Source: Pseudomonadota bacterium (lineage in GTDB: Bacteria; Desulfobacterota; Desulfobulbia; Desulfobulbales; CALZHT01). Taken from it: a stretch of 50,732 nt of DNA. The position numbers and the translations under genes were made by a program. Location: positions 1 to 50,732 of the forward strand of contig JAHJJF010000146.1 of NCBI GenBank assembly GCA_018823135.1. The letters are read 5' to 3'. Each line of letters starts with the position of its first letter. Position 1 is the first letter of the stretch. The notes beneath the pieces were generated by a model. That model made no database searches, had not been told where the DNA came from, and saw only the letters and a list, made by a program, of their open reading frames with translations. Positions 1-50,732 of this stretch are shown here, one piece after another.

Positions 1-307
1 CATGGATAAAGTGATTGCCGCCCTCACCGTACATGTCTCCGTCACCGCTGGTGACGATCACTTTCAGTCCGGGATTTACCGCCTTGATTGCAGTGGCAGG
101 CGGTAATGCCCGTCCGTGCAGGCCATTAAAAAAGTTAGCCGGGATGTAATGCGGGGTTTTAGCCGCCTGGCCGATTCCGGAGACCAGTACCAACTCCCTG
201 GGGTTGATACTCAGGTCCGTAAGGGCATCTTTCAGGACTTTGAGAATTCCGTAATTGCCGCAACCGGGACACCAGGCTATATCGATATTATCTGTTTCGT
301 AATTCAT
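1..307 (-). CDS. korB: 2-oxoacid:ferredoxin oxidoreductase beta subunit (partial, N-terminal 102 residues)
   Basis: This is the thiamine-diphosphate-binding subunit of a 2-oxoacid:ferredoxin oxidoreductase, which oxidatively decarboxylates a 2-oxoacid with CoA and reduces ferredoxin in the cytoplasm. The frame opens with ATG at 307 and runs open off the left edge, so only the N-terminus is seen. Visible motifs are CPGCG at residues 13-17, the [10 protein letters not shown] segment near residue 63, and the TPP/Mg motif [12 protein letters not shown] starting at residue 88. The start overlaps the stop of the upstream alpha subunit by four bases (ATGA), so the two are translationally coupled. 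The substrate (2-oxoglutarate or another 2-oxoacid) cannot be decided from this fragment; the Kor name is the best family guess. Confidence 0.9.
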
Positions 308-2019
308 CGGGTCTCCTCCCTGGGCAAACATTTACCTATTTCTTCAATTAATTCCTCTACCGTGAAGGGCAGGCCGTTATATTTCAGGATTGCCTGATCG
401 ATACGATGTCCGGTTTCCCGAAGAATCAAATTCCCCAGCTGCGAGGTGGCATTATTCTCGATAATGATGGTTTGATCCGCTCTTTCTAATTGACTGGAGA
501 GATCATCCGGCAATGGATAAACCTGGGTGAAGGTCAACGCTGCAATATTTTTTCTTGCCAAAGATCCAAGGGCCTCTTTGACAATAAGGTTGGTGGACCC
601 CCAGCTCAGAACAAGGATTTTGTAATCCTGGGGTCCAAACAAGGGTGATGGAATTGTATCGGTTTTTATTTTTTCAAGTTTCTTCAGGCGCTTATCCACC
701 ATTTTGGGCCGCAGCTGCAGATCTTCGGTAATGTGGCCGGCTTCATCGTGCTCATCGCTGTCAGCGCCGACCAAGCCAATTCCTCCGGGAATACCCCTTG
801 GAGAAATACCGTCTTCGGTAAGCCGGTAGCGTTGATAGTCTTCCTTGGTCTCGACGACCTGTTGTTCTATTTTCAATCCGTTCAAGTTAAAAGCAGCCGT
901 GTTATAATACGTATCCACCAGGTACTGATCAGACAAAACAAAGACCGGCACCTGGTATTTATCCGCCATATTGAAGGCCTTTTGGGTCAGGTGAAATGCG
1001 GTGTCGAGAGATTCAGGGGCCAGGATGATGCGGGGGAATTCACCGTGCCCTGCATAAAGCGCCAGTTCCAGATCCCCCTGTTCGGTGCGGGTGGGAAGCC
1101 CGGTGGCAGGTCCGGGGCGCTGGGCAAGATGGATTACAACTGGGGATTCCATCATTCCCGCCAGGCTGATTCCTTCGGTCATCAGAGCGAAACCGCCGCC
1201 GGAAGTGGTCACCATGGCCCTGGCTCCTGCATACCAGGCTCCCAAAGCCATATTGATTGCGGCAATTTCATCTTCCGCCTGTTCAACCAGCAGATCAAAA
1301 TCATGCATATGCCCGGCCATGAAGGTAATCACTCCGGTACCCGGGGTCATGGGATAGGAGGTTATGCATTGGCACCCTCCGGCTATGGCGCCCATGGCAA
1401 TGGCTTCGGAGCCGTTCACCATGATTTCATTACTGATATCCGAGCGTTCGATTGGCGCAACACTGACGGCCCCGCTTTGAAGCAGCTCAAGTCCTTTGCC
1501 ATATCCTTGCCTGGCCGCCTCGATATTTTTGGCAACCACTTCCTCGCCTTTGTCGGTAAATCGATTGTGGAGATATTTTTCCGTAACCTGCTGATCGGTC
1601 TGCAGCAGGCCGAGAAGCATTCCCAGGGCAAGAGTATTGGCATACATCTCATTGCCGAGCTCCTTGGCCATTGCATTGAAAGGAATATCAACCAGTTGCA
1701 TATCCGTTCCGAGAACTGATCCATCTCCGATAATTACCGTTTGATCCGATATTCTCGATTGCAGATGGGGGATGACGTTTTTATCAAGGGGAAATAAAAG
1801 ATCGATGCGACGGACCGGTGTCCGAACCTGACGGGAAGCTACCCGGATGCTGGTGGTATTTGTGCCGCCCCGCACCCGGGACATATATTCCTTGGTGGCG
1901 TAAACCTGATAGCCGTCCAGTTTCAGGATCTTGGTCAGTAACTGCTCGATGGTCTGGATTCCCTGACCGGCCTCTCCTCCTAAAACGATGGAAATGTCGT
2001 TTGATGCCTGTCCTGTCAT
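304..2019 (-). CDS. korA: 2-oxoacid:ferredoxin oxidoreductase, fused gamma-alpha subunit
   Basis: The 571-residue subunit fuses the gamma domain (about residues 8-190, with GGEAGQG at 14-20) to the alpha domain. The alpha part has the pyrimidine-binding motif YPMTPGT at about residue 222 and a C-terminal transketolase-like domain at about 440-565. Together with the beta subunit downstream it oxidises a 2-oxoacid to acyl-CoA and reduces ferredoxin, as in reductive or oxidative TCA steps of anaerobes. I chose ATG at 2019 because an AGGAG lies seven bases upstream; a TTG at 2034 and an ATG at 2025 sit on or before that site. The fused architecture is typical of the 2-oxoglutarate/2-oxoacid class and not of four-subunit pyruvate enzymes. 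The substrate assignment is an inference. Confidence 0.88.
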
Positions 2020-2091
2020 TGCCATTCTCCTCAATTTTTTTTAAAAGATAAGACCGTTGAAGAAGCAGTTGCTCAGAGCGCCTGATGAGAT

Positions 2092-2128
2092 GATTCCCAC
2101 GGGAGGGAAGAGGCGGCCGTGGGAGAAT
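2092..2128. repeat. Imperfect hairpin in the korA upstream region
   Basis: The arms at 2092-2102 and 2116-2128 pair as GATTC plus CCACGG with a two-base bulge. It lies between the nrdJ stop and the korA start, both leftward genes. No U-tract follows on the minus strand, so it is not a clear intrinsic terminator. It could be an untranslated-leader structure of korA or a degraded palindromic repeat. Confidence 0.35.
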
Positions 2129-2212
2129 CCATTAATTTTAATGGTTTTGAGAGTCTGGAGTGGAAGAATTCAAAAATACTCGTATTGTCTGCTTCTAGTT
2201 TGGCCTATCATA

Positions 2213-2233
2213 GTTTGACTATAGATGTCAAAC
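2213..2233. promoter_or_regulatory. Perfect 7-7-7 inverted repeat, candidate operator upstream of korA
   Basis: GTTTGAC, seven spacer bases (TATAGAT) and GTCAAAC form a perfect dyad of operator size. On the minus strand one arm contains TTGACA, which resembles a sigma-70 -35 box pointing toward korA. A regulator bound here could overlap the korA promoter. The regulator is unknown and the promoter reading is tentative. Confidence 0.35.
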
Positions 2234-2277
2234 CTTCCAGAGAAGAAGTCAACCAAAGTGACTGAAGAATAGAGTTC

Positions 2278-3939
2278 TCAACTGCACTCATCCCTTTTCA
2301 GGCTGCAGGCCCCGAGAATCTGGTTGTCCAGAGACTTGTCCCGATAAACGGTCAGCCCTTTCACCTCTTTTCCCACTGCGTCGAGAAACAATTTGCTGAT
2401 ATCTGCAACAGTTGCCGATTCCGGCAGGTTGACGGTTTTTGATACCGCATTATCGGTGAACTGCTGAAAGGCTTCCTGAACTCTCAGATGCCATTGGGGG
2501 GATACATCCCAGGCGGTCTGGAAGATTTCGCTGGGGATTTTTTTCTTCTGGGCGATTAATTCAGTGTAAAGGGGATGAGTGTCCACCCAGATTTTGTCCA
2601 CGACTTTGCGTTGCAATTCAAAGGCAAAGACCGGCTCTATGCCGCTGCTGACGCCGGCTATGAGGCTGATGGTGCCGGTTGGTGCCACGGTGGTGAGGGT
2701 GGCGTTGCGCCGCTTTTTTACGCCCTGCGAAGGATAGATGCTATGGTCGAAACTCGGGAAATTGCCGCGTTTTTCGGCAAGCTCGGCAGATGTCTGTTCC
2801 GCCACGGTCTTGATTCTGGCCATGATCGTCCGGGCAAGGCTGATGGTTTGTTCGCTTTGATAGGGGATTTTCAGCATGATCAGCATATCGGCAAAACCCA
2901 TGACTCCTAAGCCGACCTTGCGGTTGCTCTTGCTCAATTCCTCGATCCGTCGTAATGGATAGCGGTTGATTTCAATGACATTGTCGAGAAAGTGGATTGC
3001 CAGATGGACAAGATGATCGAGCTTAGGGTAATTTATTTCACCGTTGTCGATAATTTTTGTGAGATTAATCGACCCAAGATTGCATGATTCATAGGGGAGC
3101 AGGGGTTGTTCGCCACAGGGGTTGGTGGCCTCTATCCAGCCCATCTTCGGCAGAGGATTGGCTCGGTTTACCCGGTCGATGAAAATGATTCCCGGATCGC
3201 CGGTTTTCCAGGCGCATTCGGCGATTAAATCAAGGAGTTTGGTAGCGGCAATTTTTTTCACCGACCCCCCGGTTCTCGGGTGTACAAGGGTGTATTTTCG
3301 GTTTTTCCGCAGGCAATTGATAAACAAATCATCCACTGCTACTGACAGATTGAAATTACACAGACTGCCGGGGATAAGTTTGGCGGTGATAAATTCCTCT
3401 ATATCCGGATGATTGATATGGAGAACGGCCATATTGGCGCCCGGGCGAATTCGGTTGCGATCAATTAGATAGGTTGCCTTGTCGAATAATTCGATAAATG
3501 ACACCGGCCCACCGGCCACACCTATGGCCGGAAGAATGGTATCTCCTCTGGGGCGCAAGCGGCTGAAGGAAAACCCTGTACCGCCGCCGGTTTCATGGAT
3601 GATTGCCGTATGCTTCAATGTCTGGAAAATGGAATCAAGACTGTCCTCTATGGGAAGGACAAAACAGGCGGCCAATTGGCCCAGTGGTCTGCCGGCATTC
3701 ATCAGACATGGAGAATTGGGTAAAAAGGCAAAGGAGGTCATCGCCTCCTCAAAGGCCTGGGCGGTCTTGGTCACCGGCGCTCCCGCCTCGAACAAGCGGT
3801 CCGCCTCGGCAACCGCTCGTGCAACCCGCTCAAATAATTGCTGTGGGGTTTCGAGAATTTCTCCTCGGTAATTTTTACCGAAATACCTTTTTTTCAATAC
3901 ATCTTCGGCGAGTTTGGAAAGTTTGATTTCAGTCATCAT
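2278..3939 (-). CDS. nrdJ: Class II (adenosylcobalamin-dependent) ribonucleotide reductase
   Basis: This enzyme reduces ribonucleotides to deoxyribonucleotides for DNA synthesis, using a B12-generated thiyl radical and therefore no oxygen. Over 553 residues I see the N-terminal substrate-domain motif SPCLMNAG, the glycine-rich HETGGGTGFSFSRLRP, the active-site NPCGE at about residues 273-277 followed by ESCNLGSINL, and PTGTISLIAG near residue 425. The C-terminus carries two cysteines six residues apart that could act as the redox-shuttle pair. The length matches the short core form without an added ATP-cone. A GAGAGG lies four bases before ATG 3939 and seven before ATG 3936; either could be used. 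No NrdR or NrdD neighbour is present in this window. Confidence 0.92.
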   Translation of the reverse strand: MMTEIKLSKLAEDVLKKRYFGKNYRGEILETPQQLFERVARAVAEADRLFEAGAPVTKTAQAFEEAMTSFAFLPNSPCLMNAGRPLGQLAACFVLPIEDSLDSIFQTLKHTAIIHETGGGTGFSFSRLRPRGDTILPAIGVAGGPVSFIELFDKATYLIDRNRIRPGANMAVLHINHPDIEEFITAKLIPGSLCNFNLSVAVDDLFINCLRKNRKYTLVHPRTGGSVKKIAATKLLDLIAECAWKTGDPGIIFIDRVNRANPLPKMGWIEATNPCGEQPLLPYESCNLGSINLTKIIDNGEINYPKLDHLVHLAIHFLDNVIEINRYPLRRIEELSKSNRKVGLGVMGFADMLIMLKIPYQSEQTISLARTIMARIKTVAEQTSAELAEKRGNFPSFDHSIYPSQGVKKRRNATLTTVAPTGTISLIAGVSSGIEPVFAFELQRKVVDKIWVDTHPLYTELIAQKKKIPSEIFQTAWDVSPQWHLRVQEAFQQFTDNAVSKTVNLPESATVADISKLFLDAVGKEVKGLTVYRDKSLDNQILGACSLKRDECS

Positions 3940-4019
3940 CCGACCTCTCAAAGTCCAGTAATCTGCACACAGGCGTTGCCATGAAGGTCCTCAGTGCATG
4001 GCGGCGAGGAGAATGGCCA

Positions 4020-5018
4020 CTATTTTACTATTCCGCGTAATAAGCGGCCGAGAATATCCGCACCGGTTATCACCCTTTTTTCTTCTGCCCAGACCAGGAT
4101 AATATCCTGGTCGATGACATCATCTTCAGGATGTTCGGCAAAAACCTTCAGCCTTGAAATCACCTCACCAAGGGGCATGTGCGGATCGTTGACGATGATC
4201 GGTCGATGGCAGCAGATCAGGGGATTTATCGGGTCATGCCCGAAAAACACATCCCGCACCAGTTTGTCAGTATCCATAACATATAATGGCTTTTCATCGG
4301 TATCGGTGATGATTACCCATTTTTCGCCGGAAAGTTGCGCCTTGAGCAGAAAAGGATCGGTGGACAACTTGTTAATCACCGGAAACTGAGGTTTTCCATG
4401 AACAATCGGCAATTGAATAATGCTGTCCGGGTTAATCACCTCTCCTTCATGGGAGACTATCATATCGTCAATATCCAGAAAATTTAAGGCGCCTATTCCC
4501 TCCAGTTTGTTGATATCAGCTTCATCCGAGATCATATGCTTTTTAAGCAGATTGCGGATATCCTTTTCCTGCATGTACCATATGGTTTCTTTCCCCAGCA
4601 GCAGGTCAAGCAGCAGGGCGGACGGTTTGGCAAGGGGGTATAACAGGTATTGATAGAAGCGGATCACCGGATACAGGCGCGATGCCAGAAATAATGCGTT
4701 TCTGGAAAAATATGCCTGGGGAAAGATTTCTCCCACAAAGGTGATCACCACAGTTGAAAAAATGAAAGCGCTGACCCCGGCCAGAACCGAATGCGATAAC
4801 AGTGTCAGCAGGACGTTTATTCCGACGTTTCCCCAAAGAACGGTTGTAAGCAGAAAATTTGCATCTTCACGGAGTTTGATTACTTTTTCCGCATCGGCGT
4901 TGCCGGATGAGACTTCAACTTCAAGCCTCAATCTGCTTACGCTGAATACGGCAAGATTGAGTCCGGAAAAAAGGGCGGATTGTGAAATACAGAAAAGAAT
5001 ACCGAGCCAGATAAACAT
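4020..5018 (-). CDS. DUF21/CNNM-family membrane protein with CBS pair (CorC/HlyC-like)
   Basis: The 332-residue protein has an N-terminal membrane domain of the DUF21 (CNNM) type with helices at about 1-20, 55-80, 80-100 and 105-130. The GEIFPQAY segment corresponds to the conserved core of the family. A linker and two CBS-like repeats follow at about 185-320. Family members are linked to Mg2+ (often Na+-coupled Mg2+ export) and CBS domains bind adenine nucleotides. The terminal CorC/HlyC domain of the longest members is absent. The start has AGGAG five bases upstream. It lies upstream of nrdJ on the same strand (80 bases) and diverges from the mscS-atp operon. The transported ion is not shown by sequence alone. 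Confidence 0.8.
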   Translation of the reverse strand: MFIWLGILFCISQSALFSGLNLAVFSVSRLRLEVEVSSGNADAEKVIKLREDANFLLTTVLWGNVGINVLLTLLSHSVLAGVSAFIFSTVVITFVGEIFPQAYFSRNALFLASRLYPVIRFYQYLLYPLAKPSALLLDLLLGKETIWYMQEKDIRNLLKKHMISDEADINKLEGIGALNFLDIDDMIVSHEGEVINPDSIIQLPIVHGKPQFPVINKLSTDPFLLKAQLSGEKWVIITDTDEKPLYVMDTDKLVRDVFFGHDPINPLICCHRPIIVNDPHMPLGEVISRLKVFAEHPEDDVIDQDIILVWAEEKRVITGADILGRLLRGIVK

Positions 5019-5152
5019 TTGTCTCCTATATTTATGAGTTGAAAAATAAAAAAATCAGATCAGGCAGTTAAAAGATTTTTTAATGTAGTGTCAAAACACA
5101 TTTAAAAGCAAGAGTTCAAATGCAAAACAATTTTGATAAATCCAATCATTGC

Positions 5153-5181
5153 TTGACATTGTAATCAGTGCAAACAAGAAT
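5153..5181 (+). promoter_or_regulatory. Sigma-70-like promoter for the mscS-atp operon
   Basis: TTGACA at 5153-5158 is followed after 17 bases by AAGAAT (four of six matches to TATAAT) at 5176-5181. It lies about 70 bases before the mscS start in the divergent gap 5019-5242. Between it and the start, at roughly 5205-5234, GCTGC...GCAGC and GGATT...AATCC arms could fold into a small leader hairpin. No other promoter as good was seen before atpD. Confidence 0.5.
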
Positions 5182-5248
5182 CAGATAACACCAATGACAG
5201 GTCAAGCTGCGGGATTCAATCCTGCAATAGCAGCCATGAGGTATGATG

Positions 5249-5848
5249 ATGAACCGCTTCAATGTTAATGAATTAATGATGTGGCAGGACGCAAAATTTA
5301 TTGCGATAGTATTGATTTTCCTTGCTGGTATCCTTGTTTATGCGGCTTTAAGTCGTTTTTATTCTCTGTTGTTTAAACAGGAGGCTCTTTCCGAATCTTT
5401 ATTCCGTGTATTCAAAAATATAACGAAAATCCTTGTTTTTGTTATGGTCATTCTTTTCTCCATGCAGCAGCTGGGGGTAAAGATTTCAGCCATAGTCGCA
5501 TCATTGCTCACCGTGTCGGCAATGATTGCCGTAGGATTCATCGCGGTGTGGAGCGTGTTGAGTAATTTTTTATGTTCTTTTCTGATAATCCTGTTCAAGC
5601 CGTTTCGGATCGGCGATGATATTGAGATTACCGAGTTAGTCGGCGGTTCTGGCCTTCGAGGCAAGGTTGTTGATTTCAATATCATGTATACCTCCATCCT
5701 TGAACACGGGGAAATGCCAGAGGAAGAAAAAGCACTCATTCGAATCCCCAATAATACGTTTTTCCAGAAGGCAACCAAACGCTGGAAGGGTGAAGAGAGA
5801 AAAAGTGTTGAAAAGCATCTTTTTAACAAGTCTTTAATCAATAGGTGA
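5249..5848 (+). CDS. Minimal MscS-family mechanosensitive channel
   Basis: The short (199-residue) MscS-type channel should open under membrane tension and release ions or solutes. Two helices at about 15-35 and 55-75 precede the pore helix at about 85-110. The pore helix ends in the family hallmark FKPFRIGD and leads into the beta domain (GKVVDFNI, then RIPN near residue 168). The protein stops just after the beta domain, so the C-terminal alpha/beta cage of the 286-residue E. coli MscS is missing. Three ATGs occur in a row; GAGG at 5238-5241 favours the third, seven bases on. It ends 21 bases before atpD on the same strand, which suggests co-transcription with the ATPase genes. Confidence 0.82.
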   Translation: MNRFNVNELMMWQDAKFIAIVLIFLAGILVYAALSRFYSLLFKQEALSESLFRVFKNITKILVFVMVILFSMQQLGVKISAIVASLLTVSAMIAVGFIAVWSVLSNFLCSFLIILFKPFRIGDDIEITELVGGSGLRGKVVDFNIMYTSILEHGEMPEEEKALIRIPNNTFFQKATKRWKGEERKSVEKHLFNKSLINR

Positions 5849-5854
5849 TACTGA

Positions 5855-7673
<1,819 letters not shown>

Positions 7674-7677
7674 ACTT

Positions 7678-7995
7678 ATGGAAAGGCATGACGAATTTCC
7701 CAAGCGGGTCCATGATCGGGAAAAGAAAAAAATTGAATCCAGACGGGAAGCTAAAAAGATCTGGTTCGGGCTGGGCATGTTCGGCATGGTCGGTTGGTCC
7801 GTTGCATTACCCACAGTGGCGGCCGGGTTTCTAGGTATATGGATAGATGCACACTGGCCAGGGAGATATTCCTGGACCTTGATGTTGATTATCGGTGGCC
7901 TTTGTCTGGGTTGTTACAATGCCTGGTACTGGGTGCAGAAAGAACGGCAGGAACTTGTGGGAAAGCATACCCCTGAGAAAAAAAATGATGAATAG
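7678..7995 (+). CDS. atpQ: N-ATPase accessory membrane protein AtpQ (AtpI/gene-1 type)
   Basis: The 105-residue protein has a charged, lysine/arginine-rich N-terminus of about 27 residues, two hydrophobic helices (about 30-52 and 62-82) and a charged tail. The AVALPTVAAGFLGIWIDAHW-like region, with G-rich packing in the first helix and an Asp at its end, matches the ATPase gene-1/AtpQ family. In N-ATPase operons AtpQ sits between atpC and atpR and is thought to help assemble the rotor ring or carry Mg2+; its exact function is not settled. It overlaps atpR by about 11 bases. Confidence 0.8.
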   Translation: MERHDEFPKRVHDREKKKIESRREAKKIWFGLGMFGMVGWSVALPTVAAGFLGIWIDAHWPGRYSWTLMLIIGGLCLGCYNAWYWVQKERQELVGKHTPEKKNDE

Positions 7996-8290
7996 CCAGC
8001 CGTATATAATCGGTTTCATATTCGGGAGTATCGGCGGTTTGTATTATTTCTACGGACTTTTGCTCACGGTCCGGCGAGTGCCGGTGAGCAGGCATCCGAC
8101 GCGGCTTCTGGTAATGAGTTATTTGATCCGGCTATTTCCTGTGCTGCTTGGAATGATTTTTATTGCGAGAATAAATCCGGGGATGTTGATAACTTTTCTT
8201 GTTGGATTTTTCATGGTCCGATTCATTTTGACCAGGAGTTTGTCGGAGAATGGCAATCTAAACATCAATCGAGGCATTTTAAAAAAATAA
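7985..8290 (+). CDS. atpR: N-ATPase accessory membrane protein AtpR
   Basis: The gene encodes 101 residues with three predicted helices (about 5-25, 38-58 and 62-82). Arginines occur at the ends of or within the membrane segments (TVRRVPVSRHPTR, YLIRLF, MVRFILTR). AtpR is specific to N-ATPase operons, and its conserved membrane arginines have been proposed to interact with rotor carboxylates. I start it at ATG 7985 (an adjacent ATG at 7988 is equally possible), inside the end of atpQ; a longer upstream reading would lie wholly within atpQ and is unlikely. The stop TAA overlaps the atpB ATG by one base. Confidence 0.8.
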   Translation: MMNSQPYIIGFIFGSIGGLYYFYGLLLTVRRVPVSRHPTRLLVMSYLIRLFPVLLGMIFIARINPGMLITFLVGFFMVRFILTRSLSENGNLNINRGILKK

Positions 8291-9018
8291 TGCAGCTCAG
8301 CCCAGACAGCATCATTTTAATTCAACTTGAATTATTCTCGATTAATGCCACCATGGCCTTTACCTGGCTGGTCATGCTGATCATCACCCTTGGGTCATGG
8401 CTGGTTACCAGTCGTCTTTCCACCGGACCGGAAATTTCCCGCTGGCAGAATTTTCTCGAAAGCGTCATAACCATGATTCTCGGCCAGATCCATGATGTAA
8501 CCAGGCAGAATCCAAGGCGTTTCCTTGGATTCCTAGGCACCCTGTTCCTCTTTGTCGCCACCTGTAATCTGCTGTCGGTTGTCCCGGGATTTCAACCGCC
8601 CACCGGCTCCCTTTCAACAACCACGGCACTGGCGCTGTGCGTGCTGGTGGCGGTGCCGATATACGGTATTGCCGATTCCGGCTTCGGCGCTTATCTGAAG
8701 AATTATATTCAGCCCACGCCTTTGATGCTGCCTTTTAACATTACCGGGGAAATAAGCCGCACCCTTGCCCTGGCGGTCCGGTTGTTCGGCAATGTCATGA
8801 GCGGCAGCATGATCGGCGGCATTCTGCTGGCCATCGCGCCGCTTATATTTCCGGTTATCATGCAGCTTCTGGGCCTGCTTACCGGCCTTGTCCAGGCCTA
8901 TATTTTTGCAATTCTTGCCGCAGTTTATATCGCTGCCGGCTTGAAAATTCACGAAAGTAAGCAATCACAGGGCACTGCACCTTCGCACGATCAGGACAGC
9001 CCGCATAGCGGACTATAG
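8290..9018 (+). CDS. atpB: N-type ATPase subunit a
   Basis: Subunit a forms the ion half-channels beside the c-ring. The 242 residues contain five to six hydrophobic helices and the essential arginine R164 in the motif ALAVRLFGN, with GEISRT just before it. The membrane part ends near residue 220 with AAGLKIHES. The last roughly 19 residues (KQSQGTAPS onward) are polar, rich in Ser, His and Asp, and are encoded by the left arm and loop of a large palindrome (8958-9064). They look like an added tail and not family sequence. The stop TAG at 9016-9018 lies in the palindrome loop. Confidence 0.93.
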   Translation: MQLSPDSIILIQLELFSINATMAFTWLVMLIITLGSWLVTSRLSTGPEISRWQNFLESVITMILGQIHDVTRQNPRRFLGFLGTLFLFVATCNLLSVVPGFQPPTGSLSTTTALALCVLVAVPIYGIADSGFGAYLKNYIQPTPLMLPFNITGEISRTLALAVRLFGNVMSGSMIGGILLAIAPLIFPVIMQLLGLLTGLVQAYIFAILAAVYIAAGLKIHESKQSQGTAPSHDQDSPHSGL

Positions 9019-9064
9019 CGGCCAGTCCTGATCGTGCAAATCTACAGCACCCTGTGATTGCTTA
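8958..9064. repeat. Large palindrome (40-base arms) at the atpB end
   Basis: Arms at 8958-8997 and 9025-9064 pair at 34 of 40 positions, with ten perfect pairs at each outer and inner end; the loop is 27 bases. The left arm and loop are read as the C-terminus of AtpB, and the right arm is noncoding. As RNA this would be a very stable stem separating atpB from atpE. No U-tract follows, so it is not a standard terminator. Possible readings are an inserted palindromic repeat element or an mRNA processing or stability structure that raises atpE output. The rest of the spacer, 9065-9198, has only the atpE ribosome site. Confidence 0.85.
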
Positions 9065-9198
9065 TGGATTTTTTATTGTAGTTTCAAACGGGTGATTAAC
9101 CCATGGCCAGTCATCCATGATGAGAGGGCTGAAATTAATGGAAGGGAATAAACAACCCTGAGTAGTTACGGGAACAAACATAAAGAAGGAGTGAAGGT

Positions 9199-9477
9199 AT
9201 GGATAATTTAGCACTGGTTGCGGTAGCTTCGATTATTTCCGCTGGTATATGCATCGGTATCGGCGCCATTGGCCCGGCCCTGGGCGAAGGCCGCGCTCTT
9301 GCCCAGGCCCTGGCGTCAATTGCCCAGCAGCCTGACGAGACCAACACCATAACCCGCACTTTGTTTGTGGGGCTGGCAATGGTTGAGTCCACTGCAATTT
9401 ATTGTTTCGTGGTGTCGATGATTCTGATTTTTGCCAACCCTTTCTGGAAATATTTTTTAACAAAGGTCGGGGGATGA
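9199..9477 (+). CDS. atpE: N-type ATPase subunit c (rotor ring)
   Basis: The 92-residue hairpin of two helices (about 4-34 and 54-82) forms the membrane rotor ring. The first helix carries GPALGEG with E30, at the place of Gln32 in the Ilyobacter tartaricus Na+ ring. The second has MVEST-AIY with the ion-binding E63, S64, T65 and Y68. These match the Na+-ligand set plus the second carboxylate typical of N-ATPases. Na+ use is therefore plausible, although the biochemically studied Burkholderia N-ATPase ring was reported proton-specific, so the ion is not certain. The loop RQP-like turn reads AQQPDE. A strong AAGGAG precedes the start by about seven bases. Confidence 0.94.
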   Translation: MDNLALVAVASIISAGICIGIGAIGPALGEGRALAQALASIAQQPDETNTITRTLFVGLAMVESTAIYCFVVSMILIFANPFWKYFLTKVGG

Positions 9478-9480
9478 TTG

Positions 9481-10215
9481 ATGTTGATTGACTGGACCAC
9501 AGTCTTTTTTCAGATAGTCAATTTTCTGATTCTCATCGTCTTGTTGAAACGGTTCCTGTACGGCCCGATCATCAAGGCCATGGATGCCCGTGAAAAGACG
9601 ATTGCCGCAGGTATCGCCGCGGCAGCACGGGCGGAACAGGAGGGGCGTGATTATGCCCTTCGTCTGGCGGCAGACCAAAAGGATTTTGGCGGGAAACGTG
9701 AGCTGATGCAGCAGGAAGCAGGGCGTGAGATAGAACAATGGAAGCAGGAAAGTGTTGATCGGCTGAAAGCTGAAATTGCCGCCCAGCAGAAAAACTGGCA
9801 GCAGAACCTTGAGGATGAACAGGAAGCATTTCTTAAGAAATTGAAGGTCACCATCAGCAGGCAGGTGTTTGATATTTCAAGAAAGGTTCTGGCTGATCTG
9901 GCCGACAATAACCTCGAATCCCGCCTTATTGAGATATTTTTAGATAAAATTAACCGTGAGATCTCGTCCCCCCCTGAGCAGGATGAGCACCTGACAATTA
10001 TTTCCGGGTTTCCTCTGGGAAATGCTCAAAAAACAAATCTGCAGGATGGACTGAAGAAATTTTTTCCAGGGCAAAAGACGATTGATTTCCGGGAGCAAGG
10101 GGAACTTGGCTTTGGAATTCGTTTATTGGTCGGTGACCGGAAATGGGAATGGAACCTCAGCCGTTACATGAACGACATGGAAGATGAAATCATCCGAACC
10201 ATGATGGCGTCGTAA
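9481..10215 (+). CDS. atpF: N-type ATPase subunit b with delta-like C-terminal region
   Basis: This peripheral-stalk subunit has one N-terminal helix (about 6-26), a long charged coiled coil (about 40-135) and a C-terminal part. At about 160-240 the pattern ISGFPLGNAQ, then ELGFGIRLLVGDRKWEWNLS, resembles the C-terminal domain of the delta subunit. There is no separate delta gene in the operon, as expected for N-ATPases, so this part may do the delta job. ATG 9481 is three bases after the atpE stop and follows a G-run at a good distance; TTG 9478 is the alternative. At 244 residues it is much longer than the canonical 156-residue b subunit. Confidence 0.88.
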   Translation: MLIDWTTVFFQIVNFLILIVLLKRFLYGPIIKAMDAREKTIAAGIAAAARAEQEGRDYALRLAADQKDFGGKRELMQQEAGREIEQWKQESVDRLKAEIAAQQKNWQQNLEDEQEAFLKKLKVTISRQVFDISRKVLADLADNNLESRLIEIFLDKINREISSPPEQDEHLTIISGFPLGNAQKTNLQDGLKKFFPGQKTIDFREQGELGFGIRLLVGDRKWEWNLSRYMNDMEDEIIRTMMAS

Positions 10216-10290
10216 AAAAATGATCTACAGAATCTCAAACCTTTTAAGAGAGCGATTTTAATCAGTGGCACTGGATTTTCATATGTCCAC

Positions 10291-10405
10291 CAACATTGTC
10301 GGACTCGCAAAAAGCCCTCGTCGGACGCGTATTTCTCCTGTAACTTATTGAAATTACAAGAGGCGATAATTCAGCATCCGGCTTTTTGTGAAGCCATCAA
10401 CATTG
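10291..10405. repeat. Dispersed palindromic repeat between atpF and atpA
   Basis: The spacer 10216-10416 holds an imperfect palindrome. Arms at 10291-10316 and 10380-10405 match at 19 of 26 positions, including ten consecutive bases around CAAAAAGCC. CCACCAACATTG before it and CCATCAACATTG at its end also form a near-perfect direct repeat. Two inner motifs recur in the same order in the spacer 26540-26797: ATTGTCGG(A/T)CTCGCA, and AACTTATTGAAAT followed by GG(C/T)GATAATT. That shared order marks it as a dispersed element. It pushes atpA away from atpF, where this gene pair would normally be contiguous. Confidence 0.7.
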
Positions 10406-10416
10406 AGCAGAATAAA

Positions 10417-11982
10417 ATGACCGACAAAAAAAAACTCAGTAATCTTCTTGATGAGACCGCCCGGGAATTGAAGCAGGGCACGGGCTCCTATTCCGCTTCG
10501 GTGAGCCGCGAAGAGATCGGCCATGTTTTTTCTGTGGGGCAGGGGATTGTCTGGGCCAAGGGGCTTGAATCCGTCAAATCCGAGGAACTGGTTGTCTTTC
10601 CCAGCGGCGTCATGGGAGTTGTCCTTGATATCCTGCCGGACAGGACTGGAATTGTCTTGCTGGGCCACGATATGGATTTGAAATCCGGGGACGAAGTAAC
10701 CCGCACCGGCCGGATTCTTGAAGTGCCGGTTGATGCGTCGCTGATCGGCCGGATTGTCGATCCCCTGGGCAGGCCCCTTGATGAGAAAGGGCCGATTCAG
10801 GCCATCGAGCATCTGGCGGTGCAGCGTGAAGCTCCGGCGATTATGGCGCGTGGCCCGGTGAACAAACCGCTGCAGACCGGCATCAAGGTGATTGATGCCC
10901 TTATTCCCATCGGCCGCGGCCAGCGGGAGTTGATCCTCGGAGACCGGCAGACGGGTAAAACCGCGGTTGCTCTGGACACGATCATCAATCAGGCTGATAA
11001 GGATGTGATTTGTATCTACTGTGCCATCGGCCAGCGAAGTTCTTCTGTTGCCAAGATAATTGCCCAGCTCAGAGAACGGAATGCCCTGGAATATTCCCTG
11101 GTGATGGTGGCGGAAGGCAGCGATCCGCCCGGTCTGCAGTTTATCGCTCCCTATGCCGCAACGTCCATGGCCGAGTATTTCATGAATAAGGGTCGGGATG
11201 TGCTGGTGATCTATGATGATCTTACCCGGCATGCCATTGCCTATCGGCAGATATCCCTGCTGTTGAGACGCCCGCCCGGCCGTGAGGCCTTTCCCGGCGA
11301 TATTTTTTACGTGCACAGCAGGCTTCTGGAGCGCTCAACCCGTCTGCGGGATGAGGCAGGCGGCGGCTCCATCACTTCGCTGCCGATCATCGAGACCGAG
11401 GCCCAGAACATTTCGGCGTACATCCCGACCAATCTTATTTCCATTACCGACGGGCAGATCTATCTCTCTCCCGATCTTTACCAGAAAGGGGTTTTCCCGG
11501 CAGTTGAAGTAGGAAAATCGGTTTCCCGGGTGGGAGGCAAGGCGCAGCTTGCAGCATACCGTAAGGTTGCCGGTGATCTCAGGCTTTCCTATTCGCAGTT
11601 CCAGGAACTTGAATCATTCGCCCGCTTCGGCACCAGGCTTGATGATGCAACCCGTAAAACCCTGGAACATGGCCGCCGCGTCCGTGAAGTGCTGAAGCAG
11701 CAGCAGTTCTCACCGCTTACCGCATCTGACCAGGTGGCGATATTGATGGCCACCAATAAGGGCATGCTTGACTCCATACCCCTTGAAAAAATCTTTGAGG
11801 CTGAAGAGAAAATTATTGCCGGTCTTCAGGGAATTTCCGGACTGAGTGAGCGGATTGTGAACGCCGGCAAAGATGATCCGATCTGGGATGAACTTCAGCG
11901 GGAGCTTGAGAAAATTGTCTCAGGCCTGCAGGCTGATATGATTCCTGAGACTGAATCGGAAGCTGCGGATAAGACTGAATGA
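10417..11982 (+). CDS. atpA: N-type ATPase alpha subunit
   Basis: The non-catalytic, nucleotide-binding alpha subunit of the N1 head has 521 residues, close to the usual 500-515. It has the P-loop GDRQTGKT at 175-182, the VVFPSG(V)MGVVLDI beta-barrel segment, [14 protein letters not shown], and the alpha signature [11 protein letters not shown] start it at ATG 10417 because upstream in-frame sequence to 10348 lies inside the palindromic repeat and looks noncoding. The ribosome site before 10417 is weak (GAG about ten bases upstream), which fits a gene whose leader was altered by an insertion. The C-terminal tail is acidic. Confidence 0.94.
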
Positions 11983-12034
11983 TTCTTTTGGGTGAGTAAT
12001 AACATATAATTCAATGACGTTTAAGTAATGGCGG

Positions 12035-12165
12035 TTGTCATTTTAAGAGAGAATATCGAATGTTGAACAGGGAATTTTGAACCGCAGAAGTAAAAAAACA
12101 CTTCGACATTCCTTGTTCGACATTCTGCGGTTCGTATTGAAAAAATCTCTTCAGTTTATGACAAT
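12035..12165. repeat. Imperfect palindrome between atpA and atpG
   Basis: The 205-base spacer folds on itself. GAACCGCAGAA at 12079-12089 pairs perfectly with TTCTGCGGTTC at 12123-12133, and the ends GTTGTCAT and ATGACAAT plus AAGAGA and TCTCTT extend the stem imperfectly. Between the arms TTCGACATTC occurs twice, and diverged inverse copies (GAATGTTGAACA) lie in the left arm. TTTTAAGAGAG at about 12041 is also present in the atpF-atpA spacer at about 10245. It is a miniature-repeat-like element; no reading frame or terminator was found here. Confidence 0.6.
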
Positions 12166-12187
12166 GAGATCCAATTTTAAGTGAACC

Positions 12188-13060
12188 ATGGAAACCTTAG
12201 AGATTCTCGGCAGAAAGATAAAAACATCACACGACCTGTTGTCGGTGGTAAAAACCATGAAAAGCCTGGCTGCGGTGAATATTCGTCAATATGAAACCGC
12301 CGCCGGGGCAATGGATGAGTATACCGTTGTGATAGAAAAGGCCTGGCAGGTATTTTTTAAAAACCGGCCCCATCTCCAGAAAAAGAAAATGTCTGATCAG
12401 GCGGTATTTCTGGTCATTGGTTCGGACCAGGGGATGTGCGGGCAGTTTAATGAAAATATCATGCAGTATGCCCTGGACATCGCTAATTCTGAAGAAATGA
12501 TCGGTTATGAAAAAATATTCTGGTCCGCCGGCGAACGGGTCCGGGCTGGCCTTGAAGAGGAAGTGGTAATACACGAACATTATTATCTGCCATCCTCGCC
12601 ATCGGCAATCGGCGATCTCATGTTCGAAATCGTTGATAAATTCGCCATTTTGCATGAAACAGAAAGGGTTGAGACCTTTCACCTTTTTTACAACAGGCTT
12701 GAAAGGGGCGGGGCATATTCTTCGGCAAGCCAACGGGTTTTGCCCCTTGATCCGCAATACGGCGAGGATAAACGCCGCCAGTCATGGCCCAATCGTTGCC
12801 TGCCGATGATCGGCGTCAATCATGCATTGTTCTTTGAGCAGCTTTTCAATCAGCATATCTTCGGGACGATTTATAAGGCCTTTTCGCAGTCCCTGGCCAG
12901 TGAGAACGCAGCAAGGCTTGCGTCGATGCAGGCCGCCGAAAAGAATATTCTGGAAATGGAGGAAGCCCTGCAGGGCAAGTTCCGGGAAACCAGACAGAAC
13001 ACCATTACCGCTGAACTCCTGGATATAATTTCAGGGTTTGAGGCCTTATCCCCTGCTTAA
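12188..13060 (+). CDS. atpG: N-type ATPase gamma subunit
   Basis: The gamma subunit is the rotating shaft inside the alpha-beta head. The 290 residues begin with a long helix carrying the family hallmark VVKTMKSLAAVN (usually ITKAM.MVA) and contain VIGSDQGMCGQFN (the conserved G(S/T)D.GLCG.(F/Y)N). They end with a second long helix SENAARLASMQAAEKNI, matching the SE...RM.AM..AT.N motif. Both helices needed for the coiled shaft are intact. The start follows the atpA-atpG palindrome and has no strong ribosome site. It ends 23 bases before the cotransporter gene. Confidence 0.93.
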   Translation: METLEILGRKIKTSHDLLSVVKTMKSLAAVNIRQYETAAGAMDEYTVVIEKAWQVFFKNRPHLQKKKMSDQAVFLVIGSDQGMCGQFNENIMQYALDIANSEEMIGYEKIFWSAGERVRAGLEEEVVIHEHYYLPSSPSAIGDLMFEIVDKFAILHETERVETFHLFYNRLERGGAYSSASQRVLPLDPQYGEDKRRQSWPNRCLPMIGVNHALFFEQLFNQHIFGTIYKAFSQSLASENAARLASMQAAEKNILEMEEALQGKFRETRQNTITAELLDIISGFEALSPA

Positions 13061-13083
13061 GCGGTTTTCGGAGTAATTCATTA

Positions 13084-15345
13084 ATGTCGAATCAAACAGA
13101 TCCCGGGACCACAGGCAAAGAAAAAAATCTTTTCAGTACCTTTGGGGGCGTTTTTACTCCGGCGATACTGACAATCCTCGGCGTCATAATGTTCATGCGC
13201 GCCAATTTCGTCGTCGGCCAGGCAGGGATCATCGGCGCGGTGATTATCCTGATTATTGCCAAGTCCATCACCCTGATGACCTCTTTTTCCATAGCGGCAA
13301 TCAGTACAAATATTCAGGTGCGGGGCGGCGGTTCGTATTTTCTCATATCAAGAGTAATGGGCGTTGAGTTCGGCGGCGCAATCGGCATTGCGCTTTTCTT
13401 TGCCCTGGCCCTTTCCGTGCCTTTTTATATTCTGGGATTTGCCGAAGCGCTGGTTATTTCATATCCAGGAATCGCCCCGCATTTTTTAAGTATCTGCCTG
13501 GTAACCGCCACAGTGCTTTTTCTGGTTGCTTATTATGGCGCAGGCCTGGCCATAAAGGCACAGTTTGTGGTCATGTTTGTTCTGTTTCTGGCTATTGCCG
13601 CTTTTCTGGGCGGCGGTATCCTGCAATTTTCATCGGCACGCTTTATGAGTAATCTTTCTCCCGGTTATGGGCTGGACGTGGCCCGGACATCCTCCGGAAT
13701 GCAGTATGGCTTCTGGTTGATATTTGCGATTTATTTTCCGGCAGTCACCGGTATTGATGCAGGGGTCAATATGAGTGGCGATCTCAAGGACCCCGGTACA
13801 AGTATTCCCCGGGGGACTTTTGCGGCGGTGATCGTCGGGTTTCTGGTGTATCTGGCGCAGATACTAATCGGCGGTGGCGCCTGGGAACGAGCGGACCTTA
13901 TTACCAATCCCTTTGGGTTGTTAAAGGAAAACGCTCTGTTCGGTTTTTCATGGATTGTAGTTGCAGGAGTTATTGCCGCAACTCTTTCCTCTGCCCTGGG
14001 CAGCCTTCTCGGAGCGCCTCGTGTGCTGCAGGCTGTGTCACGTGATCGGATAATGAAGTTTTTGACGTTTTATGCAAAAGGGGCAAAAAAAGGTGATGAG
14101 CCCAGGCGGGCACTTATCTTGACTTATTTTATCAGCGTAATCGTGCTGCTCTGGGCCGGGAATGAATCCGGCGGCGATGCACTTAACGCCATGGCGGCGA
14201 TCATTGCGATGTTTTTTTTATACAGTTACGGGATGATTAATCTGTCGGCGTTTATCGAGGATTTCGGCGACAACCCTTCTTTCCGGCCGCGATTCCGTTT
14301 TTATCACTGGTCAACCGCCCTGCTTGGCGCTTTTGCCTGTATGGTGGTTTCCATTCTCATTAACTGGATTGCGGCAATCGGTGCAATCCTTATTATTTTT
14401 CTCTTTTTCTGGTTTATCAAGACCAGAAAGCTTAAAGCGGCTTTTGGTGATGCCAGGCGGGGATTTGTCTATAATTCCATCCGCAAGAACCTTCTCCGTC
14501 TGAGCCGGATGCCGGAGGATCCCAAGAACTGGCGGCCCACCATGCTGGTTTTTTCAGGAATTCCTGCTCTTCGTGAACCACTGGTTAAATATGCCACATG
14601 GATTGCGGCTAAACGTGGACTGGTGTATCTGGCAGACATTCTTGAGGGGGATTTCATGGAACTTGCGTCCAGAAGACCGGGGGCTCTCCGGCAATTACAG
14701 AAGTTCTGCGAGGAAAAAAATATCGACGCCTTTCCGTCGGTTGTGACCGCAGACACAATTGAAGATGGGGTTTCCATGCTGCTTCAGGCAACAGAAACCG
14801 GACCGATTCATCCTAATGTCGCAATATTCGGCTGGTCTTCTGAATACGAACATCTGCCCGCTTATCTTCGCCAGCTGAAGGTTGCAGCCGCATTGGAGAT
14901 GAGCATTTTCCTCGTGTCAGTAAAAGGCCTGCCGCTTCAAACCAATGATAAACGGATAGACATCTGGTGGCGTGGAAGAAAAAACGGCGAGATGATGATG
15001 CTGGCGGCCCACCTGATTACCGAAAACTGGGAATGGGAAAACACCGAGATTCGTCTGCTGCGGGTGGTTGAAAACGAGGAGGGGCGGATTCCTGCGTCAG
15101 AGGATCTTGTCGGGATAATCAGTCTTGCCCGGGTAAAGGCTTTTCCGCAAGTTATCGTGAGCCGCGACCCTTTTGAAAATATATTTCGGGAATATTCAGC
15201 AAGCGCTGATTGCATATTTCTGGGTTATGAACTCCCTGAAGAAGAAGACGAAAGAAGCTGGCACGGCTTTTATCAGAAAGTGCTTCATGATATGCCTGCG
15301 ACAATTCTGGTTAATTCACAGATCCGCGAAATCATCGAAGCCTAA
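13084..15345 (+). CDS. SLC12-type cation-chloride cotransporter (APC superfamily)
   Basis: The 753-residue membrane protein starts with FGGVFTPAILTILGVIMFMR, the typical first helix of the Na-K-Cl/K-Cl cotransporter family. About 12 hydrophobic helices follow up to residue 450, including IRGGGSYFLISR-like and PAVTGIDAGVNMSGDLKDP motifs. A soluble C-terminal region at about 455-753 resembles the SLC12 cytoplasmic domain. Animal relatives move chloride with Na+ and/or K+; bacterial members are little studied and an amino-acid or amine substrate cannot be excluded. It lies 23 bases after atpG on the same strand, suggesting co-expression with the N-ATPase in ion or volume control. Confidence 0.82.
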   Translation: MSNQTDPGTTGKEKNLFSTFGGVFTPAILTILGVIMFMRANFVVGQAGIIGAVIILIIAKSITLMTSFSIAAISTNIQVRGGGSYFLISRVMGVEFGGAIGIALFFALALSVPFYILGFAEALVISYPGIAPHFLSICLVTATVLFLVAYYGAGLAIKAQFVVMFVLFLAIAAFLGGGILQFSSARFMSNLSPGYGLDVARTSSGMQYGFWLIFAIYFPAVTGIDAGVNMSGDLKDPGTSIPRGTFAAVIVGFLVYLAQILIGGGAWERADLITNPFGLLKENALFGFSWIVVAGVIAATLSSALGSLLGAPRVLQAVSRDRIMKFLTFYAKGAKKGDEPRRALILTYFISVIVLLWAGNESGGDALNAMAAIIAMFFLYSYGMINLSAFIEDFGDNPSFRPRFRFYHWSTALLGAFACMVVSILINWIAAIGAILIIFLFFWFIKTRKLKAAFGDARRGFVYNSIRKNLLRLSRMPEDPKNWRPTMLVFSGIPALREPLVKYATWIAAKRGLVYLADILEGDFMELASRRPGALRQLQKFCEEKNIDAFPSVVTADTIEDGVSMLLQATETGPIHPNVAIFGWSSEYEHLPAYLRQLKVAAALEMSIFLVSVKGLPLQTNDKRIDIWWRGRKNGEMMMLAAHLITENWEWENTEIRLLRVVENEEGRIPASEDLVGIISLARVKAFPQVIVSRDPFENIFREYSASADCIFLGYELPEEEDERSWHGFYQKVLHDMPATILVNSQIREIIEA

Positions 15346-15497
15346 GGAGCATCCAGCCCGTTTTTTGTGATAATCAATCGGATTTGCTCTAAGTTTTCCA
15401 ATATTTCTATTTATTTCTTGCTTTCAATTGGAGTATATTAACAGATGGTAAGAGAAAATTTACCAAGAGTTCAATTCAGATACAAATGAGGCCGGTA

Positions 15498-15917
15498 ATG
15501 AACATCGAAGAATATCTCTTTAAAGTTGAAATATTTCAAAAAATAACTCCTGAAGATGTTAGACGTATTGCTGATGTATCAAAAGTAGTATCCTATCCGG
15601 ATGGACAATATATAACCAGGCAGGGCGAACAACCGGACAATCTCTGGGTGGTATGCAAGGGCAAGGTTGAGGTCATAGTTGAGAAGGGGAAGGAGAAGCG
15701 ACATGTTGCCTTTCTGGGGCCCGGTGAAATATTCGGGGAAATGACCGTGTTTCAGCGGGATTTTGCCACTGCTGATGTTGTTTCCCGCGGTGGGTGCAAT
15801 GTTATTGAAATACCGGGAGAGTTTTTCAAGGATGTGATTTATGAAAGCCCGGTATCAATTGGCATGATGGCTCAGAAAATGACTAAACGGTTTTCAGAAC
15901 TCATGAAAAAAAAATAA
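15498..15917 (+). CDS. Single-domain cyclic-nucleotide-binding (cNMP/Crp-like) protein
   Basis: The protein has 139 residues and consists of one cNMP-binding beta-roll: ITRQGEQPDNLWVVCKGKVEV at about 35-55, then FLGPGEIFGEMTVFQRDFATADV near 75-95, which corresponds to the phosphate-binding cassette. There is no DNA-binding domain, so it would act through protein contacts. The ATG at 15498 has GAGG six bases upstream; ATG 15486 contains that site and is less likely. It starts a run of signalling genes. Whether it binds cAMP, cGMP or nothing is not shown: the cassette lacks a clear R after the GE motif at the expected place. Confidence 0.82.
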   Translation: MNIEEYLFKVEIFQKITPEDVRRIADVSKVVSYPDGQYITRQGEQPDNLWVVCKGKVEVIVEKGKEKRHVAFLGPGEIFGEMTVFQRDFATADVVSRGGCNVIEIPGEFFKDVIYESPVSIGMMAQKMTKRFSELMKKK

Positions 15918-16002
15918 GAATAGCAGAAATTTTTTGGTAATTTTCCAAGAAAATGATTGTTTTTAAAAAAGCCTCTCAGGTTGATATCTTTTATCTTTTG
16001 AA

Positions 16003-17064
16003 ATGAAAGTATTTAGTCAGATAATTGAAATGATCGATCTCGGTCTTATCATTCTTGATAAAGACCTCCGGGTTCGATATTGGAATCATTGGCTCGAGTC
16101 GAGAAGCGGCATCAAGAAGGAAATGATCCTGGGGCGTTCTGTTCTCGAGACATTTCCCCACCTTGACAGCCCCAAATTCCGACGAAATTTCAAGGCGGTT
16201 TTCGCTTTTGGTAATTTTTATTTTTTCCCTAGAAAATTATATGATTATCTCTTTCCATTCAAGCCTGACAGCACCTTCATGTCCGATGTTGATTATATGC
16301 AGCAAAGTTGCACCATGGGGCCGATCCGCGATGAAAGCAAAGCGATCCGTTACGTTTTTATTTCCATAAAGGATGTCACCGAAGCTTCAATCTATGAAAA
16401 GAAACTCACTGAAGCATTGTTTGCCATGCTTGATACCGGTGAGAGCAGAAGGACGGAACCCGAGTCAATTCTGACTGATCTATTTTCATCTTCCTATGAT
16501 AACCCGTTTGCAAAAAGAGATTCTCCTCCTCTTTCATCCTTGAATGCAGTCACTGTTGAACCCCAATTCCATGAACCGGTTTCTGAAGCTGCGGACATGA
16601 TTGTCAAGGAACTTGAACAGATCTCGTCATCTCAGGACGATTCTGAAGAGGAACCAGCAGCCCCCGAGTCGGAACGTGTTCGAAAACACACCGGAAAAAG
16701 TTTTGTCCAGACGCAGATTGATGAACTGATTTTGATGATTGACGACACTGCGACAACTGCCAGACCGGCTCGAAAGAAAACTGAAAAAACCGTCCCCAAA
16801 AAAGTTGCGGCTGTTTCCAAAAAAGGTACAGATAAAACAAAAAAATCAAAGATCGATGAAAAAACGTCGGTTAAAGAAAGAAAAAACAAGGAAGTAAACA
16901 AATTCGAGTCAGTTGTGAAAGATAACTCTAAACTGCCGAAAATTTCGAAAAAGAAAATAAAAAAATCAAAGCCGATCCCTGTTGAGACGACAGTGCACGA
17001 ACAGATTGAAGAAATTTCTTCAATCATTGATTTTACCGGCGGCAAGGATAAATCCAAAAAATGA
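16003..17064 (+). CDS. PAS-domain protein with lysine-rich tail and three repeated short motifs
   Basis: Residues 1-135 form a PAS sensor domain (MIDLGLIILDKDLRVRYWN start, GRSVLETFP, FISIKDVTE end). The remaining 218 residues have no recognised domain. A Ser/Glu/Pro-rich stretch is followed by a Lys-rich, histone-H1-like region (about 255-325). Three similar acidic-hydrophobic motifs are spaced through the tail: VKELEQISSSQDD (about 200), QTQIDELILMIDD (about 236) and HEQIEEISSIIDF (about 331). They could be docking peptides. No output domain such as a kinase, GGDEF or methyl-accepting module is present. It precedes a CheY-like regulator by 92 bases. Confidence 0.7.
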   Translation: MKVFSQIIEMIDLGLIILDKDLRVRYWNHWLESRSGIKKEMILGRSVLETFPHLDSPKFRRNFKAVFAFGNFYFFPRKLYDYLFPFKPDSTFMSDVDYMQQSCTMGPIRDESKAIRYVFISIKDVTEASIYEKKLTEALFAMLDTGESRRTEPESILTDLFSSSYDNPFAKRDSPPLSSLNAVTVEPQFHEPVSEAADMIVKELEQISSSQDDSEEEPAAPESERVRKHTGKSFVQTQIDELILMIDDTATTARPARKKTEKTVPKKVAAVSKKGTDKTKKSKIDEKTSVKERKNKEVNKFESVVKDNSKLPKISKKKIKKSKPIPVETTVHEQIEEISSIIDFTGGKDKSKK

Positions 17065-17156
17065 TATGGTCGATTCTGCGGTTTATATATGGATAGAATT
17101 TTTTAAGATCTCAATTTATTCGTTATCTGTGTTGGTATTAAATCGGGGGGGGGAAG

Positions 17157-17528
17157 ATGATTAAAAAAATACTTATTGTCGATGATTCGCCTATTGCTCG
17201 ACAAATTTTAAAAAAATGCCTGCCTGATGACAGAGATTTTGCTCTATTTGAAGCCGGAGACGGGAAAGTCGGGGTTGAAAAGTATCTGGAAGTTAATCCT
17301 GATGTGACCTTTATGGATTTGACCATGCCGGTTATGGATGGTGTGGAGGCTCTTGCAAAGATTAAAGAGATAAATCCAAGGGCACTGGTTATTGTCTCTA
17401 CCGCTGACATACAATCAAAAACAATTGGCGAGGTGGCTAAACTTGGGGCTTTAACGGTTCTTAAAAAACCTCCGTCTAAAGAAACTGTACAAAAAGCGTT
17501 AAAAAAAGCTGAAGAGCAACTTCAATAA
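17157..17528 (+). CDS. CheY-like single-domain response regulator
   Basis: The 123-residue receiver has the acidic pocket DD at 10-11, the phospho-acceptor D54 in FMDLTMPVMDG, the Ser/Thr position in IVSTADIQ and the lysine in LKKPPS near 104. No output domain follows. The start lies three bases after a run of nine G residues (17145-17153) which acts as, or replaces, the ribosome site. The next gene, 12 bases on, is a CheC phosphatase that probably dephosphorylates this protein. The partner kinase may be the PAS kinase at 18484; there is no CheA here. Confidence 0.92.
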   Translation: MIKKILIVDDSPIARQILKKCLPDDRDFALFEAGDGKVGVEKYLEVNPDVTFMDLTMPVMDGVEALAKIKEINPRALVIVSTADIQSKTIGEVAKLGALTVLKKPPSKETVQKALKKAEEQLQ

Positions 17529-17540
17529 TGGGGCAGGACA

Positions 17541-18185
17541 ATGGAGTTAGATAATCGGAACGTTATGTTGAATAATAATGATATTGAAATTCTTCAGGAA
17601 GTAATGAATATCGCTTTTGGTAAGGCGTCCGCCGATCTGGCTGAAGTAATCGATATCAGGGTGTTTTTAAATGTGCCGTATGTGGAACTGCTTAATGCGG
17701 CGGATTTGCCTCGACGCATCGTTGAAGAAGTGAAAATGTATAAGGACATCCGTATAGTGGAGCAGAATTACTGGGGAAAATTCAAAGGATCGGCGCTGCT
17801 GATTTTTCCGGCTGAATCAGGCAAGGGACTGATTTCTTTGTTTGAGGATGATTTTGATGAAAATATGAACGTCGACAGACTGGTTTTTGAGAAAGAGACC
17901 CTTCTTGAGGTGGGCAATATTTTAATCGGTGCCTGCGTCGGAAAAATTGCCGAACTTCTAGACGACGTGGTTTCTTATTCTCCTCCGAATGTGACGGTTC
18001 AAAGAATTTCAAAACAGCCGATCCTGGAGCGTCTCGCTGATCCGGAAAAGCACGCGATTTTCATGAAAACTGTTTTTCAGTTTGAAGATAAGGATGTCAG
18101 CGGCGCCTTGTTCTTGATTTCCGGTCAGGATTCCCTGACCTGGTTGAAAACGGCCTTGAATAACTTTATGGCCAAATTCGGATAA
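17541..18185 (+). CDS. CheC-like CheY-P phosphatase
   Basis: The 214-residue protein has two copies of the CheC/CheX active-site helix: E20-x2-N23 in LQEVMNIAFGKAS and E123-x2-N126 in LLEVGNILIGACVGKIAE, each followed by a proline-bearing segment. Having both sites is typical of CheC and not of FliY or CheX, so it should remove phosphate from a receiver. It lacks a CheD partner in this window. It starts 12 bases after the CheY-like gene and is followed by a strong terminator, so the two form a small unit. Confidence 0.85.
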   Translation: MELDNRNVMLNNNDIEILQEVMNIAFGKASADLAEVIDIRVFLNVPYVELLNAADLPRRIVEEVKMYKDIRIVEQNYWGKFKGSALLIFPAESGKGLISLFEDDFDENMNVDRLVFEKETLLEVGNILIGACVGKIAELLDDVVSYSPPNVTVQRISKQPILERLADPEKHAIFMKTVFQFEDKDVSGALFLISGQDSLTWLKTALNNFMAKFG

Positions 18186-18227
18186 GGACTGTCTGATTTT
18201 CTAATACTTCCACATAAAATAATCATA

Positions 18228-18260
18228 AGGGCGCAAGCTTATGCTTGAGCCCTTTTTTTC
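18228..18260 (+). terminator. Rho-independent terminator after the cheC-like gene
   Basis: AGGGCGCAAGC (18228-18238), a TTAT loop and GCTTGAGCCCT (18243-18253) pair with one mismatch and run into seven T residues. It closes the CheY/CheC unit. The space from 18261 to the next start at 18484 holds no gene; it carries a segment at 18447-18476 that recurs at 26767-26796. Confidence 0.85.
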
Positions 18261-18446
18261 TATGGTGTAAGTTTTTTGGATTGCTGCATTATTCTTTCAG
18301 GTGTGGCGCAATGTGTTGAAAAGAGAAATTAGCATTTATGATGAAATCGTGGATAGAGAAGGCATGAGACTTCGAAAAGACTGATTCCATCGAGTTATTG
18401 TGTAATACATGTTTGTTTTGCGTGGTAGATTTTTTTCTGCCGCGAT

Positions 18447-18476
18447 TTTTTACCCACCGGGCATAAATATGAGTCC
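18447..18476 (+). repeat. 30-base dispersed segment, copy 1
   Basis: The stretch TTTTTACCCAC..GGCAT.AATA..AGTCC matches 26767-26796 at 25 of 30 positions in the same orientation. It ends eight bases before the kinase start at 18484. Its copy 2 is next to another dispersed repeat, so both are probably pieces of one repeat family. Confidence 0.45.
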
Positions 18477-18483
18477 TTAAATT

Positions 18484-20019
18484 ATGGATTATCAAAAACA
18501 TTCCCAAAAAGACCTTGTTGAACTTGTCGAGAAACTTGAAAGCCGGGTCGCGGAACTCCATTCAATCCTGGATATTCAGAGAAAAACGGAGAGTGCTCTG
18601 CTTGCAAGTGAAGGTCGCTATCGGGAACTTGTGGCCAACAATCCCATCGATACGGTCTTTGTGGATTTTGAAGGAAAGGTGACCGGCTACAATCTTGCAA
18701 AGGAAAAATCCGGTGAAAGGCTTCCTGATATCGGCTCGGTCATGTATGTTGATTATGCCTCTAAACACTCAATATCAATGTATGATGAGCTGATGGATTG
18801 TATCAGGACCAATACGACAAAAGAATATCCAGAGCTGCAATATAAAGATAAATATCTTCATATTAAAATGTCGCCGTTTTCAGGGGGCGCCATTATATCC
18901 TCCATCAATATCACAAACCTTAAGATAACCGAGCTTGCAGAACTTGCAAGCCGGAAGCGATTCAAGAAAATCGTTGAAACTGCGGTTGACGCAATTTTGA
19001 TGGTAAACAGTAATGCGATAATTACCGAATGGACCCATCAGGCGGAAAAACTAAGCGGCTGGAAGGCAGAGGAAATTATCGGCAAATCTGTTTTTACAAT
19101 TATTCCTGACAGGTATCGTGCTCTGCATGTGCAGGTATTCAATGAAGTTCTTCGCGGCAACCGGACGGACATTTTTGGAAAACGCCTTGAAGCGACTATT
19201 GAGCATCGTGATGGCCATGAGGTGCCGGTTGAGGTTGCCGTAGCGGTTACCAAAATCGGTGATGAAGTAGCGGTCTTTGTCCGGGATACTACCGAGCGGA
19301 AGAAACTTGAAATAGAACTGCAGCGTGCCCAGAAACTTGAATCCGTGGGGCTCCTTGCCGGAGGGATTGCCCATGATTTTAATAATATTCTCACCGCGAT
19401 TCTTGCAAATGTCGCTCTGGTAAAAAAGAATATCAATGATGAATCCCTTGTTGCCATGCTTGTAGATACGGAAAAAGCTTCTCTACAGGCAAGGGACCTT
19501 GTTCAGCAATTGCTGGCTTTTTCAAAAAACAGCGCCCCGAAAAACAATATAGTTCTCTTGGATAAAGTGATTAGACAAGCGACTGAATCGGTGTTTAAGG
19601 GGGCGAAAAACATCTGTAATTTTGATTTTGTCGAAGATCTATGGCCTGTGAAGGGAGATGATGAGCAATATCGGCAGGTTGTGGAAAATCTGGTCCTCAA
19701 TTCCCGGGAAGCGGTGTTGGATACGGATGGAACCATAATGATTTTCGGTATGAATAAGAAAATCACATCCGATAACACCCTGTCTCTGCCTGCAGGGGAT
19801 TATGTTCAGATCACTTTTCAGGATGAGGGTCTCGGCATCAGAGAAGAAAATATTCCCAAGCTTTTTGATCCGTATTTTACCACCAAACAGATGGGCAGCG
19901 GCCTGGGGCTTGCCGTCACTTATTCAATTATCAAGAATTATGGCGGGGTGATAACAGTTGATTCCGAGTACGGGCAAGGTTCGGTATTCAATATTTATCT
20001 TCCACGAGCGGTGGTTTAA
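18484..20019 (+). CDS. PAS-PAS histidine kinase (soluble)
   Basis: The 511-residue cytoplasmic kinase has an N-terminal coiled coil (about 8-40) and two PAS domains (about 43-150 and 158-275, the second ending in FVRDTTERKK). The dimerisation/phospho-acceptor helix has H297 in GGIAHDFNNILTAI, and the ATPase domain has the N box LVLNSREAV, G1 DEGLGI, F box and G2 GSGLGLAVTYSIIKNYGG. The HDFNN form is the family linked to NtrB-like and hybrid kinases. There is no transmembrane segment and no receiver. The CheY-like regulator upstream or another receiver could be its target, but no direct evidence pairs them. Confidence 0.9.
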   Translation: MDYQKHSQKDLVELVEKLESRVAELHSILDIQRKTESALLASEGRYRELVANNPIDTVFVDFEGKVTGYNLAKEKSGERLPDIGSVMYVDYASKHSISMYDELMDCIRTNTTKEYPELQYKDKYLHIKMSPFSGGAIISSINITNLKITELAELASRKRFKKIVETAVDAILMVNSNAIITEWTHQAEKLSGWKAEEIIGKSVFTIIPDRYRALHVQVFNEVLRGNRTDIFGKRLEATIEHRDGHEVPVEVAVAVTKIGDEVAVFVRDTTERKKLEIELQRAQKLESVGLLAGGIAHDFNNILTAILANVALVKKNINDESLVAMLVDTEKASLQARDLVQQLLAFSKNSAPKNNIVLLDKVIRQATESVFKGAKNICNFDFVEDLWPVKGDDEQYRQVVENLVLNSREAVLDTDGTIMIFGMNKKITSDNTLSLPAGDYVQITFQDEGLGIREENIPKLFDPYFTTKQMGSGLGLAVTYSIIKNYGGVITVDSEYGQGSVFNIYLPRAVV

Positions 20020-20127
20020 GTAAGGAAAATATTGAGAACTCCCTAAATTTCCTGTAATTTTTTACTATATTCAGTTAGTATGCAAACCCAGCCCATGACT
20101 CATTTTTTTAAACAAGGAGAATGCATC

Positions 20128-20538
20128 ATGAAAAAAAATAATGGTATTCTAGTACTATTCATGATTTTACTTTGGAGTGGAATCACTCATGCCTCTGACA
20201 CTCTTGATTACGTTGAGGTTCTCGACAACCTGAGTCTTTCCAAGCAAACATCTCTTCATGTGGAAATGTATTGGCAAAAAATTCGTGACTCACAAGTAAC
20301 ATGGAAAGGAGTTGTGCAAAATGTAAAAGGCGGTCGCGGCAAGGCGGAGATATACGTCGCCAACCCTGATGCGATGACTTATAAAGGATATAATTTGATT
20401 TTGATCAGTTATGATCTTGAGGCTGCCGCCGGTTTAAAAGTCGGTGATTCTATTTCGTTCAGCGGCAGGCTTCAAAAATATACCGGCAAGAAAGGCAGGC
20501 CTGTGGTCATAACGTTGATTGAGGCGCAGGTGCATTGA
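20128..20538 (+). CDS. Secreted small OB-fold protein
   Basis: The 136-residue protein has an N-terminal signal peptide (KK, then a hydrophobic stretch ending THA near residue 22). An OB-fold-like beta-barrel follows (GVVQNVKGGRGKAEIYVAN, then LKVGDSISFSGRLQKYTGKKG, then VVITLIEAQV). Similar small periplasmic OB proteins are of unknown ligand. AAGGAG lies seven bases before ATG 20128, so the longer reading from 20080 is rejected. A strong terminator follows, and it appears to be a single-gene unit. Confidence 0.75.
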   Translation: MKKNNGILVLFMILLWSGITHASDTLDYVEVLDNLSLSKQTSLHVEMYWQKIRDSQVTWKGVVQNVKGGRGKAEIYVANPDAMTYKGYNLILISYDLEAAAGLKVGDSISFSGRLQKYTGKKGRPVVITLIEAQVH

Positions 20539-20576
20539 CGACGGGGAATTACTCTTTTCTTGGAAATGTTTTGATT

Positions 20577-20608
20577 GCCGCGTCGAGTTCAGGACGCGGC
20601 TTTTTTTT
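20577..20608 (+). terminator. Rho-independent terminator after the OB-fold gene
   Basis: GCCGCGTC (20577-20584) and GACGCGGC (20593-20600) form a perfect eight-pair stem with an eight-base loop, followed by eight T residues. Confidence 0.93.
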
Positions 20609-20726
20609 GCGGTGAACAGGAACAGACTGAGAGTCTGTATATTTTAATGTAACTGTGTATTTTTAGTGGATTCTCCGCAATGACTCGATTTGCACTATAA
20701 CCCGGCAAGGGATTTTGGATGATACT

Positions 20727-22109
20727 ATGAAAAGAGCAGCTCCAAGGGAACTCATAGGAAATGAAGGGAAGGTGATTCTTGATACTGTTCGCCGCCTCAA
20801 CCGGCGCAGCGCGGTCGTTCATCTCCTTAAACTTGTTAATAAAACTCATCCGGCTGACATGGCTTGGGTCTTCAGGCATCTGAATCCGGAAGAAAGAAAA
20901 AATGTTTTCAGCATTATTGTGCAAACGGATAAGGCGGCTGATTTTTTAAGTGAACTTGATCAGGCTGTTATGCTTGAGGTCGTTGAAAATCTTAAGCCGA
21001 AATTCATGGAGTCGGTTATTCGCGAAATGGCTTCGGATGATGCTGCTGACATCCTTGAGGCCTTGCCTGATGAAATTGCCAATGAGATCCGTCGACTCAT
21101 GGGGAAGGATGATCGGGACGAGGTTGATGATCTCCTCCAGTATCATTCCGAGACCGCCGGTGGTCTCATGTCACCTGATTTCATGGCACTTGATGGGGAA
21201 TTAAGCGTCGGCGATGCCATCCAGAAAATACAGGAGCGGAGTGAAGAAAAAGAGATGTCTTTTTATCTTTACATTATCCACTCTGATGACCAGCTGGTAG
21301 GAGTTTTGTCCCTGCGGGAATTACTCATGCACCCGTCGTATCGGCTGCTCAAGAATATCATGAATCCCAAAGTTATTGCGGTATCAATCGATACAGACCA
21401 GGAAGAGGTCGCCCATATCGTCTCGCAATATAATTTTCTCGCAGTGCCCGTTGTTGACAGTAATTTCAAACTCATGGGGATTGTAACGGTTGACGATATT
21501 ATTGATGTTATCCGGGAAGAGGCAACCGAGGATTTCCTCCAGATGGCCGGTGCCGGTAAGGACCGTGAGATTTTGTTGAAATCTACCATCGATAATGCCA
21601 TGACTCGTGCTCCCTGGTTGTTTGCCAGTTGGATCGGCGGTGTGATCGCGGCTTTTATTATTACCTACTTTGAAAGTGAATTGCGTCAGGTCATAGCCTT
21701 GGCCGCATTCATACCCATTGTTATGGGTATGGGAGGAAATATCGCCACACAGTCCAGCACTATTGTTGTCCGCGGTATCGCTACCGGCAGGGTCAACATG
21801 GAAGCGCTGTCCAAAATTATTTTTAAGGAATTACGCGTCGGAATCATTCTGGGAAGTGTTTACGGTTTGTTTCTTGGAGTGCTTGCCCATTTCGGCTATC
21901 CGGAACAGGCGAATTTCGGTCTGGTAATCGGTATATCAATTCTTTTTGCCATGGCACTTGCCGCTACTATCGGTACCTCTGTGCCGCTTATTCTGCGTCG
22001 ATTGGACATCGACGCTGCGGTTGCAACCGGACCTTTTGTTACAACTGCTATCGATATCCTTGGAGTTATGGGATATTTTCTCATTGCTAAACTTTTACTT
22101 GATATCTGA
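20727..22109 (+). CDS. mgtE: MgtE-family magnesium transporter
   Basis: The 460-residue protein has the MgtE N-domain of superhelical repeats (about 10-130; ALPDEIANEIRRLMGK), two CBS domains (about 130-255) and five membrane helices (about 285-460). The conserved GMGGNIATQSSTIVVRGIAT and the pore Asp region TTAIDILGVMGYF are present. MgtE is a Mg2+-gated Mg2+ channel in the inner membrane. The first in-frame ATG is at 20727; a TTG at 20715 is possible. No Mg2+ riboswitch was recognised upstream. The htrA-like gene follows 59 bases later on the same strand. Confidence 0.94.
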   Translation: MKRAAPRELIGNEGKVILDTVRRLNRRSAVVHLLKLVNKTHPADMAWVFRHLNPEERKNVFSIIVQTDKAADFLSELDQAVMLEVVENLKPKFMESVIREMASDDAADILEALPDEIANEIRRLMGKDDRDEVDDLLQYHSETAGGLMSPDFMALDGELSVGDAIQKIQERSEEKEMSFYLYIIHSDDQLVGVLSLRELLMHPSYRLLKNIMNPKVIAVSIDTDQEEVAHIVSQYNFLAVPVVDSNFKLMGIVTVDDIIDVIREEATEDFLQMAGAGKDREILLKSTIDNAMTRAPWLFASWIGGVIAAFIITYFESELRQVIALAAFIPIVMGMGGNIATQSSTIVVRGIATGRVNMEALSKIIFKELRVGIILGSVYGLFLGVLAHFGYPEQANFGLVIGISILFAMALAATIGTSVPLILRRLDIDAAVATGPFVTTAIDILGVMGYFLIAKLLLDI

Positions 22110-22168
22110 TACACACCATACCTTCCGCTGAGATATCTACGTATAAAATAAAATGAGCTGGTAAATTT

Positions 22169-23299
22169 ATGAATTATCATGCCGATAGGCAACCTCCTGT
22201 AATAAAAAGAAAAATTCCGCCTCTGCTGGTCCTTGTCCTGGTGCTTGCCGGGTTCTGGTGGTTTTTTATCGCTCCCGACAAAAGGCTTGACCCTGACGCG
22301 GTGCCAAGACCGGTTACCGCCCGCGGCGACCTTGCCCTTGATGAACAGAACACCATTGATATATTTCGGGCGACTTCCGGAGCGGTTGTATACATTACAA
22401 GTATTGAATACCGTCGCAGCCTGTTCAGTCTCAATGTTTATGAAATACCTCAGGGCACCGGTTCTGGGTTTGTCTGGGATAAAGACGGCCGCATAGTCAC
22501 TAATTATCATGTTATCGGCGATGCAAACAGGGTTGAAGTGACTTTAGCGGATCATTCGACCTGGAAGGGGACGCTGGTGGGGGTATCGCCGGATAAGGAT
22601 TTGGCCGTGTTGCAGATATCAGCCCCTGCCGATCAGTTGAAGCCGATACCGGTTGGCGAAGCATATAATCTTCAGGTCGGCCAGAAAGTTTTTGCCATCG
22701 GCAACCCCTTCGGTCTGGACCAGACGATAACCGCAGGCATAGTCAGTGCTCTGGGTCGGGAGATCAAGGCGGTAACCGGCAGAACGATCCAGGGGGTAAT
22801 CCAGACTGATGCGGCGATTAATCCGGGTAATTCAGGGGGACCTCTGCTTGACAGCGCCGGAAGATTAATCGGTGTGAACACCGCCATTTACAGTCCGTCC
22901 GGCGGCAGTGCCGGCATCGGATTTGCGGTGCCCGTGGATGTTGTTAATCGCGTTGTTCCGGAAATAATCAAATACGGGCAGGTCATTCGTCCGGGTATTG
23001 GGGTGACGACAATAGCCGATGACAGGATTATCAAACGTCTTGGTATTGACGGTGTCCTGGTAATCAATGTTCAGCCGGGAAGTACTGCGGAAGCATCCGG
23101 GATAAGAGGCACCAGGAAAGTCGGTGGCGAGATAGTTCTGGGGGATATCATTCAGGAGATTGGTGGCAGGAAGATCAGTACATATGATGACCTGCGAAAT
23201 GCCCTTGACCGTTATCATGTCGGCGATGAGATCATTCTTGGTATCTTACGTGATGAAAAGAAAATAGAAGTCAAGGTAGCGCTCGAAAGGGTGGGATAA
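22169..23299 (+). CDS. HtrA/DegS-type serine protease with one PDZ domain
   Basis: The 376-residue envelope protease has an N-terminal anchor helix (about 17-35) and no clear cleavage site. A trypsin-like domain carries the catalytic triad H114 (TNYHVIG), D144 (KDLAVLQ) and S222 (NPGNSGGPL), and one PDZ domain lies at about 280-370. The single PDZ and uncleaved anchor resemble DegS, whereas DegP has two PDZ domains. It should degrade or sense misfolded periplasmic proteins. It sits just before the Fe-S/DUF362/PIG-L trio, but separated by 89 bases with a short tandem repeat, so co-transcription is unclear. Confidence 0.92.
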   Translation: MNYHADRQPPVIKRKIPPLLVLVLVLAGFWWFFIAPDKRLDPDAVPRPVTARGDLALDEQNTIDIFRATSGAVVYITSIEYRRSLFSLNVYEIPQGTGSGFVWDKDGRIVTNYHVIGDANRVEVTLADHSTWKGTLVGVSPDKDLAVLQISAPADQLKPIPVGEAYNLQVGQKVFAIGNPFGLDQTITAGIVSALGREIKAVTGRTIQGVIQTDAAINPGNSGGPLLDSAGRLIGVNTAIYSPSGGSAGIGFAVPVDVVNRVVPEIIKYGQVIRPGIGVTTIADDRIIKRLGIDGVLVINVQPGSTAEASGIRGTRKVGGEIVLGDIIQEIGGRKISTYDDLRNALDRYHVGDEIILGILRDEKKIEVKVALERVG

Positions 23300-23320
23300 C
23301 AAGTGACAAGTGACAAGTTA
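23298..23320 (+). repeat. Three tandem heptamers (AAGTGAC type)
   Basis: Just after the protease stop, CAAGTGA occurs twice followed by CAAGTTA. Such short heptamer runs are replication-slippage products. No gene lies in 23300-23388. Confidence 0.6.
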
Positions 23321-23388
23321 AACGGACTCAACACATCTAAATTGTAAAGCCAGTGAAACGGATAAAATAAATAAAGGATATTGTCACT

Positions 23389-24747
23389 TTGACGTGGTGG
23401 ACTAAAGCACTTAAAAGCCTGATATCATCGGAGGAAGGCGAGCGACTTGATATATTCAGGGTTTTTCCCGGAACCCGTCGTTTTTTAGCTGCCAGGCATC
23501 ATTATGCATATTTAAGAACCGCAGGTGATATCCTTTTTATTCTGGTTGTCGTTTCAGGGCTTTTCGGGCCACGTGATCCGGGCCGAAATGTCGCGGTGTT
23601 CCTCACCTGGGGACTGCTCTGGCCTTCAATCGTCCTTTCCTGGTTTTTTCTCGGAAGGATGTGGTGTGGTATCTGCCCTTTTCCGGGATTGGGTGTTTTT
23701 CTGCAGCGCAAAGGCTGGACCCTGAATCTTCCGGTGCCCAGGTTTCTCAAGAAATATGGCGTTTATACATCCGTTTTTCTGCTTGCCTTGATTATCTGGA
23801 CTGAGATTGTTGCCGGCCTTGATAAATCTCCCCTAGAAACATCTTATCTTGTTTTGTCAATTGTCGCCGGCTCGGCGATTTTAGCCGTTTTTTTTCCGGG
23901 GCAGGCATGGTGCCGTCATCTTTGTCCGCTGGGAAGAATTACCGGAGCTGCTGCAACCCTGTCAATAACCGAATTCCGTCCTGATCATAATAAATGCCGA
24001 GGGTGTGAAACATTTGCCTGCAAAAGCGGCATTGATGGTAACCGCGGATGTCCGGTGTATCTCGGTGCATATAATGTACAGAATAATCTGCATTGCCTGG
24101 TCTGCGGCCACTGTCTGCCCGCCTGTGATCGGGATTCTCCGCAATTATTAATACGGAATCCCTATTCTGAACTGGTCAGAAATAAAGGCAGATATATCAC
24201 CTGCTCGTATATCGTTCCTTTTCTTATCGGCTCGCAGCTGGCAAGATTCCTGCGAAGCAAGCCGATTTATGCCCAGGTTGAATCCTTGAGCGGTTTTCCT
24301 GATGCCCTTGCATTCAGCTTATTGCTGGTGATCTGTTTTCTGATGGTCATGGGCATCATAAGGATTGGGACCCATCTCTTCGGGATTACCGAAGATCCGA
24401 TGTTCGGTAAATTTTCACCCCTGGTGCCGATTATGATTCCTCTGGCATTCACCGGAGAACTTGTTTACCGAATGGGTTATTTTGCCCATGGAATCGGCAA
24501 TTTTATACCAACTATCGGTCGCCAGATCGGCCTGGATATTTTTGTGAAACTCGCCTTTGTGATCCCGGATTTTCCTGTGCAGATTCTTTCCGCTTTTTTC
24601 ATGCTCAACGGTGCCCTTGCCGGATGTTATATTTTCTGGAGATTCTGCCTTGAGGATTTCGAGGGGCTTATTCCTTTCCGGAATTTTATCGGGATAAATC
24701 TGCTGATTGTTCTGTTATTGCTTTTTTATCTGGGAGTGATTTTCTAG
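23389..24747 (+). CDS. Membrane polyferredoxin (4Fe-4S, NapH/CcoG-like)
   Basis: The 452-residue inner-membrane protein has about ten helices. Its cysteine motifs are MWCGICPFPG (about 92), AWCRHLCPLGR (about 180), CRGCETFACK with a following GCPVY (about 204-225), and CLVCGHCLPACDRD (about 240-250). The last two are ferredoxin-type sites for [4Fe-4S] clusters; the CxxCP pairs in the membrane loops are as in NapH/NosR-like proteins. It should pass electrons across or within the membrane. The start is TTG at 23389 with AAAGGA ten bases upstream; no ATG fits. The next gene begins 21 bases later. The electron donor and acceptor are not known. Confidence 0.85.
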   Translation: MTWWTKALKSLISSEEGERLDIFRVFPGTRRFLAARHHYAYLRTAGDILFILVVVSGLFGPRDPGRNVAVFLTWGLLWPSIVLSWFFLGRMWCGICPFPGLGVFLQRKGWTLNLPVPRFLKKYGVYTSVFLLALIIWTEIVAGLDKSPLETSYLVLSIVAGSAILAVFFPGQAWCRHLCPLGRITGAAATLSITEFRPDHNKCRGCETFACKSGIDGNRGCPVYLGAYNVQNNLHCLVCGHCLPACDRDSPQLLIRNPYSELVRNKGRYITCSYIVPFLIGSQLARFLRSKPIYAQVESLSGFPDALAFSLLLVICFLMVMGIIRIGTHLFGITEDPMFGKFSPLVPIMIPLAFTGELVYRMGYFAHGIGNFIPTIGRQIGLDIFVKLAFVIPDFPVQILSAFFMLNGALAGCYIFWRFCLEDFEGLIPFRNFIGINLLIVLLLLFYLGVIF

Positions 24748-24767
24748 AAGATTTTCGGGGAAATTTC

Positions 24768-25613
24768 ATGCCGATGGATGGGATCAGAGAAAAAAACAGC
24801 GGTATGGTTTATCAGGTTGTTTTTTCCAGTTGGTCTGACTCACTGCCGCCTCTGCTGGATGCATCTAAGTTTCCGGATGCACTTGCAGATGTCAGAAAAA
24901 TTCTTGTCAAGCCTAATCTGGTCGAGGCCCTTGACCCGCCGATAACCACCCCGGTAAGCCTTGTTGCAGCTATAGTGTCCTATCTTAAAGCCCGGACGCC
25001 GCATATTGAAATAGTCATTGCCGAGGGTTCGGGCGCCAAAGAGTACGAGACCAGTCATGCCTTTGATTATCTCGGGTATCGGCAACTGGCAGAAAAGGAA
25101 GGCATTGAACTCCTGGATTTAAATGATGCAGAGCTTGTTCGTCTGGAGAAACCCGGGTGCCGGCGCTGGCCGGAAATGTATCTGCCGAAAATTGTTTTTG
25201 AAAGCTTTCTCCTTTCGGTTCCGGTTCTTAAGGTACATACCCTTGCCGATGTGACCCTTACCATGAAAAACATGATGGGACTCGCTCCGCCTTCCCATTA
25301 TCAGCAGGGTGGTCATTGGAAGAAAGCATCATTTCATAGCCGGGTGCAGGATTCGGTCCTTGATCTGAATCGATACCGGTGTGCGGATTTTACCATTCTC
25401 GATGCCACCGTCGGCATGCAGGAGGCTCATCTCTGGGGTCCGCCCTGCGACCCGCCTCATAATATTCTCGCAGCGTCTTTTGATCCAGTGGCAATTGATG
25501 CATATGGCGCTGGGCTACTTGGCATAAAATGGAATACGGTGGGTCATATTGCCGGGGCGCATCGGGAACTTGGCCTGGCGGAGCCCTTAAAAATTATTGA
25601 TGCCGGAGTTTAG
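24768..25613 (+). CDS. DUF362 domain protein
   Basis: The 281-residue soluble protein shows the DUF362 pattern: KILVKPNLVE near 45, ITTPVSLVAAIVSYLK near 60, IVIAEGSG near 85, PVLKVHTLADVTLTMKNMMG near 165, and a C-terminal AASFDPVAIDAYGAGLLG. Many DUF362 proteins carry an extra ferredoxin domain; this one has none, while the membrane Fe-S protein next door could supply clusters. The family's activity is not established. It sits 21 bases after the polyferredoxin and nine before the PIG-L gene, forming a tight trio. Confidence 0.85.
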   Translation: MPMDGIREKNSGMVYQVVFSSWSDSLPPLLDASKFPDALADVRKILVKPNLVEALDPPITTPVSLVAAIVSYLKARTPHIEIVIAEGSGAKEYETSHAFDYLGYRQLAEKEGIELLDLNDAELVRLEKPGCRRWPEMYLPKIVFESFLLSVPVLKVHTLADVTLTMKNMMGLAPPSHYQQGGHWKKASFHSRVQDSVLDLNRYRCADFTILDATVGMQEAHLWGPPCDPPHNILAASFDPVAIDAYGAGLLGIKWNTVGHIAGAHRELGLAEPLKIIDAGV

Positions 25614-25621
25614 CAGCCACA

Positions 25622-26539
25622 ATGAAAGAGACCCCGACTCATTTGACTGATATCCAAAAGTGGTCGAATTATGTCAGAATTTATACCGAGGCGATTCTTG
25701 GTAGTTCTGCATCAGGAAACAGGCCGGAGCATAAAGAAGGCCGCAACCGCAATATTGCCGCCGCCACGCAGAAAACGGCCAAGAATATCCTGATCTTTTC
25801 ACCACACCCGGATGATGAAACCCTCACCGGTTCCCTTGCTTTACGTCTCATGCATGAAGGAGGTCATCGAATCATAAATATTTCCATGACCTATGGAAGC
25901 AATCCGGCGCGCAGGAAAATCCGTCAACAAGAACAGAAAAGCGCCTGTGAAGTCCTGGGGTTTGAATGTGTGCCGGTTATTGAGCCGGACGCATTTGACC
26001 GGCTTAACCTCAAGAACGAAGACCATGGCGGATCACCCTGGGAAGAAAAAAGACAAACCCTTGTGGAAATTCTCAAAGGATATGCGCCTGAGCTGGTGAT
26101 TTTTCCGCACAATCAGGATAAGCATAAAACCCATATTGCCACCAATCAATTAGTCCGAGATGCGTTAATGGCACATACCGCTTCAGGGAAACAGATCTTG
26201 GTGGTTGAAACAGAATTCTGGCATCCCCTGTATGAACCCAATCTGCTTGTGGAAGCTGCTCCTGAAAATGTTGCCCGGATGTGCGCGGCTCTTGCCTGTC
26301 ATGAAACGGAAATGCAACGACACCCTTTTCATCTTTTTCTGCCGGCAAGACTTCTGGACAACACCAGGCGATGTTCGGAGTTTTTCAGTGGTTTCGGCGC
26401 GGATCTTCCGGAGATACTTTTCAGCGAAGTCTACAGATTAAGACGTATTGTCAACGGTTCCATAGAAGATACCACAAGGAAAATGGTGGTGTCTGCCGGA
26501 ACCCCCATAAATATAAAGGCGTTTCACGATCTTTTTTAG
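25622..26539 (+). CDS. PIG-L (LmbE) family deacetylase
   Basis: The 305-residue protein has the zinc site of PIG-L deacetylases: SPHPDDE with H62, D64, D65 and E66 near the start of the fold, and a later PHNQDKHKTH segment giving the third ligand. These enzymes remove acetyl from N-acetylglucosamine-type groups in glycolipids, mycothiol/bacillithiol precursors or antibiotics. The first 50 residues are an extra region with no clear domain. It has no signal peptide, so it is cytoplasmic. It starts nine bases after the DUF362 gene. The substrate cannot be told from the sequence. Confidence 0.87.
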   Translation: MKETPTHLTDIQKWSNYVRIYTEAILGSSASGNRPEHKEGRNRNIAAATQKTAKNILIFSPHPDDETLTGSLALRLMHEGGHRIINISMTYGSNPARRKIRQQEQKSACEVLGFECVPVIEPDAFDRLNLKNEDHGGSPWEEKRQTLVEILKGYAPELVIFPHNQDKHKTHIATNQLVRDALMAHTASGKQILVVETEFWHPLYEPNLLVEAAPENVARMCAALACHETEMQRHPFHLFLPARLLDNTRRCSEFFSGFGADLPEILFSEVYRLRRIVNGSIEDTTRKMVVSAGTPINIKAFHDLF

Positions 26540-26797
26540 AATGACGGAAAAATTGATCCGTCGTCAAATATTGTCGGTCTCGCAGGCAAGCGAGAGTAAC
26601 GAGACGTTGAAAAGCACGAGAGTCTGTCAATCGTCAGAACGTCTTGCTGTCTGATAATTGGCGGCTGTTTTTTCGGCCGATACCGATGTCTATTCCTCAT
26701 TCAACTTATTGAAATCATTAGGTGATAATTAAGTTTCCGATTTTGACAAAATTATCAGGTTTTGACTTTTTACCCACATGGCATGAATACAAGTCCA
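26540..26797. repeat. Noncoding convergent spacer with dispersed repeat, copy 2
   Basis: No gene lies in these 258 bases. A GACGGA/TCCGTC hairpin at 26543-26562 sits right after the PIG-L stop but has no T-run. ATTGTCGGTCTCGCA (26570-26584) and AACTTATTGAAAT...GGTGATAATT (26703 onward) match the atpF-atpA element in order, with 86 more bases between them here. CTGATAATT (26651-26659) and AATTATCAG (26750-26758) pair perfectly. A 30-base segment at 26767-26796 recurs at 18447-18476. Confidence 0.55.
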
Positions 26798-27628
26798 TCA
26801 AATATTTCCGAGATTTTTTTGCTTCATTGATAACCCGAGTTCCTGTGAAACCTGTGTGGCAATTTCTTCAATGGATTTGCCTGCCGTGGAGATGATCGGT
26901 ATTTGATGCTGTTGGAAAATTCGTTCCGCCTGGTGGATTTCTTTAGTGCAGGTTGCAAGTTTTGCATAGTTGCTGTCCGGGTAGCGTTTTTCCCTGACGT
27001 TTTTCAGTAATTCCGGAGTAGTGGTCAGGCCGACGGCGCGTCTGATGTTGAGGTGCATTTCCTGGGGCAAGGTATATAGGTTGAGATATTCTGGAGTCAG
27101 AGGGAAATTTGCAGCTTTCAAGCCCATCTGGGTGGCCAGATAAACACTGACCGGTGTCTTTCCCGCCCGGGATACCCCTAAAAGGATTACATCCGCCTCG
27201 TCGAACTCACCTATTTTTGTCCCGTCATCATGATGCAGGCAGAAATCAATTGCCTCAACCCTTTTTGCCATGGTCAGATTATCAATATGCCTTGAATATC
27301 CTGGCAGACGAAGGGCCCTTGCTTCCAGGCAGTTTTCCAGTCTGTCAAGAAAGAGTGCAAAGACGTCAAAGAGTTCGACTTCCGGAGCATCAAAGATGTT
27401 TCTGATTTCCGGGTCCATCAAGGTACTGAAGATGAGTGGCCGGGTGCCGCCGGATTCTTTGAGGATATATTGCAGGGTTTTTTGGGCGTCCTGTTTGTTC
27501 AGAATAAAAGGAAATTTTTCTTCCCGGAAATTTATTTCCGGGAATTGACAAATCAGTGCCTGGCCAATTCCTGTAGCAAGAATGCCGGTGCTGTCGGATA
27601 TGTAATAAATGTCTTTTGAACTCCACAT
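26798..27628 (-). CDS. ppsR: PEP synthase / pyruvate phosphate dikinase regulatory protein
   Basis: This bifunctional ADP-dependent kinase and Pi-dependent phosphorylase (DUF299 family) switches PEP synthase or pyruvate phosphate dikinase off and on by threonine phosphorylation. The 276 residues include the N-terminal ISDSTG segment and the P-loop GVSRAGKT at 151-158, as in the family, with the usual length. It controls entry into gluconeogenesis, so the target enzyme should be elsewhere in the genome; it is not in this window. GAGG lies seven bases before ATG 27628. PpsR (PEP synthase) and PDRP (PPDK) types cannot be told apart with confidence here. Confidence 0.9.
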   Translation of the reverse strand: MWSSKDIYYISDSTGILATGIGQALICQFPEINFREEKFPFILNKQDAQKTLQYILKESGGTRPLIFSTLMDPEIRNIFDAPEVELFDVFALFLDRLENCLEARALRLPGYSRHIDNLTMAKRVEAIDFCLHHDDGTKIGEFDEADVILLGVSRAGKTPVSVYLATQMGLKAANFPLTPEYLNLYTLPQEMHLNIRRAVGLTTTPELLKNVREKRYPDSNYAKLATCTKEIHQAERIFQQHQIPIISTAGKSIEEIATQVSQELGLSMKQKNLGNI

Positions 27629-27784
27629 GATTGGCCTCTGTTTTACCTCTATTTGTTAATAATAAAATATCATTTAACACTGTAGCAATTCTTTTATAAC
27701 CTTGCTAGAATGATTTTGTTAATTACCCGTGATTACTCGAGAAACTCCATCTGGTGGTTAATTATGTTTTGCTTATATTATGCT

Positions 27785-27812
27785 TTGAAAGTGTTATATT
27801 ACTTGGTAAGAT
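27785..27812 (+). promoter_or_regulatory. Sigma-70-like promoter for the chemoreceptor gene
   Basis: TTGAAA (27785-27790), a 16-base spacer and TAAGAT (27807-27812) fit sigma-70 boxes, about 66 bases before the start. Flagellar sigma-28 boxes (TAAA / GCCGATAA) were not seen. Confidence 0.45.
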
Positions 27813-27877
27813 AAGCGGAAATAATTTTTTGTACGTTATCCAAGAAAAGAAGTAATTTTCAGGGGGGGGACAGAACG

Positions 27878-29785
27878 ATGAAAATTGGCATACCATTTAT
27901 TGAAAATTTGACAATTAACAAAAGAATCATCCTTGGTTTCGGAATCGTCATTTTGTTCCTTATCGTTGTCGTGGTTTTAAGCTTTACCGGAGTCAGCGGT
28001 ATCGTCGGCAATGCCGCTCAGGTAATTGACGGAAATGCTCTGGATGCGAATCTTGCTCAGAAAGAGGTCGACCACCTCAACTGGGCATCCAAGGTAGAAG
28101 AGTTGATTGCCGATGATTCGGTTACAAAGTTAGAGGTGCAGACCGATGATCACAAATGTGCTTTTGGGAAATTTATTTATGGCCAGGACCGGAAGGAAGC
28201 GGAAAAACTGGTTCCAAGCCTTGCCCCTCTTTTTAAGAATATTGAAGCGCCTCATTTGCATCTCCACGAATCAGCCATTGCAATCAGCGATGCCTTTTTA
28301 CCTGCCGACTTGGATTTGCCGGTCATTCTCCTTGAAATAGAGACCGGTCATCTGAAATGGGCCGGGCGTATTCGCGATGCGATAATCAACCAGGCGGATA
28401 AACTCACAAATGTACAGACTGATCCAGCCCTATGTAATATGGGCAAATGGATGGCGTCTGAAAAGGCCCTTGCGACTTATAATAAGGCAGATGCCGATTT
28501 CAGGAGAATTTTTGATGCGATGAAGGAATCGCATCGTCTGATGCACGGCACAGCAGAACAATTGGACAACCTGCTTTCTAATAATAAAATCGCTGCAGTA
28601 AATCTGTTCAGAGACAAAACACTGCCATATCTTGAGCAAACCCTCCTTAGCCTCAAGGAACTGCAAACCGAAGCGCAACATGAACTTCAAGGCTATAATA
28701 AGGCAAAAAATATCTATGCCGCGCAGACCATCCCCGCCTTAAAAGCAGTTCAGGCCATGCTTCATGAAATTCGCACGGAAGCAAGGAGCAAGATAATGAC
28801 AGATACCGTCATGCTTGAGGCGGCTTCTTCTACCAAGAAAAATGTTATGATTTTCGGATTTATCGCTGTGGTGGTTGGTTTTTTGTTTGCCTTTTTCATG
28901 TCAAGGAGCATTGTTGATATGCTTCAGCAATTGACCGGCAGGATTTCAACGGGAGCCGATGAAGTCGCGGCGGTTGCCGGGCATATATCAGAAGCGAGTC
29001 AGTCCCTGGCAACAGGAGCTTCGGAACAGGCCGCCTCTCTTGAGGAGTCATCATCCGCCCTTGAAGAACTCGCGGCAATGTCGAAGCGCAATGAAGAAAA
29101 TGCCGGAATTGCCAGCGGCTTGATGAAAGAAGCAAGTCAGGTAAATACCACCGCCAATCAATCCATGTCGAAATTGACCGATTCCATGAAGGAAATTTCG
29201 GTGGCAAGCGATGAAACCCAAAAAATTGTCAAAACCATCGATGAAATTGCTTTTCAGACGAATCTGCTTGCCTTGAATGCAGCGGTTGAAGCGGCAAGGG
29301 CAGGGGAAGCCGGAGCCGGCTTTGCCGTTGTGGCGGATGAGGTGCGAAACCTTGCAATGAGAGCCGCACAATCCGCCAAGGATACCTCGAATCTTATTGA
29401 AAATACCGTTGCCCGCGTTACAACCGGAACGAAGCTGGTGAATGAAGCGTCCGTTGCATTTCAAACCATCAATGAGATTTCTCAGAAAATAGATACCTTG
29501 GTGGATGAGATCGCTAAAGGATCTCATGAGCAATCCCAGGGTGTCGGTGAAATAAATACCTCTGTTTCGGAAATAGACAGCGTCACGCAACAGAATGCCG
29601 CCGCAGCGGAAGAATCCGCCTCCGCCACAGAAGAGTTGAATGCTCAGGCCATGTCAATGAAGGCGGCCGTGGAAGAAATGATCCAAATGCTCGGCGGCGG
29701 AGCGCAGCCGAAAAAGAAGGAACGGTTCAGTGAACTTGGATCCTGGCAGACTTCCACGAAAAAACCGCTTAAGAGATTAAAGTGA
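27878..29785 (+). CDS. Chemoreceptor with two periplasmic CZB (zinc-binding) domains
   Basis: The 635-residue methyl-accepting chemotaxis protein has helix 1 at about 17-37 and helix 2 at about 322-342. Between them are two CZB domains with the pattern Hxx(W/F)...CxxGx(F/W)...HxxxH. Predicted ligands are H66/C94/H126/H130 and H158/C186/H219/H223. The cytoplasmic part is a long coiled coil with the signalling tip [17 protein letters not shown] near 475. There is no HAMP sequence I recognise, but a short linker follows helix 2. It likely senses zinc or zinc-linked redox/oxidant signals outside the membrane. A run of eight G (27862-27869) lies eight bases before the ATG and serves as its ribosome site. 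No CheA/CheW is nearby. Confidence 0.9.
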
Positions 29786-29826
29786 TATACATTGCCCGTC
29801 CATTTGAGGCGGAATGAATCCGGGTT

Positions 29827-32034
29827 TCATTTGTCGCTTTTGTGCAACCCTCTGAATTTTTTAAGTATTTTTTCGGTGGCAGGTGGCAGATTAAGGTTAT
29901 ATCGTGATACATATTCGGCAGTCATTCTATGGGTGTTGAATTTCGTGGCGTTCAATACCAGGTTCATAACACATTTATTTATATATTTATGACGATGGTT
30001 GTCGTCATAGAAGGCCTGGAGGATTTTCGGAAACAGTTTATAAAAGGAAATGGAATCCTCCTCATAGAATAATGAATCCTGGCTTTCGCTCAGGGCCGTT
30101 TCGTCAAGGGCTGATTCATAGCCGAATTTCCAGCCGGTTTTACCGTTCTGGTAGCCTTCTTCCCACCAGCCGTCCATGATGCTGATATTGGGGATGCCAT
30201 TCATCGCCGCCTTCATGCCGCTGGTGCCACTGGCTTCCAATGGTCTTTTAGGACTGTTCAGCCAGGCATGTACTCCTGCGACCATCATCTTTGCGATCTG
30301 CATGTCATACCCGGGAATAAACACAAGCTTTGCAAGGCCGTTGGTTTTCGTAAACAATTCTTTCTGACAATCAAGAATCATTTTTATCAGGTATTTTCCT
30401 GGTTCGTCGGAAGGATGTGCCTTGCCGGCAAATATGAAATTCACTGCAGTTGAATCTTTGCAGATAATCTCTGCAAGGGCATCGATATCTTCAAAAATCA
30501 GGTCGGCCCTTTTATAGGTTGAAAAACGCCTGGCAAAACCGATGGTGAAAACCCCTGGTTTAAGAGAACTTTCGATTTCATCAAGATGGGAAAGAAAGTT
30601 CGGCGGGTCAATCCAGGTTTCCTGCATCTGGTTCCGGTGCCGAACCAGCATTTCATTGACGTATTTGATCAGGGTTTCATTATCCTTGGCCATTGCCCCT
30701 TCAAAATATGTTATGAATTTTTTGTTGTCGAGCAGTAGCTGGGCATTGGTAAATGCGCTGGGATCCTGGCGCCAGTCGTCAAGTTCAGCAAATCCATCAT
30801 ATAATTCCGCCTTGGCATCGCTGATCCAGGTCAAATGATGGACCCCGTTGGTGATCGCGGTTATTTTGTCGGCGAATTGCGAAAATTGCTTTTTCGTTAC
30901 CTCTTTGTGCAATCTGCTGACGCTGTTGGTCGCCCGATTGACGGTCATGGCCAGAGAGGTGAAGTTATAACTTTCCGGGAAGTCTTTGTCTTCTGCGAGC
31001 AGGAGAAGCACCCTCTGGCAGAAGGAATGGCCCAATTCCTTGTAAACACTCTTGGTGAAACGATCATGGCCGGCTTTGACCGGGGTATGAATGGTGTAGA
31101 CGATCTGTTTTGCAACTTCGCCAGCCGCATCCGTTATATCTTTATTGGATGATTGCAGCTGATAATCGTCACCATATTTTTTATGAAGTTGTTCAGCAAT
31201 GAGATGCAGCACCACCACCACACCGTGCTGCTCGTTGAGGTGGATTGTCTTTGAGGTTATCCCGAGAATGTTCATTGCCGGGATAATCCCTGCGCCCAAT
31301 AAGCGTCGTTGGATGGCTTTTATTTTCTCGGAAGTGCTGTCATACAGATGTTCTGCCGCTTCCTGAATCCAGTCTGGTGAGGATTCTGTGCTGTAATCGA
31401 GAAGGATCTGCGGCACGAAAAAATCCAGATTGTCGTTTATTTCCATCTTGAGCCATAATTTGGCATAGGTCATGATTTTACGGTCTTTCCTGTCGAAGAA
31501 AGGCACCGCAATTTCCAGGGGTTTGCCCGGGTTTTTGGGATCCTTCAGCAGATAAAGGGATGGCGTGATTTCCGGATGCCATTCAGGGGACCAGACAATC
31601 TGGCCGATTTTTGAATCGACCAATTGGGAGAAATAGCCTTTTTTGTAAAGCAGGGAGATCGCAGCAACAGGAATTTTGCAATCAGCAAAACTCTTCAGGG
31701 TGTCACCGGCAAGTACCCCAAGCCCGCCGCTGTAGTTGGGTATTTTCTCCGGGCCATATAAAAACCGCTTGGTAAAATAGTCAAGCTTGGAATCCGTGCT
31801 GTCGGTTGTGTCGATTGACAGAAGTCTTCTTCGCACAGGATTAAAGACATCAATGTCTGCACCGATTTCCATTGAGATATAGGTGGTGGAGTTTCTGTCA
31901 GGAGAGGTGAGATCCTTCCAGACCTTGTCCAGGATTTCTTGCGATACGCCGAAATACTCTCCAAATTTGTCAGTGGAAAGCATGTTGCGCAGGGCTTTGT
32001 CTTTATCGATTAGCGGTGGATTCTTTTTTTTCAT
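29827..32034 (-). CDS. glgP: Alpha-glucan phosphorylase (GT35)
   Basis: This enzyme releases glucose-1-phosphate from glycogen or maltodextrin ends. The 735 residues are shorter than the 800-plus of classical GlgP and match the short bacterial alpha-glucan phosphorylase class. The PLP-binding lysine is K608 in SGTSGMKAAMNG, with IPGYDMQIAKMMV just before and IHLNEQHG earlier. It is a single leftward gene that converges on the chemoreceptor gene with 41 bases between stops. No strong ribosome site precedes the ATG. No other glycogen gene is in the window. Confidence 0.92.
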   Translation of the reverse strand: MKKKNPPLIDKDKALRNMLSTDKFGEYFGVSQEILDKVWKDLTSPDRNSTTYISMEIGADIDVFNPVRRRLLSIDTTDSTDSKLDYFTKRFLYGPEKIPNYSGGLGVLAGDTLKSFADCKIPVAAISLLYKKGYFSQLVDSKIGQIVWSPEWHPEITPSLYLLKDPKNPGKPLEIAVPFFDRKDRKIMTYAKLWLKMEINDNLDFFVPQILLDYSTESSPDWIQEAAEHLYDSTSEKIKAIQRRLLGAGIIPAMNILGITSKTIHLNEQHGVVVVLHLIAEQLHKKYGDDYQLQSSNKDITDAAGEVAKQIVYTIHTPVKAGHDRFTKSVYKELGHSFCQRVLLLLAEDKDFPESYNFTSLAMTVNRATNSVSRLHKEVTKKQFSQFADKITAITNGVHHLTWISDAKAELYDGFAELDDWRQDPSAFTNAQLLLDNKKFITYFEGAMAKDNETLIKYVNEMLVRHRNQMQETWIDPPNFLSHLDEIESSLKPGVFTIGFARRFSTYKRADLIFEDIDALAEIICKDSTAVNFIFAGKAHPSDEPGKYLIKMILDCQKELFTKTNGLAKLVFIPGYDMQIAKMMVAGVHAWLNSPKRPLEASGTSGMKAAMNGIPNISIMDGWWEEGYQNGKTGWKFGYESALDETALSESQDSLFYEEDSISFYKLFPKILQAFYDDNHRHKYINKCVMNLVLNATKFNTHRMTAEYVSRYNLNLPPATEKILKKFRGLHKSDK

Positions 32035-32610
32035 GAACTTGGATCTTTTTTGGTTGTGTGTTTGTCTTTAGGTGTTGATATTGATTGTATGCTATTTCAA
32101 GATTGCACGAGCAATGTTGTTTTATTTAATCATAAATGTCAGGGCATTTGTCAAATTGCTAAAGATATATTTCAGTCTAGGTATGAAAACGTTTGCAATT
32201 TCTGGTGCTCGAATACTTAATCATTAACATCACGGTGATGTTTTTTTGCACATCGTAATTCATGCAAAAAATGATATTATTCATTTTAGTTGTGTTTACG
32301 CAAGTGTTTCTATTCCTTGCCGGTAAAGCTGGAAATTATTATTAAACGTGCAGTCAGTTTTTTGGGGCGGGGAATAAATGTTCTACTTGAAGCGCATCCA
32401 CCCAAATTTTTTTACTTTTTATTATTGTTTAAAAAAACATTGAATTTCCAAAATGTTTTCTTTAAGGTAGTCTATCTAATCTGCAACCCACAATTTTCTT
32501 ATAAGGTAAGAAAAAAATCTAACTGTATCCGATTTACTTCATACAGAAAAAACACCGTAATTTCAGTACGCAAAATAATATTCTATATACAATAGAGGAG
32601 GATGATTACA
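32035..32610. other. AT-rich noncoding gap between glgP and pal
   Basis: This 576-base divergent gap has no convincing gene; a 101-codon rightward frame at 32290 lacks family signs. AACATCA-CGG-TGATGTT at 32226-32242 runs into a T-stretch and looks like a small terminator, with no known gene before it, so it could end a short RNA. AAAACATT and AATGTTTT (32434-32459) form another hairpin. The promoter of pal should be near its end, but I could not fix it. Confidence 0.4.
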
Positions 32611-33225
32611 ATGAAGAAAGAAGTAATTAGACTGTTAGTAGGGGCTGTATTATTGGTATCACTCTCGTTCTATCTTGGCGGCTGTGCTCAGCAAAAGGTT
32701 GATGCAGGGACTTCGTCCCATTCCCCAGCAGTCACAGTACAGCCTGTTGATACTCCTTCGACAGCCGCGAGCACCGCAACATCCACCGAGTCATTAATGT
32801 CTGAAGGGGATATTGCTGCAGGCCAGGAAGAGTCTCTGGATGCCAGTTCTTCTGAAATGAACCAGGCAGATACAATACTTGAGGGTCGTTCTTCAGGACC
32901 AATGCTTCCTGTTTACTTCGATTTTGACCGTTTCAATATACGAGAAGACCAGAAAGTGCGGATTGAAAATAACGCTGCATTCATTAAAGAATCCCATAAA
33001 TCCATTCGCATAGAGGGCAATTGTGACGAACGGGGGACAAATGAATACAATATGGCCCTGGGGATGCGTCGCGCAAACAGCTCCAAGAAATACCTTGTCA
33101 ATCTCGGAGTTGATGAAAATCTGCTTGGTACGATCAGCTATGGAGAAGAGAAACCGTTAAACTATGGCCATGACGAGCTTGCATGGTCACAGAATCGACG
33201 TGATGATTTTGTAATAATCAAGTAA
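32611..33225 (+). CDS. pal: Peptidoglycan-associated lipoprotein
   Basis: Pal ties the outer membrane to peptidoglycan as part of the Tol-Pal system. The 204 residues have a lipoprotein signal ending YLGGC (lipid-bearing C25), a Ser/Thr/Ala-rich linker (26-95) and an OmpA-type domain (about 98-204: VYFDFDRFNIRED, then the peptidoglycan motif GNCDERGTNEYNMALGMRR, then SYGEEKP). ATG 32611 has GAGGAGG about ten bases upstream; ATG 32602 sits one base from it. The remaining Tol genes are not in this window on the left side. A terminator follows. Confidence 0.93.
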   Translation: MKKEVIRLLVGAVLLVSLSFYLGGCAQQKVDAGTSSHSPAVTVQPVDTPSTAASTATSTESLMSEGDIAAGQEESLDASSSEMNQADTILEGRSSGPMLPVYFDFDRFNIREDQKVRIENNAAFIKESHKSIRIEGNCDERGTNEYNMALGMRRANSSKKYLVNLGVDENLLGTISYGEEKPLNYGHDELAWSQNRRDDFVIIK

Positions 33226-33243
33226 TTCGGATAGTATTTATTA

Positions 33244-33289
33244 AAACCGGGATAGTGATCCAGATTTGGACCTATTCCGGTTTTTTTTT
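33244..33289 (+). terminator. Rho-independent terminator after pal
   Basis: AAACCGGGATAG (33244-33255) and CTATTCCGGTTT (33272-33283) pair with one mismatch around a 16-base loop, followed by a run of T up to 33289. Confidence 0.85.
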
Positions 33290-33332
33290 GTTGATTGATT
33301 ATAATCAATTATTACAAATCAGGAGAAGATCA

Positions 33333-33944
33333 ATGAAGAGAAATATTTTGAATACCGTATTAGCCTTTTTTACTGTGTTGTTTGTCTGCAATGCAGTTTC
33401 CGCCTTAGCCCAGGAGAATTCTCTTTCCATCGCCACAATAGATTTGAAAATTATAATGAACGAATCAAAGCTTGGAATGGCGTCGCAACAATTTATGACC
33501 ACCAAACTTGAAGAACTCAAGGAGGCACTCCGTCCTGAGCAGGAACAGCTTATGCAGATGGAAAGTGATATTCAAAAGAAAAGCTCGGTCTGGAGTGAAG
33601 CCACAAGGATCGAAAAGGAAAGGGAATTGATGGCCCGAGGCCAGCAGTTTCAGATGGTTTCTCAACGTGAGATGAAGAAACTTGAAAAGAATATCATTGA
33701 ACCTGTGCTGAAAGATATTAATGATGTGACGCGGGAAGTTGCAATACAAAAAGGCTTCACCATTGTATTGAATAATTCAGCCCCGGGGCTTCTTGCAGGA
33801 AATGAATTAATCTATGCCGCACCTTCTACAGACATCAGCCAGGATGTCTTAAAAGCTCTGGACAATCGTTCCGCAAGTGAAATGAAAGAGTTTAATCAAA
33901 GTTCAAAAGACTCTCAAGGGCCGGCTGCGGAAAAACCGGAATAA
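33333..33944 (+). CDS. Skp/OmpH-like periplasmic chaperone
   Basis: Skp holds unfolded outer-membrane proteins in the periplasm. The 203-residue protein has a signal peptide ending ALA at residue 26, then IATIDLKIIMNESKLG (family start motif), and a long helical arm region (about 60-130) that forms the chaperone prongs. The C-terminal GFTIVLNNSAPGLLAGNELIYAAPSTDISQ matches the usual OmpH end (V.........DIT). AGGAGA lies six bases before ATG 33333; a longer frame beginning in the pal terminator is rejected. Confidence 0.88.
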   Translation: MKRNILNTVLAFFTVLFVCNAVSALAQENSLSIATIDLKIIMNESKLGMASQQFMTTKLEELKEALRPEQEQLMQMESDIQKKSSVWSEATRIEKERELMARGQQFQMVSQREMKKLEKNIIEPVLKDINDVTREVAIQKGFTIVLNNSAPGLLAGNELIYAAPSTDISQDVLKALDNRSASEMKEFNQSSKDSQGPAAEKPE

Positions 33945-33966
33945 TCAGGGAAAGGGGTTGTTTTTT

Positions 33967-35154
33967 TTAAACTTGATTTTCTAATTTCCTGGAAGATAAT
34001 TGCCGGAGAATTAATAAACCCGGAATTGCAATCAGTACACAGGCGATAAAGAATAATGTCCATCCCAGGTGTTTGGCGAGTATACCTGTTATGGAAGAGA
34101 CAAATACACGTGGGACGGCCATAAGGCTGCTTAAAAGAGCATACTGGGTCGCCGTGAATTTTTTGTTGGTGATACTTGCCATAAAAGCCACATAAGCCGC
34201 AGTCCCCATTCCGCTGCTTAGATTTTCAAACGAGATGACTCCGGTCAAGGCCGTTATGTTATGTCCGGCCCGGGCAAGGACTACGAAGCCCGCAGTTGAA
34301 ACAGCCTGAAGTATACCAAAATACCAGAGGGATCGATTTATCCCTATCCTGAGCATGATTACTCCACCCAGGAGTCCCCCGGCTATTGTTGCCCAGAATC
34401 CAAAGAGTTTCACCACAGCGCCGATTTCAGTCTTGGTGAATCCCAGATTAAGATAAAAGGGTATGGTCATTTCACTGGCCATCGTATCTCCAATTTTGTA
34501 AAGGAGAATGAAGGCAAGAATCCATATCGCACCCCTGCGGCTGAAATATTCAACAAATGGTTCATAAACAGCCTTGATGAACGTCGTAGGGGAGCCGGTC
34601 AATTCAGGTTCCGGTGTCAGGATGGTTGTGATGATTCCTGGCAACATGCATGCTGCCATTATGAGATAAACCAGGGTGTAAGGAATGTGGTCCGCGAGGA
34701 TAAGCCCGCCACCTGAGGCGAGGAGCATGCCAAGCCGATAACCGTTTACATACAATGAAGAACCAAGCCCGAGTTCCGGGTCATTGAGATCCTCTCTTCT
34801 GTAGGCATCAACCACGATATCCTGAGAAGCACTGAATAAAGTGACCAGGAAAGCTGCAATGGCAACGAACAATGTATTTTTCCCAGGGTCCGTAAAACCA
34901 AGCCATGCGATGGAAAGAGTAAGCAGGACCTGAAAGATCAGGAGCCAGCCTCTTCTGCGTCCTAGAAAAGGCAGGCGGATATGATCAAGCAGGGGAGACC
35001 ACAGGAATTTAATCGAATAGGGCAAACCGACGAGGGCGAACAAGCCGATTACAGTGAGATCAACGCCTTTTTCCGTCATCCATGCCTGGAGTACGGATTT
35101 TGTCAAAAGCAGAGGAAGTCCGCAGGCAAAACCCATAATCAGCGCGACGAGCAT
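33967..35154 (-). CDS. AmpG-like MFS permease (muropeptide uptake family)
   Basis: The 395 residues form about 12 helices. Family signs are GFACGLPLLLTKSVLQAWM at about 8, KFLWSPLLDHIRLPFLGRRRGW near 49, and SASQDIVVDAYRREDL near 108, all as in AmpG, which imports anhydro-muropeptides for cell-wall recycling. The ATG used here lies inside the first helix region; compared with E. coli AmpG about 15 residues are missing. Upstream codons in frame (IEIETRQSILKLIISRR) look family-like but contain no ATG, GTG or TTG before the stop, so a rare start may be used. Substrate could be a muropeptide or a related glycan. Confidence 0.82.
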   Translation of the reverse strand: MLVALIMGFACGLPLLLTKSVLQAWMTEKGVDLTVIGLFALVGLPYSIKFLWSPLLDHIRLPFLGRRRGWLLIFQVLLTLSIAWLGFTDPGKNTLFVAIAAFLVTLFSASQDIVVDAYRREDLNDPELGLGSSLYVNGYRLGMLLASGGGLILADHIPYTLVYLIMAACMLPGIITTILTPEPELTGSPTTFIKAVYEPFVEYFSRRGAIWILAFILLYKIGDTMASEMTIPFYLNLGFTKTEIGAVVKLFGFWATIAGGLLGGVIMLRIGINRSLWYFGILQAVSTAGFVVLARAGHNITALTGVISFENLSSGMGTAAYVAFMASITNKKFTATQYALLSSLMAVPRVFVSSITGILAKHLGWTLFFIACVLIAIPGLLILRQLSSRKLENQV

Positions 35155-35445
35155 TCGGCGGCTGATTATGAGCTTGAGAATTGACTGTCTTGTTTCGATT
35201 TCTATACCCTACGCGGTTATCCTGCCAGGAATACCAGTGTTATGAATCAGGCAGTTTTGATATCATGAAAACGGTATATAGCCGGCTTGAATAGTTCATG
35301 ACATTCGATGGAATTGTTTATGTGATAACAGAGCGAAATAATCGAAAAAAATGTCATGTTTGTAAAACAACAAAATTGTGCCGGATAATCTAAAAGTTAG
35401 TTAATCGAAATCACTCAACTCGTGAAATATCCGGGTCAGATGGTT

Positions 35446-37341
35446 TCAGGATTTTTTTTCCACAATCTCGATGGCAGCGTTTATAATTGCCGGAGTGTCA
35501 ATCTTACAATTGTGTCTCAGTATTTCCTGGCTGCCGTGTTCTACAAACCGGTCAGGAATCCCAAGGGTTTTTACCCTGATATTCAGAATTTCCCGCCGTG
35601 CAAAAAGTTCCAATACGGCGCTGCCGAATCCGCCTTTGCGGGTGTTTTCTTCGATGGTAATAACCTTTCCGGTTTTAAGAGCCCACTTTGAGATAAGATC
35701 TCCATCAATGGGATTGATAAACCGTGGGTTGATCACTGCAGCATCTATGCCGATCTTTTTTAGTCCTTCAGCCGCTTCCATGGCCGGATAAACCCGGTTT
35801 CCTACGGGAAGAAGCAGGACATCATTTCCTTTGCGGAGCAATTCGCCTTTGCCGATGGGGATTTTTTTGAGTTCAGCGGAGAGTTTCACCCCTTCGCCAC
35901 TCCCTCGGGGATATCTGATTGCAGCAGGTCCCGGACAGAATATTGCGGTGAAGAGCATGTGTTGCAATTCGTTTTCATCCTTGGGGGCCATGAGGACCAG
36001 GTTCGGGATGAATCTCAGAAAGGTCAGATCGAACACCCCGTGGTGGGTGGGGCCGTCGTCACCGACCAGACCGCCGCGGTCTATGACAAAGGTCACCGGG
36101 AGATTCGGCAGGCAGACGTCATGGATGATCTGGTCTAATGACCGCTGCAGGAAGGTTGAATAAATTGCAACCACCGGTAACATGCCTTCCGTTGCCAGCC
36201 CTGCGGCAAAAGTCACGGCATGTTGTTCGGCGATACCCACATCAAAAAAACGGTCGGGAAAACGTTTTGAGAATTGTGAAAGACCGGTCCCTTTAGTCAT
36301 CGCTGCTGATATCGCAGTGATTCTCGGGTCCTTTTCTGCAATGTGCACCAGAGCGTCACCAAAGGTGCGGGTGTAGGAAACAGGCATGGGGGGGGTGGGA
36401 AGCGGAGTACCGGTCTCAATGTCAAAGGGGGCGACTCCGTGATAATCGCCGGGATTCAATTCAGCCGGAGGATATCCTTTGCCTTTTGTTGTAATGACAT
36501 GGACGAGGACAGGACCATGGCTGAAGTTTTTTATGTTTTTAAGGGTTTCAAGAAGTGCCTCGATCTGATGCCCCGGTATGGGGCCGACATATTCGAATTT
36601 CAGGGATTCGAAAAGCATTCCCGGAGTGAAAAATCCTTTGAGGCTTTCTTCACTCTTTTTGAGTACCTGCAGGATATTTTCGCCGACATTTGCGAAGGAT
36701 TTCAGGAAATGTTCCATGTCTCTTTTGAAACGGACCATGGATTTTCCAGTGAGTTTTCTGCTCAAGAAACTTGAAAGTGCGCCGACATTGGGTGAAATTG
36801 ACATTTCATTGTCATTGAGAATAACAATGAGGTTTTTATCGAGATGACCGGCCTGATTCAACGCTTCAAAGGCCATGCCGCCGGTCATCGATCCATCGCC
36901 GATCACCGCAATGGCTCTGCTTGTGTCGCCTTTGAGAGATTTTGCCAGGGATATGCCGAGGCTCGCGGAAATCGACGTGCTGCTGTGGCCTGTATCAAAA
37001 GCGTCATAGGGGCTTTCTTCACGTTTTGGAAAACCACTGATGCCTTTATATTGTCGCAAGGTGTGAAACTGATCCCTTCTGCCGGTAATCAGTTTATGGG
37101 CATATGCCTGATGACCCACATCCCAGATGAGTTTGTCGTCCGGAGTATTGAATACATAGTGAATGGCAAGGGTAAGCTCAACAACACCGAGACAGGGTGC
37201 AAGATGCCCGCCGGTTTCGGCAACGGTTTGCACGATGGTCCTGCGGATTTCAGCAGCAAGGGCTGGAAGGTCCGACTCTCGGAGCATGCGCAGATCTTTT
37301 GGGGACTCGATACTGTCCAGTATAGGTGTTGATAATGACAT
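35446..37341 (-). CDS. dxs: 1-deoxy-D-xylulose-5-phosphate synthase
   Basis: DXS condenses pyruvate and glyceraldehyde-3-phosphate, the first step of the MEP isoprenoid pathway. The 631 residues show the TPP motif GDGSMTGG at 148 with its ND partner [12 protein letters not shown], the [14 protein letters not shown] segment, and [17 protein letters not shown] in the second domain. It is last in the leftward set xseB-ispA-dxs, common in Gram-negative bacteria. Eight consecutive C on the coding strand (36388-36395) lie in the linker PTPPMP between domains. The spacing to ispA is 108 bases. Confidence 0.95.
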
Positions 37342-37449
37342 GAATATCTAAAAATAGTTTGAATTGTTCGTTTAAAAATCGATATATTAATTAGTTTGTC
37401 TGATTAATGCCCGCCCACTATAGAGGATTTTGCAAAAAGTCTACATCAT

Positions 37450-38340
37450 TTATTTTTTTCGAGTCAGAATGTAATCCGCAAGTTCACGTAAAAAGACAGC
37501 GTTCCCTCCAAAAATATCCAGTATATCTTTTGCCGCAGAGATGGCTTCATGGGCTTTGCTGCGGCTTGTCTCGACTCCGAAATAGGCCGGATAGGTGGCT
37601 TTTTCAAGTTCTGCATCAGATCCCGCGCTTTTTCCCAGTTGTTCAGTAGTGCCTTCGACATTTAACAGATCATCGACAATTTGAAAGGCCAGGCCGATTT
37701 TTTCGCCATAACAGGTAAGCGCTGCAAATTGATCTTTTGAGGCATTGGCGCAGATTGCCCCCGCCTGGACTGAAGCGGTGATCAATGCCCCGGTCTTGCG
37801 ACTATGGATATACTGAAGTGTATCAAAGGATATCTCCTTGCCTTCAGAATCCATATCAATTGCCTGTCCACCGACCATTCCTAATGAACCGGCGGCTTGA
37901 GCAATTATCCGTATGAGGCGGAGCTGGTTTTCTGGGAAAATCCGGCTAGAGACATGGGGGTCGGATAATAATTCAAAGGCATACGTCAGCAGACCGTCTC
38001 CGGCAAGTATTGCCTCGGCTTCACCGAATACTTTGTGGTTTGTGGGCTTGCCGCGCCTAAGGTCATCGTTATCCATGGCCGGCAGATCGTCATGGATTAA
38101 AGAATAGGTATGGATACATTCAAAAGCGCAGGCAACCGTCATTACAGGTTCGATGGCAGGATCAATTGTTTGGGATGCGGCAATGCATAAAACCGGCCGC
38201 ACTCTTTTACCGCCGGCAAAAAGGCTGTAGCGCATGGCCTTGATATGGTCTGCAAGTCTGCCATCGGGTCGAAGCATTAATTTCTCGAGCGCGTGCTCCA
38301 CATCCGTGCGTTTTTGATCATATGTTTCTTTAAAATTCAT
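37450..38340 (-). CDS. ispA: Short-chain (farnesyl/geranylgeranyl) diphosphate synthase
   Basis: This trans-prenyltransferase builds C15 or C20 prenyl diphosphate from IPP and DMAPP. The 296 residues carry the first aspartate-rich motif DDLPAMD at 84-90, with RRGKPTNHK just after it, and the second motif DDLLNVEG with the GKSAGSD loop. GGKRVRPVL near 43 binds the diphosphate. The residues just before the first motif (AFECIHTYSLIHDD) leave chain length open between FPP and GGPP. It sits between xseB and dxs, as usual. Confidence 0.93.
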   Translation of the reverse strand: MNFKETYDQKRTDVEHALEKLMLRPDGRLADHIKAMRYSLFAGGKRVRPVLCIAASQTIDPAIEPVMTVACAFECIHTYSLIHDDLPAMDNDDLRRGKPTNHKVFGEAEAILAGDGLLTYAFELLSDPHVSSRIFPENQLRLIRIIAQAAGSLGMVGGQAIDMDSEGKEISFDTLQYIHSRKTGALITASVQAGAICANASKDQFAALTCYGEKIGLAFQIVDDLLNVEGTTEQLGKSAGSDAELEKATYPAYFGVETSRSKAHEAISAAKDILDIFGGNAVFLRELADYILTRKK

Positions 38341-38490
38341 AAGACAGTATCCGTGGTCATGATTTGGGATTTTTTACTTAACCTGAGCAGCGTATCATAT
38401 TTTTTGGAAAGGATCATGACCTGGAATTTTAAGGGTTACCGGTTGCGGAGAGGTTTATCCGATTTGTATCACCAGGAAAAGCGAGTTGAT

Positions 38491-38727
38491 TCAGGGATCG
38501 TCGTTTTTTTCGGACTCAAATGGTATCAAAGTGGATTCAGCACCTTTTTTTATATGGATACTTATTTTCCCCTGGGCTTCATTTAATTTTTGATTGCAGA
38601 ATTCAGTAAGTTTTACACCCTCATCAAATATTTTAAGGGATTCGTCGAGAGACAGGTTCCCATGTTCAAGTTTTTCTGTAATGAGCTCAAGTTGTTCCAG
38701 TGCGGTTTCAAAGGTTTTTTTTGCCAT
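38491..38727 (-). CDS. xseB: Exodeoxyribonuclease VII small subunit
   Basis: XseB pairs with XseA to degrade single-stranded DNA. The 78-residue helical protein starts TFETALEQLELITEKLEHGNLSLDES (family hallmark: F...L..LE.I...LE.G...LE) and continues with FDEGVKLTEFC. GGGAGG lies seven bases before ATG 38727, so the longer frame to 38763 is rejected. It opens the isoprenoid cluster; xseA is not in this window. The 150-base gap before ispA holds a GGTCATGAT/ATCATGACC inverted repeat (38355-38363 and 38413-38421). Confidence 0.92.
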   Translation of the reverse strand: MAKKTFETALEQLELITEKLEHGNLSLDESLKIFDEGVKLTEFCNQKLNEAQGKISIHIKKGAESTLIPFESEKNDDP

Positions 38728-39124
38728 GACCCATCCTCCCATCCGGGAAAGAATTACCAGCATTAAGTGTAAATAACAAAAAGATGTGCGAACAAAGATT
38801 GCAGGGTGTTAAGCGCCAGCGTGTTTATTGCCAATTCATAATATTAAATGATCAAATCCTATAGGGCAATCTCTTTAAAAAAAATCCTTGGTGTGGTAAA
38901 TATATTCAAATAGTTGAATTTGTATTACTTTGTTGTTTTGTGAGTTTTTTCAGCAGGTTACATTTTAGTGGTTGGATGATGACAAGATTATTTGTAAAAA
39001 TGGAATATTTTCTTTTCCCCACGCTGGTCACTAATTTGCTGTATGAAAAAGTACTGCTTGTCTTTTGTTCAGTAAGCGTTTTTCTGCAGCCGCTCAAATT
39101 CTTTGATTCCAGGAAGATGTCATA
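38728..39124. other. Divergent noncoding gap between xseB and xerC
   Basis: This 397-base AT-rich gap must hold the promoters of both clusters. TTCAAATAGTTGAA near 38905 is a short dyad that may be an operator. I found no gene; short frames on both strands of about 60 codons lack ribosome sites or family features. Confidence 0.4.
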
Positions 39125-40045
39125 ATGAAAGAACCGATCTCAGAGCTTATCGACCGTTTCGGAACCTGGATTGAAACAGAAAAAGGGTATTCAGCAAATA
39201 CGCTTTCAAGCTATCTGCGAGATATCCGGGAATTTGCCCTTCAGACAAAAGAAAAAGATCATATCGAAAAGATTGATTCCCGGGCCATTCGTGCATATGT
39301 CTATTCCCTGAGCGGCAAGAATAAGAGTTCGTCAGTGGCCCGGAAGCTTTCAGCTCTCAGGACATTTTTCAGGTTCCTGTTGCGTGATGGTACTGTTGAT
39401 GCCGACCCGCTTGCCGGTATTTCCATGCCCAAGCAGGGGAAATACATACCTGTTTTTATGACGGTTGACGAAGTGTTTTCCCTGCTGGATGCCCCGGGAG
39501 AAAGAGATATATTCTGTCTGCGGGACATGGCTATACTTGAATTACTTTACTCCACCGGAATGCGGGTCGCTGAGATTGTCTCCCTTGAACTCGATAATTT
39601 TAATTTTGAAGAAGGGATTGTAAGGGTCATTGGCAAGGGGAAGAAAGAAAGGATTGTCCCCATGGGTAATCCGGCCATGGATGCATTGCATGCCTACCAG
39701 CCGTTGCGTGAGAAACTCATTGCCGAGGGGCTTAAACAAGGGGAACGGTCTGATGCAAAAGCCTTTTTTCTTAATGCCCGTGGCGGCAGACTGACGGTCA
39801 GGAGCATTGAACGACTGGTTAAAATGTATGCGCAAAGGGCCGGAATTGCCGCCCGGGTTACGCCGCATTCCCTGAGGCATTCTTTTGCTACCCATCTTCT
39901 TGAGATGGGCGCTGACCTTCGATCGGTTCAGGAACTTCTCGGACATGCAAGCCTTTCAACAACACAGAAATATACGCATCTCAACATGGATTACCTGAAG
40001 GAAGTCTATGATAAGGCTCATCCGATGTCCCGGAAAAAGGAATAA
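39125..40045 (+). CDS. xerC: Tyrosine recombinase XerC
   Basis: XerC resolves chromosome dimers at dif. The 306 residues include the N-terminal core-binding domain (about 1-95) and the catalytic domain with R147, the lysine in GKGKKER (170-176), H248, R251, H274 and the nucleophile Y283 in TTQKYTHL. The full set is intact, and length and position (xerC-hslV-hslU, as in other bacteria) mark it as the chromosomal enzyme and not a mobile-element integrase. It ends 45 bases before hslV. Confidence 0.92.
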   Translation: MKEPISELIDRFGTWIETEKGYSANTLSSYLRDIREFALQTKEKDHIEKIDSRAIRAYVYSLSGKNKSSSVARKLSALRTFFRFLLRDGTVDADPLAGISMPKQGKYIPVFMTVDEVFSLLDAPGERDIFCLRDMAILELLYSTGMRVAEIVSLELDNFNFEEGIVRVIGKGKKERIVPMGNPAMDALHAYQPLREKLIAEGLKQGERSDAKAFFLNARGGRLTVRSIERLVKMYAQRAGIAARVTPHSLRHSFATHLLEMGADLRSVQELLGHASLSTTQKYTHLNMDYLKEVYDKAHPMSRKKE

Positions 40046-40090
40046 CCGGAATATCAATAGGATGATAATTTGTTTTAATGGGGGAATGCT

Positions 40091-40633
40091 GTGAAAATAC
40101 GATCAACAACAATCATTTCCGTGCGGCTCAAGGACCAGGTTGTGGTTGCCGGTGACGGTCAGGTTACCATGGGTGCCACGGTTATGAAGCATGAAGCAAG
40201 AAAGGTGAGAACCCTTTATGAAGGACGGGTGATTACCGGTTTTGCAGGGGCAACCGCAGACGCCTTTACCCTGTTTGACAGGCTTGAACAAAAACTGGAA
40301 CACTATAACGGTAATCTCCTGCGATCCGCTGTGGAACTGGCAAAAGACTGGCGTACGGATAAAGTATTGCGACGTCTGGAAGCGCTCCTGGTGGCGGTTG
40401 ATAAAAACAGTTCCCTGCTTTTGAGCGGCACAGGGGATGTGATAGAACCTGACGACGGAATACTGGCAATCGGATCCGGTGGACCCTATGCCCAGGCAGC
40501 GGCCAAGGCTCTGGTCAAACATACGGACCTGGATGCGGAAACTATTGCCCGTACCGCAATGGAGATTGCCGGATCAATCTGTATTTACACAAATCAGAAC
40601 ATTGTCCTTGAAAAGCTGTCAATACCTGGATGA
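40091..40633 (+). CDS. hslV: ATP-dependent protease subunit HslV (ClpQ)
   Basis: HslV is the proteasome-like peptidase of the HslUV complex. The 180 residues begin with a short propeptide MKIRS, after which the catalytic threonine (T6 in TTIISVR) would be exposed. [21 protein letters not shown] and [16 protein letters not shown] follow as in the family. The GTG at 40091 follows a GGGGGAA. HslU is needed for activity and lies 244 bases downstream, an unusually wide gap for this pair. Confidence 0.95.
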
Positions 40634-40877
40634 GTTCGCTGGCATTAAAGGGGCCTGTTACTTTGTCAAGCCATCGACTTGATACCAGTCGGAATCGTTT
40701 TTTGATTCGGACAAAAGCTGTCAATATCGTGATGATTCTCGTAGGCATCTGCCGGGTCAATTATAATACATATATTGGAGTGATCAGTTACGACTGAGTC
40801 ATTCCAGCGAAGCCGCGAATGATGAAAAGAACGGCTGAAAATTAATGATAATCATAAATTATTTAAAGTGAAATAAC
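40634..40877. repeat. Spacer between hslV and hslU with hairpin and partial duplication
   Basis: GTCGGAATC (40688-40696) and GATTCGGAC (40704-40712) pair with one mismatch. AAAAGCTGTCAATA from the end of hslV recurs about 100 bases later, followed in both copies by a similar GATGA...GGCAT tail. GTCAAGCCATCGAC...TTGA resembles the end of the atpF-atpA repeat (GTGAAGCCATCAAC.TTGA). No gene was found. It may be a repeat insertion or a small duplication. Confidence 0.35.
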
Positions 40878-42260
40878 ATGGATGCAATGATACCAAGAGA
40901 TACAGTTAAAGAGTTGGATAAATATATTATAGGTCAGGATAATGCCAAGCGGTTCGTTGCCGTGGCGTTGCGGAACAGATGGCGAAGGCAGCAGGTTGAA
41001 CCGCCATTGCGGGATGAAATCGCCCCGAAAAATATCATCATGATCGGCCCCACCGGTGTTGGTAAAACCGAAATCGCCCGAAGGCTTGCCAATCTCGCTC
41101 AATCGCCGTTTCTGAAAATTGAAGCGTCGAAATTTACCGAAGTAGGGTATGTGGGACGCGACGTGGAATCGATGATTCGTGATCTGACCCAGCTTGCCGT
41201 GAATATCGTCAAGGAAGAGGAAAGGGCAAGATGCGAAGAAAAGGCAAAGGAACTCACCGAGGAGAGAATTCTTGATCTGCTGGTTCCACCAAGCCCCTCC
41301 ATGGGGTTCGGCCAATCAAATTATTCAACGGTTGAGCCAAACCCTCCAGAGGACAAGGAACTTTCATCCGCCGCAGACAGCACCAGGGAAAAATTCCGTG
41401 CCATGCTCAAACAAGGGAAACTGGATGACCGTCTTGTTGAAGTGGAAGTGGATCAGGCACAGAATATGCCGATTGTAGAAATTTTTTCAAATACCGGCAT
41501 GGATGATATGGGCTCCGGCCTCAAGGATGCCTTTGGGAAAATGTTTCCGAGAAAAACCCAGCGACGTAAAGTGAAAGTCTGTGACGCAAGGGAGTTTCTC
41601 TTAAAAGAAGAAATTGAAAAGCTCATTGACATGGAACAGGTAACCAAGATTGCCATTCAGCGGACCGAGCAGACCGGAATCATTTTTCTTGACGAGATAG
41701 ATAAAATTGCTTCCCGTCATGATTCGGCTCGAGGCGCCGATATTTCCCGGGAAGGTGTCCAGCGAGACCTGTTGCCGATTGTTGAGGGTTCAACGGTCAA
41801 TACCAAATATGGGGCAGTAAAAACCGACCATATTCTCTTTATTGCAAGCGGCGCATTTCATTTTGCAAAACCTTCCGATCTGATTCCCGAGTTGCAGGGC
41901 AGGTTTCCTCTCCGGGTTGAACTCAATGCGCTGGGTGAGGAAGAATTTTACAGAATTCTCACCGAACCGCAAAACGCGCTGATCCGACAATATACCGCCT
42001 TGATGGCCACGGAAGGTATCGATCTGGCTTTTGATGATGAAGCCATTCGGGAAATGGCGCGTATTGCCGCAGAAGTAAACAGCAAGACAGAAAACATCGG
42101 TGCGCGTCGACTTCACACGGTCATGGAAAGAGTGCTTGAAGAACTTTCCTTTACCGCGCCGGAACTTGAAGAAAAGAATTATGTTGTTACTGCCGAGTAT
42201 GTCAGAGACCAGCTTGCCAGTATAGCCGGTGACGAGGATCTGAGCCGTTTTATTTTATAA
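40878..42260 (+). CDS. hslU: ATP-dependent protease ATPase subunit HslU (ClpY)
   Basis: HslU unfolds substrates and feeds HslV. The 460 residues contain [13 protein letters not shown] near the start, Walker [10 protein letters not shown] at 57-64, the pore motif GYVGRDVE, the I-domain (about 110-240), Walker [12 protein letters not shown], and a C-terminal end DLSRFIL that docks into HslV. The length is typical. A zinc-ribbon gene starts within about 22 bases of the stop. Confidence 0.95.
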
Positions 42261-42282
42261 TATGCATTTTAAGGATAAATAC

Positions 42283-42801
42283 ATGTTTTCTGAAGAATAC
42301 AATTATTGCCCCAAATGCCGGGATGAATATATGCCGCAGGCTTCCCGTTGTGCCGCCTGTGATATTGAGCTAGTAAGTGGCGGGTTGATGCTGGCAAGAG
42401 AAAAGGAAGAAATGCAGGAGATCAATGACCGCGCCGGAGTATTTAAGGAAGGTGATGAGCTGGTGATCGTTCAAAGAGCGCCGCTCAAGGAACTGAAAAA
42501 TATTCAGCAACTCCTGGAAAAACAGAGGATTGCCTCCTTGATCACCGGTGACGAGAATTCCTGCGGAAAAGGCTGCTGTCCTTCGATGCACTTCTTGAGT
42601 GTCAGACAGGAAGATGCATATGCCGCAGCAGGAATCATGGAAGATGAATTCAGGCGTTTAACCTTCCTCGCAGATCATGACACAGCTCATGCGGACAGGG
42701 TTTTTAATCCGGAAAGCGATGATGCTGTCTGTCCTGCCTGCGGTAATGTTTTTTCAACTTCACAGGATGTCTGTCCGGACTGTGGCCTGTGCTTTGGCTG
42801 A
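42283..42801 (+). CDS. Zinc-ribbon protein with DUF2007-like centre
   Basis: The 172-residue protein has an N-terminal four-cysteine ribbon (CPKCRDEYMPQASRCAACD). The middle part (about 60-125) resembles the DUF2007 putative signal-transducing fold (LVIVQRAPLKELKNIQQLLEKQRIASLIT), and a second ribbon lies at the C-terminus (CPACGNVFSTSQDVCPDCG). An extra CGKGCC cluster sits at about 95. AAGGA lies seven bases before ATG 42283. It follows hslU on the same strand with 22 bases between, so it is probably co-transcribed. Its function is unknown; a role in protein quality control is only suggested by position. Confidence 0.7.
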   Translation: MFSEEYNYCPKCRDEYMPQASRCAACDIELVSGGLMLAREKEEMQEINDRAGVFKEGDELVIVQRAPLKELKNIQQLLEKQRIASLITGDENSCGKGCCPSMHFLSVRQEDAYAAAGIMEDEFRRLTFLADHDTAHADRVFNPESDDAVCPACGNVFSTSQDVCPDCGLCFG

Positions 42802-43369
42802 AAATCCTCATTACAGGGTAAAATAAATCCGGCAGTCCCTGGTTTTCTCAATGAAGAACTCTAACCCGGAAATTTCACAAGTCGAAGCACCTCAGAGACA
42901 AAGCGTAAGGCACCTGATGACCGCTTCGCTGTAATACTTTGATTCTGCACCCAGAGCTACCGGGCATAAACAAATTTTACGCCTTACATTGCAGGCTTTA
43001 CGGATGGGTTGTTTTTCCCGAAGGATGACAGTTTTGAAGCCTGGGCTATCTGAAAAATCTATGCGATGACTCGACACAAGCTGTAATCAGGAAATCATAT
43101 GATAAATACCACAAAAACATACATCTGGACTCGTTTTACAAGACTGTTCATCAACTATTCGGCTTAAATTGTTGTGACACCCGGTAAATCATAAAAAAAA
43201 GTGGGATTTGTTGCAGGAAGTACAGTAATATCAATATATAACGGTTCGATTAGCGGAGTGCAGAATTTATTTGCACAGAGAATAAATGTATGATGATTTT
43301 TCATATGATCCAGCCTGACATTTCCAGGCTGAATATGTCAACGATTTCCCGCCAGCTGTGAGATAACAA
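42802..43369. other. Noncoding gap of 568 bases before the diguanylate cyclase
   Basis: I see no gene. GTAAGGC (42905-42911) and GCCTTAC (42981-42987) form a weak inverted repeat, and a stretch near 42870-42990 (TTTCACAAGTCGAAGC...CTTCGCTGTAATAC) looks structured and of repeat or remnant character. A CAGCCTGACATTTCCAGGCTG hairpin lies at about 43313-43333, just before the next gene. A 61-codon leftward frame at 42892 lacks family signs. Confidence 0.35.
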
Positions 43370-44368
43370 ATGGAGCAAACAGAGAAACAAAATATTCTGA
43401 TTGTCGATGACCGACCAGTTAATCTCATGGTGTTAAAAGGGATTCTTGAAGAAGAGAATGTTCATATCATCGAGGCTACTTCCGGGAATGAGGCTCTTGG
43501 CCTGGTTTTTGAACATGATTTTTCCCTCATCCTTCTTGATGTTCAAATGCCTGACATGGATGGATTTGAAACTGCGGAACTGATGAGAGGCATCGAGCGC
43601 TCGCGGAATGTGCCGATAATTTTTGTCACTGCGATCAGCAAGGAACAGAAATACATTTTTAAAGGATATGAAATCGGTGCGGTTGATTATATGTTCAAGC
43701 CACTCGATTCTCATGTGCTGAAAAGTAAAGTCAAGGTGTTTCTTGAACTTGACCGGCACAAGAAAGAAGTCGAAAAGACCACCCAGGCTTTGCTGCAGAC
43801 CGTCAAAGAACTTGAAAAATCAAAAAAGATCATCGAAGAACAGAATAAGGCCTTGCACGAACTTGCGATCAGGGACGGCTTGACCGGCCTCTATAATCAC
43901 CGGCATTTCAGAGAACTTCTTGCCCATGAAATATCATCTGCCCAACGGTATAAACATGGGCTGCATTTATTGCTTCTCGACCTTGATTTTTTCAAAAAGG
44001 TCAATGACACATTCGGGCATTCTTTCGGTGATTTCGTCCTGCGTGAATTTGTTGGAGTTACCTTAAAGGTTATTCGTGAAACTGATATCATGGGCCGCTA
44101 CGGCGGTGAAGAATTTGAACTTGTTCTTCCTAACACGGATCTTCAAGGGGCTGTGAACGTTGCCGAAAAAATCAGAAAAAGCGTTGAGGAACATGTCTTC
44201 AAAGAAGGAAACGCTACCTGGCGGATGACCGTATGTATAGGCATTGCAACGTGTACCCCGGGAGGAGAGATGGACCCCGAAGAGTTGCTTATCCTGGCGG
44301 ACCAGGCCATGTATGAAGCAAAGGCCCAGGGGAGAAACAAAGTCGTTGTACATCATGTTCCTGATTAG
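43370..44368 (+). CDS. Response regulator with GGDEF domain (PleD-like diguanylate cyclase)
   Basis: The 332 residues have a receiver (about 1-125; VDDRPVN, phospho-acceptor Asp in LLDVQMPDMDG, KPL lysine), a coiled-coil linker (about 128-165) and a GGDEF domain (about 166-330) with the active GGEEF at 245-249. An intact RETD inhibition site lies five residues before it, so it should make c-di-GMP and be feedback inhibited. DGLTGLYNHRHF is the usual domain start. Phosphorylation by the large hybrid kinase downstream is possible. No c-di-GMP riboswitch was found. Confidence 0.93.
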   Translation: MEQTEKQNILIVDDRPVNLMVLKGILEEENVHIIEATSGNEALGLVFEHDFSLILLDVQMPDMDGFETAELMRGIERSRNVPIIFVTAISKEQKYIFKGYEIGAVDYMFKPLDSHVLKSKVKVFLELDRHKKEVEKTTQALLQTVKELEKSKKIIEEQNKALHELAIRDGLTGLYNHRHFRELLAHEISSAQRYKHGLHLLLLDLDFFKKVNDTFGHSFGDFVLREFVGVTLKVIRETDIMGRYGGEEFELVLPNTDLQGAVNVAEKIRKSVEEHVFKEGNATWRMTVCIGIATCTPGGEMDPEELLILADQAMYEAKAQGRNKVVVHHVPD

Positions 44369-44551
44369 ACCCTGTTTCAACAGCATTTAGATTTTCGAAG
44401 TCTTTGGGCGCCTGCCCAGGTCGAGATTTGCTCAAGGACTGATTTGTTTACTGCAGGTCATTATCATTTATCATTTAATGATGAACGCCTACGGAGTTGG
44501 ATGCTGAATTATCGTCTCAAGTAATTTTAATAAGTAATAAGCGGGATACGC

Positions 44552-44615
44552 GTCGGCATCTTACTTTATACGATGTCGACAATTTATAATTATTAAACCC
44601 GGTTTTGTCGGGTTT
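44552..44615 (+). promoter_or_regulatory. Two leader hairpins just before the hybrid kinase ribosome site
   Basis: GTCGGCATC (44552-44560) and GATGTCGAC (44572-44580) pair with one mismatch. AAACCCG (44595-44601) and CGGGTTT (44609-44615) pair perfectly. The second hairpin touches the ribosome site AGGAGG (44616-44621), so the fold could control translation of the kinase. No known riboswitch class was recognised. Confidence 0.4.
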
Positions 44616-44626
44616 AGGAGGGCGCT

Positions 44627-47600
44627 GTGACCGGCAAGGATGATTCAAGCATTAACAGCGAAAGCATGAAGTTTGCCTCCCGCAAGATGTTCAGCGGGTT
44701 GGGGAAAACCCTCTTTCTCTGGTTTCTGGCAATATCTCTCGTGCCCCTCACCATTATGAGCCTGGTGAGTTTCCGCAATGCCCATTCCAGCCTCAGAAAA
44801 GACGCAATTCAGTCCCTGTCCGCCTCCCTGAAAGACAAGAAAAAATTTTTTGCGGCCTATTTTTCCGAGCGTTTGAAGGACATCACCCTCCAGACAGACC
44901 TCCAGGTGAATATTGAACTCTTAATTGAGCTGCGACAGGCGTTTCTGAAAAGCGGTCTGCCGGTGGAGGAATTCATCAACACCATTGAATACCGTAATAT
45001 CACCGCGAACCGAAGTTATGATATCGGCAATTTTGCGGCAATCTATGGTTACTACGATGTCCTTCTCATTGATGTTGATGGCGGCGTACTTTTTAGTGTT
45101 ATGGGAGAAGACGATCTCGGCACCAATATATTTACGGACAAATTTGCGGATACTGAATTTTCCCGGGCATGTTGGGAAACCTTGGAAACCGGGCAACCAG
45201 TGGCAGGTGATCTTGAATTTTATGCCCCGACAAATAATGCCCTGGTTCTTTTTCTCGGTAAGGCGATGGTCGATGCCAATGGTGAAAAGATCGGCTTGAT
45301 GGCTTTTAAGATGCCGATCCACCAGATCAATGACATCATGCAGGAAAGTACCGGCCTCGGCAATAAAGGACAGGCCTATCTCGTTGGAAAAGATTTGCTC
45401 ATGCGGTCTGATTCACGGTTTGAAGAGCAATCCTCCATGCTGAAACGCCGGATTGATACTGAGGTTGTCCGGAACTGGATGAATTCCGAAAAGGTTTTTT
45501 CTGAAATCGCCAACCCTGAAGAATACCGCCAGGCCATCCAGAATGGTGAAATAGATTCGGCAATCGCCACCGAAGGAAAGATGGATATTTATCAAGGACC
45601 ATATGGCGATGATGTCCTTGGCGGATACACCCGCCTCGACAGTCTTGAGAATCTTGGACTCAAATGGATAATGATTGCGGAAATCAATGTCGATGAAGCC
45701 TTTCGCCCCGTCTCTCTTTTACGAAAAATTGTTTATGGTCTTGCAACCGGAACCGGTATTTTTGTTGTCCTTCTGGCACTGACCGTTACCAGAAGAATTA
45801 TTGTGCCGGTGAGAGAATTATCCCGCTGGTCGCGGCGGATAGCCTCAGGTGATCTCAGCTATTCCGACATTCATTCGGGACCTAATGAAATTGGCGAACT
45901 GGCCGAGAGTTTCAAGGTGGTAGTTGATTCTTTCCGGGGCATCTCTGATGTCTGCCAGGCCATTGCCATAGGGGATTATAGTAAGTCCATCGAATTGAGG
46001 AGCGATAAGGATTCACTCAGCACCTCGGTCAATCAGATGGCGGAGAATCTCCGGGCTGTCGTGCGCCAGGCAAATGCGGTTGCAGAAGGTGATTATTCAA
46101 CGGAAATACTGCCTAAATCGGATAAGGATGAACTGGCCATCGCGTTGCTCAACATGACCACCAGATTGAGTGAAATGACCGATGATAATGAAAAACAGGA
46201 CTGGTTCAAAGCCGGCTACAATGAACTTAACGATGTTATGCGTGGCATAAATGACCTTGAACTCATCAGCAATAATATTATTGCCTTTCTCGCTGAATAC
46301 CTCAATGCCTTTGTCGGCGCATTCTATGTACTCAACGACCAGAAGGTGCTGGTCCTCGCCGGTGGCTATGCCCACAAGCAGGAAGCTGATTTTCCGAAGG
46401 AATTCAAAATCGGCGAAGCCCTGGTGGGTCAGGTTGCTCGGGACGGCAGTCCCATGCTCATTGAGGAGGTCCCCCTCGACTATATAAAGATTGATTCAGG
46501 TCTCGGGGATTCCGTGCCGCACAGCCTTGCGGTGGTGCCTTTTTACTATAACCAGCAGGTCAGCGGCGTAATCGAACTCGGCGCTTTTCATCGTTTCTCC
46601 CATATCCAGATGGAGTTTCTCGAAAGGGTTGTTGATAATATCGGCATTGCCATCGAATCGGCAAACGCCCATCGTAAGATGACGCAATTGCTGGATCAGA
46701 CCCGCAAACAGGCGGAAAAATTGAAGTTACAGCAGGATGAGCTCTGGAAATCCAATGAGGTGCTTGAGGAACAGACCAAAGCCCTTGAGGAGTCTGAAAA
46801 ACATCTTCAAAGTCAGCAGGAAGAGTTACGGGTTGCCAATGAAGAACTTGAGGAAAGAACTCAGGCTCTTGAAGAGCAACGAGACGCAATCAGGACGAAA
46901 AACAAGGAACTTGAATTCGCCCAGCTTGAAATCAAACAGAAAGCCAATGAGCTGGAGATTGCCAACACCTATAAATCAGAGTTTCTCGCCAACATGTCCC
47001 ATGAGCTCCGGACTCCGTTAAACAGTATCCTTATTCTGTCGCAGCTGCTGTCGTCAGATGAAAAACACACCCTTTCGGAAAAACAGTTGGAATATGCTTC
47101 AACAATCCATTCTTCCGGAGGTGATCTGTTAACATTGATTAATGAAATACTCGACCTCGCCAAAGTGGAATCAGGCAAGATGGAACTCCATCCTGATAAT
47201 ATGGATCTTATTGAATTCACTCAAGGAATTGAAAGATTATTTAAGCCTGTGGCCAAGGATAAAGGCCTTGATTTTACCATCAACATAGAAACGTCGGTGC
47301 CGGAAATTATTAAAACCGATGTTCAGCGCGTCCAGCAGATAGTCAGGAATCTCGCGTCAAATGCCTTCAAATTTACCCATAAGGGTGGAGTGACTCTTTC
47401 CATTGGTCGTCCTTCTGCAGATGTGGATTTGAGTAAAAGCGGACTCAGGCGTGACAACGCCATTGCCATTTCAGTGGCGGATACCGGTATCGGAGTGCCG
47501 GGACATAAGAAGGATTTGATTTTTGAACCCTTTCAGCAGGCAGACGGTACAACAAGCCGACAATACGGCGGCACCGGTCTTGGGTTGTCCATTTCAAGAG

Positions 47601-49009
47601 AATTTGCCCGATTTCTTGGTGGTGAATTGCACATGGAGAGCGAGGAGGGTCAGGGTACGGTATTCATCCTCTACCTGCCGGAAAAAATACAGGAAGAAAC
47701 TGAGAAAGATAATAAACAGGAAAACAAATCATTTGTCAGAAAGCCATATACGCGTGAAAAAGAGGTTCAAGTAACATCAGGTCCAGGCGAGCAAAATATT
47801 GAGGATAATCGTCGAATCATGATGCCTGGTGACCAGACATTATTGATCATTGAAGATGATCTCAATTTTGCAAAAGTATTAATTGAACAAGCTAATTCAA
47901 AAGGTTTTAAATGCTTTCATGCTGAAGACGGAGAAACCGGCCTCCATTTTGCCGATTTTCATAAACCATGCGCAATTATCCTTGATATCGGGCTGCCCGG
48001 CATTGACGGTTGGGAAGTAATGGAGAGATTGAAGGAAAACCCCGATACCCGCCATATTCCGGTTCATTTTATTTCCGCTGAGGACAGTATCATAGAAGCT
48101 ATGCAGATGGGTGCCATCGGTTTTTTAACCAAACCGGTGACCTTGGATAAATTGAACATGGCGTTACTGAAAATTAAAAAAACTGCACTGAAATCGGTTA
48201 AAAAACTGCTCATCGTCGAAGATGATGATGTTCAACGGAAGAGCATTATGGCGCTCATCGGCAATGGTGATGTTGAAATAACTGATGCCGCAACCGGAGA
48301 AAGGGCCTGGGAGTTGCTTAACAAGGAAAGATTTGACTGTATGATTCTTGACCTTGGCTTGAAGGATATTTCGGGTTTTGATCTGCTTGAAAAGATCAAA
48401 ACAAATGAAAATCTGTCGAAAATTCCGATTATTGTCAATACCGGCCGTGATTTGAGCCGCGAAGAAGAAGCAAAACTTCAGCGCTACACGGACAGCATTA
48501 TTGTTAAAGGCGTTCGGTCGGCGGAAAGACTACTTGATGAAACAAACCTCTTCCTCCACCGTATTGAAGCAAATCTGCCTCCGGAAAAGCAGAGAGTGCA
48601 TCGAATTTCTTATGACAAGGAAGCCGTCCTCAATGATAAGACCATTCTCCTTGTTGATGATGATATGCGAAATATTTTTGCCATCGCAAGTGTGCTTGAA
48701 GAGAAGGGCATGAAAATCATTATCGCCCGAAACGGTATTGAAAGCCTTGAAAAGCTTGACAAAAAACCTGAGATTGAGCTGGTGCTCATGGATATCATGA
48801 TGCCTGAAATGGATGGCTATGAAGCCATGCAGCGCATTCGGGAGCAGGGAAGGTTCAAGGATCTGCCGATTATCGCTCTCACCGCCAAGGCAATGAAGGG
48901 TGATAAAAATAAATGCATTGAAGCCGGTGCCAATGATTATCTGGCAAAGCCTGTGGACATAGACAAGCTTCTTTCGTTGTTGAGAGTGTGGCTGTATAAA
49001 CAACACTGA
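44627..49009 (+). CDS. Large hybrid histidine kinase: sensor-HAMP-GAF-kinase-three receivers
   Basis: The 1460-residue protein starts at GTG with AGGAGG upstream. Helix 1 lies at about 29-49 and a periplasmic sensor of Cache type at about 50-365 (GLGNKGQAYLVG segment). Helix 2 lies at about 367-389, with HAMP repeats to about 535. A GAF domain (about 546-685) and a long coiled coil (about 690-785) follow. The kinase has H792 in NMSHELRTPLN and an ATPase domain to about 1020 (TGIGVPG, GTGLGLSI). Three receivers begin at about 1071, 1194 and 1337, with Asp sites in LDIGLPGIDG, LDLGLKDISG and MDIMMPEMDG. The output is phospho-relay; CheR and CheB downstream may modify it or a partner. Confidence 0.92.
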   Translation: MTGKDDSSINSESMKFASRKMFSGLGKTLFLWFLAISLVPLTIMSLVSFRNAHSSLRKDAIQSLSASLKDKKKFFAAYFSERLKDITLQTDLQVNIELLIELRQAFLKSGLPVEEFINTIEYRNITANRSYDIGNFAAIYGYYDVLLIDVDGGVLFSVMGEDDLGTNIFTDKFADTEFSRACWETLETGQPVAGDLEFYAPTNNALVLFLGKAMVDANGEKIGLMAFKMPIHQINDIMQESTGLGNKGQAYLVGKDLLMRSDSRFEEQSSMLKRRIDTEVVRNWMNSEKVFSEIANPEEYRQAIQNGEIDSAIATEGKMDIYQGPYGDDVLGGYTRLDSLENLGLKWIMIAEINVDEAFRPVSLLRKIVYGLATGTGIFVVLLALTVTRRIIVPVRELSRWSRRIASGDLSYSDIHSGPNEIGELAESFKVVVDSFRGISDVCQAIAIGDYSKSIELRSDKDSLSTSVNQMAENLRAVVRQANAVAEGDYSTEILPKSDKDELAIALLNMTTRLSEMTDDNEKQDWFKAGYNELNDVMRGINDLELISNNIIAFLAEYLNAFVGAFYVLNDQKVLVLAGGYAHKQEADFPKEFKIGEALVGQVARDGSPMLIEEVPLDYIKIDSGLGDSVPHSLAVVPFYYNQQVSGVIELGAFHRFSHIQMEFLERVVDNIGIAIESANAHRKMTQLLDQTRKQAEKLKLQQDELWKSNEVLEEQTKALEESEKHLQSQQEELRVANEELEERTQALEEQRDAIRTKNKELEFAQLEIKQKANELEIANTYKSEFLANMSHELRTPLNSILILSQLLSSDEKHTLSEKQLEYASTIHSSGGDLLTLINEILDLAKVESGKMELHPDNMDLIEFTQGIERLFKPVAKDKGLDFTINIETSVPEIIKTDVQRVQQIVRNLASNAFKFTHKGGVTLSIGRPSADVDLSKSGLRRDNAIAISVADTGIGVPGHKKDLIFEPFQQADGTTSRQYGGTGLGLSISREFARFLGGELHMESEEGQGTVFILYLPEKIQEETEKDNKQENKSFVRKPYTREKEVQVTSGPGEQNIEDNRRIMMPGDQTLLIIEDDLNFAKVLIEQANSKGFKCFHAEDGETGLHFADFHKPCAIILDIGLPGIDGWEVMERLKENPDTRHIPVHFISAEDSIIEAMQMGAIGFLTKPVTLDKLNMALLKIKKTALKSVKKLLIVEDDDVQRKSIMALIGNGDVEITDAATGERAWELLNKERFDCMILDLGLKDISGFDLLEKIKTNENLSKIPIIVNTGRDLSREEEAKLQRYTDSIIVKGVRSAERLLDETNLFLHRIEANLPPEKQRVHRISYDKEAVLNDKTILLVDDDMRNIFAIASVLEEKGMKIIIARNGIESLEKLDKKPEIELVLMDIMMPEMDGYEAMQRIREQGRFKDLPIIALTAKAMKGDKNKCIEAGANDYLAKPVDIDKLLSLLRVWLYKQH

Positions 49010-49068
49010 CCGCTGGAAATTATAATTAAGTCTCTGGGCAGGCATGAAAATCGTTGAAAGGAGCCGGT

Positions 49069-49119
49069 GTGCGTCACCGATACTTTGCCTTGTTTCCTGA
49101 TTCCCAACGTGATTTATGA
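49069..49119 (+). other. Possible 16-codon leader ORF before cheR
   Basis: AAAGGAG (49057-49063) precedes a GTG at 49069 by five bases. That frame, which is also the CheR frame, reads MRHRYFALFPDSQRDL and stops at TGA 49117-49119, nine bases before the CheR ATG. The CheR ATG itself has no ribosome site, so reinitiation after this short peptide is plausible. Confidence 0.35.
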
Positions 49120-49128
49120 CGTTTTACT

Positions 49129-50019
49129 ATGGGAAATATTAAGAGAGAGAACATAGAAATTCAGTTATTACTGGACGCGATTTTCCAGAAGTACGGTTAT
49201 GACTTCCGGAGCTATTCACGGGCTCATGTCAAACGCCGAATACTGCGTCGTCTTGCAATGACCGACCTTGAAACCGTTTCCGATATGATAAAGGAGGTTC
49301 TGTATCACCCTGATTTTTTTGATAAACTGCTTCTCGACCTTTCCATCAACGTCACCGAGATGTTTCGCGACCCCTCATTTTACATGACGGTGCGCAAAGA
49401 GATCATACCGGTTTTACGCACCTATCCCTTTTTGAAAATATGGCATGCCGGTTGCTCCACCGGGGAAGAGATATATTCTCTCGCTATTCTTCTCCAGGAA
49501 GAGGGTCTCTATGGCCGAGTACAGATATATGCCACTGATTTTAACGAAGTTGTTCTTGAAAAAGCGAAAGAGGGAATATACCCCATTGATTTTATCAAGG
49601 ATTACACGGTCAATTATCAACAGGCCGGCGGCACCCGCTCCTTTTCAGATTACTACAGCGCACATTATGATTATGTAATCATGAAAAAGGCGTTGCGCGA
49701 GAGAGTGGTTTTTGCCGACCATAATCTGGTCACCGACGGTGTATTCGGTGAAATGAATATGATTATCTGCCGCAACGTTCTCATTTATTTCAATCAGGAA
49801 CTCCAGGGCAATGTTCATAAACTTTTTCTGGAAAGCCTTTGCCCCGGCGGTTTTTTATGCCTTGGTTCCAAGGAAAGTCTGAGGTTTTCAAAATATTATG
49901 ATAGTTTCACTGCCGTTTTGGAAAAAGAGAAGATTTATCGTAAAAAATACGGAGATATTATCGCTCCTTTGAAAAAGCAACCGGTGCCGGAAACCCAAGG
50001 GCCGATATCCAAAATCTGA
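49129..50019 (+). CDS. cheR: CheR-type protein glutamate methyltransferase
   Basis: The 296-residue enzyme transfers methyl from SAM to glutamates of receptor-like coiled coils. An N-terminal helical domain (about 8-80; YGYDFRSYSRAHVKRRILRRL) precedes the SAM-binding fold with HAGCSTGEEIYSLAI near 107, YATDFNEVVLEKA near 142 and MIICRNVLIYFNQ near 216. There is no TPR or pentapeptide tether. It lies between the hybrid kinase and a CheB domain, and not beside a chemoreceptor, so its substrate may be a kinase coiled coil. Confidence 0.93.
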   Translation: MGNIKRENIEIQLLLDAIFQKYGYDFRSYSRAHVKRRILRRLAMTDLETVSDMIKEVLYHPDFFDKLLLDLSINVTEMFRDPSFYMTVRKEIIPVLRTYPFLKIWHAGCSTGEEIYSLAILLQEEGLYGRVQIYATDFNEVVLEKAKEGIYPIDFIKDYTVNYQQAGGTRSFSDYYSAHYDYVIMKKALRERVVFADHNLVTDGVFGEMNMIICRNVLIYFNQELQGNVHKLFLESLCPGGFLCLGSKESLRFSKYYDSFTAVLEKEKIYRKKYGDIIAPLKKQPVPETQGPISKI

Positions 50020-50041
50020 AGTCTGTCACCCGAGCACAATC

Positions 50042-50626
50042 ATGAAATATAATGCAATCGTAATAGGAGTTTCGGCGGGCGGTATGGAGGCGCTGAGTAC
50101 TATTATTCCCCAATTGTCCCCTGATCTGCCCGTACCGGTTTTGATCGTACAGCACATGAGTCCGGACTCCGACAGCTATTTAATTGAACGATTGAATGAA
50201 TTGTCAGATATTAAGGTCAAAGAAGCCGAGGATAAGGAGAAGGTGCGGGAAGGGGTGGTATATTTTGCTCCGCCCAATTATCATCTTCTGGTGGATGATG
50301 AGGGTATTTTGTCTCTTTCTGGAGATGAACGGGTCAATTATGCTCGTCCGGCAATCGATGTTTTATTCGAATCAGCCGCCGATGTGTATTGCCCGGGTTT
50401 GATAGGTGTAATTCTTACCGGCGCAAATCAGGATGGCAGCGCCGGTCTTAAAAAAATCAAGGAGGAGGGTGGTATTGCTATTGTGCAGGATCCGGAAACA
50501 GCATTTGTTGACAGGATGCCCCGTGCTGCATTGGAGGTGGTGGAAGCCGACCATATACTCCCTCTTGAAACAATCGGTGCCATGCTGAATACCCTGGCAA
50601 TAATTGATTCAATTGTTTTAGATTAG
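50042..50626 (+). CDS. Stand-alone CheB methylesterase domain
   Basis: The 194-residue protein is only the CheB catalytic domain, without the usual receiver. The triad is S11 (GVSAGGMEAL), H38 (VQHMSPDS) and D131 (TGANQDGSAG), spaced as in Salmonella CheB. APPNYHLLV and VDRMPRAALE also fit. Without a receiver it may be constitutively active or controlled by partners. It starts 22 bases after cheR. After its stop, 50627-50732 shows no further gene start. Confidence 0.93.
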   Translation: MKYNAIVIGVSAGGMEALSTIIPQLSPDLPVPVLIVQHMSPDSDSYLIERLNELSDIKVKEAEDKEKVREGVVYFAPPNYHLLVDDEGILSLSGDERVNYARPAIDVLFESAADVYCPGLIGVILTGANQDGSAGLKKIKEEGGIAIVQDPETAFVDRMPRAALEVVEADHILPLETIGAMLNTLAIIDSIVLD

Positions 50627-50732
50627 AAGATTTGGTTCTCAGGGTCCGTATATTTACTGTGTCCTGATCCTCTTTGGGCCTGTCTGATTCATGTGGCCGA
50701 CGAAGTTTGTCGGAGGCTTATTCAGTCATTAA

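Follow-up and report, generated by a model that had tools for sequence, protein, structure and literature searches.

How did the last codons of an ATP synthase gene come to lie within a long palindrome, ahead of the gene for subunit c? The window, that is, the whole stretch of 50,732 nucleotides analysed, holds an N-type F-ATPase operon with atpE next after atpB, and the initial annotation had attributed the palindrome to a palindromic element inserted where atpB ends. The features concerned are as follows.

8290..9018, + strand: atpB, subunit a of the N-type F-ATPase (open reading frame)
8957..9065, + strand: stand-alone copy of the repeat family described below, 109 nt (97.8 bits with model R2)
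8958-9004 and 9018-9064: inverted repeat with 47-nt arms, 83% complementary, 13 nt between them
8957..9004, + strand: left arm, translated into the AtpB tail
9018..9065, + strand: right arm
9066..9198, + strand: extra spacer ahead of atpE
9199..9477, + strand: atpE, subunit c (open reading frame)

The palindrome and its relation to atpB

The reality of the palindrome was borne out by folding as well as by the complementarity of its arms: as RNA, positions 8940-9090 fold with -68.4 kcal/mol compared with -33.0 +/- 3.6 for shuffled sequences (z -9.9). An inverted-repeat scan of the window returned it as the sole strong structure, together with two weak ones. Around the start of atpA (10291-10405) there is a weak inverted repeat of 26 nt, its halves 63 nt apart. 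The stop codon of atpB, TAG at 9016-9018, does fall within the loop, as had been described, at positions 60-62 of the element; the AtpB residues beyond ..LKIHE are encoded by the element, the last 20 codons being formed by the left arm and loop. A run of six T residues (9069-9074) follows 4-5 nt beyond the hairpin, yet the terminator scan called no intrinsic terminator there. The start of atpE is preceded by AAGGAG at 9186-9191. A second, degenerate copy within 9066-9198 was considered by eye, with unconvincing support.

The nearest relatives of this AtpB (82-87% protein identity) carry no palindrome and have a gap of 11 nt between atpB and atpE, compared with 180 nt here; relatives with this 11-nt gap and without a copy at atpB are L192 and L193. 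Comparison of the AtpB C-termini agreed with the insertion reading as regards the palindrome, but the character of the tail proved not to be unusual. The tail is indeed polar, element-encoded and peculiar in sequence, as first noted, but the relatives' tails are also polar and unconserved (ending in EKSHENQPENNRKNSIQ, SQVSPENNATPETQ and others), and such tails are usual in N-type a subunits. Since the relatives' tails also vary, the element has swapped one variable tail for another. An identical tail and palindrome at atpB was sought in distant relatives and was not found there.

Other palindromes occur at this junction. In L194 and L195 (Desulfobia-type) the atpB-atpE gap holds an unrelated palindromic repeat (ACCACGAAG..CTTCGTGGT), which in L195 likewise encodes the last residues of AtpB, and in L206 a third unrelated hairpin (TCTGTAGCGCCGC..GCGGCGCTACAGA) lies immediately 3' of the atpB stop codon. 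Insertions of palindromes are tolerated, or favoured, at the atpB-atpE junction.

A dispersed repeat family in Desulfobulbales

The genome-wide search proposed at the outset yielded dispersed homologous copies, about eight to nine in the genome that contains the window (the host genome). Two of these were recovered by blastn, C126:100322-100400 and C18:3098-3176, with core identities to the atpB copy of 80% and 75% (E values of 1e-13 and 3e-8, respectively). Covariance model R1, built from three copies, added further copies in the host genome beyond this pair, and model R2, built from 29 copies, matched in C126, C146 (the atpB copy), C18 (two), C87, C59, C26, C55 and C72, with a weak additional match in C40. 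Of 38 genomes from the order Desulfobulbales, 32 gave matches to R1, several of them at least about 100, counts which may be up to twice the copy number because both strands of a palindrome match. In a phylum-wide sample searched with stricter filters, matches occurred in 8 of 148 genomes, three of which (including the host) belong to the same order; 17 matches were found in G213, which lies outside it.

The copies read out are mostly 107-110 nt long, start with GTAANCGTTCA and end with TGAACGNTTAC, and terminal inverted repeats are present, with GTAANCGTTCA at either end. In being short, non-coding and dispersed, and in these ends, they resemble miniature inverted-repeat transposable elements (MITEs), which are non-autonomous. 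The atpB copy reads GTAAGC..CACAGGGCAC.. and is oriented towards its upstream gene as is usual in the family. A variant of 148 nt (L005, C68:63713-63860) has the family ends GTAACTATTCAACAG..TGCTGGATAGTTAC around a different core. Nothing reached the gathering score in Rfam, where one chance-level match to a plant miRNA model was returned, and no DNA resembling the repeat was found in the plasmid and phage collections searched. The family is apparently undescribed, nothing on it having been found in the open-access literature searched.

Stop codons and orientation

The position of the copies relative to genes was surveyed in 1.2 Mb of G006 (3,097,763 bp), where 77 copies were placed using our own gene calls. 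Thirty-seven of the 41 stand-alone copies begin between -4 and +8 nt from a stop codon, a range covering 6.5% of the available positions, although the P values for this tie are approximate because the gene calls are our own and the copies are not fully independent. At 19 stand-alone copies, about half, the GTAA of the element itself provides the stop codon. The copies at stops comprise 34 in sense orientation, none in antisense and three without an orientation call, and no stand-alone copy was found in a divergent intergenic region. The eight copies placed in the host genome all lie in sense, and for seven of them the start is no more than 8 nt from a stop codon, namely at proB, a DUF1015-like gene, dnaX, aspS, a hydrogenase gene, a Usp gene and one unnamed gene (names as read by us from the translations); atpB is the eighth. 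Old copies occur almost only at stop codons, and in one orientation.

Read in sense, the element supplies stop codons either through its own GTAA (offset -4) or through a TAG that lies about 51 or about 62 nt from its beginning, so that a gene in which the element inserts shortly ahead of the stop gains a short tail and a new stop. The atpB frame misses the GTAA, and its stop therefore falls in the loop (+62). Gene stops inside the hairpin also occur elsewhere, as at L124 (+62) and L127 (+51).

It may be, though we consider it rather doubtful, that the family recognises, or survives only at, stop sites in a fixed orientation, supplying the stop in about half of the cases and keeping its structure better on the antisense strand. 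If this were true, it would amount to stop-site-directed insertion, or to a domesticated gene-end device, across a whole bacterial order. The rule on stop codons and orientation is the part of these results most likely to surprise a specialist.

Mobility and turnover

Two forms of the element were distinguished in G006, at first in 400 kb and then in 1.2 Mb: the stand-alone hairpin and a composite of 151 nt, consisting of the hairpin and a 43-nt end (GTAANCGTTCACCAGGGGTACTAACC...), with GTAA ends (for example, G006:C1 94437-94587 and 235970-236142). The flanks of the composites match at 5.5 of 8 bases compared with 2.2 when shuffled (maximum 3.4), indicating 8-bp target duplications. As a class the stand-alone copies have almost none (2.3 of 8 compared with 2.0 shuffled); single copies with duplications are L128, G006:1178147 and C26 of the host genome. 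The flanks of the atpB copy, TCACGAAA and GGATTTTT, show no target duplication. Some stand-alone copies are decayed composites that retain a residual GGCCCGTTA tail. It is apparently in the composite form that the family has been mobile recently. Seventeen composites have good duplications (at least 7 of 8), of which ten lie at stops (eight sense, two antisense) and three in divergent regions.

In G028, which belongs to the same genus as G006, 13 orthologous sites could be read; six are empty and seven carry a hairpin or a remnant, with the shared copies 143326, 201310 and 527327 broken or partly deleted. Copies are thus both gained and lost, and as a rule they are not strictly conserved over long periods. 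Two copies of the host genome lie within longer inverted repeats: the flanks of L062 (C18:27723) continue as AGCCCGGT..ACCGGGCT and those of L281 (C55:13359) as AATCCTGAGA..TCTCAGGATT, which would fit insertion into a terminator-like palindrome in both cases. No autonomous element with the ends of the composite was found in the 1.2 Mb of G006, and no IS66 DDE transposase was matched in the host genome.

Insertion at the 3' end of atpB, as first proposed, is supported by the dispersed copies, the empty sites L192 and L193, the presence and absence of copies at orthologous positions and the 8-bp duplications of the 151-nt form. Very probably, then, the atpB palindrome arose by insertion and belongs to a palindromic repeat of Desulfobulbales that is dispersed, non-coding and MITE-like.

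Covariation and strand asymmetry

The family alignment (A3) comprises 29 copies from more than 10 genera, and in 34 of its 41 pairs both partners have changed. The share of paired cells is 92.5% compared with 71.6% after shuffling and about 32% when the partners are slid, and 249 cells are compensated compared with 77 in the control. Columns 5 and 108, for instance, form GC, CG, AU or UA, unbroken in all 29 copies. These compensating changes lie between dispersed copies and therefore concern the family, not a native structure at atpB.

Such covariation can reflect selection, but it can also reflect template-switch repair of quasipalindromes. Template switching makes imperfect inverted repeats more perfect (PMC7202029), and the family is a caution against equating compensatory changes in a long palindrome with an RNA function. 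Where pairing fails on the gene strand, C.A (58) is more frequent than G.U (33, of which 23 fall at two columns that seem to be specific to a subfamily), and the antisense hairpin is therefore the more stable. It folds better in 28 of the 29 copies, the exception (L063) being a row aligned in reverse orientation; the atpB copy folds with -64.6 kcal/mol in sense and -81.7 kcal/mol in antisense. This asymmetry differs from what selection on a hairpin in the mRNA of the upstream gene would predict, and no simple mRNA-stabiliser model predicts it.

Targeting, selection and other origins

Within the insertion reading, two finer explanations of the stop-codon rule need to be weighed. According to the first, insertion is targeted to the stop or terminator region and prefers one orientation; the hairpins would otherwise be passive, their arms being renewed by template switching and not by selection. 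The young composites already sit at stops in 10 of 17 cases compared with the 6.5% expected, two copies in the host genome are flanked by terminator-like inverted repeats, G.U intermediates are few, and template switching at quasipalindromes is a known process (PMC7202029). Orientation, however, is locked in the old copies and not in the young ones, and no target consensus was identified. We put the chances of this explanation a little short of even.

The same difference between old and young copies speaks for the second explanation, that the hairpin is selected for a function at gene ends, whether as a stabiliser of mRNA 3' ends, an RNase III site or a partial terminator. Old stand-alone copies are oriented 34:0, whereas composites with intact duplications are mixed and in 3 of 17 cases lie in divergent regions; strongly diverged copies are still paired; and unrelated palindromes follow the atpB stop in L194, L195 and L206. 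The damage to the three shared copies in G028 runs counter to such selection, as does the strand asymmetry, which favours the antisense RNA. This explanation is tentative, and we give it somewhat less than an even chance. The rule on stops and orientation is sharp enough to allow a test between aimed insertion and selective retention, and the same question applies to REP, ERIC and YPAL sequences.

An origin as REP elements moved by a RAYT (Y1) transposase appears very unlikely. The copies are palindromic, dispersed and located at gene ends, and Y1 transposases occur in these genomes, but a copy lies nearby at just one of 30 Y1 loci, so that this origin was rejected; moreover, the ends are GTAA and not GTAG, the length is 107 nt compared with 20-40, and there is a composite with 8-bp duplications. 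A native, vertically inherited regulatory stem-loop between atpB and atpE, however strongly the structure folds ahead of the subunit c gene, is ruled out almost entirely by the closest relatives, which have a gap of 11 nt and no palindrome, and by the homologous copies at unrelated genes.

Possible mechanism and significance

For the inserted repeat, a transposase with IS66-like end recognition may move the full form in trans, with insertion preferring the stop-codon region. Once inserted, the element would be co-transcribed with atpB and form a long intercistronic hairpin, through which the upstream mRNA may be protected or processed and atpE expression may become independent of atpB. Both the action of the hairpin and the identity of the moving enzyme are suggested here from sequence comparison. 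The AtpB tail is probably a side effect of the insertion that the protein tolerates. An odd tail of an ATP synthase subunit is thus accounted for, and a repeat family emerges that connects mobile hairpins with the ends of genes throughout Desulfobulbales.

Comparison with known systems

Target duplications of 8 bp are regarded as a general rule in the IS66 family. They have been described for the members ISPpa5a and ISPpa7 (PMC3281130), and the GTAA ends and 8-bp duplications of the present element would suggest a link to this family. The termini of the IS66 copies found in G006 and G028, GTAAGCGCTCAGCAA and GTAAGCGCTCAATGA, are close to GTAANCGTTCANCAG; the two copies read have no duplication of their own. 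The present element differs in being without a transposase, and the similarity is confined to about 11-15 terminal bases.

GTAG REPs are linked to RAYTs. With them the present family shares the supply of stop codons, since GTAG REP termini often give flanking open reading frames their stop codon (PMC3733652). They differ in their length of 20-40 bp and their GTAG end, and the present family is not located at RAYT loci.

ERIC sequences (RU-1, 127 bp) differ in sequence, length and ends, and no stop-codon rule is known to us for them. In ECA3499 of Erwinia carotovora, RU-1 removed the normal stop and created a new C-terminal tail (PMC2759123), which parallels the AtpB tail reported here.

Yersinia palindromic sequences (YPAL) are said, in work of De Gregorio et al. 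from 2006, to produce target duplications and to lie closely downstream of stop codons, often at terminator-like sequences; they reportedly also raise upstream mRNA levels. Location just after stop codons is likewise seen in the present family. In PMC2759123, YPAL (about 167 bp) corresponds to RU-2, and the likeness extends to miniature palindromic insertion and to fusions with reading frames. The comparison is one of description, no sequence relation having been noticed, and the hosts belong to another phylum. The present family is unlike YPAL in its 107-nt core, its 151-nt composite, its near-absolute orientation and its own GTAA, which often serves as the stop codon. It is a new family within a recognised class of repeats, and its behaviour is closest to that of the enterobacterial MITEs of the YPAL/ERIC type, for which insertion at gene ends and the creation of new C-terminal tails have been documented (PMC2759123).
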